A stretch of 64,000 bases of DNA, from positions 1,214,207 through 1,278,206 of the forward strand of contig KB904821.1 of the NCBI GenBank assembly GCA_000380225.1, read 5' to 3'. Of the stretch, positions 1 to 64,000 are shown piece by piece. Position 1 is the first letter of the stretch; the number at the start of each line of letters is the position of its first letter. Both the position numbers and the translations under genes were made by a program. Under the pieces are notes generated by a model. It did no database searches, was not told where the DNA came from, and saw only the letters and a list, made by a program, of their open reading frames with translations. This DNA is from a filamentous cyanobacterium ESFC-1. GTDB lineage: Bacteria > Cyanobacteriota > Cyanobacteriia > Cyanobacteriales > Spirulinaceae.

Positions 1-786
1 ACGGTAGCATCCCTACAAACCGATTACGATCGCCAAACGGCTCAAAAAGTCGAAGCGGCTAAAAAGGAACAAGAAGCAGGATTGCAACAGCAACTCGAAG
101 CCGTCCAAACCGATCGCGACAATCAACTGCAAGAACGCGATCGCGCCCTCGAACAACGGATCGCAGAACTGCAAAACCAGCATCAACAGGAGTTACAACA
201 ACTCCAACAACACCACGAAACCCAAATGCAGGCGACGACAACCGCTTTAGAGCAAGAATACGAAGCGAAACTCAAAGCCAAAGCTGAAGCCACCGCCTCC
301 TCAACCGCGACTCCCGCCGAAGCCCCTCCGGTAACGCCCCTTGAAAAGGTGGAAGTAGTCGAAACAGCAGACGATCGCGACCTCAGTTTGGCCAATGTCA
401 TTAAATCTTGGGGAAAAACCGAATCCGTGGCGTATATTCCCCAATTAGTCGGTCAACTCTACTCACCGAGCGATCGCGTCCGGGAAGCTGTAGCAATGGC
501 ATTAGGCCAAATTGCTCAAGATAAGCCTCCTCGCTTTGAAATCATGCAAACCATCGAATATTTGGGCAGTTTGTGTCGCGATGCGAGTCCAGAGGTTCGC
601 CAAGCCGCGATCGCGTCCTTGGGTAAAATCAAATCTGAGAAAGTCATCCCCCTACTGCAACAAGGCTTAAACGACAGTAACAGCGATGTGGTGCAAACCG
701 CCAGCAACGCGATCGCCCGTTACAAATCCTATCGCTCAACCCTCAAACCCAAAACCCTACCCCGCAACGCCAAACCCCTTGAATAA
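1..786 (+). CDS. HEAT-repeat protein with coiled coil (5' end outside window)
   Basis: The frame is open from base 1, so the N-terminus lies outside the window; the TTG at 82 is only an internal codon. The visible first third is very rich in Q, E, R and K (LQQQLEA, DRDRALEQR-like heptads) and reads as a long coiled coil. A short Ala/Pro linker follows. The last ~110 residues (about 140-245 of 261 visible) are HEAT-like helical repeats with REAVAMALGQIA, VRQAAIASLGKI and VVQTASNAIARY. These are protein-protein interaction scaffolds; no catalytic motif is seen. The next gene, a CHASE2 kinase on the same strand, begins within 50 bases, so the two are probably co-transcribed and the HEAT protein may be a partner or substrate (inference). 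Confidence 0.75.
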   Translation, partial: TVASLQTDYDRQTAQKVEAAKKEQEAGLQQQLEAVQTDRDNQLQERDRALEQRIAELQNQHQQELQQLQQHHETQMQATTTALEQEYEAKLKAKAEATASSTATPAEAPPVTPLEKVEVVETADDRDLSLANVIKSWGKTESVAYIPQLVGQLYSPSDRVREAVAMALGQIAQDKPPRFEIMQTIEYLGSLCRDASPEVRQAAIASLGKIKSEKVIPLLQQGLNDSNSDVVQTASNAIARYKSYRSTLKPKTLPRNAKPLE

Positions 787-831
787 TCATTGACCCAGGT
801 CGCTGCTACTTTCCCACCACCCCCCAACACC

Positions 832-3378
832 ATGACTAACTCGAAGCCGCCTTCTAACCCGAAAGTCAACTCAGCGCGGACATCAAAGATGCGATCGCGT
901 ACGGGTACGGGCTTACAAACCACCAAACTGCAAACCTCATGGCAACGGTGGTGGAATCGGCGGCGGCTGGGGTATGTCATGGCGGCGGGCTGGGCGATCG
1001 CGGCAGCCTTCGCCACAAGCGGGGAAATCCCCCTAGAGCAAGGGTTAGAGCGACAAACCCAAACTCTATTTTTTCGGTGGCGCGGTACGGTTGCGCCCCC
1101 GGAAAATGTCGTGATTGTGGCGATTGATGACTTTTCCCTCAGTCAAGGTCAACTTTACCAAACCAACCCCGAAGAATTACCCGCTTTTGCCCCCCTGCAA
1201 AGTTGGCCGTGGCAAAGACAAGCCTATGGCACCGCGATCGCGAAAATCATGGACGCGGGGGCCAAAACTGTCGCGTTACCCTTAGTTTTGGGCAGCCCCA
1301 GCAGTTACGGAGAAGCCGACGACCAAAAACTCCAGCAAGTTATCCAAAAATATGGCGATCGCGTGGTTTTAGGGGCAGTTTACGAAGAAGAACAAAATCG
1401 CAGTGGCAACACCTTTCGCTTAGTAGAACCTCATTCTCGCTTCCAAGAAGCCAATCCCCACATCGGCTTTATTAACTTTCCCTTAGAGGTAGATTCTCGC
1501 ATTCATCGTTTTGCCAGCGCCTATCCACCACAATGGCGCAAAAATAACCCCGATTTAGCCCTTGTTTTAGAAGATATCCTCAATAAATATCCTTCCCTGC
1601 CCCAAGCCACCCTAGAAGCGGCGGGACTTGCGACTGATTTCAGTTCCCAAGGGGATATATTCTTTTACGGGCCGTCAGGCACTTTTGAAACCGTTTCCTT
1701 TGCCAATATTCTTGATTCGCAAAATTGGGAAAGTATTTTACAAAATGGCGAATTTTTCCGAGATAAAATTGTTTTAATCGGTTCAACCAGTACGGTTCAT
1801 AAAGACTTCCACCGCACTGCTATTGCCGAATCGATGTCTGGGGTAGAAATTCATGCCAACGCGATCGCGTCTTTGCTCGAAAATCGGGTTGTGACGGCGG
1901 TATTTCCTCAACCCTGGCAAGAAGGCTTATTGATCGTAGTCTTGGTCACGGCTGGCAGTTTGCTGATCTGTCCCCGGAAAAACTGGCAAGTGGGAGTGGG
2001 TGTGGCTCTGGGTCTCGCGATCGCGTGGGGCAGTTTCAGCTATATTTTATTCGTGAGCGATCGCCGCATATTACCCACCGCCATTCCCTGTCTAGCCTTC
2101 ACCCTCACGGGCTTGTCCTCTGGCACTTTGGGGGCAATGCGCGAACTACACAACAAACGCCATTTACGCCGCACTTTCAAGCATTACGCATCTTCCCCCA
2201 TTATCCAAGAAATCATTTCCCAACAAGACGATCTCCAGGATTTACTGCAAGAGCGACAATATGAAATGCTCGAAATGACCTTAGCAGGTCGTTATCGGGT
2301 GGTAGCCAAATTAAGCGCTGGTGGCTTTGGTGAAACCTACATCGCTGAAGATTCCCTGCGACCCGGTAATCCTCGCTGTGTGGTCAAAAAGTTACAACCC
2401 GCCAGCGATAATCCCAAGCATTGGGAACTCGCCGAGCGCTTATTCCTGGCTGAAGCCCAAGTTTTGGAGCGCTTGGGTAAACACGACCAAATTCCCCAAC
2501 TTTTAGCTTATTTTGAAGAAGGCGGCGAATTTTATCTCGTTGAAGAACTGATCGTCGGGCGCTCCTTGGGGGATGAATGGCCCGTGGATGTTCCCTTGTC
2601 CGAGCCGGAAGTAGTGGCATTTTTGCGCGATTTTTTGCCTGTTTTGGCGTTTATTCATTCTCAAGGCACAATTCATCGAGATATCAAGCCCGATAACATT
2701 ATTCGCCGTAAAAGCGACGATCAGCTCGTTTTAATTGACTTTGGAGCCGTCAAAGAAATGCAGACCCTCAGTGACGACGACACCGAGAAAACCGTTGCGA
2801 TCGGGACGCGGGGTTATGCTCCTAAAGAACAAGTGGCAGGAAGCCCGCGTTTTAACAGCGACATTTACGCCGTCGGAATGTTGGCCGTGCATAGTTTGAC
2901 CTTGTTACATCCGGCCAAGTTACGCGAAGATATGGCAACCGGGGAAATTTTATGGCGGGATAAAGCTTGGGTGAAAGAGCCGTTAGGAAGCATTATCGAT
3001 AAAATGATTCGCACCGATTTTCGCGATCGCTTTCAAAAGGTAGAATCTGTATTAGCTGAATTGCAACCCCTGATTGACGCTTTACCCCCAGAGTTTCAAG
3101 TCGAGTCAACCGCAAGCCGCGATCGCCCCCTCGATGCGACCGTACCTTGGATTGACGACACCACCATCGATTCAGATGTAACCGCAGGGACAGCCACAGA
3201 TTTAGATGCTCAGGATGTCGATGGGACGGTTACCGCTTCAGACGAGGACGCAGACGAAACCCTAGCCTTTCAACCTAAACCCCCCGCGATCGCATCTTCT
3301 GAAACCCTAGAGGATGACGACGAAACCCTAGCCTTTGAGCCACAACCCCCCGTTAATCTCGAAGAAGACAAAGACTAA
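832..3378 (+). CDS. CHASE2 sensor serine/threonine protein kinase
   Basis: An 848-residue membrane kinase. After a basic N-terminus there is one membrane segment (~45-64), then a CHASE2 extracytoplasmic sensor (~65-365, starting RWRGTVAPPENVVIVAIDD). Three closely spaced membrane helices follow (~365-435), then a cytoplasmic Hanks-type kinase (~485-745). Kinase motifs are complete: glycine loop LSAGGFGETY, VVKKL lysine, HRDIKPDNI and DFG in LIDFGAVKE. The ~90-residue C-terminal tail is acidic, with Thr in repeated DDETLAF blocks that look like phospho-acceptor/FHA-type sites (inference). The start was set at ATG 832; an in-frame TTG at 790 would add 14 residues. No clear ribosome binding site separates the two. 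Substrate unknown. Confidence 0.88.
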   Translation: MTNSKPPSNPKVNSARTSKMRSRTGTGLQTTKLQTSWQRWWNRRRLGYVMAAGWAIAAAFATSGEIPLEQGLERQTQTLFFRWRGTVAPPENVVIVAIDDFSLSQGQLYQTNPEELPAFAPLQSWPWQRQAYGTAIAKIMDAGAKTVALPLVLGSPSSYGEADDQKLQQVIQKYGDRVVLGAVYEEEQNRSGNTFRLVEPHSRFQEANPHIGFINFPLEVDSRIHRFASAYPPQWRKNNPDLALVLEDILNKYPSLPQATLEAAGLATDFSSQGDIFFYGPSGTFETVSFANILDSQNWESILQNGEFFRDKIVLIGSTSTVHKDFHRTAIAESMSGVEIHANAIASLLENRVVTAVFPQPWQEGLLIVVLVTAGSLLICPRKNWQVGVGVALGLAIAWGSFSYILFVSDRRILPTAIPCLAFTLTGLSSGTLGAMRELHNKRHLRRTFKHYASSPIIQEIISQQDDLQDLLQERQYEMLEMTLAGRYRVVAKLSAGGFGETYIAEDSLRPGNPRCVVKKLQPASDNPKHWELAERLFLAEAQVLERLGKHDQIPQLLAYFEEGGEFYLVEELIVGRSLGDEWPVDVPLSEPEVVAFLRDFLPVLAFIHSQGTIHRDIKPDNIIRRKSDDQLVLIDFGAVKEMQTLSDDDTEKTVAIGTRGYAPKEQVAGSPRFNSDIYAVGMLAVHSLTLLHPAKLREDMATGEILWRDKAWVKEPLGSIIDKMIRTDFRDRFQKVESVLAELQPLIDALPPEFQVESTASRDRPLDATVPWIDDTTIDSDVTAGTATDLDAQDVDGTVTASDEDADETLAFQPKPPAIASSETLEDDDETLAFEPQPPVNLEEDKD

Positions 3379-3414
3379 ACTATCGCCCTTGAGCAACAAG
3401 CCGATTTGAAAAAC

Positions 3415-3437
3415 TGGCAGAGCTGCCACTATTTTTT
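3415..3437 (+). terminator. Rho-independent terminator after CHASE2 kinase
   Basis: The palindrome TGGCAGAGCTGCCA (3415-3428) is followed by ACTATTTTTT, about 40 bases past the kinase stop codon. Confidence 0.55.
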
Positions 3438-3629
3438 AGAGTAAGTTATTTATTCAAATACGGTAACGAGACCCGCTATTTTTTGCTCAACTCTAGGGAA
3501 AATTTATCGGTGCAAAGGCTCTCGATAAAAGGCTAAAAGCCCTATCATCAAAGGCGATGACCCCAATTATAAGTTGTCCACCATCGCCCTAAATTTAAGA
3601 GTCAATTGTAAACTATAACCAACGGACTA

Positions 3630-3668
3630 ATTATTAATTGTAAATTGTAAATTATTCATTACCCATTC
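3630..3668. repeat. Heptamer (STRR-like) tract before amidohydrolase
   Basis: Degenerate 7-bp units (ATTGTAA, ATTGTAA, ATTATTC, ATTACCC, ATTC) run directly up to the ATG at 3669, leaving no Shine-Dalgarno sequence. The rest of the 290-bp gap 3379-3668 shows only the terminator above. Confidence 0.6.
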
Positions 3669-4847
3669 ATGCTGACTCAAATCAAAGACCTCGCCGAAAA
3701 ACTTGCGCCGCGTCTGATTGAAATTCGCCGTCACATTCACGCTCATCCCGAATTAAGCGGGCAAGAATATCAAACCGCCGCTTATGTCGCCGGGGTCTTG
3801 TCTTCCTGTGGACTGCACGTTGAAGAAGCCGTAGGCAAAACCGGGGTTGTGGGAGAGTTGACAGGAAAGGGTCAAGACTCCCGGCGCTTGGCCATTCGTA
3901 CCGATATGGATGCTTTGCCAATTAACGAGCAAACTAACTTAGAATTTGCCTCCCGTAAACCCGGTGTCATGCACGCTTGCGGCCATGATGTGCATACGAC
4001 TCTAGGCTTGGGAACAGCGATGATTTTGTCCCAGTTAGAAGGGGGATTACCGGGCAATATGCGCTTTATCTTCCAACCCGCCGAAGAAATCGCTCAAGGG
4101 GCGAGTTGGATGGTACAAGATGGCGCAATGCGAGATGTGAGTCATATTTTCGGGGTTCATGTCTTTCCCTCGATTCCGGCGCGATCGCTCGGGATTCGCT
4201 ATGGGGCATTAACCGCGGCCGCCGACGATTTAGAGATTTTTATTACCGGGGAGTCAGGACATGGGGCCAGACCTCACCAAGCCATAGATGCGATTTGGAT
4301 TGCTTCTCAGGTGATTACCACCTTGCAACAAGCCCTCAGTCGTACCCAGAATCCCCTACATCCCATTGTCTTAACTATTGGTCAAATTAGCGGCGGTCGT
4401 GCGCCGAACATTATTGCCGACCAAGTACGGATGGCCGGGACAGTGCGATCGCTCCACCCGAAAACCCACGCCGATTTACCCGCTTGGATTGAGAATATCG
4501 TCGCTCAGGTATGTCAAACCTATGGCGCAAAATACACCATGAATTATCGTCATGGTGTACCTTCAGTCCAAAACGATCCGACCCTAAACCAGTTGCTCGA
4601 AGCCGCCGCAAAAGAGGCTTGGGGGGGCGATCGCGTCCAAATTTTAGAAGAATCCTCTTTAGGGGCAGAAGACTTCTCCTTGTACCTGCAACACGCCCCT
4701 GGGACGATGTTTCGTTTAGGGGTGGGAGACCGCGATCGCCCTTATTACCCCTTGCACCATCCCTTGTTTGAAGTAGACGAAGCCGCCATTGTCACCGGAG
4801 TTGTGACCTTAGCTTATGCCAGTTGGCTCTATTGGCAGGGTCAGTAG
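3669..4847 (+). CDS. M20 family metallo-amidohydrolase
   Basis: A 392-residue zinc-dependent hydrolase of the M20D / N-acyl-amino-acid amidohydrolase type (hippurate and IAA-amino-acid hydrolase relatives). Metal-site motifs are in order: RTDMDALPI (~78-86), HACGHDVHT (~98-106, with the Cys and His ligands), QPAEEIAQGA (~137-146, catalytic Glu pair), GAEDFS (~334) and a late HHPLF His (~362). The dimerisation lid lies between residues ~185 and 295. Family members cleave amide bonds of N-acylated amino acids or related compounds in the cytosol; the exact substrate cannot be read from sequence. It is monocistronic, flanked by repeats, with no signal peptide. Length is normal for the family. Confidence 0.85.
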   Translation: MLTQIKDLAEKLAPRLIEIRRHIHAHPELSGQEYQTAAYVAGVLSSCGLHVEEAVGKTGVVGELTGKGQDSRRLAIRTDMDALPINEQTNLEFASRKPGVMHACGHDVHTTLGLGTAMILSQLEGGLPGNMRFIFQPAEEIAQGASWMVQDGAMRDVSHIFGVHVFPSIPARSLGIRYGALTAAADDLEIFITGESGHGARPHQAIDAIWIASQVITTLQQALSRTQNPLHPIVLTIGQISGGRAPNIIADQVRMAGTVRSLHPKTHADLPAWIENIVAQVCQTYGAKYTMNYRHGVPSVQNDPTLNQLLEAAAKEAWGGDRVQILEESSLGAEDFSLYLQHAPGTMFRLGVGDRDRPYYPLHHPLFEVDEAAIVTGVVTLAYASWLYWQGQ

Positions 4848-4850
4848 TTT

Positions 4851-4967
4851 TGGTTATTGGTTATCAACTGATGACTCCTACCCCGACTGCCGATTGCCGA
4901 CTGCCAACTGCCCCTTATATGCTAACAACCAACAACAAAGGACGAAGGACAAAGGACAAAGAACCAA
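4851..4967. repeat. Heptamer repeat tract
   Basis: Several 7-bp families are strung together: TTGGTTA units, then GACTGCC / GATTGCC / AACTGCC units (about 4883-4912), then GGACAAA units. They fill the gap between the convergent amidohydrolase and cysH genes. Confidence 0.7.
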
Positions 4968-4968
4968 T

Positions 4969-5727
4969 TTACAACGAACTTGAATTCAAACTTTCCGCTT
5001 CTCCGGGAGTCTGGGGTAAATGTAGACCGCATTCTTGCTTCATCCCGCCAAAACGGGTATCTCGTTCGTGTTCGTCTTCTTCGAGGTAAGGGCGACTCGA
5101 ATGCCAATCCCCCACAGTCATATAACCTTGGTCGTATAAAGGATGATACGGTAAATCGTGTTTCACGAAATATTCGTACAGGTTTTTCGAGTTCCAAGTT
5201 AAAACCGGCAGAATTTTGTAAATTTCCCCTTGTTTTTCAATTGGGCTGAGGGTTTTGCGATGGTCGGTTTGATCCCGTCTGAGTCCCGCTAACCAAGCGG
5301 TGGCGTTGAGTTCTTGTAGCGCTCGCTGCATGGGTTCAACCTTGCGAATATAATCGTAGCGATTCAGGGCTTCTACGTCCTTTTGTTCCCACAGCTTACC
5401 GTACAGGGCTTCCATGCGGGCTGGACTCATGGGGGATTGATAAACCTGAATATTAAGTTTGAGGCGTTGAATCAGGTTTTCTGCGAAGCGATAGGTTTCA
5501 GGGGGCAGATAGCCTGTATCAATCCAAATTACTGGAATGTCAGGGATAATGCGGGTGACAAGGTGCAGCATCAGGGCAGATTGAATGCCGAAACTGCTAC
5601 TCATCACTAAACCACTACCAAAGGTTTCTGCGGCCCATGCGATGATTTGCTCTGCATTCTGACCTTCTAAGTCTTTTTGCAGTGCGGGTAAGTTGAGTTT
5701 GGGGGTGCGGAGTGTTACGCCTGCCAT
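4969..5727 (-). CDS. cysH: Phosphoadenylyl-sulfate (PAPS) reductase
   Basis: A 252-residue assimilatory PAPS reductase that reduces PAPS to sulfite with thioredoxin in cysteine synthesis. The N-terminal PP-loop region has [14 protein letters not shown] and the substrate region [11 protein letters not shown]; the C-terminal motif KQECGLH carries the catalytic Cys. It is the only Cys in the protein. Absence of the paired cysteines that bind the 4Fe-4S cluster in APS reductases argues for the PAPS-specific, cluster-free type. Start set at ATG 5727 ([10 protein letters not shown]); the longer open frame to 5925 runs into heptamer repeats and is not protein-like. Confidence 0.88.
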
Positions 5728-5876
5728 GAAGTCCCACTGTTGCTTTTTCGTGCTAGTCCGTACAAATCTTATCGTACTGTTTACCAAAGCTGAAAGTATT
5801 AAGAACCGTAACGAATGAGAGGCAGCTTTTTCAGTTATCAGCATCCAAGGGGCAATCGGCAATCGGTTTGAATCGG

Positions 5877-5935
5877 TTTGTAGGGGCGGGGTTTCCCCGT
5901 CCAATAACCAATAACCAATAACCAATAACCAATCA
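5877..5935. repeat. GC-rich hairpin plus heptamer tract
   Basis: The hairpin TGTAGGGGCGGGGTTTCCCC is followed by four to five AATAACC heptamers. The same hairpin recurs near 8057-8079, 55089 and 57227. Confidence 0.7.
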
Positions 5936-5966
5936 ATCCTCGCACAAACGTTTCCGCGATAATCGC

Positions 5967-7040
5967 TTAGGAAAAGGCTTGCAGGGTTTTTTCGAGGGCG
6001 GCGGTTTCAATGTCGAGTTTGACGGCGGTGTGGAGGTTCGGTTTTACGGTGATGTCGTCGATGGTGTAAACGTTGACGAAACCGAGTTGTAGGGCTTTGA
6101 CTTCGGTTTGTCGCGGAATGACTTGGACGTATTTACGCAAATAGCCGAAGCTGAGATGTAGTTCTACGTCGATGCGGTGATAGTTGCCGACGTTAACAAA
6201 GCCCAACATTTTGATGTTGATGCGGGATTGTTCTTTGGTGAGGGTGTCTTGCAAAATAAAGCTGCCTGCGTCAAGGATTTCTTCGAGGTTTTGGGGATCG
6301 CGGAGGTTTTCTTTATATTGTTTTAGGATTTGTAACAGGGCGCGATCGCTATAGGGATTTAAGGCAATATTTAGATCGATGCCGAGTTTGTCTTCCCGAA
6401 TGTTTTGCTTGAGAAAGGCGATCGCCCTGGATTTAAATTCGCTGGGGTTGCCCTGTTTATCGGGTTCTGGGGCGCTGATTTGCATCAAAAGGCGGTCGAT
6501 GCCCAAAATCTGCTTTTGAATTGCCAGAACGACCACAGAGCGTAAGTTAAACCGAAACACCCCCACGGGATTGAATAACCACCACAACTGCCGCAGCGAT
6601 CTCGGATAATAATTTTTGAGATGTTTACCTTGATGCCAAGCGGTTTTGAGATCGGCTTCGTTCCAATAACGCGATCGCAACTTCCCATAAGGCAAATACA
6701 GGGTTAATGTGCCTAAATCAAAACTCAGCTTTAGTTTGCGCCGTTTTTCAACAATTAATTCCACCTCATACAACGGCATTAACCGAGTGGGCTGTCCCAA
6801 AATGCCGATGTGAAAGGTGGTTAAAAACTGCGCGATCGCGTCAATTTGCTTTTCTAAGCCGCCTCGAACGCGATCGACGGCTAAATTATCATTTATCTTC
6901 ACAACAATGCCATAAGCCCGTTCTAACGGCGGCACTTTGTCCGGGGAGATATTACGACGAATCAGCGCATCCTTGACTTCATCATTGCGCGATCGCAAAC
7001 AGTCTTGCCCATAAGCTTGAAGTTCTGAAATTACCGACAT
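5967..7040 (-). CDS. Conserved hypothetical protein coupled to PlsC
   Basis: A 357-residue soluble-looking protein I do not recognise. It starts [11 protein letters not shown], has a Tyr/Leu-rich central part ([15 protein letters not shown]) and a hydrophobic patch near the middle ([15 protein letters not shown]), with no signal peptide and no known catalytic motif. Start chosen at ATG 7040 because it shares one base with the stop codon of the upstream acyltransferase gene (TGATG arrangement), a classic sign of translational coupling; the TTG/ATG upstream would overlap more. A role linked to lipid or membrane metabolism is suggested only by this coupling. Confidence 0.7.
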
Positions 7041-7747
7041 CACGAAGACATCGCCAGACAAAACGGATCGTTGCTGGTTTGTTCGAGGTCGTGAATATCT
7101 TGCAGTGCCGATTTTAAGTCATTCATCAGCCGTTTGGTGCGCTTTTTGGGGGAATCTTCCAGATAATTCACCGCTTCAAGGGGTTGACCAATATCGACCT
7201 TAATATCCGTTCCCCAAGTCGGATAAAAATCTGAATAATGAATACTCACGGGGACAATTTTGACAGTGGCTTGGTTTTGCAAGCGAGATTGAGCTTCTAA
7301 GGCGATACTACCCACACCCCGTTTCAGGTCTTGCACCTGACGTTTTTTGTAAATGTCGCCCTCTGGGAAAATCACCAATATTTCCCCCTGACACAACAAA
7401 TCAACACTGTGGCGTAACGTGCCAATCGTCGGACGTTGCGGATCGACCGGAAACCCGCCCAATCGCTTCATAAACCAACCTTGTACGCCCTTATACTCAT
7501 TCGCTGAGATCATAAAATGCAAATCGCGACCGCTTACAATTTTTCCGGTGGTAAACGGTACAACCACCGCATCCCAACGGGCCCGATGAGTCGGCGCAAT
7601 CACCACAGGCCCTTCTGAGGGGATATTCTCTTGACCTGTGACTTCGAGTTGACCGAAATAAAGCGGTAGGAGGACTCTTTTACCGACAGGGTAAAGGATA
7701 CGAGTTAACCAAGGAGAAATTGAAGAAGAAATGGGTGCGTTAGACAT
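7040..7747 (-). CDS. plsC: 1-acyl-sn-glycerol-3-phosphate acyltransferase
   Basis: A 235-residue PlsC/LPLAT-family enzyme that acylates lysophosphatidic acid to phosphatidic acid in membrane lipid synthesis. The HX4D catalytic motif is HRARWD (~54-59), and the glycerol-phosphate binding block FPEGD lies around residue 128. An amphipathic/hydrophobic N-terminus (PWLTRILYPVGKRVLLPLYF) suits membrane attachment. Start set at ATG 7747 (MSNAPISSS); an in-frame ATG 39 bases upstream is possible. It overlaps the next gene by one base. Cyanobacteria often carry several PlsC paralogs, so which acyl position or substrate this one prefers is not clear. Confidence 0.85.
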   Translation of the reverse strand: MSNAPISSSISPWLTRILYPVGKRVLLPLYFGQLEVTGQENIPSEGPVVIAPTHRARWDAVVVPFTTGKIVSGRDLHFMISANEYKGVQGWFMKRLGGFPVDPQRPTIGTLRHSVDLLCQGEILVIFPEGDIYKKRQVQDLKRGVGSIALEAQSRLQNQATVKIVPVSIHYSDFYPTWGTDIKVDIGQPLEAVNYLEDSPKKRTKRLMNDLKSALQDIHDLEQTSNDPFCLAMSS

Positions 7748-7876
7748 TGTAGGTTTGAGCAGATGAAAGCGATGGGATAACCTCAATGAATTTCAAAACA
7801 TCAAGGGTGTATTTCCCCTTACCTTAAAGGGTTTGCCCCAATTTTTGCTCTATCTTAGGGACACTTTGGTAGTTGT

Positions 7877-7944
7877 CATTGGTTATTGGTTGTTGGTTGT
7901 TGGTTGTTGGTTGTTGGTTGTTGGTTGTTGGTTGTTGGTTATTT
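7877..7944. repeat. TTGGTTG heptamer array
   Basis: About eight tandem copies of TTGGTTG/TTGGTTA in perfect register, of the STRR class known from cyanobacteria. The short frames predicted across it are periodic artefacts. Confidence 0.9.
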
Positions 7945-8035
7945 CTGGTGCGCATTCCCTTGCTACTCGCGCGTTCCCTTGCGCCTTACGGCGGCGCGGG
8001 GTCGCTCGTCTTACGGCGACGCGGGGTCGCACCAG
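7945..8035. repeat. GC-rich insert with CTGGTGCG inverted ends
   Basis: A 91-bp block starting CTGGTGCGC and ending CGCACCAG sits inside the heptamer array. It contains two versions of a CTTACGGCGRCGCGGGGTCGC core. A shorter 47-bp copy with the same ends and the same heptamer surroundings lies at 32859-32905. Confidence 0.7.
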
Positions 8036-8175
<140 letters not shown>

Positions 8176-8179
8176 AGAC

Positions 8180-8674
8180 CTAAGACCCACCATCCCTGCG
8201 TTGCTGAAACCAAGACTGCAACATCTCGCGACAATCGGCTTCACAAATACCTGCCAGGACAGGGAGACGGTGATTGGAGAAGGCGCGATCGCTAAAATTA
8301 TCGGTAGTGCGAATTGTGCCTGTTTTGGGGTCGTCTGCCCCATAGACGAGCAATCCGAGGCGAGCGTGGAGAATTGCCCCAGAACACATGGGACAGGGTT
8401 CGAGGGTGACGTAGAGGGTGCAGGAAGTCAGATGCCAGGTGTTGAGGGTTTGACTGGCTCTGCGTAGGGCTAAAATCTCGGCGTGGGCGGTGGGGTCGCG
8501 ATCGCGCTCTTTACGATTCCCTGCTTGGGCAATGAGCCGGTTTTGAGCATCAACTACGATCGCCCCCACGGGAACTTCCCCCGCTTGGCCGACAGCCTGG
8601 GCGATCGCGATCGCTTGTTGCATCCAATAACGATGAGTCGCGATCGCCTGTTCATCAAATGCCCAGGATTTCAC
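8180..8674 (-). CDS. tadA: tRNA-specific adenosine-34 deaminase
   Basis: A 164-residue zinc deaminase that converts A34 to inosine in tRNA-Arg(ACG). The Zn/proton-shuttle motif HAEI lies at ~68-71 and the cysteine pair in PCPMCSGAI at ~98-106; the start region [12 protein letters not shown] is typical. It begins with GTG at 8674, which overlaps the stop codon of grxC (GTGA), so translation is coupled. The order VWA protein - grxC - tadA on this strand, with gaps of 9 bp and an overlap, makes one operon. The C-terminus ends just before a heptamer array. Confidence 0.9.
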
Positions 8675-8985
8675 CCTGCGGGTTGCGCTAACAAGGGGTC
8701 GAGTTGGCCTTGACCATCCAGGGCATAAAGGTCGTCACAACCCCCCACATGGCGATCGTTGATGAAGATTTGGGGAACCGAACTACGACCTTGGGAACGT
8801 TCGGCCATTTTTGTTCTGGCGGCTTCGTTCCCATCAATTTTATACTCGGTAAAATCGACTCCTTTCCACCACAACAGCAATTTCGCCCGAATGCAATAAG
8901 GACACAATTGCCAAGTGTAAATTTCGACATTCGCCCGGCTTTTTTCGGGGGAACGACCTAAAAGCGGATTGAGAAAATCAAGCAT
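8671..8985 (-). CDS. grxC: Glutaredoxin 3
   Basis: A 104-residue glutaredoxin for glutathione-dependent disulfide reduction. The dithiol active site CPYC is at ~28-31, followed by the glutathione-binding TVP-like loop SSVPQIFIN and the GGCDDLYAL motif. The ~20-residue N-terminal extension (MLDFLNPLLGRSPE) is slightly longer than in the shortest family members. It lies between a VWA-domain gene 9 bp upstream and tadA, which it overlaps by 4 bp. Confidence 0.92.
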   Translation of the reverse strand: MLDFLNPLLGRSPEKSRANVEIYTWQLCPYCIRAKLLLWWKGVDFTEYKIDGNEAARTKMAERSQGRSSVPQIFINDRHVGGCDDLYALDGQGQLDPLLAQPAG

Positions 8986-8994
8986 ATTCTCGTT

Positions 8995-9615
8995 TTAACC
9001 AATAACAGCATTCAGTAATACATCCGTTAGGGTCATATTTTCCATATCTCCAATTGTGACTGTATTGACGATATCGAATTTGGCCCCTGCCCCTTCGAGT
9101 TGTTCGTCTAGGGCTTTGAGAAACTGAGTGGCTAATTTATCTTTACCCACTTGAATCAAAGATATCCCAATTTCTTCGTCGCGATCGATTTTGCGGGAGG
9201 CTTCAATAATCAAGCGAATCACAGGAGTCCGTTCGTTGGGTTCTCCGTCGGTGATCACCACAAAGGTTTCCCCGTTGGGTTTGGCTTCTCCTCTTTCTTT
9301 GCGCTGAAAATAGTTATCGAGGGCATGGTACAACACGCTGGCCAGGTCGGTGCGTCCCATGGGGTCGTGTTCGGCGAAAACTTGGCTTACTTTGTCTGAG
9401 GTGACGTTATCATAGCGCTTGAATCGACCGGAGAATAAATACAGGGTAATTCCGTCGGGGTCGAGTTCTTCGCATTGTTTGGCAAGGGCAAGGGTTGATT
9501 CTTGGACGGCTTGCCAACGGGTTTTGCCACTGAGGGGGTCGAGGGACGACATACTACCGCTTTTGTCGATGATTAGGGTGTAGTCTCGCTCTTGAACCAG
9601 TGCAGCATTATCCAT
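8995..9615 (-). CDS. VWA domain protein (MIDAS-containing)
   Basis: A 206-residue protein made almost entirely of a von Willebrand factor A domain. The metal-ion-dependent adhesion site is complete: DKSGSMSS (~18-25), a Thr in GRTDLASVL (~93) and a late Asp in VVITDGEPNE (~126). There is no signal peptide, so it should act in the cytosol, as do TerY-like stand-alone VWA proteins. First gene of the VWA-grxC-tadA operon. Its ligand is not identifiable from sequence. Confidence 0.85.
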   Translation of the reverse strand: MDNAALVQERDYTLIIDKSGSMSSLDPLSGKTRWQAVQESTLALAKQCEELDPDGITLYLFSGRFKRYDNVTSDKVSQVFAEHDPMGRTDLASVLYHALDNYFQRKERGEAKPNGETFVVITDGEPNERTPVIRLIIEASRKIDRDEEIGISLIQVGKDKLATQFLKALDEQLEGAGAKFDIVNTVTIGDMENMTLTDVLLNAVIG

Positions 9616-9743
9616 ATATTTGTGTTTTTCTCCTGAAAAGGGTGGTCTTCGCCTTTAATTTAGCCGATCGCACAGGGGTATAAATCTAGAAATATGTTGA
9701 ATTGTCGTTGATCAAATGACCAAGGACGAATGACCAATGACCA

Positions 9744-9786
9744 AAAACAAAAACCCGCGATCGCGCAGATCGCAGGTTTTTGTTTT
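9744..9786 (-). terminator. Terminator hairpin downstream of tRNA-fMet
   Basis: A long near-perfect inverted repeat: AAAACAAAAACC-GCGATC and GATCGC-GGTTTTTGTTTT around a GCGCA loop. It lies 7 bases past the tRNA 3' end; T-tracts on both strands suit bidirectional termination. Confidence 0.75.
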
Positions 9787-9792
9787 GAAGAA

Positions 9793-9866
<74 letters not shown>

Positions 9867-9936
9867 TCGCCTTTTATAGTATAGCGATAATGTTGTCTAA
9901 ATTACAAGGGGGTCGGGAAAAAAAGTTTAAAATCCC

Positions 9937-10890
9937 CTACAGCATGGCCATTTCGCCCACAACTTCTAGGCGTTTGTACTCGGTCAAGTCCATAAATTGG
10001 GCGGCGAGGGTTTCGGCTACATCGGGGCTAATCCAACCCACTTGTTTGAGGAGTTGAATGGCAACGGCGTATTTTGCCCGTTTAGACCCGTCGAGGACTT
10101 TGATGGCCAGTCCCATACTTTCCCCAATGCGACCGACACATTGAATGCCCTCTGCGCCGGATTTGCTGACTAACTCCCCTTCGGTGAGGCGCATTAATTC
10201 AGTATCAAAACCACCTTGGCCGGAAATCAGGGTGGGATGATAAACCATGGCGCGAGTAATGCGTTCGAGGTCGAGGCGATCGCCCGAAGCCAGATGCGCG
10301 TATAAAATCGCCATCTGACACAGTTGCATCGAGTAGGTGGGGGCACCACAATCATCGACAGCCCGAATAAATTCATCTCCGGGCATTCCCAACAATTCCC
10401 CGACTTTATCCACAATCAGTTTTTGGAGGGGGTGCGATCGCTTCAAATAAGTATTCAGGGGCCAATGCCGTTGTTTACAAGCGGCCAGCATTCCGGCGTG
10501 TTTCCCCGAACAGTTGTGCTGTAAGGGGGTTTGCTTGCCGGGGGGAATGGGACACTGTAGCTGATTCGGCTCAATGTCGCAACGCCACAAAATCCGGAAA
10601 ACTTGCCGGGCTTGGGCGGTTGTGCCTTGGTGGGAACTACAAATAATGGCTAAATCTCGATCGTTGAGGTCGAAGCGTTCTAATACTCCAGTTCCCATCA
10701 CTGCCATCGCTTGAAAAGGTTTGAGGGCAGAACGGATAAAGGTAGATATTTCGGCATTGCCAGCTTCGGATAAAATGCGTCCCCGGCAATCACATACCGC
10801 CGCGATCGCTTTATGGCTAGATTCGGTAATACCTTCTCGGAGGAGGTGAACTTCGATTTCGGGTGCGTGGGTGCGTTTTCCGCGAGTCAT
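9937..10890 (-). CDS. L-asparaginase (AnsA/ReAV-type, PF06089)
   Basis: A 317-residue member of the asparaginase II family typified by rhizobial enzymes, which hydrolyses asparagine to aspartate and ammonia. Family landmarks: EAGNAEISTFIRSALKPFQA near residues 41-60, CSSHQGTTAQA (~89-99), the HNCSGKHAGML block (~124-134), VDDCGAPTYSM (~173-183) and HPTLISGQGGFDT (~214-226). No signal peptide, so cytosolic. It lies 60 bp behind a CGLD27 gene on the same strand, in a likely rsfS-CGLD27-asparaginase unit. It is unrelated in sequence to the E. coli AnsB fold. Confidence 0.85.
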   Translation of the reverse strand: MTRGKRTHAPEIEVHLLREGITESSHKAIAAVCDCRGRILSEAGNAEISTFIRSALKPFQAMAVMGTGVLERFDLNDRDLAIICSSHQGTTAQARQVFRILWRCDIEPNQLQCPIPPGKQTPLQHNCSGKHAGMLAACKQRHWPLNTYLKRSHPLQKLIVDKVGELLGMPGDEFIRAVDDCGAPTYSMQLCQMAILYAHLASGDRLDLERITRAMVYHPTLISGQGGFDTELMRLTEGELVSKSGAEGIQCVGRIGESMGLAIKVLDGSKRAKYAVAIQLLKQVGWISPDVAETLAAQFMDLTEYKRLEVVGEMAML

Positions 10891-10950
10891 TCGCTTTTAA
10901 TTTGGAGGTGCGAGAGTGAGTTTAGATGTGCGAGTCGGGCGTGAATTGAG

Positions 10951-11451
10951 TTAATTGAAAACCCAGATTACACTGCCACTGCCAATGAGTAAGGCTACCA
11001 CAGCAAAGGCCTGTTTGATCCGATTGAGAATGGGTTGAATTTGATAAGCGACGATGAGGCGATCGCGGGCTAAAACTTCTGAGGGTTTTTCCCACATTTG
11101 ACCATCATACCAGCCGGATTCTTCGTAACAAACGGTTTCTTGACCGAGGCGATCGCGCACATACAACCAACCCAGGTATAACCGGATCAACAGTAGCACG
11201 ACAAAGACTAAGCCGCCGCCACTGCCTGCTAAGGCAAACTTGAGGGGTTCTTTCTTCAAAGGGAAACTTGCCGCCGCAATGGGCCCGACGACAATCCATG
11301 TCCAAGCCCAGACCCACAGCAATTTCCGCACATAAGCAATACCGCTTAGGGTTGTCCAGCGAAAAAAGAAAGATTCTTTGAGTTGTTCGTATTCGTTTAC
11401 GGGTTGCTGTTCTGTCGGGACTGGACACACCGACAGGGGCATTTCTTTCAT
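10951..11451 (-). CDS. CGLD27-like membrane protein (DUF1230)
   Basis: A 166-residue protein with the cysteine/proline N-terminus (CPVPTEQQPVNEYEQL) and FFFRWTT block of the CGLD27 family, conserved in cyanobacteria, algae and plants. Three predicted membrane segments: ~44-64 (LLWVWAWTWIVVGPIAAASF), ~74-95 and a C-terminal one ending at WVFN. The segment YEESGWYDGQMWEKP is a family hallmark. Plant homologs are plastid proteins; the biochemical role is not established. The start codon is 2 bp from the rsfS stop codon, so the two genes are an operon. Confidence 0.85.
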   Translation of the reverse strand: MKEMPLSVCPVPTEQQPVNEYEQLKESFFFRWTTLSGIAYVRKLLWVWAWTWIVVGPIAAASFPLKKEPLKFALAGSGGGLVFVVLLLIRLYLGWLYVRDRLGQETVCYEESGWYDGQMWEKPSEVLARDRLIVAYQIQPILNRIKQAFAVVALLIGSGSVIWVFN

Positions 11452-11453
11452 GG

Positions 11454-11858
11454 TTATAACTCCTGAGCTGGAAAATCAAGGCGTTCGGCGTGACCCCAGA
11501 AGGCTTCGAGGTTGTAAAATTCCCGTTCGGTGGGCATCATAATATGGGCGATCGCGTCGCCATAATCGAGTAATACCCATACCCCATCGGCTTTGCCTTC
11601 GGTGCGGAGGGGACGGCGTTGGAGTTCTTTTTCCACGCGGTCTTCAATGGCATCGCAAATCGCCCGAACTTGGGTTTTAGAAAAACCCGTGGCGATCGCG
11701 AAATAATCGGTTAAATAGGAAACTTCGGCGACTTGTAACACCACAATATCTCCCCCTTTGCGATCGTCGGCGGCTTCAGCGATGGTTTTTACCAACTGCC
11801 AAGAACTATCGCGGGAATCTGGGGACGTTTCTACTGTTTTTAAGGAGCGATCGCTCAT
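11454..11858 (-). CDS. rsfS: Ribosomal silencing factor RsfS
   Basis: A 134-residue Iojap/RsfS protein that binds L14 on the 50S subunit and blocks subunit joining under poor growth. Core motifs: [29 protein letters not shown], and [24 protein letters not shown] 11858 (MSDRSLKT) was chosen; the open frame continues 9 codons upstream. It is followed 2 bp later by the CGLD27 gene and preceded by yqeK, a neighbour of rsfS in many bacteria. Confidence 0.92.
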
Positions 11859-12009
11859 AGTTAGGATTCTGTCCTTCAATCTCAAACAAAAATATCAAAA
11901 TTTAGGATTCCCAGAGAAAATCCGAATGTTAATCGAGTTTCGCCTGGGGGCGGGCAATTTCACTTTCTCTAAAACTTCATCATAACGAAGCTAATTCGTC
12001 TTGGGGGTT

Positions 12010-12597
12010 TCAGGGGGCTTTTTTTCCCTGGGATTTGGCTTGCTGTAATGCCCAGTTGCGCGTCAAAATGGTGCGGGGATGAATGACGCATTGTTTGGCT
12101 AAAAGGTACTGTATGGCGTAATCGCTGGTTTGCCACACGGCGCGATGGAGATTTTGCCAACTGGTTTCTCGTAGGGCTTCTAGGGCTTTAGTTTGGCCGC
12201 GATTGGGTTCTAAGGCATCAGCGACGTAAACGACGCAGCTTAGGTCACTCATGGCGGGCTGGCCGAGGGTATGATGGCGAATGGCATCGAGGATTTCGCG
12301 ATCGCTCACCCCAAATTCTTTTTCGGCAATAATCGCACTTACATCAGCGTGGAGGATGTGGGGGGTTTGAACTTGAATAGGGTCAATGTCGAGATCGGCC
12401 CCTTGGGCTGCTTGCAACAAGCGATCCGGGGGGAAGTTTTTGGCGAGATCGTGCATTAAGCCTGCCGTTGCTGCTTTTTGGGAATCGAGGTTGTAGTGAT
12501 ATGCCAGGGCGATCGCCATTTTCTCGACTCCTAGAATATGGTTGAATCGGGATTTTGGCACGCGATCGCGCAACCAGGTTAAAACTTGTTCTCGCAT
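12010..12597 (-). CDS. yqeK: YqeK-type diadenosine tetraphosphatase (HD domain)
   Basis: A 195-residue HD-superfamily protein. Metal ligands: His in RFNHILGVEKM (~20), the HD pair in GLMHDLAKN (~49-50), His in ILHADVSAI (~82), the HH pair in AIRHHTLG (~107-108) and the late Asp in VYVADALEPNRG (~126). The YqeK family hydrolyses Ap4A symmetrically to two ADP. It is upstream of rsfS on the same strand with a gap of about 150 bp. The last ~50 residues extend past the HD core. Confidence 0.88.
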   Translation of the reverse strand: MREQVLTWLRDRVPKSRFNHILGVEKMAIALAYHYNLDSQKAATAGLMHDLAKNFPPDRLLQAAQGADLDIDPIQVQTPHILHADVSAIIAEKEFGVSDREILDAIRHHTLGQPAMSDLSCVVYVADALEPNRGQTKALEALRETSWQNLHRAVWQTSDYAIQYLLAKQCVIHPRTILTRNWALQQAKSQGKKAP

Positions 12598-12699
12598 GAA
12601 GTCAACTGTATCAATATTTGGGTCTGGCTTCTATTCACTATAGCGGCAAGTTTTGCAGGGCTTACCTCTGAATTTCTCAATTTCCCTGTCTTTCATTTT

Positions 12700-13986
12700 T
12701 TAATACTCTTGACCGCGATGTTTGCCTTTTAAAAAAGTCCTATTTTTTTTCTGGGCGATCGCTTTTCGCAAAGTCATAAATAACAATTCATAACTATCCA
12801 AAGCTTTACTAAACGCATAATGATCGATGGCATATTGTCGTCCTTTTTGTCCGAAAATTTTGAGGTGTTCGGGACTTTGATAAAGTCGATCGATCGCTTT
12901 GGATAAGTTGTAGGGGTCTTCTGGGGGAACCACCACACCGCCACCACTATCTACAATGGCATGGGCTGCCGTTCCCGTCGAAGGAACCGAACCAATAATG
13001 GCACGACCACTGGCTAAAAGCACTTGAATTTTTGAGGGCATATTAAAAGCAATCACATTGCTTTTTTGCATCACTAATCCTACATCAGCCGCCGCTAACA
13101 TTTCCGGTAGTTTTTCACGGGGTTGGAACGGAATTAACTTCACATTATCTGCACCGAGTTCTTGGCGAAAAGCGTCTAAAGCGGCTAGTTTACTCGGTTC
13201 TCCAACAATCGCGATCGCAATCTCAGGCGTATTGCGTAAATAAACTGCTGCACGAATCACATTCTCTATGCCTTGAGTTAAAGCAATGTTTCCGCTATAA
13301 AGAACAACAAACTTATCTTCTAAATCATACTGTTTGCGAAAATAATTGTCCTTTTGGGGATGAGGTTTAATAAAATTTGTATTGACCCAATTCGGAATTA
13401 ACTCTATTTTTTCAGCAGGAACTCCCTTGGCGGTTAAATTATCCACAAATCCCTGGGCGATCACGCTAATTTTACTCGCAGTTCGATAATTTAATCGTTC
13501 GAGCCATTCAAAAACTTTAATCAAGCGAGGATTGGTTAAAAGTTTAACTTGCACCGCCGCATCGGGCAAAATATCTTGTAAATTTAACACCACCGGGCAG
13601 CGATAAATCCAACCTAAAACTGTCGCAGGAATCCCCACAGGTAAACCGGGAACTGTTAATAAAATAATATCCGGTCGCCATCCCATCAAGGCTTGAAAAA
13701 AGCTCAAAACCATGAAACTTAGTTCAAACAAAGCACGATTGGCAAAGTTGCGTTTTTGACTACAGTGAACATAACAACGCTGTACTTTTACACCATTTCG
13801 CATTTCAGTTTTATACAGTTTGCCGCGATATTCTGGCGGAATTTTCATGCGCGGATACCAAGGCATTGCGGTAACAACGCGGACTTTGTGACCCCGTTGG
13901 GCTAAACCTTCAGCTAACTCGGTCATTAGTGGGGCAATACCAATGGGTTCGGGACTGTAATTGTAAGAATAAATTAGAATTCGCAT
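12700..13986 (-). CDS. Family 4 glycosyltransferase (WcaI-like)
   Basis: A 428-residue GT-B glycosyltransferase. The N-terminal acceptor domain starts MRILIYSYNYSPEPIGIAPL with a GHKVRVVTAMPWYP strand; the C-terminal GT4 donor domain has VVLYSGNIALTQGIENVI and the EX7E-type region ending IIGSVPSTGTAAHAIV. It resembles colanic-acid type WcaI/WbuB enzymes that add a sugar to a lipid-linked exopolysaccharide repeat. Cytosolic face of the inner membrane. It stands alone on the minus strand. The tail is basic and could bind membrane (inference). Sugar specificity unknown. Confidence 0.85.
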   Translation of the reverse strand: MRILIYSYNYSPEPIGIAPLMTELAEGLAQRGHKVRVVTAMPWYPRMKIPPEYRGKLYKTEMRNGVKVQRCYVHCSQKRNFANRALFELSFMVLSFFQALMGWRPDIILLTVPGLPVGIPATVLGWIYRCPVVLNLQDILPDAAVQVKLLTNPRLIKVFEWLERLNYRTASKISVIAQGFVDNLTAKGVPAEKIELIPNWVNTNFIKPHPQKDNYFRKQYDLEDKFVVLYSGNIALTQGIENVIRAAVYLRNTPEIAIAIVGEPSKLAALDAFRQELGADNVKLIPFQPREKLPEMLAAADVGLVMQKSNVIAFNMPSKIQVLLASGRAIIGSVPSTGTAAHAIVDSGGGVVVPPEDPYNLSKAIDRLYQSPEHLKIFGQKGRQYAIDHYAFSKALDSYELLFMTLRKAIAQKKNRTFLKGKHRGQEY

Positions 13987-14132
13987 TATTGTTTAAGTGC
14001 TTGGCACAGGTAACGATATCTCTACAGGATGTGCCTGGGGTTTCTTGGCCATCTGGCTAAGTTATTTCACCAGGCAAACAAGTCAAAGGATAAAATTGAG
14101 AAAAATCAGCCCCTGATGTGTAGGAGGAAAAC

Positions 14133-14660
14133 GTGTTAAAGATGCCCCACTTACAGAAAATTTTAGCTTCTTTTGCTTTAGCTTTTTTATTGTTGGTTAC
14201 CGCTTGTAGTCCATCTCCCCCTTCTCGATTTGAACAAGCCCAACAAGAAAGCACTCAGCCGAAAGTAACCGCAGTTAGCCCGGAGGCTAAAGCTGGAGGC
14301 GAGTTTAATCGCTTTTTTCCCCAGTCAAAAGATGTCGTCTTTTCCCAAGAAAAACGAGGATTCGCCCAAGCGAAGCTCAAACAAGATGGGAAAGAAATGG
14401 CGACCCTTTCTATTGTCGATCTTAACGATAATTCGGCGGCGATCGCGAAGTATGAAGACAGTTTAGAAACTGTAGCCGGGTATCCTGTCGTTGAAGTCGG
14501 GAGTACGGGAACCGGGTTGCTGATCGACAACCGCTTCCAAGTTAAGGTGTTATCACGGGATCCCGATTTTAGCAGCAGCGATCGCCGTTTATGGCTAGAA
14601 AAATTTGATTTAGCGGGTTTAGGAAACATGGCAGTGGCAACAGGAGAGGAGAATGAGTAA
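14133..14660 (+). CDS. Putative lipoprotein, unknown function
   Basis: A 175-residue secreted lipoprotein. The signal peptide (ILASFALAFLLLVTAC) ends in a lipobox LVTAC with the lipidated Cys at ~25. The mature part has no recognisable family; it contains KDVVFSQEKRGFAQAKL and VAGYPVVEVGSTGTGLLIDNR, which look like a small beta-rich fold. Start is GTG 14133: AGGAGG lies 5 bases upstream, while the ATG at 14142 would be too far. It overlaps the next gene by 8 bp, so the two are translationally coupled. Confidence 0.75.
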   Translation: MLKMPHLQKILASFALAFLLLVTACSPSPPSRFEQAQQESTQPKVTAVSPEAKAGGEFNRFFPQSKDVVFSQEKRGFAQAKLKQDGKEMATLSIVDLNDNSAAIAKYEDSLETVAGYPVVEVGSTGTGLLIDNRFQVKVLSRDPDFSSSDRRLWLEKFDLAGLGNMAVATGEENE

Positions 14661-15543
14661 AACAATTTACGAATTAGTCGATGATTTGCCAGAACGAAAT
14701 TTAACGATATTTGCGCTAAATTCCCTTGATTTTGTGATTCCGGGGCAGTGGCAAAATTTAACGGGATTTGAAAATACCATTCGCGAGATTACCGGAGAAA
14801 CCGACGAAGCCATCATTCAACAAATTGGCGATCGCGCCGTGTGGCTGTATAACGATAAGTCTCAGGGCTATCAACAAGCCCTCTGGCTGTATCAAACTAT
14901 CGATCGCGCCGGAAGTGCTTTAGGAAGTGCCGCTTTAGCTAATAAAGTCGGAGAAAAAATCCCTTTACTGGGTTTTCTTAACCGCCTCACCCCGAAAGCC
15001 GATCGCGCCCAAACTTTAGATTTAAGTTTGAAGTTAGTGGTCGAAATTGTGGCTTATTGCCGCATTAACGGCATTCCAGGCGACAGTATCGGGGATTTTG
15101 TGGCCGCTTTGGTGGATAACTACACCGGGCCATCTCTCATGCGGATGTCGGCGTTGGTGTGTTTTGATGGACTCATACCTTTAGGAACGAATTTTTTAAG
15201 TCAAGTGGAAACTACGCTCAACAATCTCAGCCCCAAAGCTTTAGAGGACAATGAGAGTTACCAGCGTATTCATGATTCCATCCCGGGAAATTCTACGACC
15301 GGAAAATTAGAATTTATTAACCGTAGTTTTGAATCGGTACAGGGTTGGATGGGGGATTTAGTGCGCGATCGCGATTTAACCGCCGAGAAGGTGGCCGATC
15401 GCTTAAGTTCGTTCATTGACTTCTCTGAGGGCAAATTAGACTACCTAGCGGCGTTTCTCGACGTTTCGACCAATTACTACGAACACACCGGGATACAGAC
15501 CCTAGCCCGCAGTTTAATCGAGCGAGCCGTCGCTGAAATTTAG
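14653..15543 (+). CDS. Conserved hypothetical protein coupled to lipoprotein
   Basis: A 296-residue, mostly helical, acidic protein. I recognise no family. It starts MSKTIYELVDDLPERNLTIF, is rich in Leu/Ala helices, and has no signal peptide or membrane segment. An Arg/Asp-rich stretch (DLVRDRDLTAEKVADRL) lies near residue 240. The ATG lies inside the end of the lipoprotein gene (8-bp overlap; AGGAGAGGAG just upstream is a good ribosome binding site). Functional link to the lipoprotein is inferred from this coupling only. Confidence 0.7.
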   Translation: MSKTIYELVDDLPERNLTIFALNSLDFVIPGQWQNLTGFENTIREITGETDEAIIQQIGDRAVWLYNDKSQGYQQALWLYQTIDRAGSALGSAALANKVGEKIPLLGFLNRLTPKADRAQTLDLSLKLVVEIVAYCRINGIPGDSIGDFVAALVDNYTGPSLMRMSALVCFDGLIPLGTNFLSQVETTLNNLSPKALEDNESYQRIHDSIPGNSTTGKLEFINRSFESVQGWMGDLVRDRDLTAEKVADRLSSFIDFSEGKLDYLAAFLDVSTNYYEHTGIQTLARSLIERAVAEI

Positions 15544-15639
15544 TAGATGCGCTCTTGCTTAGTTTTATTATTCCCCGGAAACCCAGGCGAAGCGATCGAT
15601 CGATCGCCCCGGAAAAAGTAACGGACGCGATCGCCGCTT

Positions 15640-16098
15640 TCACCGATGTTTGCGGAGTATCAAGCAGTTGCGATGATTTGGGGTTCGGTAATAAGTTAAA
15701 TCGTCCATCAATTCGTGCATCCAAACCAAACCCCGGCCCCCTTCGGTTAATTCCACCAAATTGCCGTCCAACTTATAGGCTTTTTGTTCTAAACGGGTTT
15801 GTAATTCAGCTTCGAGGTCAAAGGGTTGACCGCAATCCCACACTTGAATTTCCAAGACGCGATCGAACAATAAGACTTTTAAATCAATGGGAGTTGTCGC
15901 GGGTAAATTTTTATGGGCATGACGCACCGCATTGGTAAAACCTTCGGTTAAAGCTAACTGACATTGCCAATAGGCTTGATCGCTTAAATATTTGAACGCA
16001 ATACTTTCAAACCAGGCTAATAAGTCTTCGAGGGACTCTAACTTGGTTTTGAGTTGTAGGCTAAATTCTTGGATCGGTCGATCGTTTTGCACGAGCAA
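15640..16098 (-). CDS. RsbW-like anti-sigma/partner-switch serine kinase
   Basis: A 152-residue GHKL ATPase of the RsbW/SpoIIAB type. N-box ALTEGFTNAVRHAH (~48-61), G1 box WDCGQPFD (~92-99), G2 box EGGRGLVWMHELMDD (~118-132). Such kinases phosphorylate a Ser in a STAS-domain antagonist and so release or trap a partner. The gene directly upstream on the same strand, 32 bp away, encodes exactly such a STAS domain, fused to a sugar transferase. The start is uncertain: TTG 16098 or GTG 16092; no clear ribosome binding site. Confidence 0.85.
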   Translation of the reverse strand: MLVQNDRPIQEFSLQLKTKLESLEDLLAWFESIAFKYLSDQAYWQCQLALTEGFTNAVRHAHKNLPATTPIDLKVLLFDRVLEIQVWDCGQPFDLEAELQTRLEQKAYKLDGNLVELTEGGRGLVWMHELMDDLTYYRTPNHRNCLILRKHR

Positions 16099-16130
16099 CT
16101 AAAAATAAATGTAAAAAAGTTAATAGGATG

Positions 16131-17141
16131 TTAGTATGCGCCGCTATTCCGTCTGAAAACCACTAAAATCGTTTTAACAATGAGGATAAGGTCATAGCGC
16201 AAACTCCAATGCCGTTGATAGCGTAAGTCAAATTCGATGACATCTTCAAAATTTTGAATTTGCGATCGCCCATGAACTTGCCATTCTCCAGTCATTCCTG
16301 GCTTCACGTCTAGACGTTGCCACTCAGGAACATCATAAGTATCCACTTCGTTTGGGGTGGGGGGACGAGTTCCGACTAAACTCATTTCCCCTTTCAACAC
16401 ATTCCAAAATTGCGGTAATTCATCTAAACTTGTTCGCCGTAAAAAACGACCCACTCGCGTCACACGGGGGTCATTTTTATTTTTAAAGAATGCCCCAGAC
16501 GCTTGATTCGGGACTTGGGATTTGAGGGCTTCGGCATTGCTGCACATCGAGCGAAATTTCCAGATGGTAAACCGTTTTCCGAGCCAACCGCAGCGAGTTT
16601 GACCAAAAAACAGCGGCCCCGGACTGTCGAGTTTGATCGCAATGCCGATGGGAATTAATAAAACGCCAGTAATTCCCAAACCGACCAAACTCCCCACAAT
16701 ATCTAAAATTCGTTTGATGTGCGATCGCACCGAGGGATGAGTTTCAGGAGGACGATGTTTTTCCGTCGAGGAGGAACTAGGAGTAGATGCAGTCGTGGTT
16801 GTCGTGGTTTGGGTTTCAATGCTCAGAATGCGGTCAAGACCCGTCATGGTTAAAACCGCCATCACCGGCGGGTTAACATTTTGTAACACCACTTGATAAC
16901 CCTGAGCCTGAGTCACTTTGAAATTACTCACCAAAGCGCCCACACCACTGCTGTCCATAAAGCGCGTGGCTTGAAAGTCAAGAATAATTTTTTGCGGGAC
17001 TGGCGAGCTTTCGAGTAACTGTTGATAATTTTGCTTGAACGCAACAGCTTCTAAAACACTCAGACGATCTGGCATCGCCATCGTTGCGGTATCTTGACTC
17101 CAAACGATTGGAAAATTATCTGCTGGACTTGAATTGGTCAT
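16131..17141 (-). CDS. STAS domain fused to polyprenyl-phosphate sugar transferase
   Basis: A 336-residue two-domain protein. Residues ~10-108 are a STAS anti-sigma-antagonist domain with the phospho-acceptor motif MDSSGVGAL (Ser64/65). A Thr/Ser-rich linker (~110-128) follows. Residues ~140-336 are a bacterial sugar transferase (WbaP/EpsE-like catalytic part): KRILDIV, one membrane helix (~147-170), [35 protein letters not shown] and [10 protein letters not shown]. It should prime exopolysaccharide synthesis by placing a sugar-phosphate on undecaprenyl phosphate. The RsbW-like kinase follows 32 bp downstream, suggesting phosphorylation-controlled priming (inference). Confidence 0.88.
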
Positions 17142-17412
17142 GCCTTCCCGATTCCTAGTTGTATGGCAAAATTCCTGACTTGACCCCTATTTTCCCCTAG
17201 AAAGTGGTGCTTTACCAAAACTTAGTTAAAAATGGGGGTTAACTTGAGGTTAGGTTTACCAAAATTAAACAAAACTAGCCAGTGCTGCGGTTGTTCTCAC
17301 TGTACTTTTTGCTTTCGATTTAAAAAATGAAGACACGTCCAGTCAGTGACGCTAAAATTCGGCCTTGAAACTCAAGGTCGAACTTTTTGCTGTTGCGGTT
17401 GAACATTGCCAA
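17142..17412. other. Intergenic region, small hairpin only
   Basis: It holds the presumed promoter of the STAS-sugar transferase gene. GGCCTTGA-AAC-TCAAGGTC (17361-17379) followed by GAACTTTTT could be a terminator. No gene seen. Confidence 0.4.
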
Positions 17413-18063
17413 CTACAGCATGGCTCTGCCTTCACGTTGTTCTTTGACTTTGGCTTTGGCTTTCGAGGCACTGCGACGCAAAGCTTGTAAGCGGTCTTCA
17501 TATTTCCGGCGACCGCGACGCTGGGGCGTTTGTTCGATGCAAGTTTTTAAGGCACTTCCCAAACTTTTATAGGCATTGGGCAAGGTGTAGCCAAAGCGAG
17601 TGGCTAACGCGATCGCTTTTTCGTCGGCTTCGATGCTTTCTTGTAACAGCTTTTGACCGCTATTCTTTTGCCAAATGCGAAAACCCGATACACCGCACAG
17701 GGCTAAGGCCAGCAGCAATAATAAGCCGTCTTGTACCCACAATTCGCCGACAGCGCCTCCTAAACCAATGGCTAAGGCCGCCATTTCCCAACCTTCTTTG
17801 GGGATGGTATCGTTTTGAATACGACCGACTTCGTGCCAAAACAACAAATTTCGTTGGTCAATGGCGAAGTTTTCCCACTTGGCCAGGTCAATTTGAATTT
17901 CAACTTCGTCTCTGCCAATTTCTTCACTGCGGATCAAAGGCGGATTAATTTCGGTTGTGCCTTCTACCATGACCCAACTTTGGAGTTCGGGAGGGAGTAA
18001 GGTTTTTAAACGTCGCAATTCGCTCATTTCCGCCCTAGCAGAGGCAGTTGCATAAGAGGTCAT
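17413..18063 (-). CDS. DUF3318 membrane protein
   Basis: A 216-residue cyanobacterial protein. The N-terminal part (ELRRLKTLLPPELQSWVMVEG, then WENFAIDQRNLLFWHEVGRIQ) matches the DUF3318 family. Two adjacent hydrophobic segments (~94-133: MAALAIGLGGAVGELWV and LLLLLALALCGVSGF) form a membrane hairpin. The C-terminus is highly basic (RRGRRKYEDRLQALRRSASK). The HEVGRIQ near the centre recalls a metalloprotease HExxH but lacks the second His, so no protease claim is made. Function unknown. Confidence 0.8.
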   Translation of the reverse strand: MTSYATASARAEMSELRRLKTLLPPELQSWVMVEGTTEINPPLIRSEEIGRDEVEIQIDLAKWENFAIDQRNLLFWHEVGRIQNDTIPKEGWEMAALAIGLGGAVGELWVQDGLLLLLALALCGVSGFRIWQKNSGQKLLQESIEADEKAIALATRFGYTLPNAYKSLGSALKTCIEQTPQRRGRRKYEDRLQALRRSASKAKAKVKEQREGRAML

Positions 18064-18157
18064 AGATTTACCTACAAAACTCTAAAATCTACATTTTTAC
18101 TTCTTGGATCATAGCGGATTTAGTTACGAGTCGGCGTTTTCTGGGAACAGTCCTTGG

Positions 18158-18233
18158 TTCTTTGTCCTTTGTCCTTTGTCGTTTGTGATGGGTAAGTACA
18201 TAAGACCAATGACCAATGACCAATGACCAATTG
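18158..18233. repeat. Heptamer tracts (TTTGTCC, GACCAAT)
   Basis: TTTGTCC units, then four GACCAAT units, in the promoter region of ubiA. Confidence 0.75.
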
Positions 18234-18296
18234 TTTTCGATTAAGCTTTAAATAGGTCTATTCTCTTGATTTCAATTCGGTTTTATCAATAAAGTT

Positions 18297-19178
18297 ATGG
18301 TGCTTCAGACTTCTTCTTCCGAACCCCTTTGGCTGACGATTGTGCGCTTGCTGCGTTGGGATAAACCCGCCGGACGTTTAATTTTGATGATTCCGGCGTT
18401 GTGGGCGGTCTTTTTGGCTGCGGCAGGTACGCCACCACCAGGGTTAGTGGGCATTATTATTGTGGGAACTCTGGCCACCAGTGCGGCGGGTTGTGCGATT
18501 AACGATCTTTGGGACAGAGATATCGACCCGCAAGTAGAACGCACGCGATCGCGCCCCCTCGCTTCTCGGTCTTTATCGGTCACCACAGCCATTGTTGTGG
18601 CCTTGGTAGCATTACTCTGTGCGGCGGGTTTGGCTTTGTATCTCAATGCTTTGAGTTTTTGGCTGTGCGTGGGGGCGGTTCCGATTATCGTGGTTTACCC
18701 GTTGGCCAAGCGCTTTTTCCCAATTCCCCAGTTGGTGCTGTCTTTGGCTTGGGGCTTTGCCGTACTGATTAGCTGGACGGCGGTTACCGGGGAAATTAGC
18801 ACCGCCACTTGGTTGTTGTGGGGGGCGGTGGTGTCTTGGACGTTAGGATTTGATACAGTTTATGCCCTGAGCGATCGCGAGGATGACCTCAAAGTGGGGA
18901 TTAACTCTAGCGCCATTTTCTTTGGCAAATACGCCCCGGATGCTGTGGCGGTTTTTCTCACCCTAACAGCTTCTTTACTGGCTTACCTGGCGCTGAATCT
19001 AGAATTACATTGGACATTTTGGATTCCTTGGGGCATTGCCGTGACCGGTTGGGCGCAACATTACCAACAACTGCGTCAAGAAGATACCCCCAGAGAAACT
19101 TATGGTCAGATTTTTCGCCAAAATGTTTATCTCGGCTTTATTCTACTAGCGGGAATGATTGCCGGATCGCTGTTTTAG
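18297..19178 (+). CDS. ubiA: 4-hydroxybenzoate polyprenyltransferase (plastoquinone route)
   Basis: A 293-residue integral membrane UbiA-family prenyltransferase. The two Asp-rich Mg-diphosphate motifs are NDLWDRDIDPQVERT (~68-82) and DREDDLKVGI (~192-201). About eight to nine hydrophobic helices. In cyanobacteria the 4-hydroxybenzoate enzyme makes the plastoquinone precursor; SRPLASRSL after the first motif fits UbiA rather than chlorophyll synthase. A homogentisate transferase is less likely. It is directly followed by tRNA-Phe. Confidence 0.88.
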   Translation: MVLQTSSSEPLWLTIVRLLRWDKPAGRLILMIPALWAVFLAAAGTPPPGLVGIIIVGTLATSAAGCAINDLWDRDIDPQVERTRSRPLASRSLSVTTAIVVALVALLCAAGLALYLNALSFWLCVGAVPIIVVYPLAKRFFPIPQLVLSLAWGFAVLISWTAVTGEISTATWLLWGAVVSWTLGFDTVYALSDREDDLKVGINSSAIFFGKYAPDAVAVFLTLTASLLAYLALNLELHWTFWIPWGIAVTGWAQHYQQLRQEDTPRETYGQIFRQNVYLGFILLAGMIAGSLF

Positions 19179-19269
19179 CGCCAAGCTACCGTTGTTTCAA
19201 AAAACTTAGCCGATCCCCTTGCCAAGCCCTTTGGTTTTTGTTATCTTAGTTAAGCGTTGAAACGCAAAC

Positions 19270-19342
<73 letters not shown>

Positions 19343-19355
19343 TTAACGCCAATTA

Positions 19356-19407
19356 TAGGTCACAGTTCGCCAGCTTGTTGTCGTTCTGTGACCTATCTGC
19401 TTTTTTC
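19356..19407 (+). terminator. Hairpin after tRNA-Phe, possible terminator
   Basis: A perfect 10-bp inverted repeat TAGGTCACAG / CTGTGACCTA with a 20-nt loop, followed by TCTGCTTTTTT. The loop resembles a third, degenerate copy of the 21-bp repeat found just downstream, so this may instead be a transposon terminus. Confidence 0.5.
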
Positions 19408-19415
19408 TGACTCAT

Positions 19416-19480
19416 TTCGCAAATTAGTGTCGCTAACTTTTACTTTTATTGCTGTGCTATTCGCAAATTAATGTCGCTAA
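19416..19480. repeat. Two 21-bp direct repeats, Tn7/CAST-end-like
   Basis: TTCGCAAATTAGTGTCGCTAA at 19416-19436 and the same with one A/G change at 19460-19480, 44 bp apart. Spaced TnsB-type sites of this composition next to a tRNA are typical of cyanobacterial Tn7-like/type V-K transposon ends. No transposase gene is in the window. Confidence 0.5.
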
Positions 19481-19594
19481 TAATGCAGTTTCATGTTTCC
19501 AGTCCTCTGCTCCTTTCAGCCCTCCATTTAATTGACGATAATTGCAATTTTAGGGTGTCCATATTTTTTCAAAGGAACCACGATAATTTTTTAG

Positions 19595-19714
19595 CCCATC
19601 CATTTCTGGAAGGCCGATCGCAACGAAATGAAGGCCGCGATCGCCAAAATCAAAGCTGGAACGATTGAGCAATTTCGCTACGATCCCGAAACCGCCAGCC
19701 TCACAGGATTGTAA
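19595..19714 (+). pseudogene. Short gene remnant
   Basis: A 39-codon open stretch with gene-like codon use ends in TAA at 19712. It contains FWKADRNEMKAAIAKIKAG and a final YDPETASLTGL; an internal ATG is at 19628. No family recognised. The rest of 19481-19917 has no convincing gene. Confidence 0.3.
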
Positions 19715-19917
19715 TATCCCCCAAGAGAACAACAGTTCGGCATAAAACGTTGGGTTAACCGATTTGACGAGACGATCGGGGTTTCAGCAATGGCGGAATG
19801 ATAGACCAGATACAACCCGGAGGGCGATCGCGACCAACCGAACCCTCACAAAATCAGCAATTCGCGTAATAATTAAGAAAGAATTAAAAAATGTAAATAA
19901 AGACAAAGGAAGGTGTA

Positions 19918-20658
19918 GTGGAAATTCTCTGGTTGAGCTTCGCCAGTACAGTGGGTTGGTTTATTAGTAGTCTCGCTGGCGGCGGTAGTCCACTCATATT
20001 AATCCCTGCGATTGGCGTGTTCCTAGGGACAAACGCCGTTCCTCCGGTGATTACAACCGGAATGATGTTTGGCAACGGCCAACGCATCTGGATATATTGG
20101 CGACATATTAACTGGCAACTGATGTGGTGGTATCTTCCCGGTGCAGTCACAGGCTCAGTTGCGGGAGCGTTTCTATTCAGCCGTACCGAAATTGAGTGGT
20201 TGAGCTTGCTTTTAGGTTTATTCCTGATTATTTCGGTGTTGGGCTATGGTGCAGGCAAAAAGCAACGAGCCTTTCGGGTTAAATCGTGGTACTTTTTACC
20301 GGCGGGTTTTGCCTATTCCTTTCTTTCGGGTTTAATTGGCAGTTCGGGCCCGCTTTTGAATCCCTTGTACCTCAATTATGGTTTGGTTAAAGAAGAACTG
20401 ATCGCCACAAAATCTGTTCACATGATCGTGGTTCACAGTGTCAAAATTGCCGCTTATGCTGCCTTTGGCGCATTTACCGGGCCGTATTTTTGGTATGGCG
20501 TTTTAATCGGGATCGCAGCTTTACCGGGGAATTGGTTGGGTCAAATGGTATTAGAACGAATCAGCGAACAACGGTTTCGCCAATTTGTCATGACCTTTGT
20601 ATTAATTAGTGGTGGGTTAATGATCTGGCAACAACGGCAAGTTTTGGGGATCGGTTAA
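19918..20658 (+). CDS. TauE/SafE family membrane transporter
   Basis: A 246-residue integral membrane protein with about seven to eight helices. The family glycine motif SLAGGGSPLILIP (~18-30) repeats in the second half as SGLIGSSGPLLNP (~141-153), the two-fold internal duplication typical of TauE/SafE sulfite/sulfoacetate exporters. Direction and substrate of transport are unknown. Start is GTG 19918 with AAGGAAGG 6-13 bases upstream. Flanked by repeat-rich DNA. Confidence 0.85.
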   Translation: MEILWLSFASTVGWFISSLAGGGSPLILIPAIGVFLGTNAVPPVITTGMMFGNGQRIWIYWRHINWQLMWWYLPGAVTGSVAGAFLFSRTEIEWLSLLLGLFLIISVLGYGAGKKQRAFRVKSWYFLPAGFAYSFLSGLIGSSGPLLNPLYLNYGLVKEELIATKSVHMIVVHSVKIAAYAAFGAFTGPYFWYGVLIGIAALPGNWLGQMVLERISEQRFRQFVMTFVLISGGLMIWQQRQVLGIG

Positions 20659-21375
20659 GCTGGCTTTTGTCAGCCCTGTCAAGGTGTAATTTTCTGACCA
20701 GGGAATCAGCCTCAAAGCCCCATTTTTGGAGTCATCTACGCTCACATCGTTACAACTTGGTCACTAATAGCACACCTGTTGTACAGTTCTTTTCTTCCCC
20801 CTCCTCCCCCTCTTCCCACTCTCAAACCAGTAAGACTCAAGCGAAGTCTAGCACCTTGACTCCGGTTGGCTGGCTTTTGTCCCGATACGACAGAACTGGG
20901 GAAGAAAAACTGTGCAGATTCTTGATGTGGAACCTCCCTAAAGCAGACCGCGTCATTTCAGTTATCAGTCATCAGTCATCAGTCATCAGTTATCAGTACC
21001 GAAGAGGAACTTTTGTCCCATAGTTTACTGGTTACTGGTTATTGATTATTGGTTTTGGCTGTAGGTTTTGTTCCCCTACTCAGTTAGTCAGAAACTTTGG
21101 CCTGGAGGACGAATGACAAACATAGCTTAAAGCTAGACCCGATCGGCATGATAGTCCCAAGAAATGGGTTTAACGTTTCTCGCGAGAGTCATTGTACCCA
21201 ATCCGGTGCGTGAAATCCCATCGATCGGGTCAACCCGTGTCCGTTTCTCCGTCGCCCTATTCTCCAAAAGATCGCCGTACTTCGGTATGATAAGAAAGCA
21301 ATTAAAAAGCAAAAACGTTCCGGGTTTTGTCAAGCCGGGATCGATTTAATCCTCTAAAGTTTGATCGGGAGAAAT
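20659..21375. other. 717-bp repeat-rich region with no long gene
   Basis: It contains TCATCAG/TTATCAG heptamers (about 20960-20995), TTACTGG/TTATTGG heptamers (about 21025-21056), and a segment at 21129-21193 that resembles 33011-33077. An open frame of 118 codons at 20667 has no protein-like character. The last ~180 bp should hold the psbI promoter. Confidence 0.6.
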
Positions 21376-21492
21376 ATGGTAACCCTCAAAATCGCTGTTT
21401 ACATTGTTGTTGCTTTCTTTATCAGTTTATTTGTGTTTGGTTTTCTGTCGAGCGATCCGTCTCGTAACCCCAAACGCCGCGACTTAGAATAA
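21376..21492 (+). CDS. psbI: Photosystem II reaction center protein I
   Basis: A 38-residue single-helix thylakoid protein: [12 protein letters not shown], then [12 protein letters not shown], then the stromal tail [12 protein letters not shown]. This is the full, near-invariant PsbI pattern and length. PsbI binds D1 and CP43 and helps PSII core assembly and dimer stability. ATG 21376 is preceded by GGGAG. It stands alone, as psbI often does in cyanobacteria. Confidence 0.97.
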
Positions 21493-21646
21493 TAAGCTGG
21501 CGTTTTTTGGTAAATTGTGCCGATGGGGTGGGGTTGACTCACCCCAAAAAAATATTAATCGGTGAATCGTTGACGCAAACCAGAACAGTGCTAAAGTAAG
21601 GCTTCGGAGCAACAAAGATGTTCAACCTTCAAGACTTAACAAATTG

Positions 21647-24034
21647 ATGTCTGTTCCAGTTCCGCCGCCCGATTTGCCTGTTATTGTTGAAACTGTTGAT
21701 GCCGATCGCCCTTCAGAAATAGGGTCTCCTGCCGCTAATTTTGATTCTCGCGATCGCTTTTCTGTTAAAGCTACACCCACTCCACCGGAAATCGCGACCT
21801 CAGCCACGCCAGAATATGCGATTTTTGAAGCCACAGAAACCCCGACTGGGAAGCCAGACGATCTTGCTCCTACCTCCTTAGAAACTTCTGAAGAAGCGGC
21901 AAAACCCCCCATTCCCGAACCGCCTCCTTTGGCTCAACTGCCCTCAATTCCCGAAGCAATTGAGCAACTTTCGCCCCCCACGCCAGAAATTGACCTACCG
22001 GAAACCCTAGCGCCTCATACCGACGCGGAACTCCCAGTCGCGCCGGATTCCAAGCGAATTATTATCGAAGAAAGAGGGGGACAAACCCAAGAATTTGAAG
22101 TGGACACCGAGGGGGAAGAATTTGACGATGCTAACTTACCGAATCCTAATCCCGTCCCCTCGCTGCAAATCTCCCCGGATGATGTGATTGAGATTACCTC
22201 AGACCGCCAAGAATTTGACCAAGAACGCCAAATTGTGACGGCAACGGGGGATGCAGTGGTACGCTTATCGCGGGGGGTTCTCACGGCAGATATCGTGCGA
22301 ATTAACCTGGAAAATCGCTTGTTAACGGCTGAGGATGATGTAGCCTTGCGTCGCGGGGATCAATTGACGCGGGGCGATCGCCTCGAATACTTTTTCGTGC
22401 AGGATCGAGGGACATTCTACAACGCCAGGGGCGTACTCGATCAAAACACCTTTGGCCGGGATAGCGCCCCCACACCACCCCCGATTGGCGGTACTGTATT
22501 GGCTAGACCGTTGAGCGATCGCCTTTTGGCCGAACAACCGATTCAAAATGTTACCCCCGACCAAGGGATTAGTATCAATGTCGGGGGTGTGGGTAATGTG
22601 GGGAATAATCCTTTCCCTACCAGTGGAGTAACGGGTCAAGTTAATAATCAACGCTACGAAGCCCGAAAAGTTGAGTTTGAGGGGGATGAATGGGTGGGAA
22701 CTGATGTGCGCCTCACCAATGACCCCTTTTCCCCCCCAGAACTGGAAATTCGCGCCGATACGGCCACCGTTCGCAGTATTGGCCCGGAAACCAGCGAGTT
22801 AGTTACGACCAATACCCGTGTAGTCTTCGATCAAGGACTGGCGGTTCCGGTCTTCCCCCGTCGCTATGTTTTTGGCCCGGACGAAGGGGGTTCGGGATTG
22901 TTTGGTATTGGCTTTGACGACGACGAACGAGGGGGATTATTTATCGAACGCAGTTTTGATGTTGTCAATAAGGACAATGTGCGCTTTTTCGTCATTCCTC
23001 AATACTTCGTACAACGTTCGTTATTGGACGGGGAAGGCTTCTCTCCTGACTCTTTTGGGGTGCGCGGGGGTTTAAATGTCCGGTGGAGCGATCGCACCAC
23101 TTTAACGTCCAGCGCTGAACTCACCAGCTTTGATTTTGATAAGATTGAAAGTCGCTTTCGCGGTAGCGCCCAATTGAATCAAAAAGTCGATTTGTGGGGG
23201 CTTCCTAACCCTCATAATCTTACCTTTGATGCGAATTATCGCGATCGCCTTTTTAACGGTTCTCTGGGCTTCCAAACCGTCCAAAGTAACTTCGGGGCTG
23301 TACTCACTTCCCCCAATATCGCGATTGGGAATACTGGGATTAATTTCTCCTATCAAACCGGAGTCCAAGTTATTAACGCCAATACAGACCGTCCCGATTT
23401 GCTTCCCCCACTCCCACGGGATAACAACCGCGTCACCCTCACCCGCTATCAAGGGGCCGCTTTCCTCTCCCGGCGTTTCACCCTCTGGACAGGAGAACCT
23501 CTCCCTGCAACCCCCGATGAAGGCTTGCGCTATACTCCCCGTCCTGTCGTTCCCAATGTTTCCCTTTCTACCGGACTCACAGGCGTTTACAGTTACTACA
23601 GTAGCGGTGACACTCAACCCTCTTTGAGTGGTAGTTTAGGCATACAAGGGCAATTCGGTCATTTCTCCCGCGATTGGCTTGATTATACCGGATTTAATAT
23701 TACTTACTCCCAAGGGATACGAGGGGGGCTTTCTCCTTTTCTCTTTGACCGCTTTGCTGATACCCGTACCCTTTCTTATGGAATCACGCAGCAGGTTTAC
23801 GGGCCGTTTCGCATTGGCTTTCAAAGTGGTGTTAACCTCAATACAGGTGCAGCTTTTACGACAGACTATATTTTGGAATACAGTCGTCGGACGCATAATA
23901 TCTCCGTCCGCTACAATCCTGTCCTCGGTTTGGCTTCCTTTAGTGTCCGCATCAGCGACTTTAACTTTATTGGTTCTCCCGAACCTTTTGGGGGGAGTGG
24001 AGTGCGTTCGGTTGAACAGGGCGTAATTCGCTAG
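21647..24034 (+). CDS. DUF3769 protein, cyanobacterial LptD-like outer membrane beta-barrel
   Basis: A 795-residue protein. The first ~170 residues are Pro/Glu/Thr-rich and disordered. Residues ~180-260 form an OstA/LptA-like jellyroll (ITSDRQEFDQERQIVTATGDAVVRLSRG, shown here only in part of its pattern). The C-terminal ~400 residues are alternating beta strands with aromatic girdles, ending VRISDFNFIGSPEPFGGSG. This fits DUF3769, the cyanobacterial LptD counterpart that would insert LPS in the outer membrane. Start at ATG 21647 (TTG just before). No signal peptide is seen at this start, which is odd for a barrel. Confidence 0.75.
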   Translation: MSVPVPPPDLPVIVETVDADRPSEIGSPAANFDSRDRFSVKATPTPPEIATSATPEYAIFEATETPTGKPDDLAPTSLETSEEAAKPPIPEPPPLAQLPSIPEAIEQLSPPTPEIDLPETLAPHTDAELPVAPDSKRIIIEERGGQTQEFEVDTEGEEFDDANLPNPNPVPSLQISPDDVIEITSDRQEFDQERQIVTATGDAVVRLSRGVLTADIVRINLENRLLTAEDDVALRRGDQLTRGDRLEYFFVQDRGTFYNARGVLDQNTFGRDSAPTPPPIGGTVLARPLSDRLLAEQPIQNVTPDQGISINVGGVGNVGNNPFPTSGVTGQVNNQRYEARKVEFEGDEWVGTDVRLTNDPFSPPELEIRADTATVRSIGPETSELVTTNTRVVFDQGLAVPVFPRRYVFGPDEGGSGLFGIGFDDDERGGLFIERSFDVVNKDNVRFFVIPQYFVQRSLLDGEGFSPDSFGVRGGLNVRWSDRTTLTSSAELTSFDFDKIESRFRGSAQLNQKVDLWGLPNPHNLTFDANYRDRLFNGSLGFQTVQSNFGAVLTSPNIAIGNTGINFSYQTGVQVINANTDRPDLLPPLPRDNNRVTLTRYQGAAFLSRRFTLWTGEPLPATPDEGLRYTPRPVVPNVSLSTGLTGVYSYYSSGDTQPSLSGSLGIQGQFGHFSRDWLDYTGFNITYSQGIRGGLSPFLFDRFADTRTLSYGITQQVYGPFRIGFQSGVNLNTGAAFTTDYILEYSRRTHNISVRYNPVLGLASFSVRISDFNFIGSPEPFGGSGVRSVEQGVIR

Positions 24035-24081
24035 GCGCGTTATGGTAAAAGCAGTATTTGTGATTTTTTATTAAAACCATC

Positions 24082-24480
24082 ATGTTCGGTCAATTTCAAC
24101 AAAGTCATCTCCGCATTGAAGTCGAAGCCTCCGCGCAAACCCTAGGGGATAGTTTACTGCGAACTTCTCAGTTGCGTCAGTGGTTGTTTCCCCAACGCTT
24201 TGAAAATGGATTGCCCGAAATGCTGGTTCCTGAATTATCCTTTAAGAATTGGATCGGGCCGGTCGCGATCGCGCATCATGTAGAAGTAGCCAACGATCAA
24301 TGTCTGCGTTTAATCCTTAGTGAAGGCATAGATGGCTACCACGAATGGTATTGGGGAGACGGTTGGGTACAGTCCCGTTTAGAGGGGATTTCTCTCTTAC
24401 CCTTGAGTCTCGGTCAAACGTTGACTTTACTGCGGTTGCGTCAGTTTGTGGAGTCGCAAAATCAAGTCGCTTTTGGTTAA
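24082..24480 (+). CDS. Conserved cyanobacterial protein, SRPBCC-like
   Basis: A 132-residue small protein. It starts MFGQFQQSHLRIEVEASAQ and contains LRQWLFPQRFENGLPEML and DGYHEWYWGDGWVQSRLEGIS. The strand pattern and the LRQWL phrase recall START/SRPBCC ligand-binding folds, but I cannot confirm this. No signal peptide. It follows the LptD-like gene by 47 bp on the same strand and may be co-transcribed. Confidence 0.65.
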   Translation: MFGQFQQSHLRIEVEASAQTLGDSLLRTSQLRQWLFPQRFENGLPEMLVPELSFKNWIGPVAIAHHVEVANDQCLRLILSEGIDGYHEWYWGDGWVQSRLEGISLLPLSLGQTLTLLRLRQFVESQNQVAFG

Positions 24481-24550
24481 AGTTTAGTAGAAAAATATCC
24501 TATATTTCGCCCTTTGCGGAAGCTAGGAAAATACAATAACTATCAACTAA

Positions 24551-24573
24551 GCCCCTCTCCCGTGGGAGAGGGG
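24551..24573. repeat. CCCCTCTCCC hairpin repeat
   Basis: GCCCCTCTCCCGTGGGAGAGGGG followed by TTTGGGGTGAGGGC, a palindromic intergenic repeat common in cyanobacteria; it may also end transcription. Confidence 0.6.
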
Positions 24574-24654
24574 TTTGGGGTGAGGGCTTATATTAAAAAA
24601 ACGCGATCGCGCTAACATTTAGATACAAACAATTTCTGGAAATTAAAAGTCGTC

Positions 24655-25269
24655 ATGGTACAAACCCCAACCAAACCAGAAACCGAAATATTATCACTAA
24701 ATTTACCCCGAAGTTTAAAACTCCACGTTACCCCAGAACAATTTGAAATCCTAGCAGCCTGCAATCACGAATTACAACTCGAAAGAACAGCCCAAGGAGA
24801 GTTAATCGTGAATCCCCCCACCGGATGGGAAACAGGAAAACGCAATAGCCGCATCACTGGAAAACTAGATCGCTGGGATGAAGAAAATGACGGTTTGGGA
24901 CAAGTTTTTGATTCTTCCACTGCTTTTACTTTACCCAACGGTGCAATTCGTTCCCCTGATGCGTCGTGGATTAGTCGAGAAAGATGGGAAACACTAACCG
25001 ACGAACAAAAGGGAACATTTGCTAATATTTGCCCCGATTTTGTAGTCGAATTACGTTCGGCTTCCGACAATCTCAAACCCTTACAAGAAAAAATGCAAGA
25101 GTATATGGATAATGGTGCGAGATTGGGTTGGTTAATCGACCCGCAAAATCGCACTGTAGCTGTTTACAAAGTAGGTTTAGAAGTCGAAATATTGTCCAAT
25201 CCTACTGAGTTATCGGGGGAAGATATTTTACCCGGTTTTGTATTAAATATGCGTCGGGTTTGGGGTTAG
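24655..25269 (+). CDS. Uma2 family endonuclease-like protein (DUF820)
   Basis: A 204-residue member of the Uma2 group, PD-(D/E)XK-fold proteins massively expanded in cyanobacteria. Landmarks: LERTAQGELIVNPPTGWETGK-type block near 40-60, SPDASWISRERW (~102-113), CPDFVVELRSASD (~124-136) with the D and E-x-R positions, and NGARLGWLIDPQ (~153-164). Nuclease activity is predicted from the fold only; no physiological role is established. Start ATG 24655. The C-terminus is intact. Confidence 0.88.
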   Translation: MVQTPTKPETEILSLNLPRSLKLHVTPEQFEILAACNHELQLERTAQGELIVNPPTGWETGKRNSRITGKLDRWDEENDGLGQVFDSSTAFTLPNGAIRSPDASWISRERWETLTDEQKGTFANICPDFVVELRSASDNLKPLQEKMQEYMDNGARLGWLIDPQNRTVAVYKVGLEVEILSNPTELSGEDILPGFVLNMRRVWG

Positions 25270-25304
25270 CGAAATGGCTTCTCGCTATCTCAAGGAAGAT
25301 TGCA

Positions 25305-25415
25305 AGCCCTAAAGGGCTGACTACAAGCGGAGAAAGGTGACTCTGGGGTATTGTTGTCTGATTCTGGCGAAGTTGCGGTAAGCTGTAGCTATTCGGTAAG
25401 TCCTGAAGGGCTTAC
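25305..25415. repeat. Palindromic AGCCCT / GTAAGTCCT hairpins
   Basis: AGCCCTAAAGGGCT (25305-25318) and GTAAGTCCTGAAGGGCTTAC (25396-25415); a further copy, AAGCCCTAAAGGGCTT, is at 27709-27724. The second hairpin lies inside the non-conserved 5' extension of the dynamin frame. Confidence 0.7.
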
Positions 25416-25455
25416 GACAAACAGGCTTATTGCGCGTTATAGGGCAATTTTGGGT

Positions 25456-27681
25456 ATGTCTTCGCAACAGTTTCAAGAAACTTACGAAAATATTTACACG
25501 ACGGGTATTAAGTTACTACAATACCTGCAAGAATTACGGGCTAGTAATGATGGCGAAAATGAAGGGGAAGTTGCTTTAAAAGGCATTGAAGAAGATATTA
25601 CCCAAGCGCTCAATGCCCTACACGAACAAAAGTATCAGGTGGCGGTAATTGCTGCTATGAAAGCGGGAAAAAGTACGTTTCTCAATGCCTTGATTGGGGC
25701 GGATGTTTTGGCGACAGAAACGGAAGCTTGTACGGTATGTCGCACCGATATTCTGCCCATTCCTGCCACGGAAACGCCCCGTTTACTCGAATATCGTCAA
25801 GGAGAGCGCAAACCGATTTTAGTGGCTTCGGGGGAGGCTGAGAGTATCCAAAAACGCTTTCTAGAACGAACCAGAGAGATTCGGGCTAATGCGAATCAAG
25901 AGGCTACTTTGCGCTTTCATTTGGAGCATCCGATTGAGGCAATTAATCAGCTTTCTTCGTTGAATGGTTTGACTTTGGTTGATACTCCAGGGCCAAATGA
26001 ATGGCATTCGACGGCGTTTAATGCGGTTTCTTTGAAGGAGACAGCTTTGCAGGCTTTACGGACTTGTGATGCGATTTTATTTATTTTGGATTACGGTTCG
26101 TTTAAGGATAATACGAATTTAGAGTTACTGCAAGATTTAATCGAACAACGGCAAGAGTTTTTGTTACAGAATACGGGTAAAATCTATTTTATTCTCAACA
26201 AAATAGACCGGAAAACGGAAGAAGATCGTCCGATAGAAGGCGCGATCGCGGACTTGAAAAATAATCTCGCACAGTTGGGCATTCCTAACCCGATTATATA
26301 CCCCGTGAGTGCTTGGCAAGGATTATTAGCGAAGTTAATTATTCAAAATACGGCTACTTCCAGTCAACTGAAGAATTTTAAACGTTTTTTCAGCGCTCAA
26401 TACGCCCAAGAAAATGCAGAAGGCGATCTGATTGTACCTGCACCGAGTAAAATTGCAGATCGAGCTTTAGACGAAAGTTTAATTAAAACCGTCGAAGATT
26501 TAGTTGTACAGAAAGTCGTCGAAAATTCCGGGTGGAATTTACTCAGCGATATCTTGGCAAAGTTAGAGAAAGCTAGTCTCGCAATTGAAGATAGTTTGAA
26601 TGTGCGAATTAACGCTTGGGAAATGGAAATCCAGCCTTTGCGTCAAAAGATTGAAGAATATACTTCTGTGGCGCAAAATGCGATTATTCAAGTGAAAGGG
26701 GTTAAAACTTTAGTCGATCGTCAAGAAACAAAGTTAGTGGCGCAATTCCGCGAAGAATTATTAGAATTTGCTGAGAAAGCGAAACTAACGATTCAAGAAG
26801 AAATTAACTTATTTATTCAGTCTTGGGAATCGGAAGGAGACGAAAGCCAAGCAGAAGTAGAAAACCCCGAAACTTCGGAATCTGGGACTTATTTTGATGT
26901 GCCGCAGCGTTTGGCTGAATCTCTCCGCAAAGTCATTTCGGGCTTAGTCAAAGAAGCAGAAAATCCTTATGAAATTCGCTGTGAATCAGAAGAAGAAGTA
27001 AATCTGGTCAAAGAGGATATTAATGGTTTCTGTGCGGTTTTAATCAAAAACTGGTGGCTGAATACCTATGATAAGATGGCGACAGATGGGAAAGCGATTC
27101 GGGAAGAATTGATTACAGATATTTGTAATAATATCCAAATGATCTCTGATGAGTTATCTCGTCATATCGGGGAATCATTAAATATTGAGCTTAATATTAA
27201 TCCGATTCAAAGACTTGATTTTGAGTTTCAAGGCATTGATGCACAAGTCGAACATTACACGGAAAGCTATACTCGCTTGAAAAAAGAGAAACGACGGGCT
27301 TTTTGTCGAGATTATGAAGTGGATATTCCGGTAGACGATCGTCGTTCTTATTATGCCATCGACTTGCGAAAAACTATTGAAGCGATTAAGTTTGAAATTG
27401 ACCGTCAAACCCTCGGTAGTTTAACGGTAGTCGAACGGACGATTAAAAAGCAAGTGGCTGAGGATTTTCGACAAGCGGAAAAGCAAATTTATGAGTATAT
27501 CGAGCGTTTTCAACAGGAGTTTCGCCGTTTACTGAAAGAACGTTCGAGTAAGGAAGTGGAAGTGGATCGGGTAATTGCGATTTTGGAGTTTCAGCGAGAT
27601 GAACTTTATGAATATATGGAAGAATTAAAACGGATTCAAAACTTTCTCGACGGTTGGCAACCTAGCGAAGCTACTGTTTAA
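25456..27681 (+). CDS. Dynamin-like large GTPase
   Basis: A 741-residue bacterial dynamin family protein. G1 P-loop KAGKSTFLNALIG (~70-82), G3 DTPGPNE (~175), G4 NKIDRKTEED (~248). It is followed by a long helical stalk/GED region with coiled coils to the C-terminus (ELKRIQNFLDGWQP). Bacterial dynamins remodel membranes or act in stress and phage response; the role of this one is unknown. Start set at ATG 25456 because the longer frame (from TTG 25351) runs through palindromic repeats. The sucrose-phosphatase gene follows 55 bp later, across another repeat. Confidence 0.85.
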   Translation: MSSQQFQETYENIYTTGIKLLQYLQELRASNDGENEGEVALKGIEEDITQALNALHEQKYQVAVIAAMKAGKSTFLNALIGADVLATETEACTVCRTDILPIPATETPRLLEYRQGERKPILVASGEAESIQKRFLERTREIRANANQEATLRFHLEHPIEAINQLSSLNGLTLVDTPGPNEWHSTAFNAVSLKETALQALRTCDAILFILDYGSFKDNTNLELLQDLIEQRQEFLLQNTGKIYFILNKIDRKTEEDRPIEGAIADLKNNLAQLGIPNPIIYPVSAWQGLLAKLIIQNTATSSQLKNFKRFFSAQYAQENAEGDLIVPAPSKIADRALDESLIKTVEDLVVQKVVENSGWNLLSDILAKLEKASLAIEDSLNVRINAWEMEIQPLRQKIEEYTSVAQNAIIQVKGVKTLVDRQETKLVAQFREELLEFAEKAKLTIQEEINLFIQSWESEGDESQAEVENPETSESGTYFDVPQRLAESLRKVISGLVKEAENPYEIRCESEEEVNLVKEDINGFCAVLIKNWWLNTYDKMATDGKAIREELITDICNNIQMISDELSRHIGESLNIELNINPIQRLDFEFQGIDAQVEHYTESYTRLKKEKRRAFCRDYEVDIPVDDRRSYYAIDLRKTIEAIKFEIDRQTLGSLTVVERTIKKQVAEDFRQAEKQIYEYIERFQQEFRRLLKERSSKEVEVDRVIAILEFQRDELYEYMEELKRIQNFLDGWQPSEATV

Positions 27682-27708
27682 AAACTATCTTGGAGTACAA
27701 AAAAAGGC

Positions 27709-27724
27709 AAGCCCTAAAGGGCTT
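27709..27724. repeat. AAGCCCTAAAGGGCTT palindrome
   Basis: Third copy of the short palindromic repeat, lying between the dynamin-like gene and spp and 13 bases before the spp start codon. Confidence 0.6.
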
Positions 27725-27736
27725 ATTACGAATAAT

Positions 27737-28489
27737 ATGAGTCAATTTTTATTAGTTACAGATTTAGATAATACCTTAGTGGGCGATCGCGCAGCCCTCG
27801 CTACCCTGAATCAACACCTCACAGCCCAACGCCAAAATGATAATATCAAAATTATTTATTCGACGGGGCGATCGCGCTTTCTTTATCAACGACTGACTCA
27901 AGAAGAAACGTTACTGTGTCCAGATGCTTTAATTTGTTCGGTGGGAACGGCAATTTATCTCAATCCCGATGAAGATAAAACTGATGCAGAATGGGATAAT
28001 AAACTCAGTCAAAATTGGGATCGGGAGTTAATCGTGGCGTTGACAGCCCATTACAGCGATTTAATGCCTCAACCCGACTCGGAACAAACAGATTACAAAG
28101 TCAGCTTTTGCATCTCTCCCTCAGCAGCAAAAGAACTGATCCCGCGTCTCAAAAACGTTTTAGCCGAAAAAGGCTTAAAAACCAAAATCATCTATAGTGC
28201 GGACAAAGACTTAGATATTCTGCCGGAAAATGGCGATAAAGGATTAGCATTGCAATATCTTCGGGAGAAATGGGGCTTTGAGCCGGAAAATACCGTGGTT
28301 TGTGGCGATTCTGGCAACGATATCGCATTGTTTAGCGTCGAACCCTGTCGCGGTGTGATTGTGGGGAATGCTAAACCCGAACTGCGACAATGGTATCAAG
28401 AACAAGAGCGCGATCGCTGCTATTTTGCCCAAGATTTCTGTGCAGGTGGTATCCTCGAAGGCTTAAAGCACTTTAGCTTCCTTACTTGA
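27737..28489 (+). CDS. spp: Sucrose-6-phosphate phosphatase
   Basis: A 250-residue HAD-superfamily Cof-type phosphatase: nucleophile motif TDLDNTLVG (~8-16), motif II STGRS (~42-46), Lys-containing motif around GDKGLALQYL (~161-170), and GDSGNDIALF (~187-196). It matches cyanobacterial SPP, which completes synthesis of the compatible solute sucrose. Length is normal. The TGA stop codon is the first part of the TTGACATCC terminus of the neighbouring IS605-like element, so the element abuts the gene exactly at its end. Confidence 0.85.
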   Translation: MSQFLLVTDLDNTLVGDRAALATLNQHLTAQRQNDNIKIIYSTGRSRFLYQRLTQEETLLCPDALICSVGTAIYLNPDEDKTDAEWDNKLSQNWDRELIVALTAHYSDLMPQPDSEQTDYKVSFCISPSAAKELIPRLKNVLAEKGLKTKIIYSADKDLDILPENGDKGLALQYLREKWGFEPENTVVCGDSGNDIALFSVEPCRGVIVGNAKPELRQWYQEQERDRCYFAQDFCAGGILEGLKHFSFLT

Positions 28490-28800
28490 CATCCTCACCG
28501 CCGTAAACGGACGGTGATTCCTAAACCTCACGATTTAAGTTTGGAGCTTCACTCACATCTGCGTACACTACCAACTTGTGTTAGCTATGTTACCGTCTTA
28601 CGTCATGTCCACAGACTTTCTAACTCCTTACAGAGTCCCGATTCCGATAGCCCATCGGTACGGTGTCCTACAAAGACTGTACTTGTTGCTTGGATATTTT
28701 ACTTGCGCCAGCTTTTCGGCACAAAACCTACTATATCCAGTTTTCAAGGTGCTGATGTCGAATTGGCTTGGTTTTTGCTGTTCGACATTTTCAATTCTAC
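28486..28800 (-). mobile_element. Non-autonomous IS200/IS605-like element with omega-RNA-like right end
   Basis: Read on the minus strand, the ~315-bp element ends in CTTAAATCGTGAGGTTTAGG, then a hairpin (ACCGTCC-GTTTA-CGGCGGT) and GGATGTCAA, the usual right end of cyanobacterial TnpB-carrying elements. The region before it resembles the omega-RNA scaffold. Near the other end an 8-bp inverted repeat (28755-28762 / 28781-28788, ATGTCGAA/TTCGACAT) could be the left-end hairpin. No tnpA or tnpB frame remains. Exact left boundary uncertain. Confidence 0.55.
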
Positions 28801-28811
28801 CTAAAAAATAC

Positions 28812-28955
28812 AAAGCCGTCCTTGAAGCGCCGAGACCCCGCGTCGCCGTAAGAGCGCAAGCGGTCGAGGGACGGCGAGGTTTCCTCGCCATGTCCAATCG
28901 ACCAAGAGAGGGAACGCTCGGCAAGACAGGACGGGGTTTCAGACCCAGGAGGTTT
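28812..28955 (+). ncRNA. Structured RNA-like leader upstream of ruvA
   Basis: CCGTCCT (28816-28822) can pair with AGGACGG (28928-28934), enclosing a strong stem GGAC-GGCGAGG / CCTCGCC-GTCC (28869-28895, loop TTT). A GGGT/ACCC hairpin (28934-28946) lies next to the ruvA Shine-Dalgarno. Open frames through it are not protein-like. It may be a regulatory leader or a relic of a guide-RNA element; family not confirmed. Confidence 0.4.
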
Positions 28956-28957
28956 TG

Positions 28958-29587
28958 ATGATTGATTATCTCCAGGGACAAGTCGTTGAAACCCGCAAAA
29001 GCCCCAATAACCGCTATGTTTTGATTCTCGAAGTCAGCCAGATTGGGTACGCGGTACAGATTCCTTCTCGTTATGCGCGTACCCTCTCGACGGACAAGCC
29101 CGAAAGCCTGAAAGTCTTTGTCCATCAACAAATCCGCGAAGACCAAATCATTTTGTATGGCTTTTCCGGTGCGGCTGAACGAGACTTATTTCGCCAGCTT
29201 ACCAGCGTTAGCGGTATTGGCTCACAAGGCGCGATCGCCCTCATTGACACCCTCGACCTCGAAACCCTGGTTCAAGCCATCGTCACGGGCAATATTCGGA
29301 CGCTGATCAAAGCCCCAGGGATTGGTAAGAAAACCGCCGAACGGGTATCCCTGGAACTGCGGACGAAACTTTCCCAATGGCGATCGCAAGTTGGGGGTAA
29401 AAGTAAAGATAACGTCATTCCCGAACTCCCGGTTCTCGAAGACGTAGAAATGACCTTAATGGCATTGGGTTACGAAAGCGAAGAAATCGAACAAGCCCTT
29501 TCTGTCCTCAGTCGCGACGCAATGCTCCTTAAAAATCCTAACCCAGAAGAATGGATTAGAAGCGCGATCGCGTGGCTGAGTCAGTGA
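28958..29587 (+). CDS. ruvA: Holliday junction branch migration protein RuvA
   Basis: A 209-residue RuvA. Domain I OB fold (MIDYLQGQVVETRK...VHQQIREDQIILYGF), domain II with the two helix-hairpin-helix DNA-binding motifs (LTSVSGIGSQGAIAL and LIKAPGIGKKTAERV), and C-terminal domain III (LMALGYESEEIEQAL) that contacts RuvB. ATG 28958 is placed 5 bases after AGGAGG. No ruvB or ruvC nearby, as usual in cyanobacteria. The leader is unusually structured. Confidence 0.95.
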   Translation: MIDYLQGQVVETRKSPNNRYVLILEVSQIGYAVQIPSRYARTLSTDKPESLKVFVHQQIREDQIILYGFSGAAERDLFRQLTSVSGIGSQGAIALIDTLDLETLVQAIVTGNIRTLIKAPGIGKKTAERVSLELRTKLSQWRSQVGGKSKDNVIPELPVLEDVEMTLMALGYESEEIEQALSVLSRDAMLLKNPNPEEWIRSAIAWLSQ

Positions 29588-29589
29588 GT

Positions 29590-29652
29590 TTTGTCCTTTG
29601 TCTTTTGTCATTGGTCATTTGTCTTTTGTCTTTTGTCATTGGTCATTTGTTG
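29590..29652. repeat. TTTGTCC / TTGGTCAT heptamer tract
   Basis: Degenerate heptamers TTTGTCC, TTTGTCT, TTTGTCA, TTGGTCA, immediately after the ruvA stop codon. The rest of the 270-bp gap to 29860 holds only a small GTCCG/CGGAC hairpin at 29777-29792. Confidence 0.7.
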
Positions 29653-29860
29653 ACGAAAATATGAGGCTTTGCCTAAGTTTCAAAACGCTGTATTGAGAAA
29701 CTGAATCGCTCAATTTAGTCTGAGTTTATCCAATTAACCCGCCCATTTTAAAATCCGGGGAACCAATGCTAACAAAGTCCGCTATTACGGACTCGAAAAG
29801 CAGTGAGTTTCGGCAATTAAATTTGATATTACTGGTAAACGAAATTGAGTCAATTTTAGA

Positions 29861-30115
29861 CTAGCGTTTTTCGCAACCAATACCATCTTCATCGCCATCA
29901 AAACGATGAGGATCGGGGGGTAAAACGGTGAAATTCCGATATTCGATCTCGCCACAATCTAAGTCAGGTGGAGGAGAGGGAATACAGACATCAGGATCGG
30001 GATAAGCCGGATCGCAGTTGGTTGTTTGTGCTAAAGCTGGCGGGATTTGAGGCTGAGACGAGCTTAGGAATATTATTCCTAAAATGGAAATTGCGGCTAA
30101 TATTTTGGGAATCAT
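29861..30115 (-). CDS. Secreted excalibur calcium-binding protein
   Basis: An 84-residue exported protein. Signal peptide ~1-30 (ILAAISILGIIFLSSS ... PPALAQ, cleavage after ALA-Q), then a Cys/Pro/Asp-rich segment. The C-terminal excalibur motif DPHRFDGDEDGIGCE (~68-82) is a calcium-binding loop of the D-x-D-x-DG type. Four Cys probably form disulfides. Excalibur domains are found in surface proteins and nucleases; here it is the whole mature protein. Confidence 0.8.
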   Translation of the reverse strand: MIPKILAAISILGIIFLSSSQPQIPPALAQTTNCDPAYPDPDVCIPSPPPDLDCGEIEYRNFTVLPPDPHRFDGDEDGIGCEKR

Positions 30116-30230
30116 TGATTTTGAGAAATGTCAGTTACTTCTATTATTCCCGATTTAGTTCAATACTTTAACCCCGTTAACCTTGTTTCTGGATTTTACC
30201 TGGAAATGTCAAAACTAGCCTCTGTCTCGG

Positions 30231-30680
30231 TTAGTCTTGTAAAATTTGAGCTAGATGCTTCATCACTTGTAAAGTTTGCTCCAAACCATTATCTTGTCCT
30301 AGGATAAACAATTTTGAGCGACCATAGAGAAGGCGATCGCCCCGGACTAATTTCAAAAAGATAAAACTCCCCCCATTGGTAACCATACTGTATAGCGTTT
30401 TTTGAGTCGTCGGAGCGGCTAACATATAAGATAAAACCTGGGGAATGCCAACTTTGAGAGAAAATTCGCCCCGCTTTGATTCAATGGTTGATACCCAGAC
30501 GCGATCGCGCACTACTAAAATATCAATTCGACCCCGCAAGATAGGATCATCATTTTCAACAGTAATTTCAATACTTTTTTCGGTTTCGATATAAATAGAA
30601 TCGAGGCGGAGTCTCGTTTGGTGCGTCCCTTGGTGGAACCAAGGAACGAGATTAGGGTGTTTACATTTCTTTTGTAAATA
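30231..30680 (-). pseudogene. Restriction endonuclease R-like gene, 5'-truncated
   Basis: The frame is open for 149 codons but has no ATG or GTG; the first possible start is TTG 30539. The protein part from ILRGRIDILVVRDRVWVSTIESKRGEF to the end matches the common cyanobacterial type I restriction R N-terminal-like protein (about 200 aa), with the PD-(D/E)XK core R-I-D and E-S-K. The first ~90 residues of the family are missing. At the break the frame passes through a palindromic repeat (30603-30652). A shortened TTG-started product cannot be excluded. Confidence 0.65.
30603..30652. repeat. Compound palindromic repeat
   Basis: GAGGCGGAGTCTC followed by an inverted repeat CTCGTT ... CCTTGG-TGGAA-CCAAGG ... 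AACGAG. Typical dispersed cyanobacterial hairpin; it marks the truncation of the restriction-like gene. Confidence 0.6.
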
Positions 30681-30725
30681 CTATAGTCTCGACTTTGAAA
30701 TTAAACCAACTGGAGGTTACGAGCC

Positions 30726-30938
30726 ATGACTTCAGCGAACTATGATTCAATGAGTTTGAATGAGTTACGAAAATATGTTCTAACCCATCGAGAAGATATT
30801 AACGCTTTTCAAGCCTATATTGACCGTTCCAAGTCAGCAGGGAGAATGATTACAATTGACCCAAGCGATCCGAATTGGGAAGAAAATTTAGATCGCAAGA
30901 TTCGTCAGGCAAACTCTGATGAATCGGGATTAAATTAG
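30726..30938 (+). CDS. Small DUF6887-like protein
   Basis: A 70-residue acidic protein. MSLNELRKYVLTHREDINAF is the recognisable phrase of a small cyanobacterial family (DUF6887-like), often paired with another small gene and suspected to be antitoxin-like. No partner gene is visible in the next 140 bp. GGAGG lies 10 bases before ATG 30726. Function unknown. Confidence 0.65.
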   Translation: MTSANYDSMSLNELRKYVLTHREDINAFQAYIDRSKSAGRMITIDPSDPNWEENLDRKIRQANSDESGLN

Positions 30939-31078
30939 GTGCTGTATTTGACAATCGGACAACCCACCCATAACCAACAACCCTAAACAAACTATAAAGA
31001 ACTTCCCGCAAAACCCCCAGACAACCCGGTAACTGCGTCACCATAGAGAAAAGCAATTTTTCGATCTATACAGCCAAG

Positions 31079-32806
31079 ATGTTAGAACACGACGTAATCA
31101 TAGTAGGCGGGGGTTTAGCCGGTTGTCGCGCAGCCCTAGAAATTAAGCGCCTCGAACCCGATACAGATGTCGCCCTGGTGGCCAAAACCCACCCGATTCG
31201 ATCGCACTCTGTCGCAGCCCAAGGGGGTATTGCAGCCACTCTCAAGAATATCGACCCGGAGGACAGTTGGGAAGCCCACGCTTTCGATACGGTGAAGGGG
31301 TCCGATTATCTCGCAGACCAAGACGCGGTGGAAATCTTAACCAAAGAAGCCCCCAATACGATTATCGACCTGGAACACTTGGGGGTGTTGTTTTCCCGCT
31401 TAGAAGACGGACGCATCGCACAACGGGCATTTGGGGGGCATTCCCACAAACGCACCTGTTACGCCGCCGATAAAACGGGTCACGCGATTCTGCATGAGTT
31501 GGTGAATAATCTGCGCCATCACGGGGTCACGATTTACGATGAATGGTATGTGATGGAGTTGATCCTCGAAGATGGGGAAGCCAAGGGGGTTGTGATGTAT
31601 CGCATCCTCGACGGTACATTGGAAGTCGTCCGGGCCAAAGTGGTGATGTTTGCGACGGGGGGCTATGGTCGCGTTTTCAATACCACCTCGAACGATTATG
31701 CCTCTACGGGGGATGGTTTGGCCATGTGTGCGGCGGCAGGTTTACCCCTAGAGGATATGGAGTTTGTACAGTTTCACCCAACGGGGCTGTATCCGGTGGG
31801 GGTGTTAATTTCTGAAGCGGTGCGCGGTGAGGGGGCGTATTTGCGGAATAGCGAGGGCGATCGCTTTATGGAACATTATGCCCCGAAACAAATGGAACTG
31901 GCTCCCCGCGATATCACGTCTCGCGCCATTACCCTCGAAATTCGCGCCGGACGAGGCATCAATTCTGATGGTAGCCCAGGAGGCCCCTTTGTGCATCTGG
32001 ATTTACGACATCTGGGGAAAGAGAAAATTATGAGTCGGGTTCCCTTTTGTTGGGAAGAAGCCCATCGTTTGGTGGGAATTGACGCGATTCACGAACCGAT
32101 GCCTGTACGTCCTACCGCACATTATTCGATGGGGGGGATTCCGGTCAATACCGATGGTCAAGTTCGCCGCAGTGGTAATACCCTCGTCGAAGGCTTTTTC
32201 GCTGCTGGGGAATGTGCTTGCGTGTCGGTACATGGGGCGAATCGCTTGGGGAGTAATTCTTTGTTAGAGTGTGTGGTGTATGGTCGTCTGACGGGACGTG
32301 CGATCGCGCAGTACGTCCAAAACCGCAAACTCCCCCAAATCAACGCCTCAACCTACATCAATCGCGCCAAAACTCGCATTGATAGCCTTTTGAACCAAAA
32401 AGGGGATTTACGCATTGCCAAGCTGCGGCAAGGGTTTCAGGACTCGATGAGCGAACATTGTGGTGTGTTTCGCACCGAGGAGATTATGCAAGCCGGAATT
32501 GATAAACTGCACGATCTACGGGAACAATACAGCCGCGTTTATCTCGACGATCAAAGTACCGCTTGGAATACCGAGTTACTCGAAGCCCTAGAGTTGAGTA
32601 ATTTACTCATTGTGGGCGAAATTATCCTTACTTCTGCCTTCAATCGCAAAGAAAGTCGCGGCGCACATTCGCGGGAAGATTTCACCGAACGAGATGATGC
32701 TCAGTTCCTCCGGCATACGTTAGCTTATCATTCTCCGGCGGGGATTGATATTGAATATATGCCTGTGGTAATTAACCGTTTTGAACCCAAGGAACGGAAG
32801 TATTAA
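31079..32806 (+). CDS. sdhA: Succinate dehydrogenase/fumarate reductase flavoprotein subunit
   Basis: A 575-residue flavoprotein that oxidises succinate to fumarate and feeds electrons to plastoquinone. FAD-binding DVIIVGGGLAGCRAAL (~5-20), the FAD-linking His in RSHSVAAQGGIA (~41-52), FHPTGLYP (~232-239), substrate-site SEAVRGEGAYLRN (~244-256) and ANRLGSNSLLECVVYGR (~384-400). The C-terminal helical domain ends at KERKY. No sdhB is adjacent, so the subunits are unlinked here. Preceded by no strong ribosome binding site. Confidence 0.93.
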   Translation: MLEHDVIIVGGGLAGCRAALEIKRLEPDTDVALVAKTHPIRSHSVAAQGGIAATLKNIDPEDSWEAHAFDTVKGSDYLADQDAVEILTKEAPNTIIDLEHLGVLFSRLEDGRIAQRAFGGHSHKRTCYAADKTGHAILHELVNNLRHHGVTIYDEWYVMELILEDGEAKGVVMYRILDGTLEVVRAKVVMFATGGYGRVFNTTSNDYASTGDGLAMCAAAGLPLEDMEFVQFHPTGLYPVGVLISEAVRGEGAYLRNSEGDRFMEHYAPKQMELAPRDITSRAITLEIRAGRGINSDGSPGGPFVHLDLRHLGKEKIMSRVPFCWEEAHRLVGIDAIHEPMPVRPTAHYSMGGIPVNTDGQVRRSGNTLVEGFFAAGECACVSVHGANRLGSNSLLECVVYGRLTGRAIAQYVQNRKLPQINASTYINRAKTRIDSLLNQKGDLRIAKLRQGFQDSMSEHCGVFRTEEIMQAGIDKLHDLREQYSRVYLDDQSTAWNTELLEALELSNLLIVGEIILTSAFNRKESRGAHSREDFTERDDAQFLRHTLAYHSPAGIDIEYMPVVINRFEPKERKY

Positions 32807-32810
32807 TAAG

Positions 32811-32858
32811 TTGTTGGTTGTTTGTTGTTGGTTGTTGGTTGTTGGTTGTTGGTTGTTT
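32811..32858. repeat. TTGGTTG heptamer array
   Basis: About six TTGGTTG units directly after sdhA, forming the left surround of the GC-rich insert. Confidence 0.85.
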
Positions 32859-32905
32859 CTGGTGCGCGTTCCCTTGCGCCTTACGGCGGCGCGGGGTCGC
32901 ACCAG
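32859..32905. repeat. 47-bp GC-rich insert with CTGGTGCG inverted ends
   Basis: Starts CTGGTGCGC and ends TCGCACCAG, with the CTTACGGCGGCGCGGGGTCGC core. Same ends and the same heptamer context as 7945-8035. Confidence 0.7.
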
Positions 32906-33155
32906 TTGTTGGTTATTGGTTGTTTGTTTTTCCTGTATTGCGGGAGGTGTTGTTCCCCTCCAAAGAGGATCGGAAACTTTAGCTCTTAGGGGTTAGTTTT
33001 AAAAAGGCTAAAAGCTAGACGCTTATAGGCGTTCGGTTCTCGAAAAAGTGAAATTAACGTTTCACGTGAGAGTTATTATTTCTGCCGTTGTACATTGTAA
33101 ATTGTACATTATACATTGGTCATTTCTTCCCCCTCCTCCCACTCTCATCGTTTTC
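32906..33155. other. Intergenic region with conserved motif
   Basis: Between convergent sdhA and the ABC ATPase gene. AAAGCTAGAC (33011-33020) and TTAACGTTTCACGTGAGAGT (33054-33073) match a similar pair at 21129-21138 and 21170-21189. Further on, TGTAAATTGTACATT heptamer-like units. No gene seen. Confidence 0.5.
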
Positions 33156-34322
33156 CTAAGATTCGCTGCTTTTTTCACTCGCAGAAAATTCCGGTTCGGT
33201 GGTAATTTCGGGGGTCGTTTCTACGGTTTCGCTATCGTTGGAGTCGCTGATTTCTGCTTCGGGGGGTGTTTCGTCTTTAGAATCGGTAATTTCTGCTTCG
33301 GGGGGCGTTTCGTCGATCGAGTCGGTGGTTTCTTCGGTGTCTGTAGAGGGGGCGATCGCGTCTTGCATGGTAAGCTGCAAGAATACGTCTTCGAGGGTGG
33401 GGCGAGTTCGACGCATTTCATACAAGCCCAGTCCAGCATTGACGAGGGTAGAGGCGATCGCGCGTCCGGGTTCTGAGCCGGGTTTGGCGATAATTTGCAG
33501 ACGGGATAGTTTTTGCTGGCGGTAAATAAAGCTAGAACTTACCGCGTCTGGCATGGGCATAATCTCGACGTTTTGCACCCCTGGAATGGCTTGCAAAAGG
33601 GGTTGGACTGAGGCAATATCCCCCTCGACTTCGAGTTCGTAACCCGCCGCTTCACTCAGTTGGGCCATGAGGTTATCGGGGGTATTTGTAGCAACAACTT
33701 GGCCGCGATCGATAATGGTGACGCGATCGCAAGTCATACTCACTTCCGGCAAAATATGAGTTGATAAAATAATCGTGTGCTTTCCGGCTAAACTGCGGAT
33801 GAGGTGACGCACTTCGATAATTTGGCGGGGGTCGAGGCCAACGGTGGGTTCATCGAGGATAATAACTGGGGGATTGTGGACAATGGCTTGAGCAATACCC
33901 ACCCGTTGACGATAGCCCTTAGACAGCTTGCGAATCAATACATCCCGCTTATCTTCAATGCTGCACCGTTCCATGGCAGAATTAACGTAGATGGCGCGAT
34001 CGCCCCGACTGACTCCTTTGATTTTCGCTACAAAATGCAAGTATCCCCTCACCGTCATATCGAGGTACAAGGGGGGCGATTCGGGAAGATAGCCAATGGA
34101 GCGTCTAACGGCCATCGAGTCCGCTTCTACATCAAAGCCAGCGACTTCTGCTGTCCCCGACGACGCAGGCAAGTAACCCGCTAAAATTCGCATGGTTGTG
34201 GTTTTCCCTGCCCCATTGGGGCCTAAAAATCCTAAAATCTCCCCTTCATTGACCTCGAAGGTGACATTATCAATAGCAGTTTGCGAACCGTAAACTTTAC
34301 TTAATCCCTCGACTTTTATCAT
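33156..34322 (-). CDS. ABC transporter ATP-binding protein with acidic tail
   Basis: A 388-residue ABC-2 type ATPase. Walker A GPNGAGKTT (~34-42), Q-loop region GYLPESPPLY, signature LSKGYRQRVG (~132-141), Walker B VIILDEPTVGLDP (~150-162), H-loop STHIL. It resembles the GldA/NatA-like exporters. After residue ~305 comes an acidic, repetitive tail (TDSKDETPPEAE, ISDSNDSETVE), unusual for this family. Start set at ATG 34322 (MIKVEG); a TTG lies 9 bases upstream. No permease gene is adjacent. Confidence 0.88.
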   Translation of the reverse strand: MIKVEGLSKVYGSQTAIDNVTFEVNEGEILGFLGPNGAGKTTTMRILAGYLPASSGTAEVAGFDVEADSMAVRRSIGYLPESPPLYLDMTVRGYLHFVAKIKGVSRGDRAIYVNSAMERCSIEDKRDVLIRKLSKGYRQRVGIAQAIVHNPPVIILDEPTVGLDPRQIIEVRHLIRSLAGKHTIILSTHILPEVSMTCDRVTIIDRGQVVATNTPDNLMAQLSEAAGYELEVEGDIASVQPLLQAIPGVQNVEIMPMPDAVSSSFIYRQQKLSRLQIIAKPGSEPGRAIASTLVNAGLGLYEMRRTRPTLEDVFLQLTMQDAIAPSTDTEETTDSIDETPPEAEITDSKDETPPEAEISDSNDSETVETTPEITTEPEFSASEKSSES

Positions 34323-34339
34323 TATGACCAACGATGAAT

Positions 34340-34609
34340 TATAAAATTACCAATTACTAATTACCAATTACCAATTGAGTTATACCATTTCCTAACGAGA
34401 TATCTACTTTGTCATCTCGTTACCCAGGAATACCAACGAACGTCAAAAGAGCGCTATGGTCTTGATTCTTAAATCATTAGTTTTGAGGCAGTGGGTAGTA
34501 GGCAATAGACAATGGTAGGGGTGGGGTATCCCTGCCCTGAGTGGGAGGAATGGGAAGAAACTTCAGTGTGACGGATAACCAATAACTAATAACCAATAAC
34601 TAACAACAA
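34340..34609. repeat. Heptamer tracts in promoter of SLH gene
   Basis: CCAATTA/CTAATTA units (about 34347-34378), GC-rich GTAGGGGTGGGGTATCCCTGCC hairpin near 34513-34537, then AATAACT/AATAACC heptamers up to the ATG at 34610. Confidence 0.7.
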
Positions 34610-36652
34610 ATGACCACACTATATATTAATCCCACCACAGGCAATGATAATGCCGTGGGTAGCCCAACCGCACCACTCAAGACTCTCACGGCGGCTTTAA
34701 AGCAAATTCAAGGCGCTAGTACCCTTTACCTCACCCCAGGGGTTTATGACCGGAATAACGGCGAAATTTTCCCTTTGACTATTCCCTCACAAACCATCGT
34801 GACGACGGAAAAAGCAGATGCAGAGGTAATTTTGCAAGGCGGAGGCCGTTATAACAGTCCCAGTTTCAAAACCCAAAATGTAGCGGTGGTGTTGGCAACG
34901 GGGGCGCAGTTGCAAGGGGTGACGGTGACGAATCCTAATCCTAAAGGGACGGGGATTTGGATTGAATCGACCGCCCCGATTATAACTCGTTGTCGCTTGC
35001 AAAATTGCGGTCGCGAGGGCATTTTTGTGGCGGGAAATGCCAAGCCGATTATTGAGGATAGTATTTTTGAAGATAATGCCGCCAGTGGCATTTTTTTGGT
35101 GCGACAAGCCAAGGGAGAAGTGCGCCGCAATCTCTGTCAGCGCACCGGTTATGGCATTGCCCTCAGTGATGAAAGTGCGCCGTTGATTGCCAGTAATCGC
35201 TTGTGGGATAATCGCGCCGGGATTCACTTGTCCCGTCAAGCGAAACCGGTTTTGCGTCGCAATGATTTTCAAAGAAATCGCGAAACCGGGATTTTGGTGA
35301 AAGACCAAGCTTCCCCTGATTTAGGCAGTCCCCAAAGTCCGGCGGGTAATATTTTTGAGGATAATTCAAGTTACGATTTGGATAATCAAACCAGTCAGAC
35401 GTTGATTTCGGCGGGAAATCAGATTAATCTGGCGTTAATTCGCGGATCGGTGGAGTTAGTGGCAACTTTAGTTACAGATATTGCCTTCGGCCCCACTTCT
35501 TTTCGGGATATTGAGGATCATTGGGCAGAATTATTTATCGATCGCCTGGCCGAAAGGGGGATTATTAGCGGTTTTGCTGACGGTACTTTTCGTCCTGAAG
35601 CGAGTTTAACGCGATCGCAATATGCGGCGTTAATTGCTCAAACTTTCGATCTGCCCCGTCAGTTGGGACGCAAATCGGATTTTGAAGATGTGGAGTCTTC
35701 ATTTTGGGCCGCGAAGGCGATCGCGACCGCCGCAGAAATGGGATTTATTTCTGGGTTTGGAGACGGTACATTTCGTCCTCAACAAAACCTAACTCGCGTC
35801 CAAGCCCTAGTTTCGATTGTCAATGGTTTGGGGTTAACCGGGGGGACGGCGGATTTATTGCTGTTGTATCAAGATCGCGCCCTGATTCCCCCTTATGCCA
35901 CCAATGCGATCGCGACGGCAACCCAAAAACGCCTTGTGGTGAATTATCCCGATACCAAACAACTCGATCCCTTGCAGGATATTACTCGCGCTGAAATTGC
36001 CGCGTTGGTTTATCAAGCCCTGGTTGCGACTCAAAAAGCCAGCGCGATCGCGTCTCCCTATATCGTCAACCCCGATCCCCTTCTTCCCAGTTTCACGGAT
36101 TTACAAAACCATTGGGCGACGGATTTTGTGCGAAGATTAGGCAGTTTAGAACTCATTAGTGGCTTTCCCGATGGCAGTTTCCGCCCCGATAACCCCATCA
36201 ATCGCGCCGAATATGCCGCCCTTTTGGTCAAAGTCTTGAATCCGCCCCCCATTCGCCCGGCTACGCAATTTATTGATATTCCGGTCAATTTCTGGGGATT
36301 GGGGGCAATACAGCAAGCTTATCGCGCTGGCTATCTCTCTGGCTTCCCGGATCGCACCTTTCATCCCGAACAAACCTTGCGACGGGTGCATTTGATTCTC
36401 TCCCTTGCCAGTGGCTTGAATCTTCCCGATGCCGATCTAGCTTATCTGGATGTGTATGGCGATCGCGTCCCAGAATACGCGCAAACCGCCGTTGCTGCCG
36501 CCACAAAAGCCGGATTAGTCACCCTATACCCCAAACCTCAAAACCTCGATGCCCCTGCCACTCGCGCCGAAGCTGCGGCGATGATGTATCAAGCCCTGGT
36601 ATATCAAGGACAAATGACTGCTCTTAATTCGCCTTATATTGTCAAAGTTTGA
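34610..36652 (+). CDS. Beta-helix (DUF1565) protein with six SLH domains
   Basis: A 680-residue protein. Residues ~1-290 are a DUF1565/right-handed parallel beta-helix (MTTLYINPTTGNDNAVGSP, then repeated GIFVAGNAKPIIED-like rungs). Residues ~295-680 hold six S-layer-homology repeats in two similar triplets, each closing with MYQALV...SPYIV. Each SLH has the DGTFRPE/DGSFRPD motif in canonical copies. SLH triplets anchor proteins to peptidoglycan-linked polymers. No signal peptide at the N-terminus, which is unexpected. No Shine-Dalgarno; heptamer repeats abut the ATG. Confidence 0.85.
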   Translation: MTTLYINPTTGNDNAVGSPTAPLKTLTAALKQIQGASTLYLTPGVYDRNNGEIFPLTIPSQTIVTTEKADAEVILQGGGRYNSPSFKTQNVAVVLATGAQLQGVTVTNPNPKGTGIWIESTAPIITRCRLQNCGREGIFVAGNAKPIIEDSIFEDNAASGIFLVRQAKGEVRRNLCQRTGYGIALSDESAPLIASNRLWDNRAGIHLSRQAKPVLRRNDFQRNRETGILVKDQASPDLGSPQSPAGNIFEDNSSYDLDNQTSQTLISAGNQINLALIRGSVELVATLVTDIAFGPTSFRDIEDHWAELFIDRLAERGIISGFADGTFRPEASLTRSQYAALIAQTFDLPRQLGRKSDFEDVESSFWAAKAIATAAEMGFISGFGDGTFRPQQNLTRVQALVSIVNGLGLTGGTADLLLLYQDRALIPPYATNAIATATQKRLVVNYPDTKQLDPLQDITRAEIAALVYQALVATQKASAIASPYIVNPDPLLPSFTDLQNHWATDFVRRLGSLELISGFPDGSFRPDNPINRAEYAALLVKVLNPPPIRPATQFIDIPVNFWGLGAIQQAYRAGYLSGFPDRTFHPEQTLRRVHLILSLASGLNLPDADLAYLDVYGDRVPEYAQTAVAAATKAGLVTLYPKPQNLDAPATRAEAAAMMYQALVYQGQMTALNSPYIVKV

Positions 36653-36662
36653 AAGAAAAGGG

Positions 36663-36684
36663 TGCGATCGCGATCGCATTTTTT
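36663..36684 (+). terminator. HIP1-derived terminator after SLH gene
   Basis: The 16-bp palindrome TGCGATCGCGATCGCA (two overlapping HIP1 octamers, 36663-36678) followed by six T, 10 bases after the stop codon. Confidence 0.6.
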
Positions 36685-36825
36685 GCCTAAGATGAATCCC
36701 TGGTTGTTGTAATCTCAATCCTGAATTCTACTGAGAAAGTTCAACCCCCTTGTTGATGTAAATCCCCCCCGGATTCCCCAGAAAAACGGAGGATAGAAGC
36801 ATCAACCCCACGAGAGGAAAAAACA

Positions 36826-36999
36826 ATGAAACTCAACTTTATGGGCGCAACTTACTTGAATTCCAATCATTCTGTCGTCACTTTACCTTCCGATCTCACC
36901 GGAAAATTTCTGGGGAAAACCTACATCCTGCGTCGTCCGCTTGAAACACCGCAGCAGCCTAAATTGGGTCTCAGGAAATATCGCGGTGTAAATTATTAA
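36826..36999 (+). CDS. DUF4278 small protein
   Basis: A 57-residue protein: MKLNFMGATYLNSNHSVV, then FLGKTYILRRP, ending LGLRKYRGVNY. The KYRGV-Y C-terminus and the MKL-x-F/Y-G start are the marks of the cyanobacterial DUF4278 family of small proteins of unknown function. GAGAGGAAA lies 6-14 bases before ATG 36826. It is single, with the terminator at 37048 downstream. Confidence 0.8.
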   Translation: MKLNFMGATYLNSNHSVVTLPSDLTGKFLGKTYILRRPLETPQQPKLGLRKYRGVNY

Positions 37000-37047
37000 A
37001 ATCTTTGAGTTTTCTTTGCTTTTTTTCAATCTTGCTCTATATTCCTG

Positions 37048-37074
37048 CCCTAGTTGTGCGCTAGGGTATTTTTA
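37048..37074 (+). terminator. Terminator after DUF4278 gene
   Basis: CCCTAG (37048-37053), loop TTGTGCG, CTAGGG (37061-37066), then TATTTTTA. Confidence 0.65.
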
Positions 37075-37124
37075 TATTGACACCGTGTCGCTACCGGGAA
37101 AGGCAACAGAATGAGGATGAGATC

Positions 37125-37808
37125 GTGCGAATTTTGTTAGTCGAAGACGATCCGCGTATTGCCCAAACTTTAGGGGCAGTTTTGCGCCAAAATCATTACA
37201 CTGTGGATTTAGCCGAAGATGGCGAATTGGGGTTAAATTTCGCACAAACTTATGAATATGATTTAATTTTGCTGGATTTAATGCTGCCCAAGCGGGATGG
37301 CTTTGGGGTGTGTCGGGAATTGCGAAAAGGGGGCGATCGCGTCCCGATTTTGATGTTAACCGCTAAGGATACCAGTACCGATCAGGTGATGGGATTGGAT
37401 GCCGGGGCAGATGATTATGTGGTCAAACCGTTTGAAATTGAGCCGCTTTTAGCCAGAATCCGGGCTTTATTGCGGCGAGGCAGCGCGGCTTTACCGCCCG
37501 TATTGACTTGGGAGAAATTACACCTCGATCCGAGTACCTGTGTCGTGACTTATCAAGATTTACCCCTTCACGTTACCCCCAAGGAGTATGCTTTATTAGA
37601 ATTAATGTTACGCAGTCCCCATCGCGTCCTTAGTCGCGGCATAATTTTAGAGCATTTGTGGGATTTAGAAGACCCTCCCAGCGAAGAAACGGTGAAAGTG
37701 CATTTACGCCGTTTGCGTCAGAAACTTAAAGCCGCAGGTGCGCCTCCTACATTGATTGAAACCGTTTATGGCATCGGCTACAGACTTAATCCCAACCTCC
37801 GATCCTAA
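37125..37808 (+). CDS. OmpR-family response regulator
   Basis: A 227-residue two-component regulator. Receiver domain ~1-115: acidic pair EDD (~7-9), phospho-acceptor Asp in LILLDLMLPKRDG (~50), Thr in LMLTAKD (~80), Lys in VVKPFE (~101). C-terminal winged-helix ~130-223 with LHVTPKEYALLELML and VKVHLRRLRQKL. GTG 37125 is chosen over the earlier TTG because the receiver fold starts at VRILLVEDD and AGGATGAG precedes it. It overlaps the sensor kinase by ~40 bases. Target genes unknown. Confidence 0.9.
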   Translation: MRILLVEDDPRIAQTLGAVLRQNHYTVDLAEDGELGLNFAQTYEYDLILLDLMLPKRDGFGVCRELRKGGDRVPILMLTAKDTSTDQVMGLDAGADDYVVKPFEIEPLLARIRALLRRGSAALPPVLTWEKLHLDPSTCVVTYQDLPLHVTPKEYALLELMLRSPHRVLSRGIILEHLWDLEDPPSEETVKVHLRRLRQKLKAAGAPPTLIETVYGIGYRLNPNLRS

Positions 37809-39150
37809 GTTTCAGCGCTTGCGTTGGCGGTTGTTGCTGTCTTATCTGGGGGTAATTTTGGGGGTGACGGGCATTTCCGCGATCGCGGTGTATCAAATGG
37901 TCGCTCAAAATTTATATCGTCAAGTCGATAGCCGTTTGTTAACGGTAGCGCAAACGGCGGCTAAATCCCTGGCTTTAGTAAAACACGAATATCGCGAGTA
38001 TGAGGAGCAAGAGGACAAGGATTTCTCGGAAACGGGGATGCAGCCTAATTTTAATCATCCTGAATATAGCCGCTTTCTCAATATTGCCACGGTAACTTTG
38101 CCCGATCGCGATTTAGGGGTGGAATGGTTTGATGAAAGTAGTTTATTGTTGATTCGCGAGGGGAATTTGTTTCCCGATGAAGTGCTTCAGCCTACTCAGT
38201 CTCGTTACGGTCAGTATTTCCAAGAGGAAAAAAGCCGTAGCTTGGTTTTTCCCGTTTTTTTGCTTAATAATAAAGAAAAACAAGAATTAGCTGGATATAT
38301 TCGCGCTACAGAGTCTTTACAAAATATCGAGCAAGAGTTGAGTCGGTTGCGATGGGGTTTGGCGGTGGGGGGCATTTTAGCGCTGGGATTAGCCGGAATA
38401 AGCAGCTTTTTGTTGACCAATCAAGCTTTGTCCCCGATTGAGCAGAGTTTTGAGCAGTTAGAACAATTTACGGCGGATGCGTCCCATGAGTTACGCAGTC
38501 CCCTCGCCGCTATTAAAACGGCGGTGTTTTTGTTGCAGGGGGATACACCGGATCGTCCCCAGGCGATCGCGATTATTGATTCTGCCACTCAACAAATGAA
38601 AGCCTTGGTCGAAGATTTGTTGTTATTAGCCCGTCTCGATCGCCAAAATGCCAATACCCATCGCGATCGCATCCCCATTCCCCTCGACGAAATTTTAGAA
38701 GATATCCTCGACGAAATCGACAATCAAGCGCTAGAAAAACAGATAGCAATCAAAGCTGAAATTGCGCCCAATGTGATGATAATGGGGCATGGAACGCTAT
38801 TAAAACGGATTTTTGTTAATTTAATCGAAAATGCGCTGCAATACACCCCCAAGGGCGGAAAAATCACCGTAGATTTGCAAACAAAAGACCGCCAAGCTTG
38901 GGTCAGGATTCAAGACACGGGAATCGGCATTCCCCCCGAACAACTGCCTTATATTTTCGATCGTTTTTGGCGAGCCGACAAAGCCCGCGATCGCCGGATG
39001 GGAGGAATGGGTTTAGGATTGGCGATCGCCCAAAGTCTCGCGATCGCCCACGGAGGTAAGATCGCCGTCACCAGTCAACCCCAGATCGGCAGTTGTTTCC
39101 AAGTCCGTTTACCGTTAATCCATCCCTCATTGGAAAAAACGGCTCGCTGA
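37768..39150 (+). CDS. Sensor histidine kinase of the OmpR/EnvZ class
   Basis: A 460-residue kinase partner of the preceding regulator. Two membrane helices (~26-48 and ~195-215) flank a ~145-residue periplasmic sensor rich in charged residues. HisKA box ASHELRSPLAAIKTA with the phospho-His near residue 240; HATPase with N-box NLIENALQYTP, G1 DTGIGIPPEQ, F-box FDRFWRADK and G2 GGMGLGLAIAQ. ATG 37768 lies within the regulator gene, so the pair is translationally coupled; other starts downstream are possible. Signal unknown. Confidence 0.9.
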   Translation: MASATDLIPTSDPKFQRLRWRLLLSYLGVILGVTGISAIAVYQMVAQNLYRQVDSRLLTVAQTAAKSLALVKHEYREYEEQEDKDFSETGMQPNFNHPEYSRFLNIATVTLPDRDLGVEWFDESSLLLIREGNLFPDEVLQPTQSRYGQYFQEEKSRSLVFPVFLLNNKEKQELAGYIRATESLQNIEQELSRLRWGLAVGGILALGLAGISSFLLTNQALSPIEQSFEQLEQFTADASHELRSPLAAIKTAVFLLQGDTPDRPQAIAIIDSATQQMKALVEDLLLLARLDRQNANTHRDRIPIPLDEILEDILDEIDNQALEKQIAIKAEIAPNVMIMGHGTLLKRIFVNLIENALQYTPKGGKITVDLQTKDRQAWVRIQDTGIGIPPEQLPYIFDRFWRADKARDRRMGGMGLGLAIAQSLAIAHGGKIAVTSQPQIGSCFQVRLPLIHPSLEKTAR

Positions 39151-39239
39151 AGTCCAGAAAATGCCAACATTGTTCCGATTTTGTAACTTTTGACACCTAA
39201 ACTGCATAACCATAGTGCAATCAAGGAGTCCGCTTACCC

Positions 39240-39536
39240 ATGCAATCTCGTACCCTTCGCAAACTACACCGCTTTATTGCCCCCATCATCTTTTTACCCT
39301 TATTTTTAACCGCAGCCACAGGCGTACTGTATCGCGTTGCTCGCAGTTGGTTTGGTGCTTCGCCAGAATTCGGCGAATTAATGATGTTTATTCACCAAGG
39401 CACATTCTTAGGCGGTCAATTGCGCGTTTTTTACGTTTTACTCAACGGCTTGGGCGTAATTGCCATGCTGTTTACCGGAATTTATATGACCAGTCTATTT
39501 CGTCGTCCCCGACGTACCGATACGACAGGCAGTTAA
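39240..39536 (+). CDS. PepSY-like small membrane protein
   Basis: A 98-residue protein with two to three membrane helices: LHRFIAPIIFLPLFLTAATGVLYRV (~9-33, given here in part) and VFYVLLNGLGVIAMLFTGIYMTS (in part, ~61-83). RKLHRF near the start resembles PepSY-associated TM iron-uptake and thiol-redox proteins, where such His-bearing helices can bind heme. It lies 90 bp downstream of the kinase on the same strand, preceded by AAGGAG; it could be a target or part of the operon. Confidence 0.7.
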   Translation: MQSRTLRKLHRFIAPIIFLPLFLTAATGVLYRVARSWFGASPEFGELMMFIHQGTFLGGQLRVFYVLLNGLGVIAMLFTGIYMTSLFRRPRRTDTTGS

Positions 39537-39555
39537 GGCTGTGACACGACATTAG

Positions 39556-39715
39556 GGTGGGTTATGAGGCTAAAAGCTAGGCTGTGATTGCAATAAGCGC
39601 AATCCGTCACAACCCACCATTTTATTGTCGCAGCAGTAGCAAAATCGTAATCTATCCTTTTAGGGCTGCAACGAGTAACAAATAACCAATAACAAATAAC
39701 CAACAACCCACCACA
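39556..39715. repeat. GGTGGGTT inverted repeat and heptamer tract
   Basis: GGTGGGTT (39556-39563) and AACCCACC (39611-39618) as ends of a small MITE-like unit, followed by AATAACA/AATAACC/CAACCCA heptamers. Confidence 0.6.
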
Positions 39716-39780
39716 AAAACAAGTCAATAGTAGAATAGGGAAAAACAGCACATTAGCGGCGTGTTGGGAGGATAAAAACA

Positions 39781-40626
39781 TTGGACGAACTCAGGGATGG
39801 GCTGGAACTTGCCAGCGAAACCGAATTACAACAACTCACGCAAATCTTATTTAGTCGTCGCTTCAACCCATTGGACTACCTCAAAGCCCCGGATGTTCTC
39901 GAAGTCCAATGTCGCGATCGCGTGAGTTGGTTAGACGAACTCGAAAACCGCTTTCGCTACCTCGCCGCCGATGGCATGACGGTTTTGCGGGGTCGCACTC
40001 AAGAAATGAGCTATCGCGATATTTTACTGCGGATTTGCCATTATCTCAAAATCCCCTACTCGCAACAAATGACTGCCTTGGATTTAGAAGCCGAAGTGTT
40101 CTTAAATCTGGCAGGACGGGCTTGGAAACGGCTTCCCCAGGACGAACAGCGATCGCTCACCCATCGCATCCAAGAATCCCTTTCTCAGTCGAACTATACC
40201 GAACCCCTCCCGGCGCAAATCCAGCACAATCCTGTTAGTTTATTGCTCAAAGGCGGCAGTATTCTCGCGGTCAATTCCCTACTAAAACCCTTAATTTTGC
40301 AACAAGTCGCCCGTCAATTTGCCCTGCATTTCGCCCAGTATCAAGTGGCGAAATCTGTGGCCATTCGAGGTGGGGCAGCCGCAGCAGTGCAAATTCAAAA
40401 TCATATTGCCTTGCAAACTGCAAAACGAGGAATGGCTATGGCCGCCGCCCGTCAAGGGGCAACCAAAGCGGTTTTTGCTTTTCTCGGCCCGGTTTTGTGG
40501 GCAACCTTTATCGCGGAAATTGGCTGGAAAGCCGTGGCGACGAATTACGGACGTATTATTCCCGCCGTGTTTGCTTTAGCGCAAATCCGCCTTATTCGCT
40601 CAGAATGCTGGGAAATGGCTTATTAA
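39781..40626 (+). CDS. YaaW/UPF0174-like protein
   Basis: A 281-residue protein similar in pattern to E. coli YaaW: an ELENRFRYLAADGM block, YRDILLRICHYLKIPYS, LNLAGRAWKRLPQDEQRSL, and a hydrophobic C-terminal third (GRIIPAVFALAQIRLIR). The Ala-rich segment ~175-230 may insert in membranes. Function unknown. It starts with TTG 39781, supported by GGGAGG about 9 bases upstream. The O-antigen ligase gene follows 7 bases after the stop, probably in one operon. Confidence 0.65.
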   Translation: MDELRDGLELASETELQQLTQILFSRRFNPLDYLKAPDVLEVQCRDRVSWLDELENRFRYLAADGMTVLRGRTQEMSYRDILLRICHYLKIPYSQQMTALDLEAEVFLNLAGRAWKRLPQDEQRSLTHRIQESLSQSNYTEPLPAQIQHNPVSLLLKGGSILAVNSLLKPLILQQVARQFALHFAQYQVAKSVAIRGGAAAAVQIQNHIALQTAKRGMAMAAARQGATKAVFAFLGPVLWATFIAEIGWKAVATNYGRIIPAVFALAQIRLIRSECWEMAY

Positions 40627-40633
40627 ATTTGGT

Positions 40634-41977
40634 ATGAGTCCCAAAGCACCTTCTTTAGCCCCACAGCCAGAGTTACATTACCCTTGGTTATGGTTTCAGG
40701 GAGGATTGTTACTCTTTCCCACTTGGCCTGCCGTTGGGGGTTTGATTTTCGCTTACCTCATTATTAGTCTGTGGGTGCGTTACTACTCCCGTTTGTGGAA
40801 ACGCCCCTGCAATCTCATGGCCGCCTCGATTTTGTTGGTTTTGATTCTCAGTTCGGCTTTTGCTTACAAGCCCGGAGAAGCCTTTTTAGGAATCGCCAAT
40901 TTTCTACCGGGTTTAGTTGGATTTGCGCCTTTTACCCTATTATTACAAACTCCGGCTCAGTTGCGGCGGATTGCTTGGATTAGCGTCTTCGGAGCGATAC
41001 CTGTATTGATTTTGGGCATTGGTCAAGGGATCGCCGCTTGGCTGACTCCAGAAGCCTTTAACCCGATTCTCGGTTGGGTATTAGAAGCGGGAGGTAATCC
41101 CCCAGGACGGATTGCTTCAACCTTTATGTATGCCAATATTTTCGCGGGGTATTTGCTGATTATCTGGGCGTTGAGTTGGGGTTTGGCCATCGAAGCCTAT
41201 CAAAATTACCAACAGGATCGCACCCATAGCCGATTTTTGGCGCAATTTTTATTGCTGCTCATTTTTATTTTTGCGATCGGAATGGCGTTACTCCTCACCA
41301 GTTCCCGGAATGCCTGGGGAACGGCGATTGTGGTCGCTTTGGCTTATGGGTTGTACTTGGGGTGGCGGTGGTTGGTTTTGGCGGTGACAACGGCGGCGGC
41401 GGTGGTTCTCTGGGCTTCTTTTGGGACGGTGGGACAAGGGGCATTTCGGGCTGTTGTTCCTGATAAGATTTGGTTGCGGTTATCCGGGGAAATGTATCCC
41501 AATGTTATTGAAGCCCATTTGCGGACGACCCAATGGCAGTTTACCTGGGAGATGTGGCAAGAACGTCCGTTTTTGGGGTGGGGGTTACGCAACTTTTCCC
41601 ATCTGTACGAATTGCATTGGCAATTGTGGCTGGGCCATCCCCACAATCTCTTTCTGATGCTAGGGGCAGAAACAGGCGCGATCGCTACACTGATGTTATG
41701 CGGCTTTGTGGGTTGGGCGATCGCGCAAGCCCTAATTTTAGTTTATATCTGGTCAAAAGCTGTACGACTGCAATGGTATCGCGATCGCTTGATTTTATGG
41801 GCGTTTATTGTGGCATTTGGCAGTTGTGTTTTGTTCAATTGCTTAGATGTGAGTATCTTTGATTTACGCCTCGGTTTTTGGGGCTGGATTTTATTATTTG
41901 CATTATGGGGTGTAACTTTTCGTTATCGAAAACTACTCCCGTTACAGGGTTTAAGTCGAATTTCTCCAAAATCCTAA
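40634..41977 (+). CDS. O-antigen ligase family membrane protein
   Basis: A 447-residue polytopic protein with about ten to eleven helices. The large periplasmic loop (~270-335) carries the Wzy/WaaL signature area: RTTQWQFTWEMWQERPFLGWGLRNF (shown in part), then WLGHPHNLFLML. Members transfer O-antigen to lipid A-core or polymerise repeat units; a bicarbonate transporter-like role (IctB) exists in relatives, so the exact role is open. Cotranscribed with the upstream YaaW-like gene, 7 bp away. Confidence 0.8.
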   Translation: MSPKAPSLAPQPELHYPWLWFQGGLLLFPTWPAVGGLIFAYLIISLWVRYYSRLWKRPCNLMAASILLVLILSSAFAYKPGEAFLGIANFLPGLVGFAPFTLLLQTPAQLRRIAWISVFGAIPVLILGIGQGIAAWLTPEAFNPILGWVLEAGGNPPGRIASTFMYANIFAGYLLIIWALSWGLAIEAYQNYQQDRTHSRFLAQFLLLLIFIFAIGMALLLTSSRNAWGTAIVVALAYGLYLGWRWLVLAVTTAAAVVLWASFGTVGQGAFRAVVPDKIWLRLSGEMYPNVIEAHLRTTQWQFTWEMWQERPFLGWGLRNFSHLYELHWQLWLGHPHNLFLMLGAETGAIATLMLCGFVGWAIAQALILVYIWSKAVRLQWYRDRLILWAFIVAFGSCVLFNCLDVSIFDLRLGFWGWILLFALWGVTFRYRKLLPLQGLSRISPKS

Positions 41978-42014
41978 TCCCTCAAAAATTGCTAACAATT
42001 GAAGGAATCTTTTT

Positions 42015-43793
42015 ATGAATATGACACAAATTTGGCAACCTTTTGGGCGGCGTATTGTTGCTGCTGTTATGGCAATTTTCACCGCAGTTTCTCTGACAGG
42101 CTGTAATCCCGCAATGCTCGAATCTAATGCGGCCCAAGTCCCGCAGGTCGTGATGAGTGTCCTCAGCGATCCCAAGACGTTTAACGCGGTACTTTCGGCA
42201 GAATCTCCGAACATTTTTGGCTTGACCTATGATGGTTTAGTCGATGAAAATCCCTTAACCGGAGAATTTGAACCCGCGATCGCCGAATCTTGGGATATTT
42301 CCGATGATGGTCTCGAAATTATCTACACCATTCGTCCCAATTTAAAATGGTCGGACGGGACAGATTTAACCGTTGATGATGTAGTTTTTAGTTATAACAG
42401 TTTATATCTCAACGAAGAAATTCCCTCTAATGCCAGAGACAGTTTACGCATTGGTCAAAGTCGCGAATTTCCCACCATTACCAAAGTAGACGATCGCCGG
42501 GTTAAATTCACTGTTCCCGAACCTTTTGCCCCCTTTCTCGGTGCAACTTCTCTCCCGATTTTACCCGCCCACGCTTTAGCAGAATCCGTCGAAACCAAAG
42601 ACAGCGATGGTCAGCCTTTATTCCTGTCTAAATGGGGCGTAGATACTCCTCCTGAAGAAATTATTTTCAACGGGCCTTATGTCCTTAAAAACTATCGTCT
42701 CAGCGAACGTTTAATTTTTGAACGTAATCCCTATTACTGGCGCAAAGACGATACAGGAAATTCCCTTCCTTATATCCAAGAAATTGTTTGGCAAATTGTC
42801 GAAAATACCGACACTGCTCTTTTACAATTTCGTTCTGGTAGCTTGGATACAATTAGCGTCAGTCCCGAATATTTCTCCCTACTTAAACGCCAAGAAAAAC
42901 AAGGAAATTTCAATGTTTATAACGGCGGCCCGTCTTACGGAACCAGCTTTATTTCCTTTAACTTAAACACCGGAATTCGTGACGGTGAACCCCTCATCGA
43001 TCCGATTAAATCTCGCTGGTTTAATGATGTTCGTTTCCGCCAAGCCGTCGCTCATGCCATTGACCGCCAACGCATGATTAATAACATTTTTCGCGGTCTT
43101 GGTAAGCCCCAAAATTCCCCTATTTCCGTCCAATCTCCCTTTTACGCCTCCGACCTCGAAGGCTACGATTACAGCCCCGAAAAAGCCAAAGAACTGCTCG
43201 CAGAAGCCGGATTTCGCTATGAAGGAAAACGCCTTGTAGATTCGGAAGGAAATCCGGTTCGCTTTAGCTTAATTACCAATGCGGGTAATAAAATTCGCGA
43301 GGCAATGGCTACTCAAATTGAGCAGGATTTAGAAGCCATTGGGATGCAAGTTGATTATGCGCCTATTGCGTTTAATGTTTTGGTTGATAAGCTTTCTAAT
43401 TCCCTGGATTGGGAGTGTTTTCTACTCGGTTTAACCGGGGGAAATGAACCCAACGGCGGTGCAAATGTTTGGTTTCCTGATGGGAACTTACACATGTTTA
43501 ATCAAAAGCCCCAAGCCGGACGCGATGAGTTAACTGGACGGACTGTTTCTGATTGGGAAAGACGCATTGCTGAACTTTATATTCAAGCAGCCCGCGAGTT
43601 AGATTTTGAGGAACGAAAAGCAATTTATGTGGAAACCCAGGAGTTGGCAAAAGAGTATGCTCCCTTCATTTATTTGGTGAATCCTTACGCTTTGACGGCG
43701 GTGCGGAATAAGTTTGATGATATTCAATATTCTGCCCTTGGCGGCCCGTTTTGGAATATCTACGAGTTGCGTTTGTTAGACGCACAAAAGTAG
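42015..43793 (+). CDS. ABC transporter peptide-binding lipoprotein (SBP family 5)
   Basis: A 592-residue extracytoplasmic solute-binding protein. Signal peptide with lipobox LTGC (Cys ~30), then SBP_bac_5 domain: YDGLVDENPLTGEFEPAIAESW (in part), LKWSDGTDLTVDDVVFSY (~113-130), FNGPYVLKNY, and VRFRQAVAHAIDRQRMIN (in part, ~337). Such proteins bind peptides, nickel or sugars for Dpp/Opp-type importers. No permease or ATPase genes are adjacent. AAGGAATC precedes ATG 42015. Substrate cannot be predicted. Confidence 0.88.
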   Translation: MNMTQIWQPFGRRIVAAVMAIFTAVSLTGCNPAMLESNAAQVPQVVMSVLSDPKTFNAVLSAESPNIFGLTYDGLVDENPLTGEFEPAIAESWDISDDGLEIIYTIRPNLKWSDGTDLTVDDVVFSYNSLYLNEEIPSNARDSLRIGQSREFPTITKVDDRRVKFTVPEPFAPFLGATSLPILPAHALAESVETKDSDGQPLFLSKWGVDTPPEEIIFNGPYVLKNYRLSERLIFERNPYYWRKDDTGNSLPYIQEIVWQIVENTDTALLQFRSGSLDTISVSPEYFSLLKRQEKQGNFNVYNGGPSYGTSFISFNLNTGIRDGEPLIDPIKSRWFNDVRFRQAVAHAIDRQRMINNIFRGLGKPQNSPISVQSPFYASDLEGYDYSPEKAKELLAEAGFRYEGKRLVDSEGNPVRFSLITNAGNKIREAMATQIEQDLEAIGMQVDYAPIAFNVLVDKLSNSLDWECFLLGLTGGNEPNGGANVWFPDGNLHMFNQKPQAGRDELTGRTVSDWERRIAELYIQAARELDFEERKAIYVETQELAKEYAPFIYLVNPYALTAVRNKFDDIQYSALGGPFWNIYELRLLDAQK

Positions 43794-43802
43794 ATTTCTT
43801 CT

Positions 43803-43868
43803 AGAACCCCGGTTTCTTCTTTATTTGTCCCAAAGAGTTAACATCTACACCCCAGAAACCGGGGTTCT
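43803..43868. repeat. AGAACCCCGGTTTCTT inverted pair
   Basis: AGAACCCCGGTTTCT at one end and AGAAACCGGGGTTCT at the other, separated by 36 bases. Shorter relatives lie at 51246-51278 and 52770-52802. May also terminate transcription. Confidence 0.65.
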
Positions 43869-43907
43869 GAATCTTCAAAACTTCAAAAAAATAACGATTG
43901 TATTGTT

Positions 43908-44417
43908 ATGAATTATCTTAAATTAGACATTGATTTACTTTTGAATAATCAAGAAGATGAAGTTATCGCGATCGCGCAAATCAAAGCCGGTACACCCCCT
44001 GTCGTTGCGCGACTGCACGATATCTGGCTGCAAGAGTTTAAACAACTTTTAACCTCTCTCCAACACCGAGAAATTTATCTCGAATATGGGTTTTTAATGG
44101 ATTATCAACAGATTGTTGTGTTGACGATCTCGCCCGATCGAGAATGGCTTGTAAATCAAACCTTAGAAACAAGTGCATTGGTGAAAAAATACGGCGATTC
44201 TGATGAAGATGGCTTTCTTAATGATATTTATTTAGAGATGCTGTTGGAACGATGGATTAACGATATAATTGAGCGCCAAAAATCAGATCGATTTCCTTAT
44301 CAACATTGTTTAGAAAATATTGGTTTTTCAGCAAAAATTGAAGCAGGAAAAATCACTAACCTAAACAATTTAAAAGCGGCTAAATCTTTTCACCAAGATC
44401 AATTTTTAATTCACTAA
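43908..44417 (+). CDS. Unknown protein, partner of PIN-like gene
   Basis: A 169-residue acidic protein: MNYLKLDIDLLLNNQEDE, LQHREIYLEYGFLMDYQQIVV (in part), and KKYGDSDEDGFLNDIY. No family recognised, no signal peptide. The next gene starts with GTG 1 base after this stop codon, so the two are translated together. This arrangement with a PIN-like protein suggests an antitoxin-like or partner role, but the protein is larger than usual antitoxins and has no DNA-binding motif that I can see. Confidence 0.6.
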   Translation: MNYLKLDIDLLLNNQEDEVIAIAQIKAGTPPVVARLHDIWLQEFKQLLTSLQHREIYLEYGFLMDYQQIVVLTISPDREWLVNQTLETSALVKKYGDSDEDGFLNDIYLEMLLERWINDIIERQKSDRFPYQHCLENIGFSAKIEAGKITNLNNLKAAKSFHQDQFLIH

Positions 44418-44418
44418 A

Positions 44419-45033
44419 GTGTCTATCCGGCTTTATCTTGAAACTAATTTTATTCTGAGCATTTCTACAGGGCGCGATTCCCTAGCTTTCGAGCTTATTG
44501 ATAATCCTCCGGCCAACTTAGAGATTGCTATTCCTAGTATTTGTTGCATGGAAGCTTTATCAGTTTTAGAAGCCGAAAAAAAGCGCCGTCGCATCCTTAG
44601 TAATCAATATATGGTTGAAAGTCAACAACTAGCAAGAGATCGTATTTCAACCAATTCTGAAGCTTTAGCTCAAATCCTGGAACAAGCTAAAATTAATAAT
44701 AATAAAGTATCAAAAGACCGCGAAAACCTTTTGCGTCAAACCCTAAATCGCTTGTCCGATTGTGCCGAACTGTTACCGCTAACCCACGATATCTTAAAAT
44801 GGAATGTAGAGAATTTTACTATAATTTCAGAACCGACCGATAACTTGATTTTGGCTTGTATTTTGGCCGATGCGCGACTTTATCCCGAAAACCCAAAAGC
44901 TTTACTTAGTGGCAATTCTCAAGACTTCCAAAGTGAAAGTGTGAAACAATATTTAGCAGCAGCAGATATTACCCATTATTTTAAAATTACACAAAGTTTT
45001 CTCGGTTGGTTCAACACCCAAGCCGGATTGTAA
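44419..45033 (+). CDS. PIN-like domain protein
   Basis: A 204-residue protein with a PIN-like pattern: strand with RLYLETNFIL (~4-13, where PIN nucleases have an Asp, here Glu), CCMEALSVLEAEKKRRR (~46-62, acidic), and C-terminal PTDNLILACILADARL (~138-153) followed by ALLSGNSQDF. Acidic residues are in the positions that bind Mg in PIN RNases, though D-to-E at the first site is atypical. GTG start one base after the upstream stop codon. A toxin-like RNase is a hypothesis. Confidence 0.6.
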   Translation: MSIRLYLETNFILSISTGRDSLAFELIDNPPANLEIAIPSICCMEALSVLEAEKKRRRILSNQYMVESQQLARDRISTNSEALAQILEQAKINNNKVSKDRENLLRQTLNRLSDCAELLPLTHDILKWNVENFTIISEPTDNLILACILADARLYPENPKALLSGNSQDFQSESVKQYLAAADITHYFKITQSFLGWFNTQAGL

Positions 45034-45087
45034 GCGATACTAAAACATCGGCAAAAGTTACGATAAATGGAGGAGAAACCTTAAACA

Positions 45088-45849
45088 ATGGCGGGTCATA
45101 GTAAGTGGGCAAACATTAAACGTCAAAAAGCGAGAGTTGACGCGAAAAAAGGCAAAACCTACACGCAAATGTCGCGGGCTATTATTGTCGCAGCGAGAAA
45201 TGGGATTCCTGACCCCGCAGGCAACTTTCAACTACGCACGGCAATTGACAAAGCGAAAGCGGCGGGTATTCCTAATGATAATATCGAGCGGGCGATCGCG
45301 AAGGGCGCAGGCACTTATACTGAGGATAGCGATTTTGAGGAAGTGCGCTACGAAGGCTATGGCCCTGGGGGTGTAGCCATTCTCATCGAAGCCTTGACCG
45401 ACAATCGCAACCGGACAGCCGCAGATTTGCGCGAAGCCTTCAAGAAAAATGGCGGTAACTTGGGGGAAACGGGCTGCGTCAGTTGGATGTTTGAGCAAAA
45501 AGGGGTCGTGCGTTTAGAAGGAAACGTCGAAGAAGAAAAACTCCTCGAAGCCTCGGTAGAAGGGGAAGCCGAGACTTACGAATATAGCGACGACGCAGAA
45601 AATCCGGGGGTGGAAGTCTTCACCGAAACCGGCCATCTCGAAAGCTTAAATCAAGTGTTGCAGGATTATCATTTCCCAGTGAGTGAAGCGGAGTTGCGTT
45701 GGATTCCCAGTAACACCGTTGAAGTGACAGACTCCGACCAAGCGCGATCGCTCCTCAAGTTAATTGATATGCTAGAGTCCCTGGATGATGTGCAGAATGT
45801 GACGGCGAATTTTGATATGTCTGAGGAACAATTAACAATGTACAATTAA
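45088..45849 (+). CDS. YebC/PmpR family protein
   Basis: A 253-residue YebC/TACO1-family protein (translation of problematic stretches in recent studies; earlier described as transcription regulator). [14 protein letters not shown] start, [48 protein letters not shown] (in part). GGAGG lies 14-18 bases upstream. The last residues SEEQLTMYN are encoded by the first units of the heptamer array; the stop codon TAA comes from a CAATTAA unit. The C-terminus has therefore been rewritten by the repeat. Confidence 0.93.
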
Positions 45850-46038
45850 CAATGTACAATTAACAATTAACAATTAACAATTAACAATTAACAATTAACA
45901 ATGTACAATTAACAATGTACAATTAACAATGTACAATTAACAATGCACAATTAACAATGTACAATTAACAATGTACAATTAACAATGTACAATTAACAAT
46001 TAACAATTAACAATTAACAATGCACAATTAACAATTAT
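45829..46038. repeat. 30-unit CAATTAA/CAATGTA heptamer array
   Basis: Exactly 210 bp = 30 heptamers of three types (CAATTAA, CAATGTA, CAATGCA; last unit CAATTAT), in unbroken register and partly alternating. It starts inside the yebC coding region. Confidence 0.95.
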
Positions 46039-46060
46039 TAATGCAAAGTTAGGAGATTTT

Positions 46061-46140
46061 CCAATAACTAATAACCAATAACTAATAACCAATAACTAAT
46101 AACCAACAACCAACAACCAACAACCAACAACCAACAACAA
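46061..46140. repeat. AATAACT/AATAACC/CAACCAA heptamer array
   Basis: A second array with unit types CCAATAACT and CAACCAA; it ends 2 bases before the DUF72 ATG. Confidence 0.9.
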
Positions 46141-46142
46141 AA

Positions 46143-47018
46143 ATGTTTTACTTAGGGTGCGCTGTATGGTCGTATAAAGGTTGGGTGGGAGACTTTTATC
46201 CGCCTAAAACGCCAGCTAAAGACTTCCTTTCCCTCTACAGTCGTCGTTTTACCACCGTTGAAGGCAACACCACCTTTTATGCAGTGCCGCAAGCCGCCAC
46301 AGTAGACCGTTGGGCAGCCCAAACCCCGGCTGAATTTAAATTCTGCCCTAAAATGCCCAAAGCGGTGACCCATGACGGTTTATTGGCAAGTCATCTCAAC
46401 GAGGCACAAGCTTTTCTCGAACGAATGCAGAGATTTGGGGAGAAACTGGGGCCGATTTTTATACAACTACCTCCGGCTTATTCTCCGGCAAGCTTTGAAG
46501 ATTTGCAGGAATTTCTCCAAGCTTTGCAAGCCGATAATACTCCCCTCGCGGTGGAAGTACGTCACCCAGATTGGTTTCAAGCTGAGTGGAATGCCCGACT
46601 GAACGAGTTTTTGCAATCTTTGGGAGTGGCGAGGGTATTGCTGGATACGCGACCGATTTATAACTGTCCCGATGACCCGCAAATCGCCTCAGAACGCCAA
46701 AAACCGAAGGTTCCCTTATTTCCTGACTGTACTGCCCCGTTTACTTTTATTCGCTTTATTAGTCATCCTGAAGCACAGTATAATCGAGATTATTTGCAAG
46801 AATGGGCGCAAAGGCTGAAAAATTGGTTGCAAATGGGGAAGCAGGTTTATTTTTTCGTCCATTGTCCGATAGAAGATTTTTCGCCCCAAACTGCCCGCGA
46901 TTTTCAGAAAATGTTGGAGAATGAGAACGCCCCAGTTGCGGAATTACCCTGGAATACGCTGAATTTACCGCCCCGACAGTTAAGTTTGTTTCAAAACTTT
47001 ACAAATAACGGTTTATAA
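46143..47018 (+). CDS. DUF72 family protein
   Basis: A 291-residue TIM-barrel-like DUF72 (YecE) protein. Family phrases: GCAVWSYKGWVGDFYPP (~5-21), FTTVEGNTTFYAVP (~36-49), FKFCPKMPKAVTH (~65-77), LGPIFIQLPPAYSP (~98-111), and PFTFIRFISHPE (~200-211). Conserved acidic and aromatic residues suggest a catalytic pocket, but the reaction is unknown. No Shine-Dalgarno: the heptamer array runs up to the ATG. Confidence 0.9.
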   Translation: MFYLGCAVWSYKGWVGDFYPPKTPAKDFLSLYSRRFTTVEGNTTFYAVPQAATVDRWAAQTPAEFKFCPKMPKAVTHDGLLASHLNEAQAFLERMQRFGEKLGPIFIQLPPAYSPASFEDLQEFLQALQADNTPLAVEVRHPDWFQAEWNARLNEFLQSLGVARVLLDTRPIYNCPDDPQIASERQKPKVPLFPDCTAPFTFIRFISHPEAQYNRDYLQEWAQRLKNWLQMGKQVYFFVHCPIEDFSPQTARDFQKMLENENAPVAELPWNTLNLPPRQLSLFQNFTNNGL

Positions 47019-47116
47019 TGCGCTGAGGAAATCTAGACAATCGACGGATAGGATCACTTTCCCAGAGACAATAGAAGAAACAGCATATTCTACTTCAAGA
47101 ATTGAAAATTTAGGTC

Positions 47117-47860
47117 ATGTTGGAAAGACTCAAGCAAGCATCGGTGTTGGGGTTACCTGTCCATCTGTCAGAGGATTATGTGGGATGGTTGCAGGGGCGG
47201 ATTGAACGCGGTTTGCGGACTCATGTGGTGACGCTAAATTCTGAGATGGCGATGATGGCGGAAAAAAGCCAGGATTTGGCGAATATTATCCATGAGGCGG
47301 AGTTGGTGATTCCTGATGGGGCGGGGGTTATCTTTTATTTACGCTTACACGCCGCCCGTCAGCAACGGTGTCCGGGGATTGAATTGGCAGCGAATTTACT
47401 CGAACGTTTGAATCAAGGAGAGATTCAGAGTCCTATTATATTTTATGGCGGTAAGCCGGGGATTAGCGATCGCGCCGCTCAATTTTGGCGAGACAAATGC
47501 CCGAATTTAACAATATTGCCCTATCACGGCTATTTGTCCCCCACCGAAGAACAGCAGTTTTACCAGCTTTTGCAAGATAAACAACCGCGATTGATTTTGG
47601 TGGGTTTGGGTGTACCCCGTCAAGAAAACTGGATTTTACAACATCGTTCTTTGTGTCCTCAATCAACTTGGATTGGGGTGGGGGGCAGTTTCGATATTTG
47701 GTCGGGAACGAAAGAACGGGCCCCGGCTTGGTTTTGCGATAATAATCTAGAATGGCTGTATCGTTTGTATCAAGAACCTTGGCGCTGGCGGCGTATGTTG
47801 GTTTTACCGCAGTTTGCCTTGCGGACTTTGGCAACGGTGACTAAACCCAGTGTGAATTAA
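47117..47860 (+). CDS. WecG/TagA/CpsF family glycosyltransferase
   Basis: A 247-residue GT26 enzyme that adds the second sugar (ManNAc-type transfer in characterised members) to a polyprenyl-diphosphate intermediate. Motifs: VVTLNSEMAMMAEKS (~37-51), VIPDGAGVIFYL (~64-75), FYGGKPG (~113-119), ILVGLGVPRQENWI (~158-171) and WIGVGGSFDIWSG (~183-195). C-terminal basic amphipathic helix (RLYQEPWRWRRMLVLP). Likely works on exopolysaccharide or LPS repeat units. It overlaps the convergent gene by 4 bases. Confidence 0.9.
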   Translation: MLERLKQASVLGLPVHLSEDYVGWLQGRIERGLRTHVVTLNSEMAMMAEKSQDLANIIHEAELVIPDGAGVIFYLRLHAARQQRCPGIELAANLLERLNQGEIQSPIIFYGGKPGISDRAAQFWRDKCPNLTILPYHGYLSPTEEQQFYQLLQDKQPRLILVGLGVPRQENWILQHRSLCPQSTWIGVGGSFDIWSGTKERAPAWFCDNNLEWLYRLYQEPWRWRRMLVLPQFALRTLATVTKPSVN

Positions 47861-48252
47861 TGGCTATTTGCTTCGAGTTCCTGTAACGTAAGGGGTTTAC
47901 ACTGAGTCAACTCGGTATCGGCTAAAATTTCTTGGGTGGCTTGGGCGTAATAGTGATGTTGAATGGGATGCAGCCAATCGAGAAAGTCTTGGTGGGCGTA
48001 ATAGGTTTTAAGATTGCGTCCGAGGTTAGAAAAGAGCTTTTTTAAGCCAATGGCATGGACTTCGTCGTAAATATCCGGGAAAATACAAGGTCGCGGGCGC
48101 AATAGCCTATCGCTTTGTTGGAGAGCAATAATAAGTCTAGACAAATTTCGGTGATATTCTAGGCTGTAGGGTGGGGCTTTTTTGATCGCGATCGCGAGTT
48201 GCTTGAGATACAGGCTTTCATCAATGGCAAGAGGGTGGGAATAAGCAAGCAT
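47857..48252 (-). CDS. Hypothetical protein, convergent with WecG gene
   Basis: A 131-residue basic, His-rich helical protein: MLAYSHPLAIDESLYL, LSRLIIALQQSDRLLRPRP, YYAHQDFLDWLHPIQHHYYA. No family recognised; no signal peptide. Its 3' end overlaps the wecG-like gene by 4 bases on the opposite strand. Codon use matches its neighbours and the frame fills the gap before the NB-ARC promoter. Confidence 0.6.
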   Translation of the reverse strand: MLAYSHPLAIDESLYLKQLAIAIKKAPPYSLEYHRNLSRLIIALQQSDRLLRPRPCIFPDIYDEVHAIGLKKLFSNLGRNLKTYYAHQDFLDWLHPIQHHYYAQATQEILADTELTQCKPLTLQELEANSH

Positions 48253-48316
48253 AGGGGTTATTTGATGAGAAACACGACATCTGGCCTGTATCTAGAATGC
48301 CTGGTCTGAAAGCCAA

Positions 48317-48372
48317 TTTTGTTTCAGTTTTTGTATCAGTTTTGTTTCACTTTTGTTTCACTTCTGTTTCAC
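48317..48372 (+). promoter_or_regulatory. Five 11-bp direct repeats upstream of NB-ARC gene
   Basis: TTTTGTTTCAG, TTTTTGTATCAG, TTTTGTTTCAC, TTTTGTTTCAC, TTCTGTTTCAC in tandem, about one helical turn each, ending 40 bases before the ATG. AATAATAG at ~48382 could be a -10 element. Likely operator array; no factor can be named. Confidence 0.5.
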
Positions 48373-48412
48373 TTCCGGGGAATAATAGTGGAGATAGGTC
48401 ATCACCGAGACT

Positions 48413-49789
48413 ATGGCAGACACACTCAAAGCATCTCCCCACGGTTTAGAATTAATCGATCGCGCCCGACGTAGATTAGGGTGGAATAAAACGTCTCCGG
48501 TGTGGCTGGATAAGGCCAATGTGAGTCAAGCGACGTTAAACCGCTTTTGGAAACCAACCTCAATTCGTCGCGAGTGTTTTATCTCAATTTGCGATGCGGT
48601 GGGAGTGGATTGGCAAGTTATTGCTGAAATGCCAGAGATTGACCCAAATGCTTTAGATGCTATTCCTGATTTAGATTGCAGTGGAATGCGTTGGGTGGGA
48701 CGAGAAGGCGCGATCGCGACCCTTTTGACTCAATTAAAAGGCGATTGCCGTTTGGTGTCTGTGGTGGGCATTTCGGGCATTGGCAAAACTGCCCTCGCGG
48801 CCCGTTTGATGGTAGAACCCCAGTTAACCCAAACCCTTCGAGAACAAATTGCGGTAAATTTCGATTGCGAGTCTCCTAGTTTTGCTATGGTAGCGCGATC
48901 GCTACTGTCTGAAACAACCGCCGAAACGGAAGAATTGCAAAGAGACCCGGCTTTGTTGGTGGGGTCTGCGATTACACGCTTGCGAGAAAAGCCTTGTTTG
49001 CTGGTGTTGGATATGGTTGAAGTCCTCCTCGAACCCGATGGAGAAGGGGGTCATCGCTTCAAAGAATCGATTTTTGAGCAGTTTTTAACGGGTTTTCTGC
49101 GGTCTAATGGCATGATGAGTCGGATTATTATTACGTCTCAGTATCAACTTCCCGTTTTAGCAGAAGGACGGTATTTGGCGCGATCGCATCAATGCCGTTT
49201 ATCGGGACTCGACCCATCTAATGCCCTCAAACTGTTCCAAAAATGGGAAGTCAGCCCCCGTTCTGAGATAGAACAGCAATACTTAGAGAGGGCGATCGCG
49301 GTTTATGAAGGGCATCCTCTGGCGTTACGCGCGATCGCAGGGGAAATTCTCGCCTTTCCCTACCATAGCAACATTTCCCTCTACTGGTCGGAATTTGGCG
49401 CAGAAATCGAAGCCGTCGAAAAAATGAAACAAGCCGCAGACCCCGATGGCCGAGACGACCAGCCCAAAATTGACCGCTACAGCCTCACATTGCGAGATTT
49501 GGTCAAAAAACGCATCGAAACCACCTTTGAGCGCTTATACCAAGCTTATCCCCTCGCTGGTATCCTTTTGTGCATGGGGGCGGTATCTCGTCATCCCCTC
49601 GAACGCCAAGGCTGGCTAACCCTCATCTTCGACTCCCCCGAAGAAGACCAACAAAAAGCCTTCGACACCCTTCTACGTCGCTTTTTCCTCGAACCAGAAA
49701 TCATAGGAAACCAGCGACTAGGCTATCGTCTTCATAGTTTAATTCGTTGTGTCGCTCTTGACTATTTACCCCAACTGGAAGAAGAATAA
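48413..49789 (+). CDS. NB-ARC (STAND) ATPase with N-terminal HTH-like domain
   Basis: A 458-residue signal-transducing ATPase. Residues ~10-85 look like a helix-turn-helix region (VSQATLNRFWKPTSIRRE, CDAVGVDWQVI). NB-ARC: Walker A GISGIGKTALAAR (~119-131), Walker B PCLLVLDMVEV (~193-203), sensor-1-like SRIIITSQYQLP and GLxP-like HPLALRAIAGEI (~305-316), then a winged-helix (~370-455). The polypeptide ends right after that, with no WD40/TPR sensor. Two TPR genes follow on the same strand, the first 23 bp away, and may supply the sensor (inference). Confidence 0.82.
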   Translation: MADTLKASPHGLELIDRARRRLGWNKTSPVWLDKANVSQATLNRFWKPTSIRRECFISICDAVGVDWQVIAEMPEIDPNALDAIPDLDCSGMRWVGREGAIATLLTQLKGDCRLVSVVGISGIGKTALAARLMVEPQLTQTLREQIAVNFDCESPSFAMVARSLLSETTAETEELQRDPALLVGSAITRLREKPCLLVLDMVEVLLEPDGEGGHRFKESIFEQFLTGFLRSNGMMSRIIITSQYQLPVLAEGRYLARSHQCRLSGLDPSNALKLFQKWEVSPRSEIEQQYLERAIAVYEGHPLALRAIAGEILAFPYHSNISLYWSEFGAEIEAVEKMKQAADPDGRDDQPKIDRYSLTLRDLVKKRIETTFERLYQAYPLAGILLCMGAVSRHPLERQGWLTLIFDSPEEDQQKAFDTLLRRFFLEPEIIGNQRLGYRLHSLIRCVALDYLPQLEEE

Positions 49790-49812
49790 ATGATTTTTTT
49801 CTGCCTACAATC

Positions 49813-51240
49813 GTGAGCTATTCCGCCCCTTTCCTTGACCTACAATCCCTCGACCAACAAGACCTACCCCATCTCTGCTACAACGCCGCCGGAAAACTTA
49901 TTTTAGCCTCAAATATTGATGCTGAAATTGTTTCTCCTTTCCGCAAACCCAGTTTACAAGAAAAAGCGCATCTGCGTCTCGCCTTCTATTATCTAAAAAT
50001 CTACAAACCCGACGAAAACGCCAGTAACTTAGAGAAAGTTCGCGGCTACATCGAAGCCTTTTATCACTTCTGTCAAATCTCTGCTTGGTCAGTCGCTTGG
50101 CAAGTTTTACAACTTCCGGTAACCACAGGAAAGAAGTTTTGCGACCAATTCAAACAATGGGGTTACTATCGCGAACAAGTCGAAATTTATCCTGCACTTC
50201 TCGGCAAAATTAACTCCGAAACTGACTGCAATTTATACGATTATCTCGGTCACGCTTACTACAGCCTGGGTCAATCCCAAAAAGCCCTCGAAACCTATCA
50301 ACAACAACTCAATTTAGCACAACAAATTCAAAGTCTTTATTTTGAAGCTTCAGCCTTAAACGGCTTAGGACTCATCCTTGGACAACTTGGCCTAGAGAAA
50401 AAAGCTATTTCTTACTATAAGAAAGTAATAGAAATTGCAAAATCTAGAAACGAGTCAATTTTAATAGTTCAAGCTTTACAAGGTTTAGGTGCTAATTATG
50501 GCCGTTTGTGTGATTACAAAAGGTGTACTAATTATTTAGAACAAGCGCTATATTTAGCCCAACAACAAGGCGATCTCACTCTCACTAACTCGACTTTAAT
50601 CAGTTTGGGAGAATATTCTATGTTTTCTGGAAAAACTAGAGAAGGAATCAAATACTTAGAATCTGCACTTTCTTTTTTTGAGACTACTTCAAGCTATTAT
50701 GAAATGAGTTATATTTATCTTCATTTAGCTCATGTCTATATGTTGCAGAATCGGTTACGAGAATGCGATGACTTTTTAATAAAATCTATACAAATTAGCA
50801 AGAAAGAAAATTATTATATGAATATGTCATTAGCTTTTAATAACTTAGGCATAAACCAGGCTTATTTTCAAAAAAGCTATCAAGCAGCAGTTTGTTCTTT
50901 TCAAGAATGCTACTCTTACTATAAAACGTCTTCTAATCAACGAAGATCGTCAATTGTACTCTCCAATATTTCCTACTGTTACGGCTGTCTCAAACAAACT
51001 TCAAAAGCAACTCGCTATGCCAAAAAAGCGATCGCACTCGCACGAAAATCTCAAAGTAAAGAAGCCGAAGCCATTGCACTAGCAGTCATAGGAAACGCTT
51101 ATTGGCATAGTGGTAAACGCATTTCAGGCATATTATTAGCTTTGCGTGCTGCCACAATGTTACCACCTTGGCGCAGTGCCAATGGTAAGCTGATTGTCAA
51201 AAAAACAATGAATAAAGTATTCGGTTTTCTCAAAAGATAA
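49813..51240 (+). CDS. TPR protein, first paralog after NB-ARC ATPase
   Basis: A 475-residue protein. Residues ~1-125 are a domain shared with the next paralog (DLQSLDQQDLPHLCYNAAGK, YIEAFYHFCQISAWSVAW, WGYYREQVEIYP). Residues ~140-390 contain about six to seven TPR-like helix pairs (GHAYYSLGQSQKALETYQQQL and others, in part). The C-terminal ~85 residues are again conserved (SYCYGCLKQTSKATRYAKKA, LPPWRSANGKL). GTG start 49813. It lies 23 bp after the ATPase gene. Suited to protein sensing or scaffolding. Confidence 0.82.
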   Translation: MSYSAPFLDLQSLDQQDLPHLCYNAAGKLILASNIDAEIVSPFRKPSLQEKAHLRLAFYYLKIYKPDENASNLEKVRGYIEAFYHFCQISAWSVAWQVLQLPVTTGKKFCDQFKQWGYYREQVEIYPALLGKINSETDCNLYDYLGHAYYSLGQSQKALETYQQQLNLAQQIQSLYFEASALNGLGLILGQLGLEKKAISYYKKVIEIAKSRNESILIVQALQGLGANYGRLCDYKRCTNYLEQALYLAQQQGDLTLTNSTLISLGEYSMFSGKTREGIKYLESALSFFETTSSYYEMSYIYLHLAHVYMLQNRLRECDDFLIKSIQISKKENYYMNMSLAFNNLGINQAYFQKSYQAAVCSFQECYSYYKTSSNQRRSSIVLSNISYCYGCLKQTSKATRYAKKAIALARKSQSKEAEAIALAVIGNAYWHSGKRISGILLALRAATMLPPWRSANGKLIVKKTMNKVFGFLKR

Positions 51241-51245
51241 ACTCT

Positions 51246-51278
51246 AAAACCCCGATATCTTGAAGATACCGGGGTTTT
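51246..51278. repeat. AAAACCCCG...CGGGGTTTT hairpin
   Basis: AAAACCCCGATATCTTGAAG, then ATACCGGGGTTTT. Strong hairpin between the two TPR genes, a member of the ACCCCGG family; could attenuate transcription into the second paralog. Confidence 0.65.
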
Positions 51279-51309
51279 GACTCCCAGAAACTTTTAAAAA
51301 CGAATCATC

Positions 51310-52758
51310 ATGAGTGACAATCTACCTCCCATAGACTTACAATCTCTATCCCAAGAACAACTCAAAAATATCTGCTACGACTCTGCAGGACAACTGGTTT
51401 TTGCATCGTCCAATAACGCAGAAATCACACCCAATCTGCGGCCACCGACAATTCAAGAAAAAGCCCATTTGCGTATGGCATTTTATTATCTAAGACTTTA
51501 TAAATCTGACAAAGATGCGAGTATTATTGAGCAAATTCGTGGCTATATCGAGGCATTTCACCACTTTTGTCAACTCTCGGCTTGGTCAGCCGCTTGGCAA
51601 GTTTTAGAAATGCCTGTATTTACCGGAAAAAAGCTTTACGAACAGTTTAGAGATTGGGGCTATTATCGCGAACAAGTCGAGATTTATCCGCAGCTATTTG
51701 GCAAAATTGATTCTAAAACAGATTGTATTTTATATTACCAAATGGGTCATGCTCACTACAATTTATGTCAAAAGGAAACGGCTCGTCAATATTTTCAGAA
51801 ACAACTCGATCTTGCACAGCAAATCGGGGATAAAAGTCTAGAAGCTTTGGCTTGGGGAAGGTTAGGTACAATAGCGGCTAAATCTAATCACACTTCCCAA
51901 GCAATCACTTATTATCAAAAGCAGTTAGAACTTGCTAATCTAGTTGATGATAAATTTTCAATTATTATGGCTTTGGAGAGTTTAGGGCTTGCCGAAGATC
52001 ATTTCACTAATCGTAAGCAAAGATATTATTACCTCAATAAAGCTCTTTTGATAGCTCGTAAATACAGTTCAGATGATTTTCATAGAATATTGTTTTATAT
52101 CAATACAATCAACATAACACAAGGTGACATAGAACAAAGAATAGCTTCTTTCAATCAGCAATTGTCTTTTTTTAGGGATACGAAAAATACTTATATGGAA
52201 AGTTTTATTTTAACAATATCATCCAATTGTTATAGTTTAGAATGCAAAGCTGATAAGGCTTTAATTTGTGTCCAAAAATCTCTACTTTTATGTCATGAAC
52301 ATAATTATTACTATCAAAAAAAACATGCTTTAAATAGTGCAGGAATTATTCATGCTTATTATTTAAAAGATTATCAAAAAGGTTTAGAGTATTTCCGAGA
52401 AAGTTTAGCGATCTCGCCAGAATTTAGCGATCTTTATATAACCTCAACTGTTTATTCTAATATTTCGTACTGTTATGGCTGCTTGGAACAAACCCAAAAA
52501 GCAATTTTTTATGCCAAAAAAGCAATTATATTAGCTCGAAAAAGCAAGCGTAAAGAGACTGAAGCTACTGGATTATCTATGATTGGGAATGCCTACTGGC
52601 AAAACGGACAGCGGGTTTTAGGTCTGGTTATTGCCTTAAAAGCTTTATTTATTATGCCTCCTTGGAAAAGTGCCAATGGTCGGCTTTTATTCCAACAAAT
52701 AAAGGCAGCATTAGGGGAATTACCACGAAAGTTATTTCAGAAAATGAGTTCAAAATAA
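51310..52758 (+). CDS. TPR protein, second paralog
   Basis: A 482-residue paralog of the preceding gene. Ends match closely (IDLQSLSQEQLKNICYDSAG, FHHFCQLSAWSAAWQVLEMP, WGYYREQVEIYPQL; C-terminal SYCYGCLEQTQKAIFYAKKA, MPPWKSANGRLL), but the middle TPR-like region (~180-370) has diverged strongly, and is richer in Tyr, Asn and Ile and in A+T. ATG 51310. This pattern of fixed ends and variable repeat core suggests selection for different ligand recognition (inference). Confidence 0.82.
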   Translation: MSDNLPPIDLQSLSQEQLKNICYDSAGQLVFASSNNAEITPNLRPPTIQEKAHLRMAFYYLRLYKSDKDASIIEQIRGYIEAFHHFCQLSAWSAAWQVLEMPVFTGKKLYEQFRDWGYYREQVEIYPQLFGKIDSKTDCILYYQMGHAHYNLCQKETARQYFQKQLDLAQQIGDKSLEALAWGRLGTIAAKSNHTSQAITYYQKQLELANLVDDKFSIIMALESLGLAEDHFTNRKQRYYYLNKALLIARKYSSDDFHRILFYINTINITQGDIEQRIASFNQQLSFFRDTKNTYMESFILTISSNCYSLECKADKALICVQKSLLLCHEHNYYYQKKHALNSAGIIHAYYLKDYQKGLEYFRESLAISPEFSDLYITSTVYSNISYCYGCLEQTQKAIFYAKKAIILARKSKRKETEATGLSMIGNAYWQNGQRVLGLVIALKALFIMPPWKSANGRLLFQQIKAALGELPRKLFQKMSSK

Positions 52759-52769
52759 TACAATACAAT

Positions 52770-52802
52770 AGAACCCCGGTTTCTTGAATAAACCGGGGTT
52801 CT
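52770..52802. repeat. AGAACCCCGG...CCGGGGTTCT hairpin
   Basis: AGAACCCCGGTTTCTTGAA, then TAAACCGGGGTTCT. Third member of the family, after the second TPR gene; may end the cassette transcript. Confidence 0.7.
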
Positions 52803-52837
52803 AACATACTCTCCAAAAATCAATATTAAAAAACTGC

Positions 52838-53761
52838 ATGATTTATTTAACCGAAACCTCTGAAATACAAGACGCGATCGCGCACTTTTCCAACGCCAAA
52901 ACCTTATGGTTAGATACCGAAGTCGCAGACTATACCACCAAAAAGCCCCGACTTTCATTAATTCAAATTCTCAGGGATTCTACGGATATGAAAGGCGATC
53001 GCGTCACCATTTTAGATGTATTAGACCGCGATGAACTCATCACTGAGTTTATCGACAAAATCATGCTCAATCCTGACATTGAAAAAGTCTTTCATAATGC
53101 GTCTTATGATGTGCGCTTACTGGGGAATAAAAAAGCTAAAAACATTACCTGTACCCTCGAATTAGTCAAACAAATTCCCTATTACCTCGTCCCCCTCGAC
53201 AACTACCAACTCGCAACCCTAGCGACGAAATTGTGTCACTTTCCCCCTATTGACAAATCCCTGCAAAGTAGCGACTGGGGGGAACGTCCTTTGAGCGATC
53301 GCCACCTCAACTATGCCAAAATGGACACGGTGTACCTCGCACAAGTCCATCACCGCTTGCTGCAACTGCGTCAAATGGTCGAAGTCGATCCCCACACCGA
53401 CAACATCGACCAATTAATTCACCGCTATCGCCAAATCGAGCAACAATGGCTCAAATACGATACCGAGGTTAAACATATCAAAAATCGCCTTACCGCCGCC
53501 ATGCAAGCCCAAAATCGCACCACTCAGGCAGGATTTACCCTCAAAGAACAGAATCGCACCACTACTAAAATTAGCTTCAAAGACTTAGCCCAAGCCAGCC
53601 AAGAATTAGGGCTTGACCTCGACCTAGCCATAACCCTCACCAAAGCCATACAAAAAGAGTTGGGAGAGGATTTCGAGAAACTTCCCGTTAGCCAAGAAAC
53701 CAAAACCTCGACCCAACTCAAAATTAGCGATCCTGACGACGATGAAACCGTCCCCTTTTAG
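52838..53761 (+). CDS. rnd: Ribonuclease D
   Basis: A 307-residue 3'-5' exoribonuclease (DEDDy). Exo I LWLDTEVADY (~24-33, Asp/Glu), Exo II VFHNASYDVRLL (~86-97), Exo III HLNYAKMDTVYL (~155-166, Tyr and Asp). The HRDC region is replaced by a shorter helical C-terminus (ENRTTTKISFKDLAQASQ-like), as often in cyanobacteria. Acts in tRNA and stable RNA maturation. ATG 52838. Confidence 0.88.
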   Translation: MIYLTETSEIQDAIAHFSNAKTLWLDTEVADYTTKKPRLSLIQILRDSTDMKGDRVTILDVLDRDELITEFIDKIMLNPDIEKVFHNASYDVRLLGNKKAKNITCTLELVKQIPYYLVPLDNYQLATLATKLCHFPPIDKSLQSSDWGERPLSDRHLNYAKMDTVYLAQVHHRLLQLRQMVEVDPHTDNIDQLIHRYRQIEQQWLKYDTEVKHIKNRLTAAMQAQNRTTQAGFTLKEQNRTTTKISFKDLAQASQELGLDLDLAITLTKAIQKELGEDFEKLPVSQETKTSTQLKISDPDDDETVPF

Positions 53762-53837
53762 GCATTAGGCAGTGGGCAGCTTTGCTGTAGGGGGAGTGGG
53801 ATTTCTGGGCTAGTGGACAGTCGGCAATCGGGATAAC

Positions 53838-53904
53838 TAATAACCAATAACCAATAACCAATAACAAACAACCAACAACAAATGACCAATGACCAATGAC
53901 CAAC
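53838..53904. repeat. AATAACC / GACCAAT heptamer array
   Basis: AATAACC, CAACCAA, then GACCAAT units, touching the DAHP synthase stop codon at 53905. Confidence 0.75.
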
Positions 53905-54963
53905 TTACGCGATCGCCATCGCCGATTTTGGCCAGCGATTCACCGCATTACCAATCACCGCCAACTCCTGCATCAAACCATCAAACCGTTCGGGATTCAG
54001 AGATTGCGGCCCGTCCGATAACGCCTTAGCCGGATTCGGGTGAACTTCAATCATCAAAGAATCCGTCCCTCCCGCGATCGCCGCCTTGGCCATTGCAGGA
54101 ACAAACTCCCAGCGTCCTGTCCCGTGACTGGGGTCAATCATAATCGGTAAATGGGTGAGCGATCGCAACACAGGTAAAACCGCCAAATCCAGCGTATTCC
54201 GGGCATGAGAACGGTCAAACGTGCGAATCCCCCGCTCGCATAAAATCACATTGGGATTTCCCGCCGCTAACACATATTCTGCCGCCATCAACCACTCATC
54301 AATCGTCGCCGACATCCCCCGCTTCAGCAAAACAGGCTTCGGTTGTGCGCCGACCTTCTTCAACAACGCGAAATTGTGCATATTTCGCGCCCCCACTTGC
54401 AACACATCCGCCACTTCTCCGACTTTTTCCACATCGGCGGTATCCATCACTTCCGTAATAATCCCCAATCCCGACGCTTCCCGGGCCGCGGCCAGCAAAT
54501 CTAACGCACTTTCTCCGTGACCTTGAAACGCATAAGGAGAAGTCCGGGGTTTATACGCCCCCCCGCGCAAAAACTTGGCCCCGGCGGCTTTGACTCGTTG
54601 GGCCGTTTCGATAATCATGGCTTCGTTTTCCACCGAACATGGCCCCGCAACCACCACAATCGGGTGACTTTCCCCAAACGGTACATCACCATCGGGGGTA
54701 CTAACCCATACTTCCCCCGCTTCTCCGTGACGAAACTCGCGGCTTGCCCGTTTGTAGGGACGTTCGACCCGCAAAACCTGCTCGATCCACTCGCTATTTT
54801 CTTCGATTTGTTCTTCGTTAAGGCTTGCGGTTTCCCCCACCAAACCAATCACAACTTTATGCTTACCGATAATGGCTTCGGGGGACAATCCCCAGGCTTC
54901 AAATTCTTGACAAAGGCGGTCGATTTCTGTTTGGGGTGAACCGACTTTCATAACAACGATCAT
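53905..54963 (-). CDS. aroF: DAHP synthase, class I-beta (AroF type)
   Basis: A 352-residue 3-deoxy-7-phosphoheptulonate synthase, first step of the shikimate pathway (PEP + erythrose 4-phosphate). The N-terminal ~75 residues form a ferredoxin-like regulatory domain as in the Thermotoga enzyme (feedback by Tyr/Phe there). Core: VVAGPCSVENEAMI (~104-117), LRGGAYKPRTSPYAFQG (~134-150), VLLKRGMSAT (~217-226), MIDPSHGTGRWEFVP (~274-288, metal His). ATG 54963. Upstream region carries two CATAAC dyads. Confidence 0.92.
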   Translation of the reverse strand: MIVVMKVGSPQTEIDRLCQEFEAWGLSPEAIIGKHKVVIGLVGETASLNEEQIEENSEWIEQVLRVERPYKRASREFRHGEAGEVWVSTPDGDVPFGESHPIVVVAGPCSVENEAMIIETAQRVKAAGAKFLRGGAYKPRTSPYAFQGHGESALDLLAAAREASGLGIITEVMDTADVEKVGEVADVLQVGARNMHNFALLKKVGAQPKPVLLKRGMSATIDEWLMAAEYVLAAGNPNVILCERGIRTFDRSHARNTLDLAVLPVLRSLTHLPIMIDPSHGTGRWEFVPAMAKAAIAGGTDSLMIEVHPNPAKALSDGPQSLNPERFDGLMQELAVIGNAVNRWPKSAMAIA

Positions 54964-55088
54964 GATAAATATTAAATGATTGCAATATAAGGGTTATTCG
55001 CAATTTTAGTTTAACGAATTCAGCGATCGCACAATTACCCATTACCCATTGTGACAAGTTAAGGTTGGGGTTTGATTGTCAAATTTTT

Positions 55089-55113
55089 TGTAGGGGCGGG
55101 GTTTCCCCGTCCA
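55089..55113. repeat. GGGGCGGGGTTTCCCC hairpin
   Basis: TGTAGGGGCGGGGTTTCCCC then GTCC; identical in core to the copy at 5877. Lies in the 371-bp gap 54964-55334, upstream of the DAHP synthase gene. Confidence 0.65.
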
Positions 55114-55154
55114 ATCTTAGGTTTTAGCGACACATCCCCATCTAAACCCGCAAA

Positions 55155-55191
55155 CATAACAAGCGTTATGTCGCACATAACAACTGTTATG
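55155..55191. promoter_or_regulatory. Tandem CATAAC-N4-GTTATG dyads
   Basis: CATAACAAGCGTTATG (55155-55170) and CATAACAACTGTTATG (55176-55191), exactly 21 bp apart (two helical turns), followed by a HIP1 site. Operator-like; sits about 190 bp upstream of the DAHP synthase start. Confidence 0.5.
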
Positions 55192-55334
55192 CGATCGCAT
55201 CTGCTTGACACAAACGCGATCGCATTAACTTGCCTATTTTAATCGGCGGACTTCTTTAGGGGAACCAACGTTGAATTGGGACGAATAGACCCTAACCCAT
55301 AACCAATGACCAATGACAAAGGACTAAAACAAGC

Positions 55335-55799
55335 TTATTCCTTTTGCGATCGCGCCGACCGCCAAGCTGCTGTAGTACGGCTAAAATTTAATTTAAATTC
55401 ATCAAATCCGAGCAAATTCCCAATCCGTTCCTCATCCCAGGAAGCCGAAAATAAGCCGTAACTTAACCCTAAAACGCCCAAACCAAAAAAACCAGAACTC
55501 ACCAAAACAGCAGCATAAGGCGGAATCACCAAGATTTTTTGGCTGACAATCCAGTAAAACGCCAACAAACTAACCACCCCTAAACTCGTCGGAATGCCGC
55601 ATAATATTGCCATACGGCGAATCATGCGTTTGCTGACCGCATCGGGAATTGCCGATAAACTGGCTTCGCTTTTAGGGTTTCTTGGGGTTTTGGCTTGGGG
55701 CTGCGGTGTAGAATTCGGTTTTTTCGGGGGATTTTTCTTCTTTTTTTGCCGAGGTTCAAACGGCAAAGATTCCCGTTTATTTTCGTCAGGAGAAGCCAT
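55335..55799 (-). CDS. PAM68 family photosystem II assembly protein
   Basis: A 154-residue protein of the PAM68 (DUF3464) family, which in plants and Synechocystis helps PSII early assembly/CP47. A long basic/Pro-rich N-terminus (PRQKKKKNPPKKPNS) precedes the conserved IPDAVSKRMIRRMAIL, two membrane helices (~65-90 and ~95-120) and a conserved C-terminus (SASWDEERIGNLLG, in part DEFKLNFSRT). It lies 15 bp after rpsO on the same strand. Confidence 0.9.
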   Translation of the reverse strand: MASPDENKRESLPFEPRQKKKKNPPKKPNSTPQPQAKTPRNPKSEASLSAIPDAVSKRMIRRMAILCGIPTSLGVVSLLAFYWIVSQKILVIPPYAAVLVSSGFFGLGVLGLSYGLFSASWDEERIGNLLGFDEFKLNFSRTTAAWRSARSQKE

Positions 55800-55814
55800 A
55801 AAAGGTCTTAAAAT

Positions 55815-56084
55815 TTAGCGACGGATACCGAGACGGCGGATTAACTGTTGATAATGCTCGTAATCTTGCTTTTGGATATAAGTCAACAAGCGACGACGAC
55901 GACCAATGAGTTTTAATAAACCCAGTCTAGAAGCATGATCTTTTTTATTGACTTTGAGATGTTGCGTCAAACTGTTGATGCGATCGCTGAGAATCGCGAC
56001 TTGCACATCCGACGATCCGGTGTCGGTTCCGTGAACTTGGTATTCAGAAATTAACTCTTGTTTGCGCTCTTGGGTAATAGACAT
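55815..56084 (-). CDS. rpsO: 30S ribosomal protein S15
   Basis: An 89-residue S15, binding the 16S rRNA central domain. Conserved [20 protein letters not shown] (in part ~15-33), [22 protein letters not shown] (in part), and the C-terminal [17 protein letters not shown]... [12 protein letters not shown]-like end. Followed by the PAM68 gene, so translation and PSII assembly genes share a transcript. Confidence 0.95.
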
Positions 56085-56193
56085 GATATCTACTTGAGTG
56101 ACATCCTAATAAACACAGCAGTCTACTATTGTATCTTACCCAGAACGAAACTCCGGGCTTCTTCTTAAAATTTTAGCGGGAACGAACATCATT

Positions 56194-57222
56194 GTGAACT
56201 TTGCTCAATGGCTTGGTTTTATCGGGCTTATCATCGCCCTTTATGTTCTTTGGCAACTCAAGCAACTTTTATTACTCATCTTTTGTGCCGTGGTTCTCGC
56301 CACTGCCCTAAACCGGCTTGTCACTTGGTTGCAGCGCCGCAATCTCCGCCATTCTAGCGCCGTCTGGCTGACCCTTATCTTTTGCGTGTTATTTACCATT
56401 TTGTTCGTCTGGCTGGTCATCCCGCCCTTTTTCGAGCAGTTTCAGCGCCTTCTCGAACTCATCCCTCGGGCCTTGGGTCGCCTCAGCCGCGACATCAGCG
56501 ACTTGCAAGGTAACTTACCTGACTTTGTACCCCAACCCCCCAACCTCGCGGAAATCATTGCCCAACTGCCCCCCATCACCACCAACATTCTCGCGAACTT
56601 TCTCACCTTTTTTTCCACTTCCTTCAACACCCTACTGCAAATCCTCTTGGTGTTGGTCTTAACCCTGATGATGCTCTTTTCCCCACAACCCTATCGTCGG
56701 GGGTTTTTGCGCTTATTTCCATCCTTTTATCGCCGTCGCGCCGACTACATCCTCACCCAATCCGAAATCGCCCTCGGTAATTGGTTAAGCGGGATGGTTA
56801 TTAACTGCTTATTTATCGGCATTGCCAGTGGAATTGGATTATGGTTACTCCGCGTCCCCCTAGTCCTCGTCCATGCCCTTTTAGCCGGAGTCCTCAACTT
56901 CATCCCCAACATCGGCCCCTTAGTCAGTGCAATTTTTCCCGTCACCATTGCCCTCCTCGATGATCCCTGGAAAATTATCGCCGTCTTAATTCTTTATTTC
57001 GCCATTCAAAACGTCGAAAGTTACTGGCTTTCCCCCACCGTCATGGCCAACAAAGTCTCCCTGCTGCCCGCCGTCACCCTCACCGCCCAAATCTTTTTCG
57101 TGAAAACCTTTGGCATACTGGGACTCATGCTGGCACTTCCGCTTACTGTTGTTGCTAAAACTTGGATCGAAGAAGTGGTGTTTTGCGATATTTTGGATCG
57201 CTGGAATTGTTCTGGGCAGTAG
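56194..57222 (+). CDS. AI-2E/PerM family transporter
   Basis: A 342-residue membrane protein with about seven to eight helices in the AI-2E family order: two N-terminal helices, a periplasmic segment with repeated Pro (QPPNLAEIIAQLPP), and the C-terminal block GVLNFIPNIGPLVSAIFPV (~234-252) and SPTVMANKVSLLPAV, the family hallmark. Role unclear: Na/H antiport, autoinducer or other export. Starts with GTG 56194. Divergent from rpsO. Confidence 0.88.
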   Translation: MNFAQWLGFIGLIIALYVLWQLKQLLLLIFCAVVLATALNRLVTWLQRRNLRHSSAVWLTLIFCVLFTILFVWLVIPPFFEQFQRLLELIPRALGRLSRDISDLQGNLPDFVPQPPNLAEIIAQLPPITTNILANFLTFFSTSFNTLLQILLVLVLTLMMLFSPQPYRRGFLRLFPSFYRRRADYILTQSEIALGNWLSGMVINCLFIGIASGIGLWLLRVPLVLVHALLAGVLNFIPNIGPLVSAIFPVTIALLDDPWKIIAVLILYFAIQNVESYWLSPTVMANKVSLLPAVTLTAQIFFVKTFGILGLMLALPLTVVAKTWIEEVVFCDILDRWNCSGQ

Positions 57223-57226
57223 GCCT

Positions 57227-57254
57227 ATAGGGGCGGGGTTTTCCCGCCCAAGAG
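57227..57254. repeat. GGGGCGGGGTTTTCCCGCCC hairpin
   Basis: Between convergent AI-2E and hisD genes; it can end transcription on either strand. Confidence 0.6.
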
Positions 57255-57333
57255 TGGGGCGAACGGGAAGAAATCACCAATTTAGTTAAGTAGAGGGCGT
57301 TATTGACGCACCTGACGAAATTCAACCAACCCC

Positions 57334-58647
57334 TTAATCTTCCTCGGTTTCTGCCGTTTCCGTCCGCAACCTTACTGATTCGGCGTGAGAATGCAGTCCT
57401 TCGGCATTGGCTAGGGTTTGAATCGCCCCAGACATCTTATCGAGGGCAGTGGGGGAATATTGAATCAAACTCGAATGCTTCATAAAGGTTTCGACTCCCA
57501 ACGCCGAGGCATAACGAGCCGCCCCAGAAGTGGGTAGGGTGTGATTCGGCCCGGCAAGGTAATCCCCTACAGCTTCGGGGGTGGAATTGCCCAAAAAGAT
57601 TGCCCCAGCGTGGCGAATTTGCTCCAGTAAGTCCCACGGTTCGGCAATTTCGAGTTCTAAGTGTTCCGGGGCGAAAACGTTTGAGAGACGGGCAGCCGTA
57701 CTGAGATTATCCACTACCACAATTACGCCGTAATGAGCCAGGGCTTTTTCTGTGAGCAAGCGGCGGGGATGGTTGAGTAACTGCTGCTCGATTTCCCGTT
57801 GCACTTTGCTGGCTAAATCGGCATTGGTGGTAATGAGAATAGCGGCAGCGAGGGGGTCGTGTTCGGCTTGGGCGAGGAGGTCTGCCGCAACATGGGTGGG
57901 GTTGGCTTGCTTGTCGGCAATGATGAGAACTTCAGAAGGGCCCGCGAGGGAGTCAATGCCCACAACGCCATACACCAGTTTTTTGGCGAGGGTGACGTAG
58001 ATGTTGCCGGGCCCGGTAATTACGTCTACTTTGGGGATGGTCTTGGTACCATAAGCCAAGGCCGCGATCGCCTGTGCGCCCCCCACGCGATAAATTTCAG
58101 TAATACCCGCTTCTTGGGCAGCGACCAACACCGCCGGATTGATTTTACCGCCGTCACTGGGGGGAGTGACCATCACAATGCGAGAGACATTCGCGACTTG
58201 GGCCGGAACCGCATTCATTAACACGGTACTCGGATAAGCCGCCCGTCCCCCCGGAACGTACAAGCCAGCACTATCAACCGGAGTGTAGCGTTTCCCCAAA
58301 GCAATGTCATAATCGCCAAACTGCACCCAGGATTTGGGAATGCGCTGGCGATGAAACGCCTCGATTTGTTGACGCGCTAAAACAATAGCATTGAGCAGGT
58401 CTTGGGGAACTTGTTGATACGCCGCGTCGAGTTCCGAACCGCTTACCCGCAGTTGGTCAAGGGTCAGGGTTTGCCGGTCAAATTCGGCGGTGTATTCGAG
58501 CAGGGCTTTGTCCCCCTGGCGCTGGACGGTTTGCAGGATTTCCCGTACCGTCGCTTCTTTGTGTAGCGTTTCGCCGTCGAAGGTGCGATCGCTAATCCGT
58601 TTGAGTTCCGCTTGTGCCTCAGCTTCCTGAGTGATGATTCGCAGCAT
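57334..58647 (-). CDS. hisD: Histidinol dehydrogenase
   Basis: A 437-residue zinc enzyme for the last two steps of histidine synthesis (histidinol to histidine, with 2 NAD+). Motifs: [20 protein letters not shown] (in part ~118-135), [26 protein letters not shown] (~208-220), [20 protein letters not shown] (~257-265, Zn Gln and His), and [17 protein letters not shown] (~365-381). ATG 58647 (MLRIIT) matches the family N-terminus; another ATG lies 18 bases upstream. Monocistronic. Confidence 0.95.
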
Positions 58648-59042
58648 TGAAGTCTGGATGCCCATTCTTGCGATTGGCCGATACCTAGTCTTGCGTTCAA
58701 CACCGATCTCGGTTGAACCAGAGCCGGGTCTAAACTATAAGACTTTAGCTCTTATAGCTTAACGTGGATTTTCCGCCTCCGTCGTAACTTCAGCAAGAGA
58801 TGTTATAAGATAGAATCTGGTGGGGAAATTTGTGCTGCCCCGGCTGAAGTGTCAGGCTAAGAAGTGTTATAATAGCATACCTTAACTCAACCTGGCTTGG
58901 GTCTGAAGGGATTTTGGCAAGCCCCAAAACTTTTCTAGGCCAAGCTTGAACGAGACGGTGACCCCTTGTCTGCTGTTTCTGTTTTATTGAGAATGCAAAA
59001 ATTAGTTTTTGATTTTTTTAGACTTAATTAGAAGGGACGACT
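58648..59042. promoter_or_regulatory. hisD / rpsT divergent promoter region
   Basis: 395 bp. TATAAT at 58868-58873 on the + strand lies about 170 bases before rpsT, implying a long S20 leader; no good -35 box. AGAAGGGA at 59031-59038 is the rpsT ribosome binding site. No gene seen. Confidence 0.45.
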
Positions 59043-59342
59043 GTGGCTAACTCTAAATCTGCGCTCAAACGTATTCAAATCGCTGAACGAAATCGACTCC
59101 AGAACAAATTTTATAAATCAGCAGTAAGAACCTTAATGAAAAAGTGTTTGATCGCGGCACAAGATTATAGTGCCGAACAAACGCCAGAAGCGAAAACCAA
59201 AGTAGACCAAGCTTTAGCGGCAGCTTACAGCAAAATCGACAAAGCCGTAAAGCGGGGTGTCTTACACAAAAATAACGGCGCACGGAAAAAAGCCCGTTTA
59301 GCCAAAGCGGTGAAAAAAGTAACCCTGGCTGAAGCTTCCTAG
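59043..59342 (+). CDS. rpsT: 30S ribosomal protein S20
   Basis: A 99-residue S20, binding 16S rRNA helices 9 and 44. [21 protein letters not shown] (in part), [30 protein letters not shown]-type basic C-terminus. Starts with GTG 59043 behind AGAAGGGA. The long leader is in keeping with known S20 autoregulation in other bacteria. tatD and rpoB follow on the same strand. Confidence 0.95.
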
Positions 59343-59460
59343 AAAATTAACGGCGCAGTCTTCGGTCTTTTCAACCCGGTTCATAAGGCGGTCTGAGATT
59401 GCCTTGTGGCCTCCCTTATCACCCCCCCAGAGGGGTCTTTCGTCAGCCCACTCCTCAAAA

Positions 59461-60231
59461 ATGCAGTTAATAGATACGCACGTTCATATTAACTTTGACG
59501 TTTTTCAGCAAGACTTGAAAGCTTTACAGCAGCGCTGGCAAGATGCGGGAGTTGTCCATCTCATTCATTCTTGCGTCGAACCCAGCGAATTTTCCAGTAT
59601 TCAAGCCTTAGCTGATTGCTTCAGTGAATTGTCCTTTGCCGTGGGTTTGCATCCCCTCGATGCCGCCAAATGGACTCCCACCTCGGCGGCGGAACTCTTA
59701 ACCCTGGCTCAATCAGACCCTCGGATTGTAGCGATTGGCGAGTTAGGACTCGATTATTTCAAAGCCGAGAACCAACAACAACAAATGGAGGTGTGTCGAG
59801 GGCAACTGGCGATCGCGCAACAACTGAATAAACCCATTATCGTCCATTGTCGCGATGCTGCCGCCCCCTTGCGCGAACTCTTTGCCGAATTTAACAATTT
59901 GCGGGGAGTGATGCACTGTTGGGCTGGCAATCCTGAAGAAACCCAATGGTTTCTGGATTTAGGCTTTTACATCAGTTTTAGCGGCATTGTCACCTTCAAA
60001 AAAGCCGAGGCTATCCAAGCTTCTGCTCAAATGGTACCGAGCGATCGCCTGTTAGTCGAAACCGACTGCCCCTTTTTAGCCCCCGTTCCCAAACGGGGTA
60101 AACGCAATGAACCCGCTTATGTGCGTCATGTCGCCGAAAAAGTCGCTCAACTCCGGGGCATTTCCCTTGAAACCCTCGCCGCTCAAACCACCGAAAACGC
60201 CTGCACCCTCTTTAACCTCAATCTGAACTAA
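59461..60231 (+). CDS. tatD: TatD family metal-dependent hydrolase
   Basis: A 256-residue TIM-barrel nuclease of the TatD/YcfH group. Metal ligands: THVHINFD (~5-12), [10 protein letters not shown] (~91-100, Glu), PIIVHCRDA (~125-133), GVMHCWAG (~150-157), and [13 protein letters not shown] (~201-213, Asp). ATG 59461 was chosen; the longer frame (TTG 59404) encodes a non-conserved stretch. rpoB begins 60 bases after the stop. Confidence 0.92.
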
Positions 60232-60291
60232 AGAGGGCGTTTTAGTTCCCTATCTGCCCTCAAGAGCAACTCAAAAACCCAAACACTTTCT

Positions 60292-63200
60292 ATGTCTAGA
60301 AACACTTATAATCTGCTGCCAGACTTGATCGAAATTCAACGTTCTAGTTTCCGGTGGTTCTTAGAAACAGGATTGATCGAAGAACTCAACAGTTTTTCGC
60401 CCATTTCCGACTATACCGGTAAACTCGAACTCCACTTTATTGGCGAAAATTATAAACTCCACGAACCCAAATATGACGTAGACGAAGCCAAACGCCGGGA
60501 TGCCAGCTACGCCGTACAGATGTACGTTCCCACGCGGCTGGTGAACAAAGAAACAGGCGAAATTAAAGAGCAAGAAGTCTTTATCGGGGACTTGCCCTTA
60601 ATGACCGATCGCGGCACCTTTATCATTAACGGGGCCGAGCGAGTTATTGTCAACCAGATTGTGCGATCGCCAGGGGTATATTACAAAGCCGAAATCGACA
60701 AAAACGGTCGCCGTACCTACTCCGCCTCCCTCATCCCCAACCGAGGCGCATGGCTCAAATTTGAAACCGACAAAAACGATTTAGTTTGGGTTCGCATCGA
60801 CAAAACCCGTAAACTCAGCGCCCAAGTCCTGCTCAAAGCCTTGGGCTTGTCTGACAACGAAATTCTCGATGCCCTGCGTCACCCAGACTATTACCAAAAA
60901 ACCCTCGACAAAGAAGGCAACCCCTCCGAAGACGAAGCCCTCTTGGAGTTGTATCGCAAACTGCGTCCCGGCGAACCCCCCACCGTCAACGGCGGGAAAC
61001 AACTGCTCGAATCCCGCTTTTTCGACAACAAACGCTATGACCTCGGTAAAGTCGGTCGCTACAAACTCAATCGCAAACTGCGCCTCAACGTGGCCGACAC
61101 CATGCGGGTTCTCACCCCCGAAGACATCCTCTCGGCGGTTGACTACCTAATCAACCTTGAATTTGATGTGGGCAACACCGACGACATCGACCACCTCGGC
61201 AACCGTCGCGTGCGCTCAGTCGGGGAATTATTACAAAACCAAGTCCGGGTCGGTTTAAACCGCTTAGAACGGATTATTCGCGAACGGATGACCGTCTCCG
61301 AAGCCGATAGCCTCACCCCCGCGTCCCTGGTGAACCCCAAACCCCTCGTCGCCGCCATTAAAGAGTTCTTCGGCTCGTCCCAATTGTCCCAGTTTATGGA
61401 CCAAACCAATCCCCTCGCGGAATTAACCCATAAACGCCGCCTCTCTGCCCTTGGCCCAGGCGGTTTAACGCGGGAACGAGCCGGATTCGCCGTGCGAGAC
61501 ATTCACCCCTCTCACTACGGGCGGATTTGTCCGGTCGAAACCCCTGAAGGCCCCAACGCCGGTTTAATTGGTTCTCTGGCCACTTATGCGCGGGTCAACG
61601 AATACGGCTTTATCGAAACCCCCTATCACCGCGTCGAAAACGGTCGGGTGCGCTATGACGAAGGTGCCGCCTTCCTCACCGCCGACGAAGAAGACGACCG
61701 TCAGGTGGCCCCTGGTGATATTAACACCGATGCGGAAGGAAATATTTTAGGCGATCGCGTCCCCGTGCGCTACCGTCAAGAATTTTCCACCACCACCCCG
61801 ACCCAAGTTGATTACGTCGCCGTTTCCCCGGTACAAATCATCTCCGTCGCCACCTCCCTGATTCCCTTTATCGAACACGACGACGCTAACCGCGCCCTCA
61901 TGGGGTCGAATATGCAGCGTCAAGCCGTTCCCCTGCTCAAACCCGAACGGCCCCTCGTCGGTACAGGCTTAGAAGCCCAAGCCGCCCGCGACTCCGGGAT
62001 GGTGGTCGTTTCCGAGCATCACGGTGTCGTCAAATACGTTGATGCCGAGCGCATTCATGTTCAAATTGACCCCAACGAAGAAGGCGAACAAGGGGAACTC
62101 GTCGAATACGAACTGCAAAAATATCAACGCTCCAACCAAGACACCTGCTTAAACCAGCGTCCGTTGGTCTTTGAAAACGAACCCGTGGTTCCCGGTCAAG
62201 TCCTCGCCGATGGTTCAGCCACCGAAGGCGGCGAACTCGCCCTCGGTCAAAACATCCTCGTCACCTATATGCCCTGGGAAGGCTACAACTACGAAGACGC
62301 GATTTTAATCAGCGAACGCCTCGTCATCGACGACGTTTACACCAGTATCCACGTCGAAAAATACGAAATCGAAGCCCGTCAAACCAAACTCGGGCCCGAA
62401 GAAATCACCCGCGAAATTCCCAACGTCGGGGAAGATGCCCTGCGTCACCTCGACGAACGCGGCATCATCCGCATCGGCGCTTGGGTTGAAGCTGGCGATA
62501 TCCTCGTCGGGAAAGTCACCCCCAAAGGTGAATCCGACCAACCCCCCGAAGAAAAACTCTTACGAGCCATTTTCGGGGAAAAAGCGCGGGATGTGCGGGA
62601 CAACTCCCTGCGAGTCCCCAACGGTGAAAAAGGTCGCGTCGTCGATGTGCGCGTCTTTACCCGCGAACAAGGAGACGAACTTCCCCCTGGGGCTAACATG
62701 GTTGTGCGGGTTTACGTCGCCCAAAAACGCAAAATTCAAGTCGGTGACAAAATGGCGGGTCGCCACGGTAACAAAGGCATTATCTCCCGCATTCTGCCCA
62801 TGGAAGATATGCCCTATCTCCCCGACGGTCGCCCCGTAGACATCGTTCTCAATCCCCTCGGCGTACCTTCTCGGATGAACGTCGGTCAGGTGTTTGAATG
62901 CTTGCTGGGTTGGGCGGGTGAAAACCTAGGGGTGCGCTTTAAAATGACCCCCTTCGATGAAATGTACGGCGAAGAAGCCTCTCGCCTTACCGTCCACAGC
63001 AAGCTCGAAGAAGCCAGTCACAAACCCGGACGGGATTGGGTATTTGACCCAGAAAAACCCGGCAAAATCCAACTCTACGACGGTCGTACTGGCGAACCCT
63101 TTGACCAACCCGTAACCGTGGGTATGGCTTATATGCTGAAACTGGTTCACCTGGTAGACGACAAGATTCACGCCCGTTCGACGGGGCCGTACTCCTTGGT

Positions 63201-63603
63201 TACCCAGCAACCCCTCGGCGGGAAAGCGCAGCAAGGCGGTCAGCGCTTCGGAGAAATGGAAGTGTGGGCCCTAGAAGCTTACGGGGCGGCTTACACCCTG
63301 CAAGAGTTGTTAACGGTCAAGTCCGACGATATGCAAGGCCGGAACGAAGCCCTCAACGCCATTGTTAAAGGCAAGCCGATTCCCCGTCCGGGTACACCCG
63401 AATCCTTCAAGGTGTTAATGCGCGAGTTGCAATCTCTGGGCTTAGATATTGCCGTTCACAAAGTCGAAACCGCCGAAGATGGCGGCAGTCACGATGTGGA
63501 AGTAGACCTGATGGCCGATGCCGAACGTCGTCGTACTCCCTCACGCCCGACTTATGAATCTCTGACCACAGAAGATTTACAAGAAGATGATGCCAGTGGT
63601 TGA
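60292..63603 (+). CDS. rpoB: RNA polymerase beta subunit
   Basis: A 1103-residue RpoB. Landmarks: N-terminal [33 protein letters not shown], the rifampicin-region [20 protein letters not shown] and [56 protein letters not shown] and the C-terminal [20 protein letters not shown]. Length is typical for cyanobacteria. Followed by rpoC1 as in the cyanobacterial split beta-prime layout. Antisense frames of several hundred bases are shadows of its GC-skewed codons. Confidence 0.97.

Positions 63604-64000
<397 letters not shown>

Follow-up and report, generated by a model that had tools for sequence, protein, structure and literature searches.

The locus described here occupies positions 48,413 to 52,758 of the window, by which we mean the whole 64,000-nucleotide stretch of the filamentous cyanobacterium ESFC-1 that was analysed, from a genome of 5.63 Mb. 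Three open reading frames, all on one strand and separated by gaps of 23 and 69 bp, encode an ATPase followed by two TPR proteins, which we term TPR1 and TPR2. Their features are as follows.

48413..49789, + strand: split STAND (NB-ARC/AP-ATPase) protein, 458 aa, comprising HTH, NBD, HD1 and winged helix without a sensor
48413..48646, + strand: N-terminal XRE-like helix-turn-helix module, aa 1-78, in an exchangeable output/adaptor position (AF2 model, alignment, recurrence elsewhere)
48767..48790, + strand: P-loop GISGIGKT, aa 119-126 (conserved in alignments)
48998..49012, + strand: Walker B LLVLD, aa 196-200 (D200 invariant)
49727..49747, + strand: MHD-like motif RLHSLIR of the winged helix, aa 439-445 (H441 invariant)
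49813..51240, + strand: TPR1, putative separate sensor subunit with eight TPR units, 475 aa, GTG start
49954..50220, + strand: TPR1 coupling domain, aa 48-136, common to partners at other loci and to fused homologs, where it directly follows the WHD
50449..50937, + strand: TPR1 variable repeats, aa 213-375, putative recognition module (identity profile)
50938..51237, + strand: TPR1 conserved C-terminal repeats and cap, aa 376-475, with the motif AYWH.G...PPWRSANG (identity profile)
51310..52758, + strand: TPR2, second putative sensor subunit and paralog of TPR1, 482 aa
51451..51717, + strand: TPR2 coupling domain, 72% identical to that of TPR1

Pfam recognises the ATPase as NB-ARC (27.0 bits against a cut-off of 23.5), with nSTAND1 also over its cut-off. 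Alignment of 49 homologs reveals invariant G119, G122, G124, K125, D200 and H441, together with GHPL at 300-303; the protein thus has the intact P-loop and Walker B, and the NBD-HD1-WHD order with a conserved WHD histidine, of the STAND/AP-ATPases. In the AlphaFold2 model (pLDDT 90.6) the HTH module, five helices spanning aa 9-70, is followed by NBD, HD1 and WHD, and the chain stops at residue 458. Structure comparison of residues 90-455 with the NB-ARC of NRC1 gives a Z score of 25.7 (3.8 Å over 317), and the corresponding values are 24.2 for Apaf-1, 22.4 for MalT and 22.1 for the archaeal TPR-STAND protein PH0952 (PDB 6mfv); over residues ~90-458 the scores against these four range from 20.5 to 25.7. 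Fused C-terminal sensor repeats are the usual, though not universal, state of STAND/AP-ATPases. Here they are absent, the chain stopping directly after the WHD, and the putative sensor is a separate gene. The 458-aa gene is therefore a complete HTH-NBD-HD1-WHD STAND ATPase that stops where the sensor should start, and Pfam, the alignment and the model all bear out the original prediction of an ATPase with an HTH-like start, intact P-loop and Walker B, and a winged helix with nothing after it. The HTH fold, which may bind DNA, is a prediction of the model; one relative shows weak HTH_3/HTH_24 matches.

The model of TPR1 (pLDDT 92) contains eight TPRs after a helical region. Its closest structural neighbours are LGN and the Rap/NprR signalling TPRs, with MalT domain III lower (Z 21.7), and given how generic TPR folds are, such a match tells us little. 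More informative is the comparison of TPR1 with TPR2. The two are 45% identical overall, and this identity is spread unevenly: 62% over residues 1-125 (71% over 46-125), 34% over 126-389 (25% over 221-300) and 55% over 390-475. Resolved by helix, it is down to 6% in helix A of repeat four, and by repeat seven has recovered to 65-76%. The difference between ends and middle is 0.257, with a block-permutation p of about 0.0002. The original prediction had the middle repeats differing strongly, which is correct, and the ends nearly the same, which overstates an identity of 55-71%. We considered recent gene conversion as the source of the similar ends and rejected it, since the match at four-fold sites is just ~0.4 in the ends and equally low in the middle; the pattern instead reflects unequal constraint acting on an old duplication. 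Single TPR partners from other genomes repeat this profile against TPR1 (0.36-0.55 in the coupling domain, 0.18-0.25 over residues 213-375 and 0.39-0.43 in the C-terminal part), so that constant ends around a variable middle are a property of the family. A search for tandem DNA repeats in the TPR genes of the window found essentially none.

In order to ask how consistently the two kinds of gene occur together, relatives were gathered by their ATPase alone, and the downstream DNA was inspected afterwards. A single-sequence search of genome contigs returned no matches, and an alignment-based search returned 170 relatives, of which 80 were kept. The pairing set comprises 113 distinct relatives, three of them distant and outgroup-like, with downstream sequence available for 107 non-outgroup loci. 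In 86 of the 113 the next gene on the same strand encodes a coupling-domain TPR protein, at a spacing of no more than 30 bp in 70 of these 86 pairs and with a 4-bp overlap in 23. Adding seven fusions and two loci (L166 and L205) in which the TPR gene lies one ORF further downstream, the ATPase has a coupling-domain TPR alongside it, or within the same chain, at 95 of the 107 loci. All told, related loci with the arrangement number about a hundred. Searching in the reverse direction, 45 of 48 strong coupling-domain matches in 99 genomes were found adjoining or fused to an ATPase, the exceptions being L216, L218 and L221. In the seven clear fusions, which include L111 and L116, the coupling region begins 9-14 residues past the NB core and winged helix. 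An eighth candidate, L122, was not counted, as its coupling match reaches only 16 bits.

That the coupling region directly follows the winged helix in these fusions is the central evidence that ATPase and TPR form one split receptor. The original prediction had proposed such a receptor, and at most related loci its two parts proved to be co-located or fused rather than scattered. It could be argued that TPR1 and TPR2 are independent scaffold proteins and chance neighbours of an unrelated ATPase, given the abundance of TPR proteins in this genome (28 matches). We find this barely credible, and indeed already contradicted: the only strong coupling-domain matches in the genome are TPR1 and TPR2 themselves, and the domain accompanies the ATPase across loci and takes up the position after the WHD in fusions.

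Twelve of the 107 ATPase loci have no recognisable TPR neighbour. ATPases of the same family without a TPR gene are found at L105:7159-8640 (in the genome of the window, C1:1782596-1783621), L103:6753-8288 and L124:4065-5594, and these might borrow TPR1 or TPR2 in trans, or use another partner. Several loci encountered in this survey are unusual in other ways. The contig of L150 is filed as a Flavobacterium MAG and carries a cyanobacterial-type ATPase/TPR pair, so is probably mis-binned. An intein-bearing sugar-nucleotide epimerase/dehydratase lies beside a split ATPase/TPR locus at L104:4645-6984, and at L273:6903-12854 a TPR protein of 1983 aa with two coupling domains lies behind an HTH-ATPase ORF that is apparently truncated.

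The number of TPR genes behind an ATPase is not fixed at two. Five lie behind one ATPase in Symploca sp. SIO2C1 and accompany the ATPase on a plasmid of Leptolyngbya boryana NIES-2135; genome G301 has five genes with seven modules, a plasmid of Nostoc sp. NIES-3756 has six genes, two of them interrupted, and Hyella has two on each side of the ATPase. Between members of an array, identity is 40-65% in the coupling domain and mostly 28-48% in the rest of the protein. The TPR1/TPR2 pair is a small example of such an array. In the Nostoc array (L271:3724-6429) the two fragmented genes out of six suggest sensor turnover. Directly upstream of the PNP-type ATPase at two array loci (L271:14984-19141 and L272:554-4705) lies a gene of ~1385 aa; the Nostoc copy (L271) has PNP, TPR and PIN-TPR-GreABC matches, and the copy at L272 is known by its position and length.

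The existence of broken TPR genes means that arrays could in part be products of decay, and together with the existence of fused relatives this raises the possibility that the split is a frameshifted, degenerate remnant of a fused NB-ARC-TPR gene, with TPR2 a decaying copy. We consider such an origin very improbable for the locus in the window. TPR1 and TPR2 are both intact, TPR1 yields a confident model, and both genes are constrained at their two ends despite diverged synonymous sites. Moreover, the split is the common state across a tree of the NB domain, on which split and fused forms interchange only twice. It is important to note that this tree is a quick one (LG+G4) with some long branches, and that the changes counted on it are approximate.

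By the same approximate count, the NB tree requires at least 27 changes of the N-terminal module, where nine would be the lowest number possible. One and the same NB core is found with XRE-like HTH, LuxR (GerE) and other HTH-like modules, PNP_UDP_1, caspase (Peptidase_C14) and SEFIR/TIR_2, where labels for modules lacking a Pfam match are our reading of the sequences; the HTH types are the commonest N-terminus in the family. PADLOC profiles match relatives' modules as bSEFIR (E 2e-55), caspase and a PN-superfamily effector. EAD8 occurs C-terminally on two ATPases (L205 and L207), and in L212 on a fused receptor and on a neighbouring EAD8-PNP protein; Pfam finds no EAD8 on the ATPase of the window. 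The L212 receptor, from Calothrix (L212:11847-17425), is re-fused in the order NB, coupling domain, TPR and EAD8 (1354 aa) and is followed by the EAD8-PNP protein; a ThiF-JAB protein is encoded at L212:375-1802, and the Hyella locus contains a TPR-PNP protein. The HTH module of the window is found also on other NB-ARC and P-loop NTPases and on AAA_35 proteins. At L249:637-1725 and L256:714-1739 an HTH of this type precedes TRADD-like_N and pentapeptide repeats, and thus sits where a second predicted conflict family has its effector or adaptor.

We also compared TPR genes between loci with conserved surroundings. Across 32 HTH-class pairs with syntenic flanks, which are close pairs and mutually non-independent, median identity is 0.87 for the flanks, 0.87 for the NB, 0.73 for the coupling domain and 0.56 for the remaining TPR. 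In the Tychonema/Microcoleus pair L151/L177 the NB is 91% identical and the TPR 32%, between flanks of 84-89%; in Okeania L153/L161 the values are 92%, 45% and 93-95%; and in L091/L065, from the clade of the window itself, flank, NB and TPR stand at 0.96, 0.86 and 0.59. For several pairs the DNA match spans the ATPase and ~100 TPR codons, stops or weakens, and resumes past the TPR gene, with flanks at 81-98%. One pair from a single MAG (L187/L192) was left out of the evidence for replacement between species. A plausible source of sensor change is seen in the TPR genes of Okeania L188, in which a 120-bp unit is repeated in 9.9 copies. Other lineages behave differently: in VMAP-like Microcoleus loci and in the L125/L126/L180/L183 group the TPRs are as conserved as the ATPase, and the VMAP-like class has medians of 0.92, 0.93, 0.96 and 0.91 for flank, NB, coupling domain and remaining TPR. 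Sensor variability, seen in several filamentous lineages, is therefore real but lineage-specific, and the window is without a relative close enough for direct comparison. The exchangeable modules of the original prediction are supported by these constant ATPases with different TPR genes, and by the five to seven TPR modules found behind one ATPase.

The family is patchily distributed and occurs on plasmids too; the ATPase is present in 48 of 99 genomes, and a strong coupling domain in 19 of 292 genomes from a broader draw of the phylum. Around the locus in the window are genes for YebC, DUF72, WecG, a 3'-5' exonuclease and histidinol dehydrogenase, with no recognised defence island; a PIN_12-domain protein is encoded 3.4 kb upstream of the ATPase (44419-45033). 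An empty-site comparison for the family of the window found the RNase D-like neighbour in other genomes, with the surrounding order scrambled. A phage or prophage origin was considered and set aside, no family member having been found in phages or viral contigs.

Several known systems resemble this arrangement in part. PH0952, Apaf-1 and the plant NRC helpers have in common with it the NBD-HD1-WHD order, P-loop, Walker B and WHD histidine, and PH0952 also a TPR arm; they differ in that their sensor is fused, while here the arm is encoded separately, by one gene or more, and a single ATPase may have several. In Avs and bNACHT proteins an exchangeable N-terminal effector, a central STAND switch and a variable TPR-type sensor form a logical unit (PMC10907252). 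Comparing genes alone, we see the same effector/switch/sensor logic here, but Avs and bNACHT are single polypeptides, whereas in the window the three elements are not on one chain, and PADLOC gives no Avs match to the ATPase. In the VMAP/FxSxx ternary conflict systems reported by Kaur et al. 2020 (PMC7159879), AP-ATPase and TPRs are on different genes, as here, and EADs and PNP, TIR and caspase effectors occur; their TPRs, however, are on a vWA protein accompanied by genes for MoxR and peptide processing. No such neighbours are present at the locus in the window, where a Pfam scan of flanking genes found neither vWA nor MoxR. The PIN-TPR-GreABC class (TPR-GreAB-C-PIN), described as a conflict system by Kaur et al. 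2021 (PMC8195603), consists mostly of standalone genes without a STAND/TPR split, but in Nostoc NIES-3756 the gene immediately before the plasmid-borne PNP-type ATPase encodes such a protein. The PADLOC-DB model PDLC01169, 'TPR repeats containing protein', matches TPR1 and partners with the coupling region included (E 6e-39 to 1e-81), yet names no system, and the output obtained draws no link between TPR and ATPase. Our searches of the open-access literature turned up no account of an ATPase/coupling-TPR split, nor of arrays of sensors; papers elsewhere could exist.

The MalT/AfsR regulators, with an HTH output (predicted here), STAND switch and TPR sensor fold, carry the TPR sensor on the same chain, whereas here it would act in trans. 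They suggest the main rival explanation: a transcription switch that controls a stress or metabolic regulon of the host, with the TPRs as inducer-sensing or inhibitory partners and no role in conflict. The frequency of HTH-type outputs in the family, the nearness of the ATPase fold to MalT, the resemblance of TPR1 to MalT domain III and Rap/NprR TPRs, and the lineages without TPR hypervariability are all consistent with this. We nevertheless judge it unlikely. The same NB lineage bears PNP, caspase and SEFIR/TIR in the place of the HTH. The replacement of TPRs at syntenic loci and their amplification in arrays would be unusual for a fixed regulon, and the distribution is patchy and extends to plasmids.

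We think it probable that the three genes form one split NLR-like (STAND/AP-ATPase) receptor of the conflict class with interchangeable TPR sensor subunits. A role in defence is suggested by the effectors of relatives (PNP, caspase, SEFIR/TIR, EAD8), by sensor turnover, by the patchy and plasmid-borne distribution and by the PIN-TPR-GreABC neighbour in Nostoc. On a fuller model our opinion is evenly balanced: a multi-sensor immune receptor in which one STAND switch is served by an array of one to seven interchangeable TPR sensors through the constant coupling domain. On this model, duplication and replacement of sensors, together with expansion of their repeats, would reshape the array, giving the bacterium a repertoire of recognition specificities, small but expandable, that all feed into one death or response switch. 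As its own gene, a sensor can be duplicated, repeat-expanded or replaced without touching the switch, as is expected of a sensor of non-self.

STAND proteins are held closed by ADP. By analogy, ADP would keep this ATPase closed as the switch, with TPR1 and TPR2 as alternative or joint sensor subunits that may dock in trans on its winged helix via the shared coupling domain, standing in for a fused TPR arm. A ligand bound by the variable middle repeats would then lead to release of ADP, binding of ATP and oligomerisation, so clustering the N-terminal modules. In relatives these are death-type effectors (nucleoside phosphorylase, caspase, TIR/SEFIR). With an HTH, rather than a known effector, as the output module in the window, the response could be transcriptional, by DNA binding, or could proceed by recruitment of a partner.

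In the known prokaryotic NLR-like proteins the sensor is usually in the same chain. A widespread two-gene form, with a constant switch and separate sensors that multiply and are exchanged next to it, would reveal a route to receptor diversity in bacteria, and would parallel the helper/sensor NLR networks of plants. It would also offer the contact between sensor and switch in a natural trans form, where fused receptors make this contact difficult to examine. Since Leptolyngbya boryana NIES-2135 and Nostoc sp. NIES-3756 are cultured strains with arrays on their plasmids, the split receptor is directly testable.
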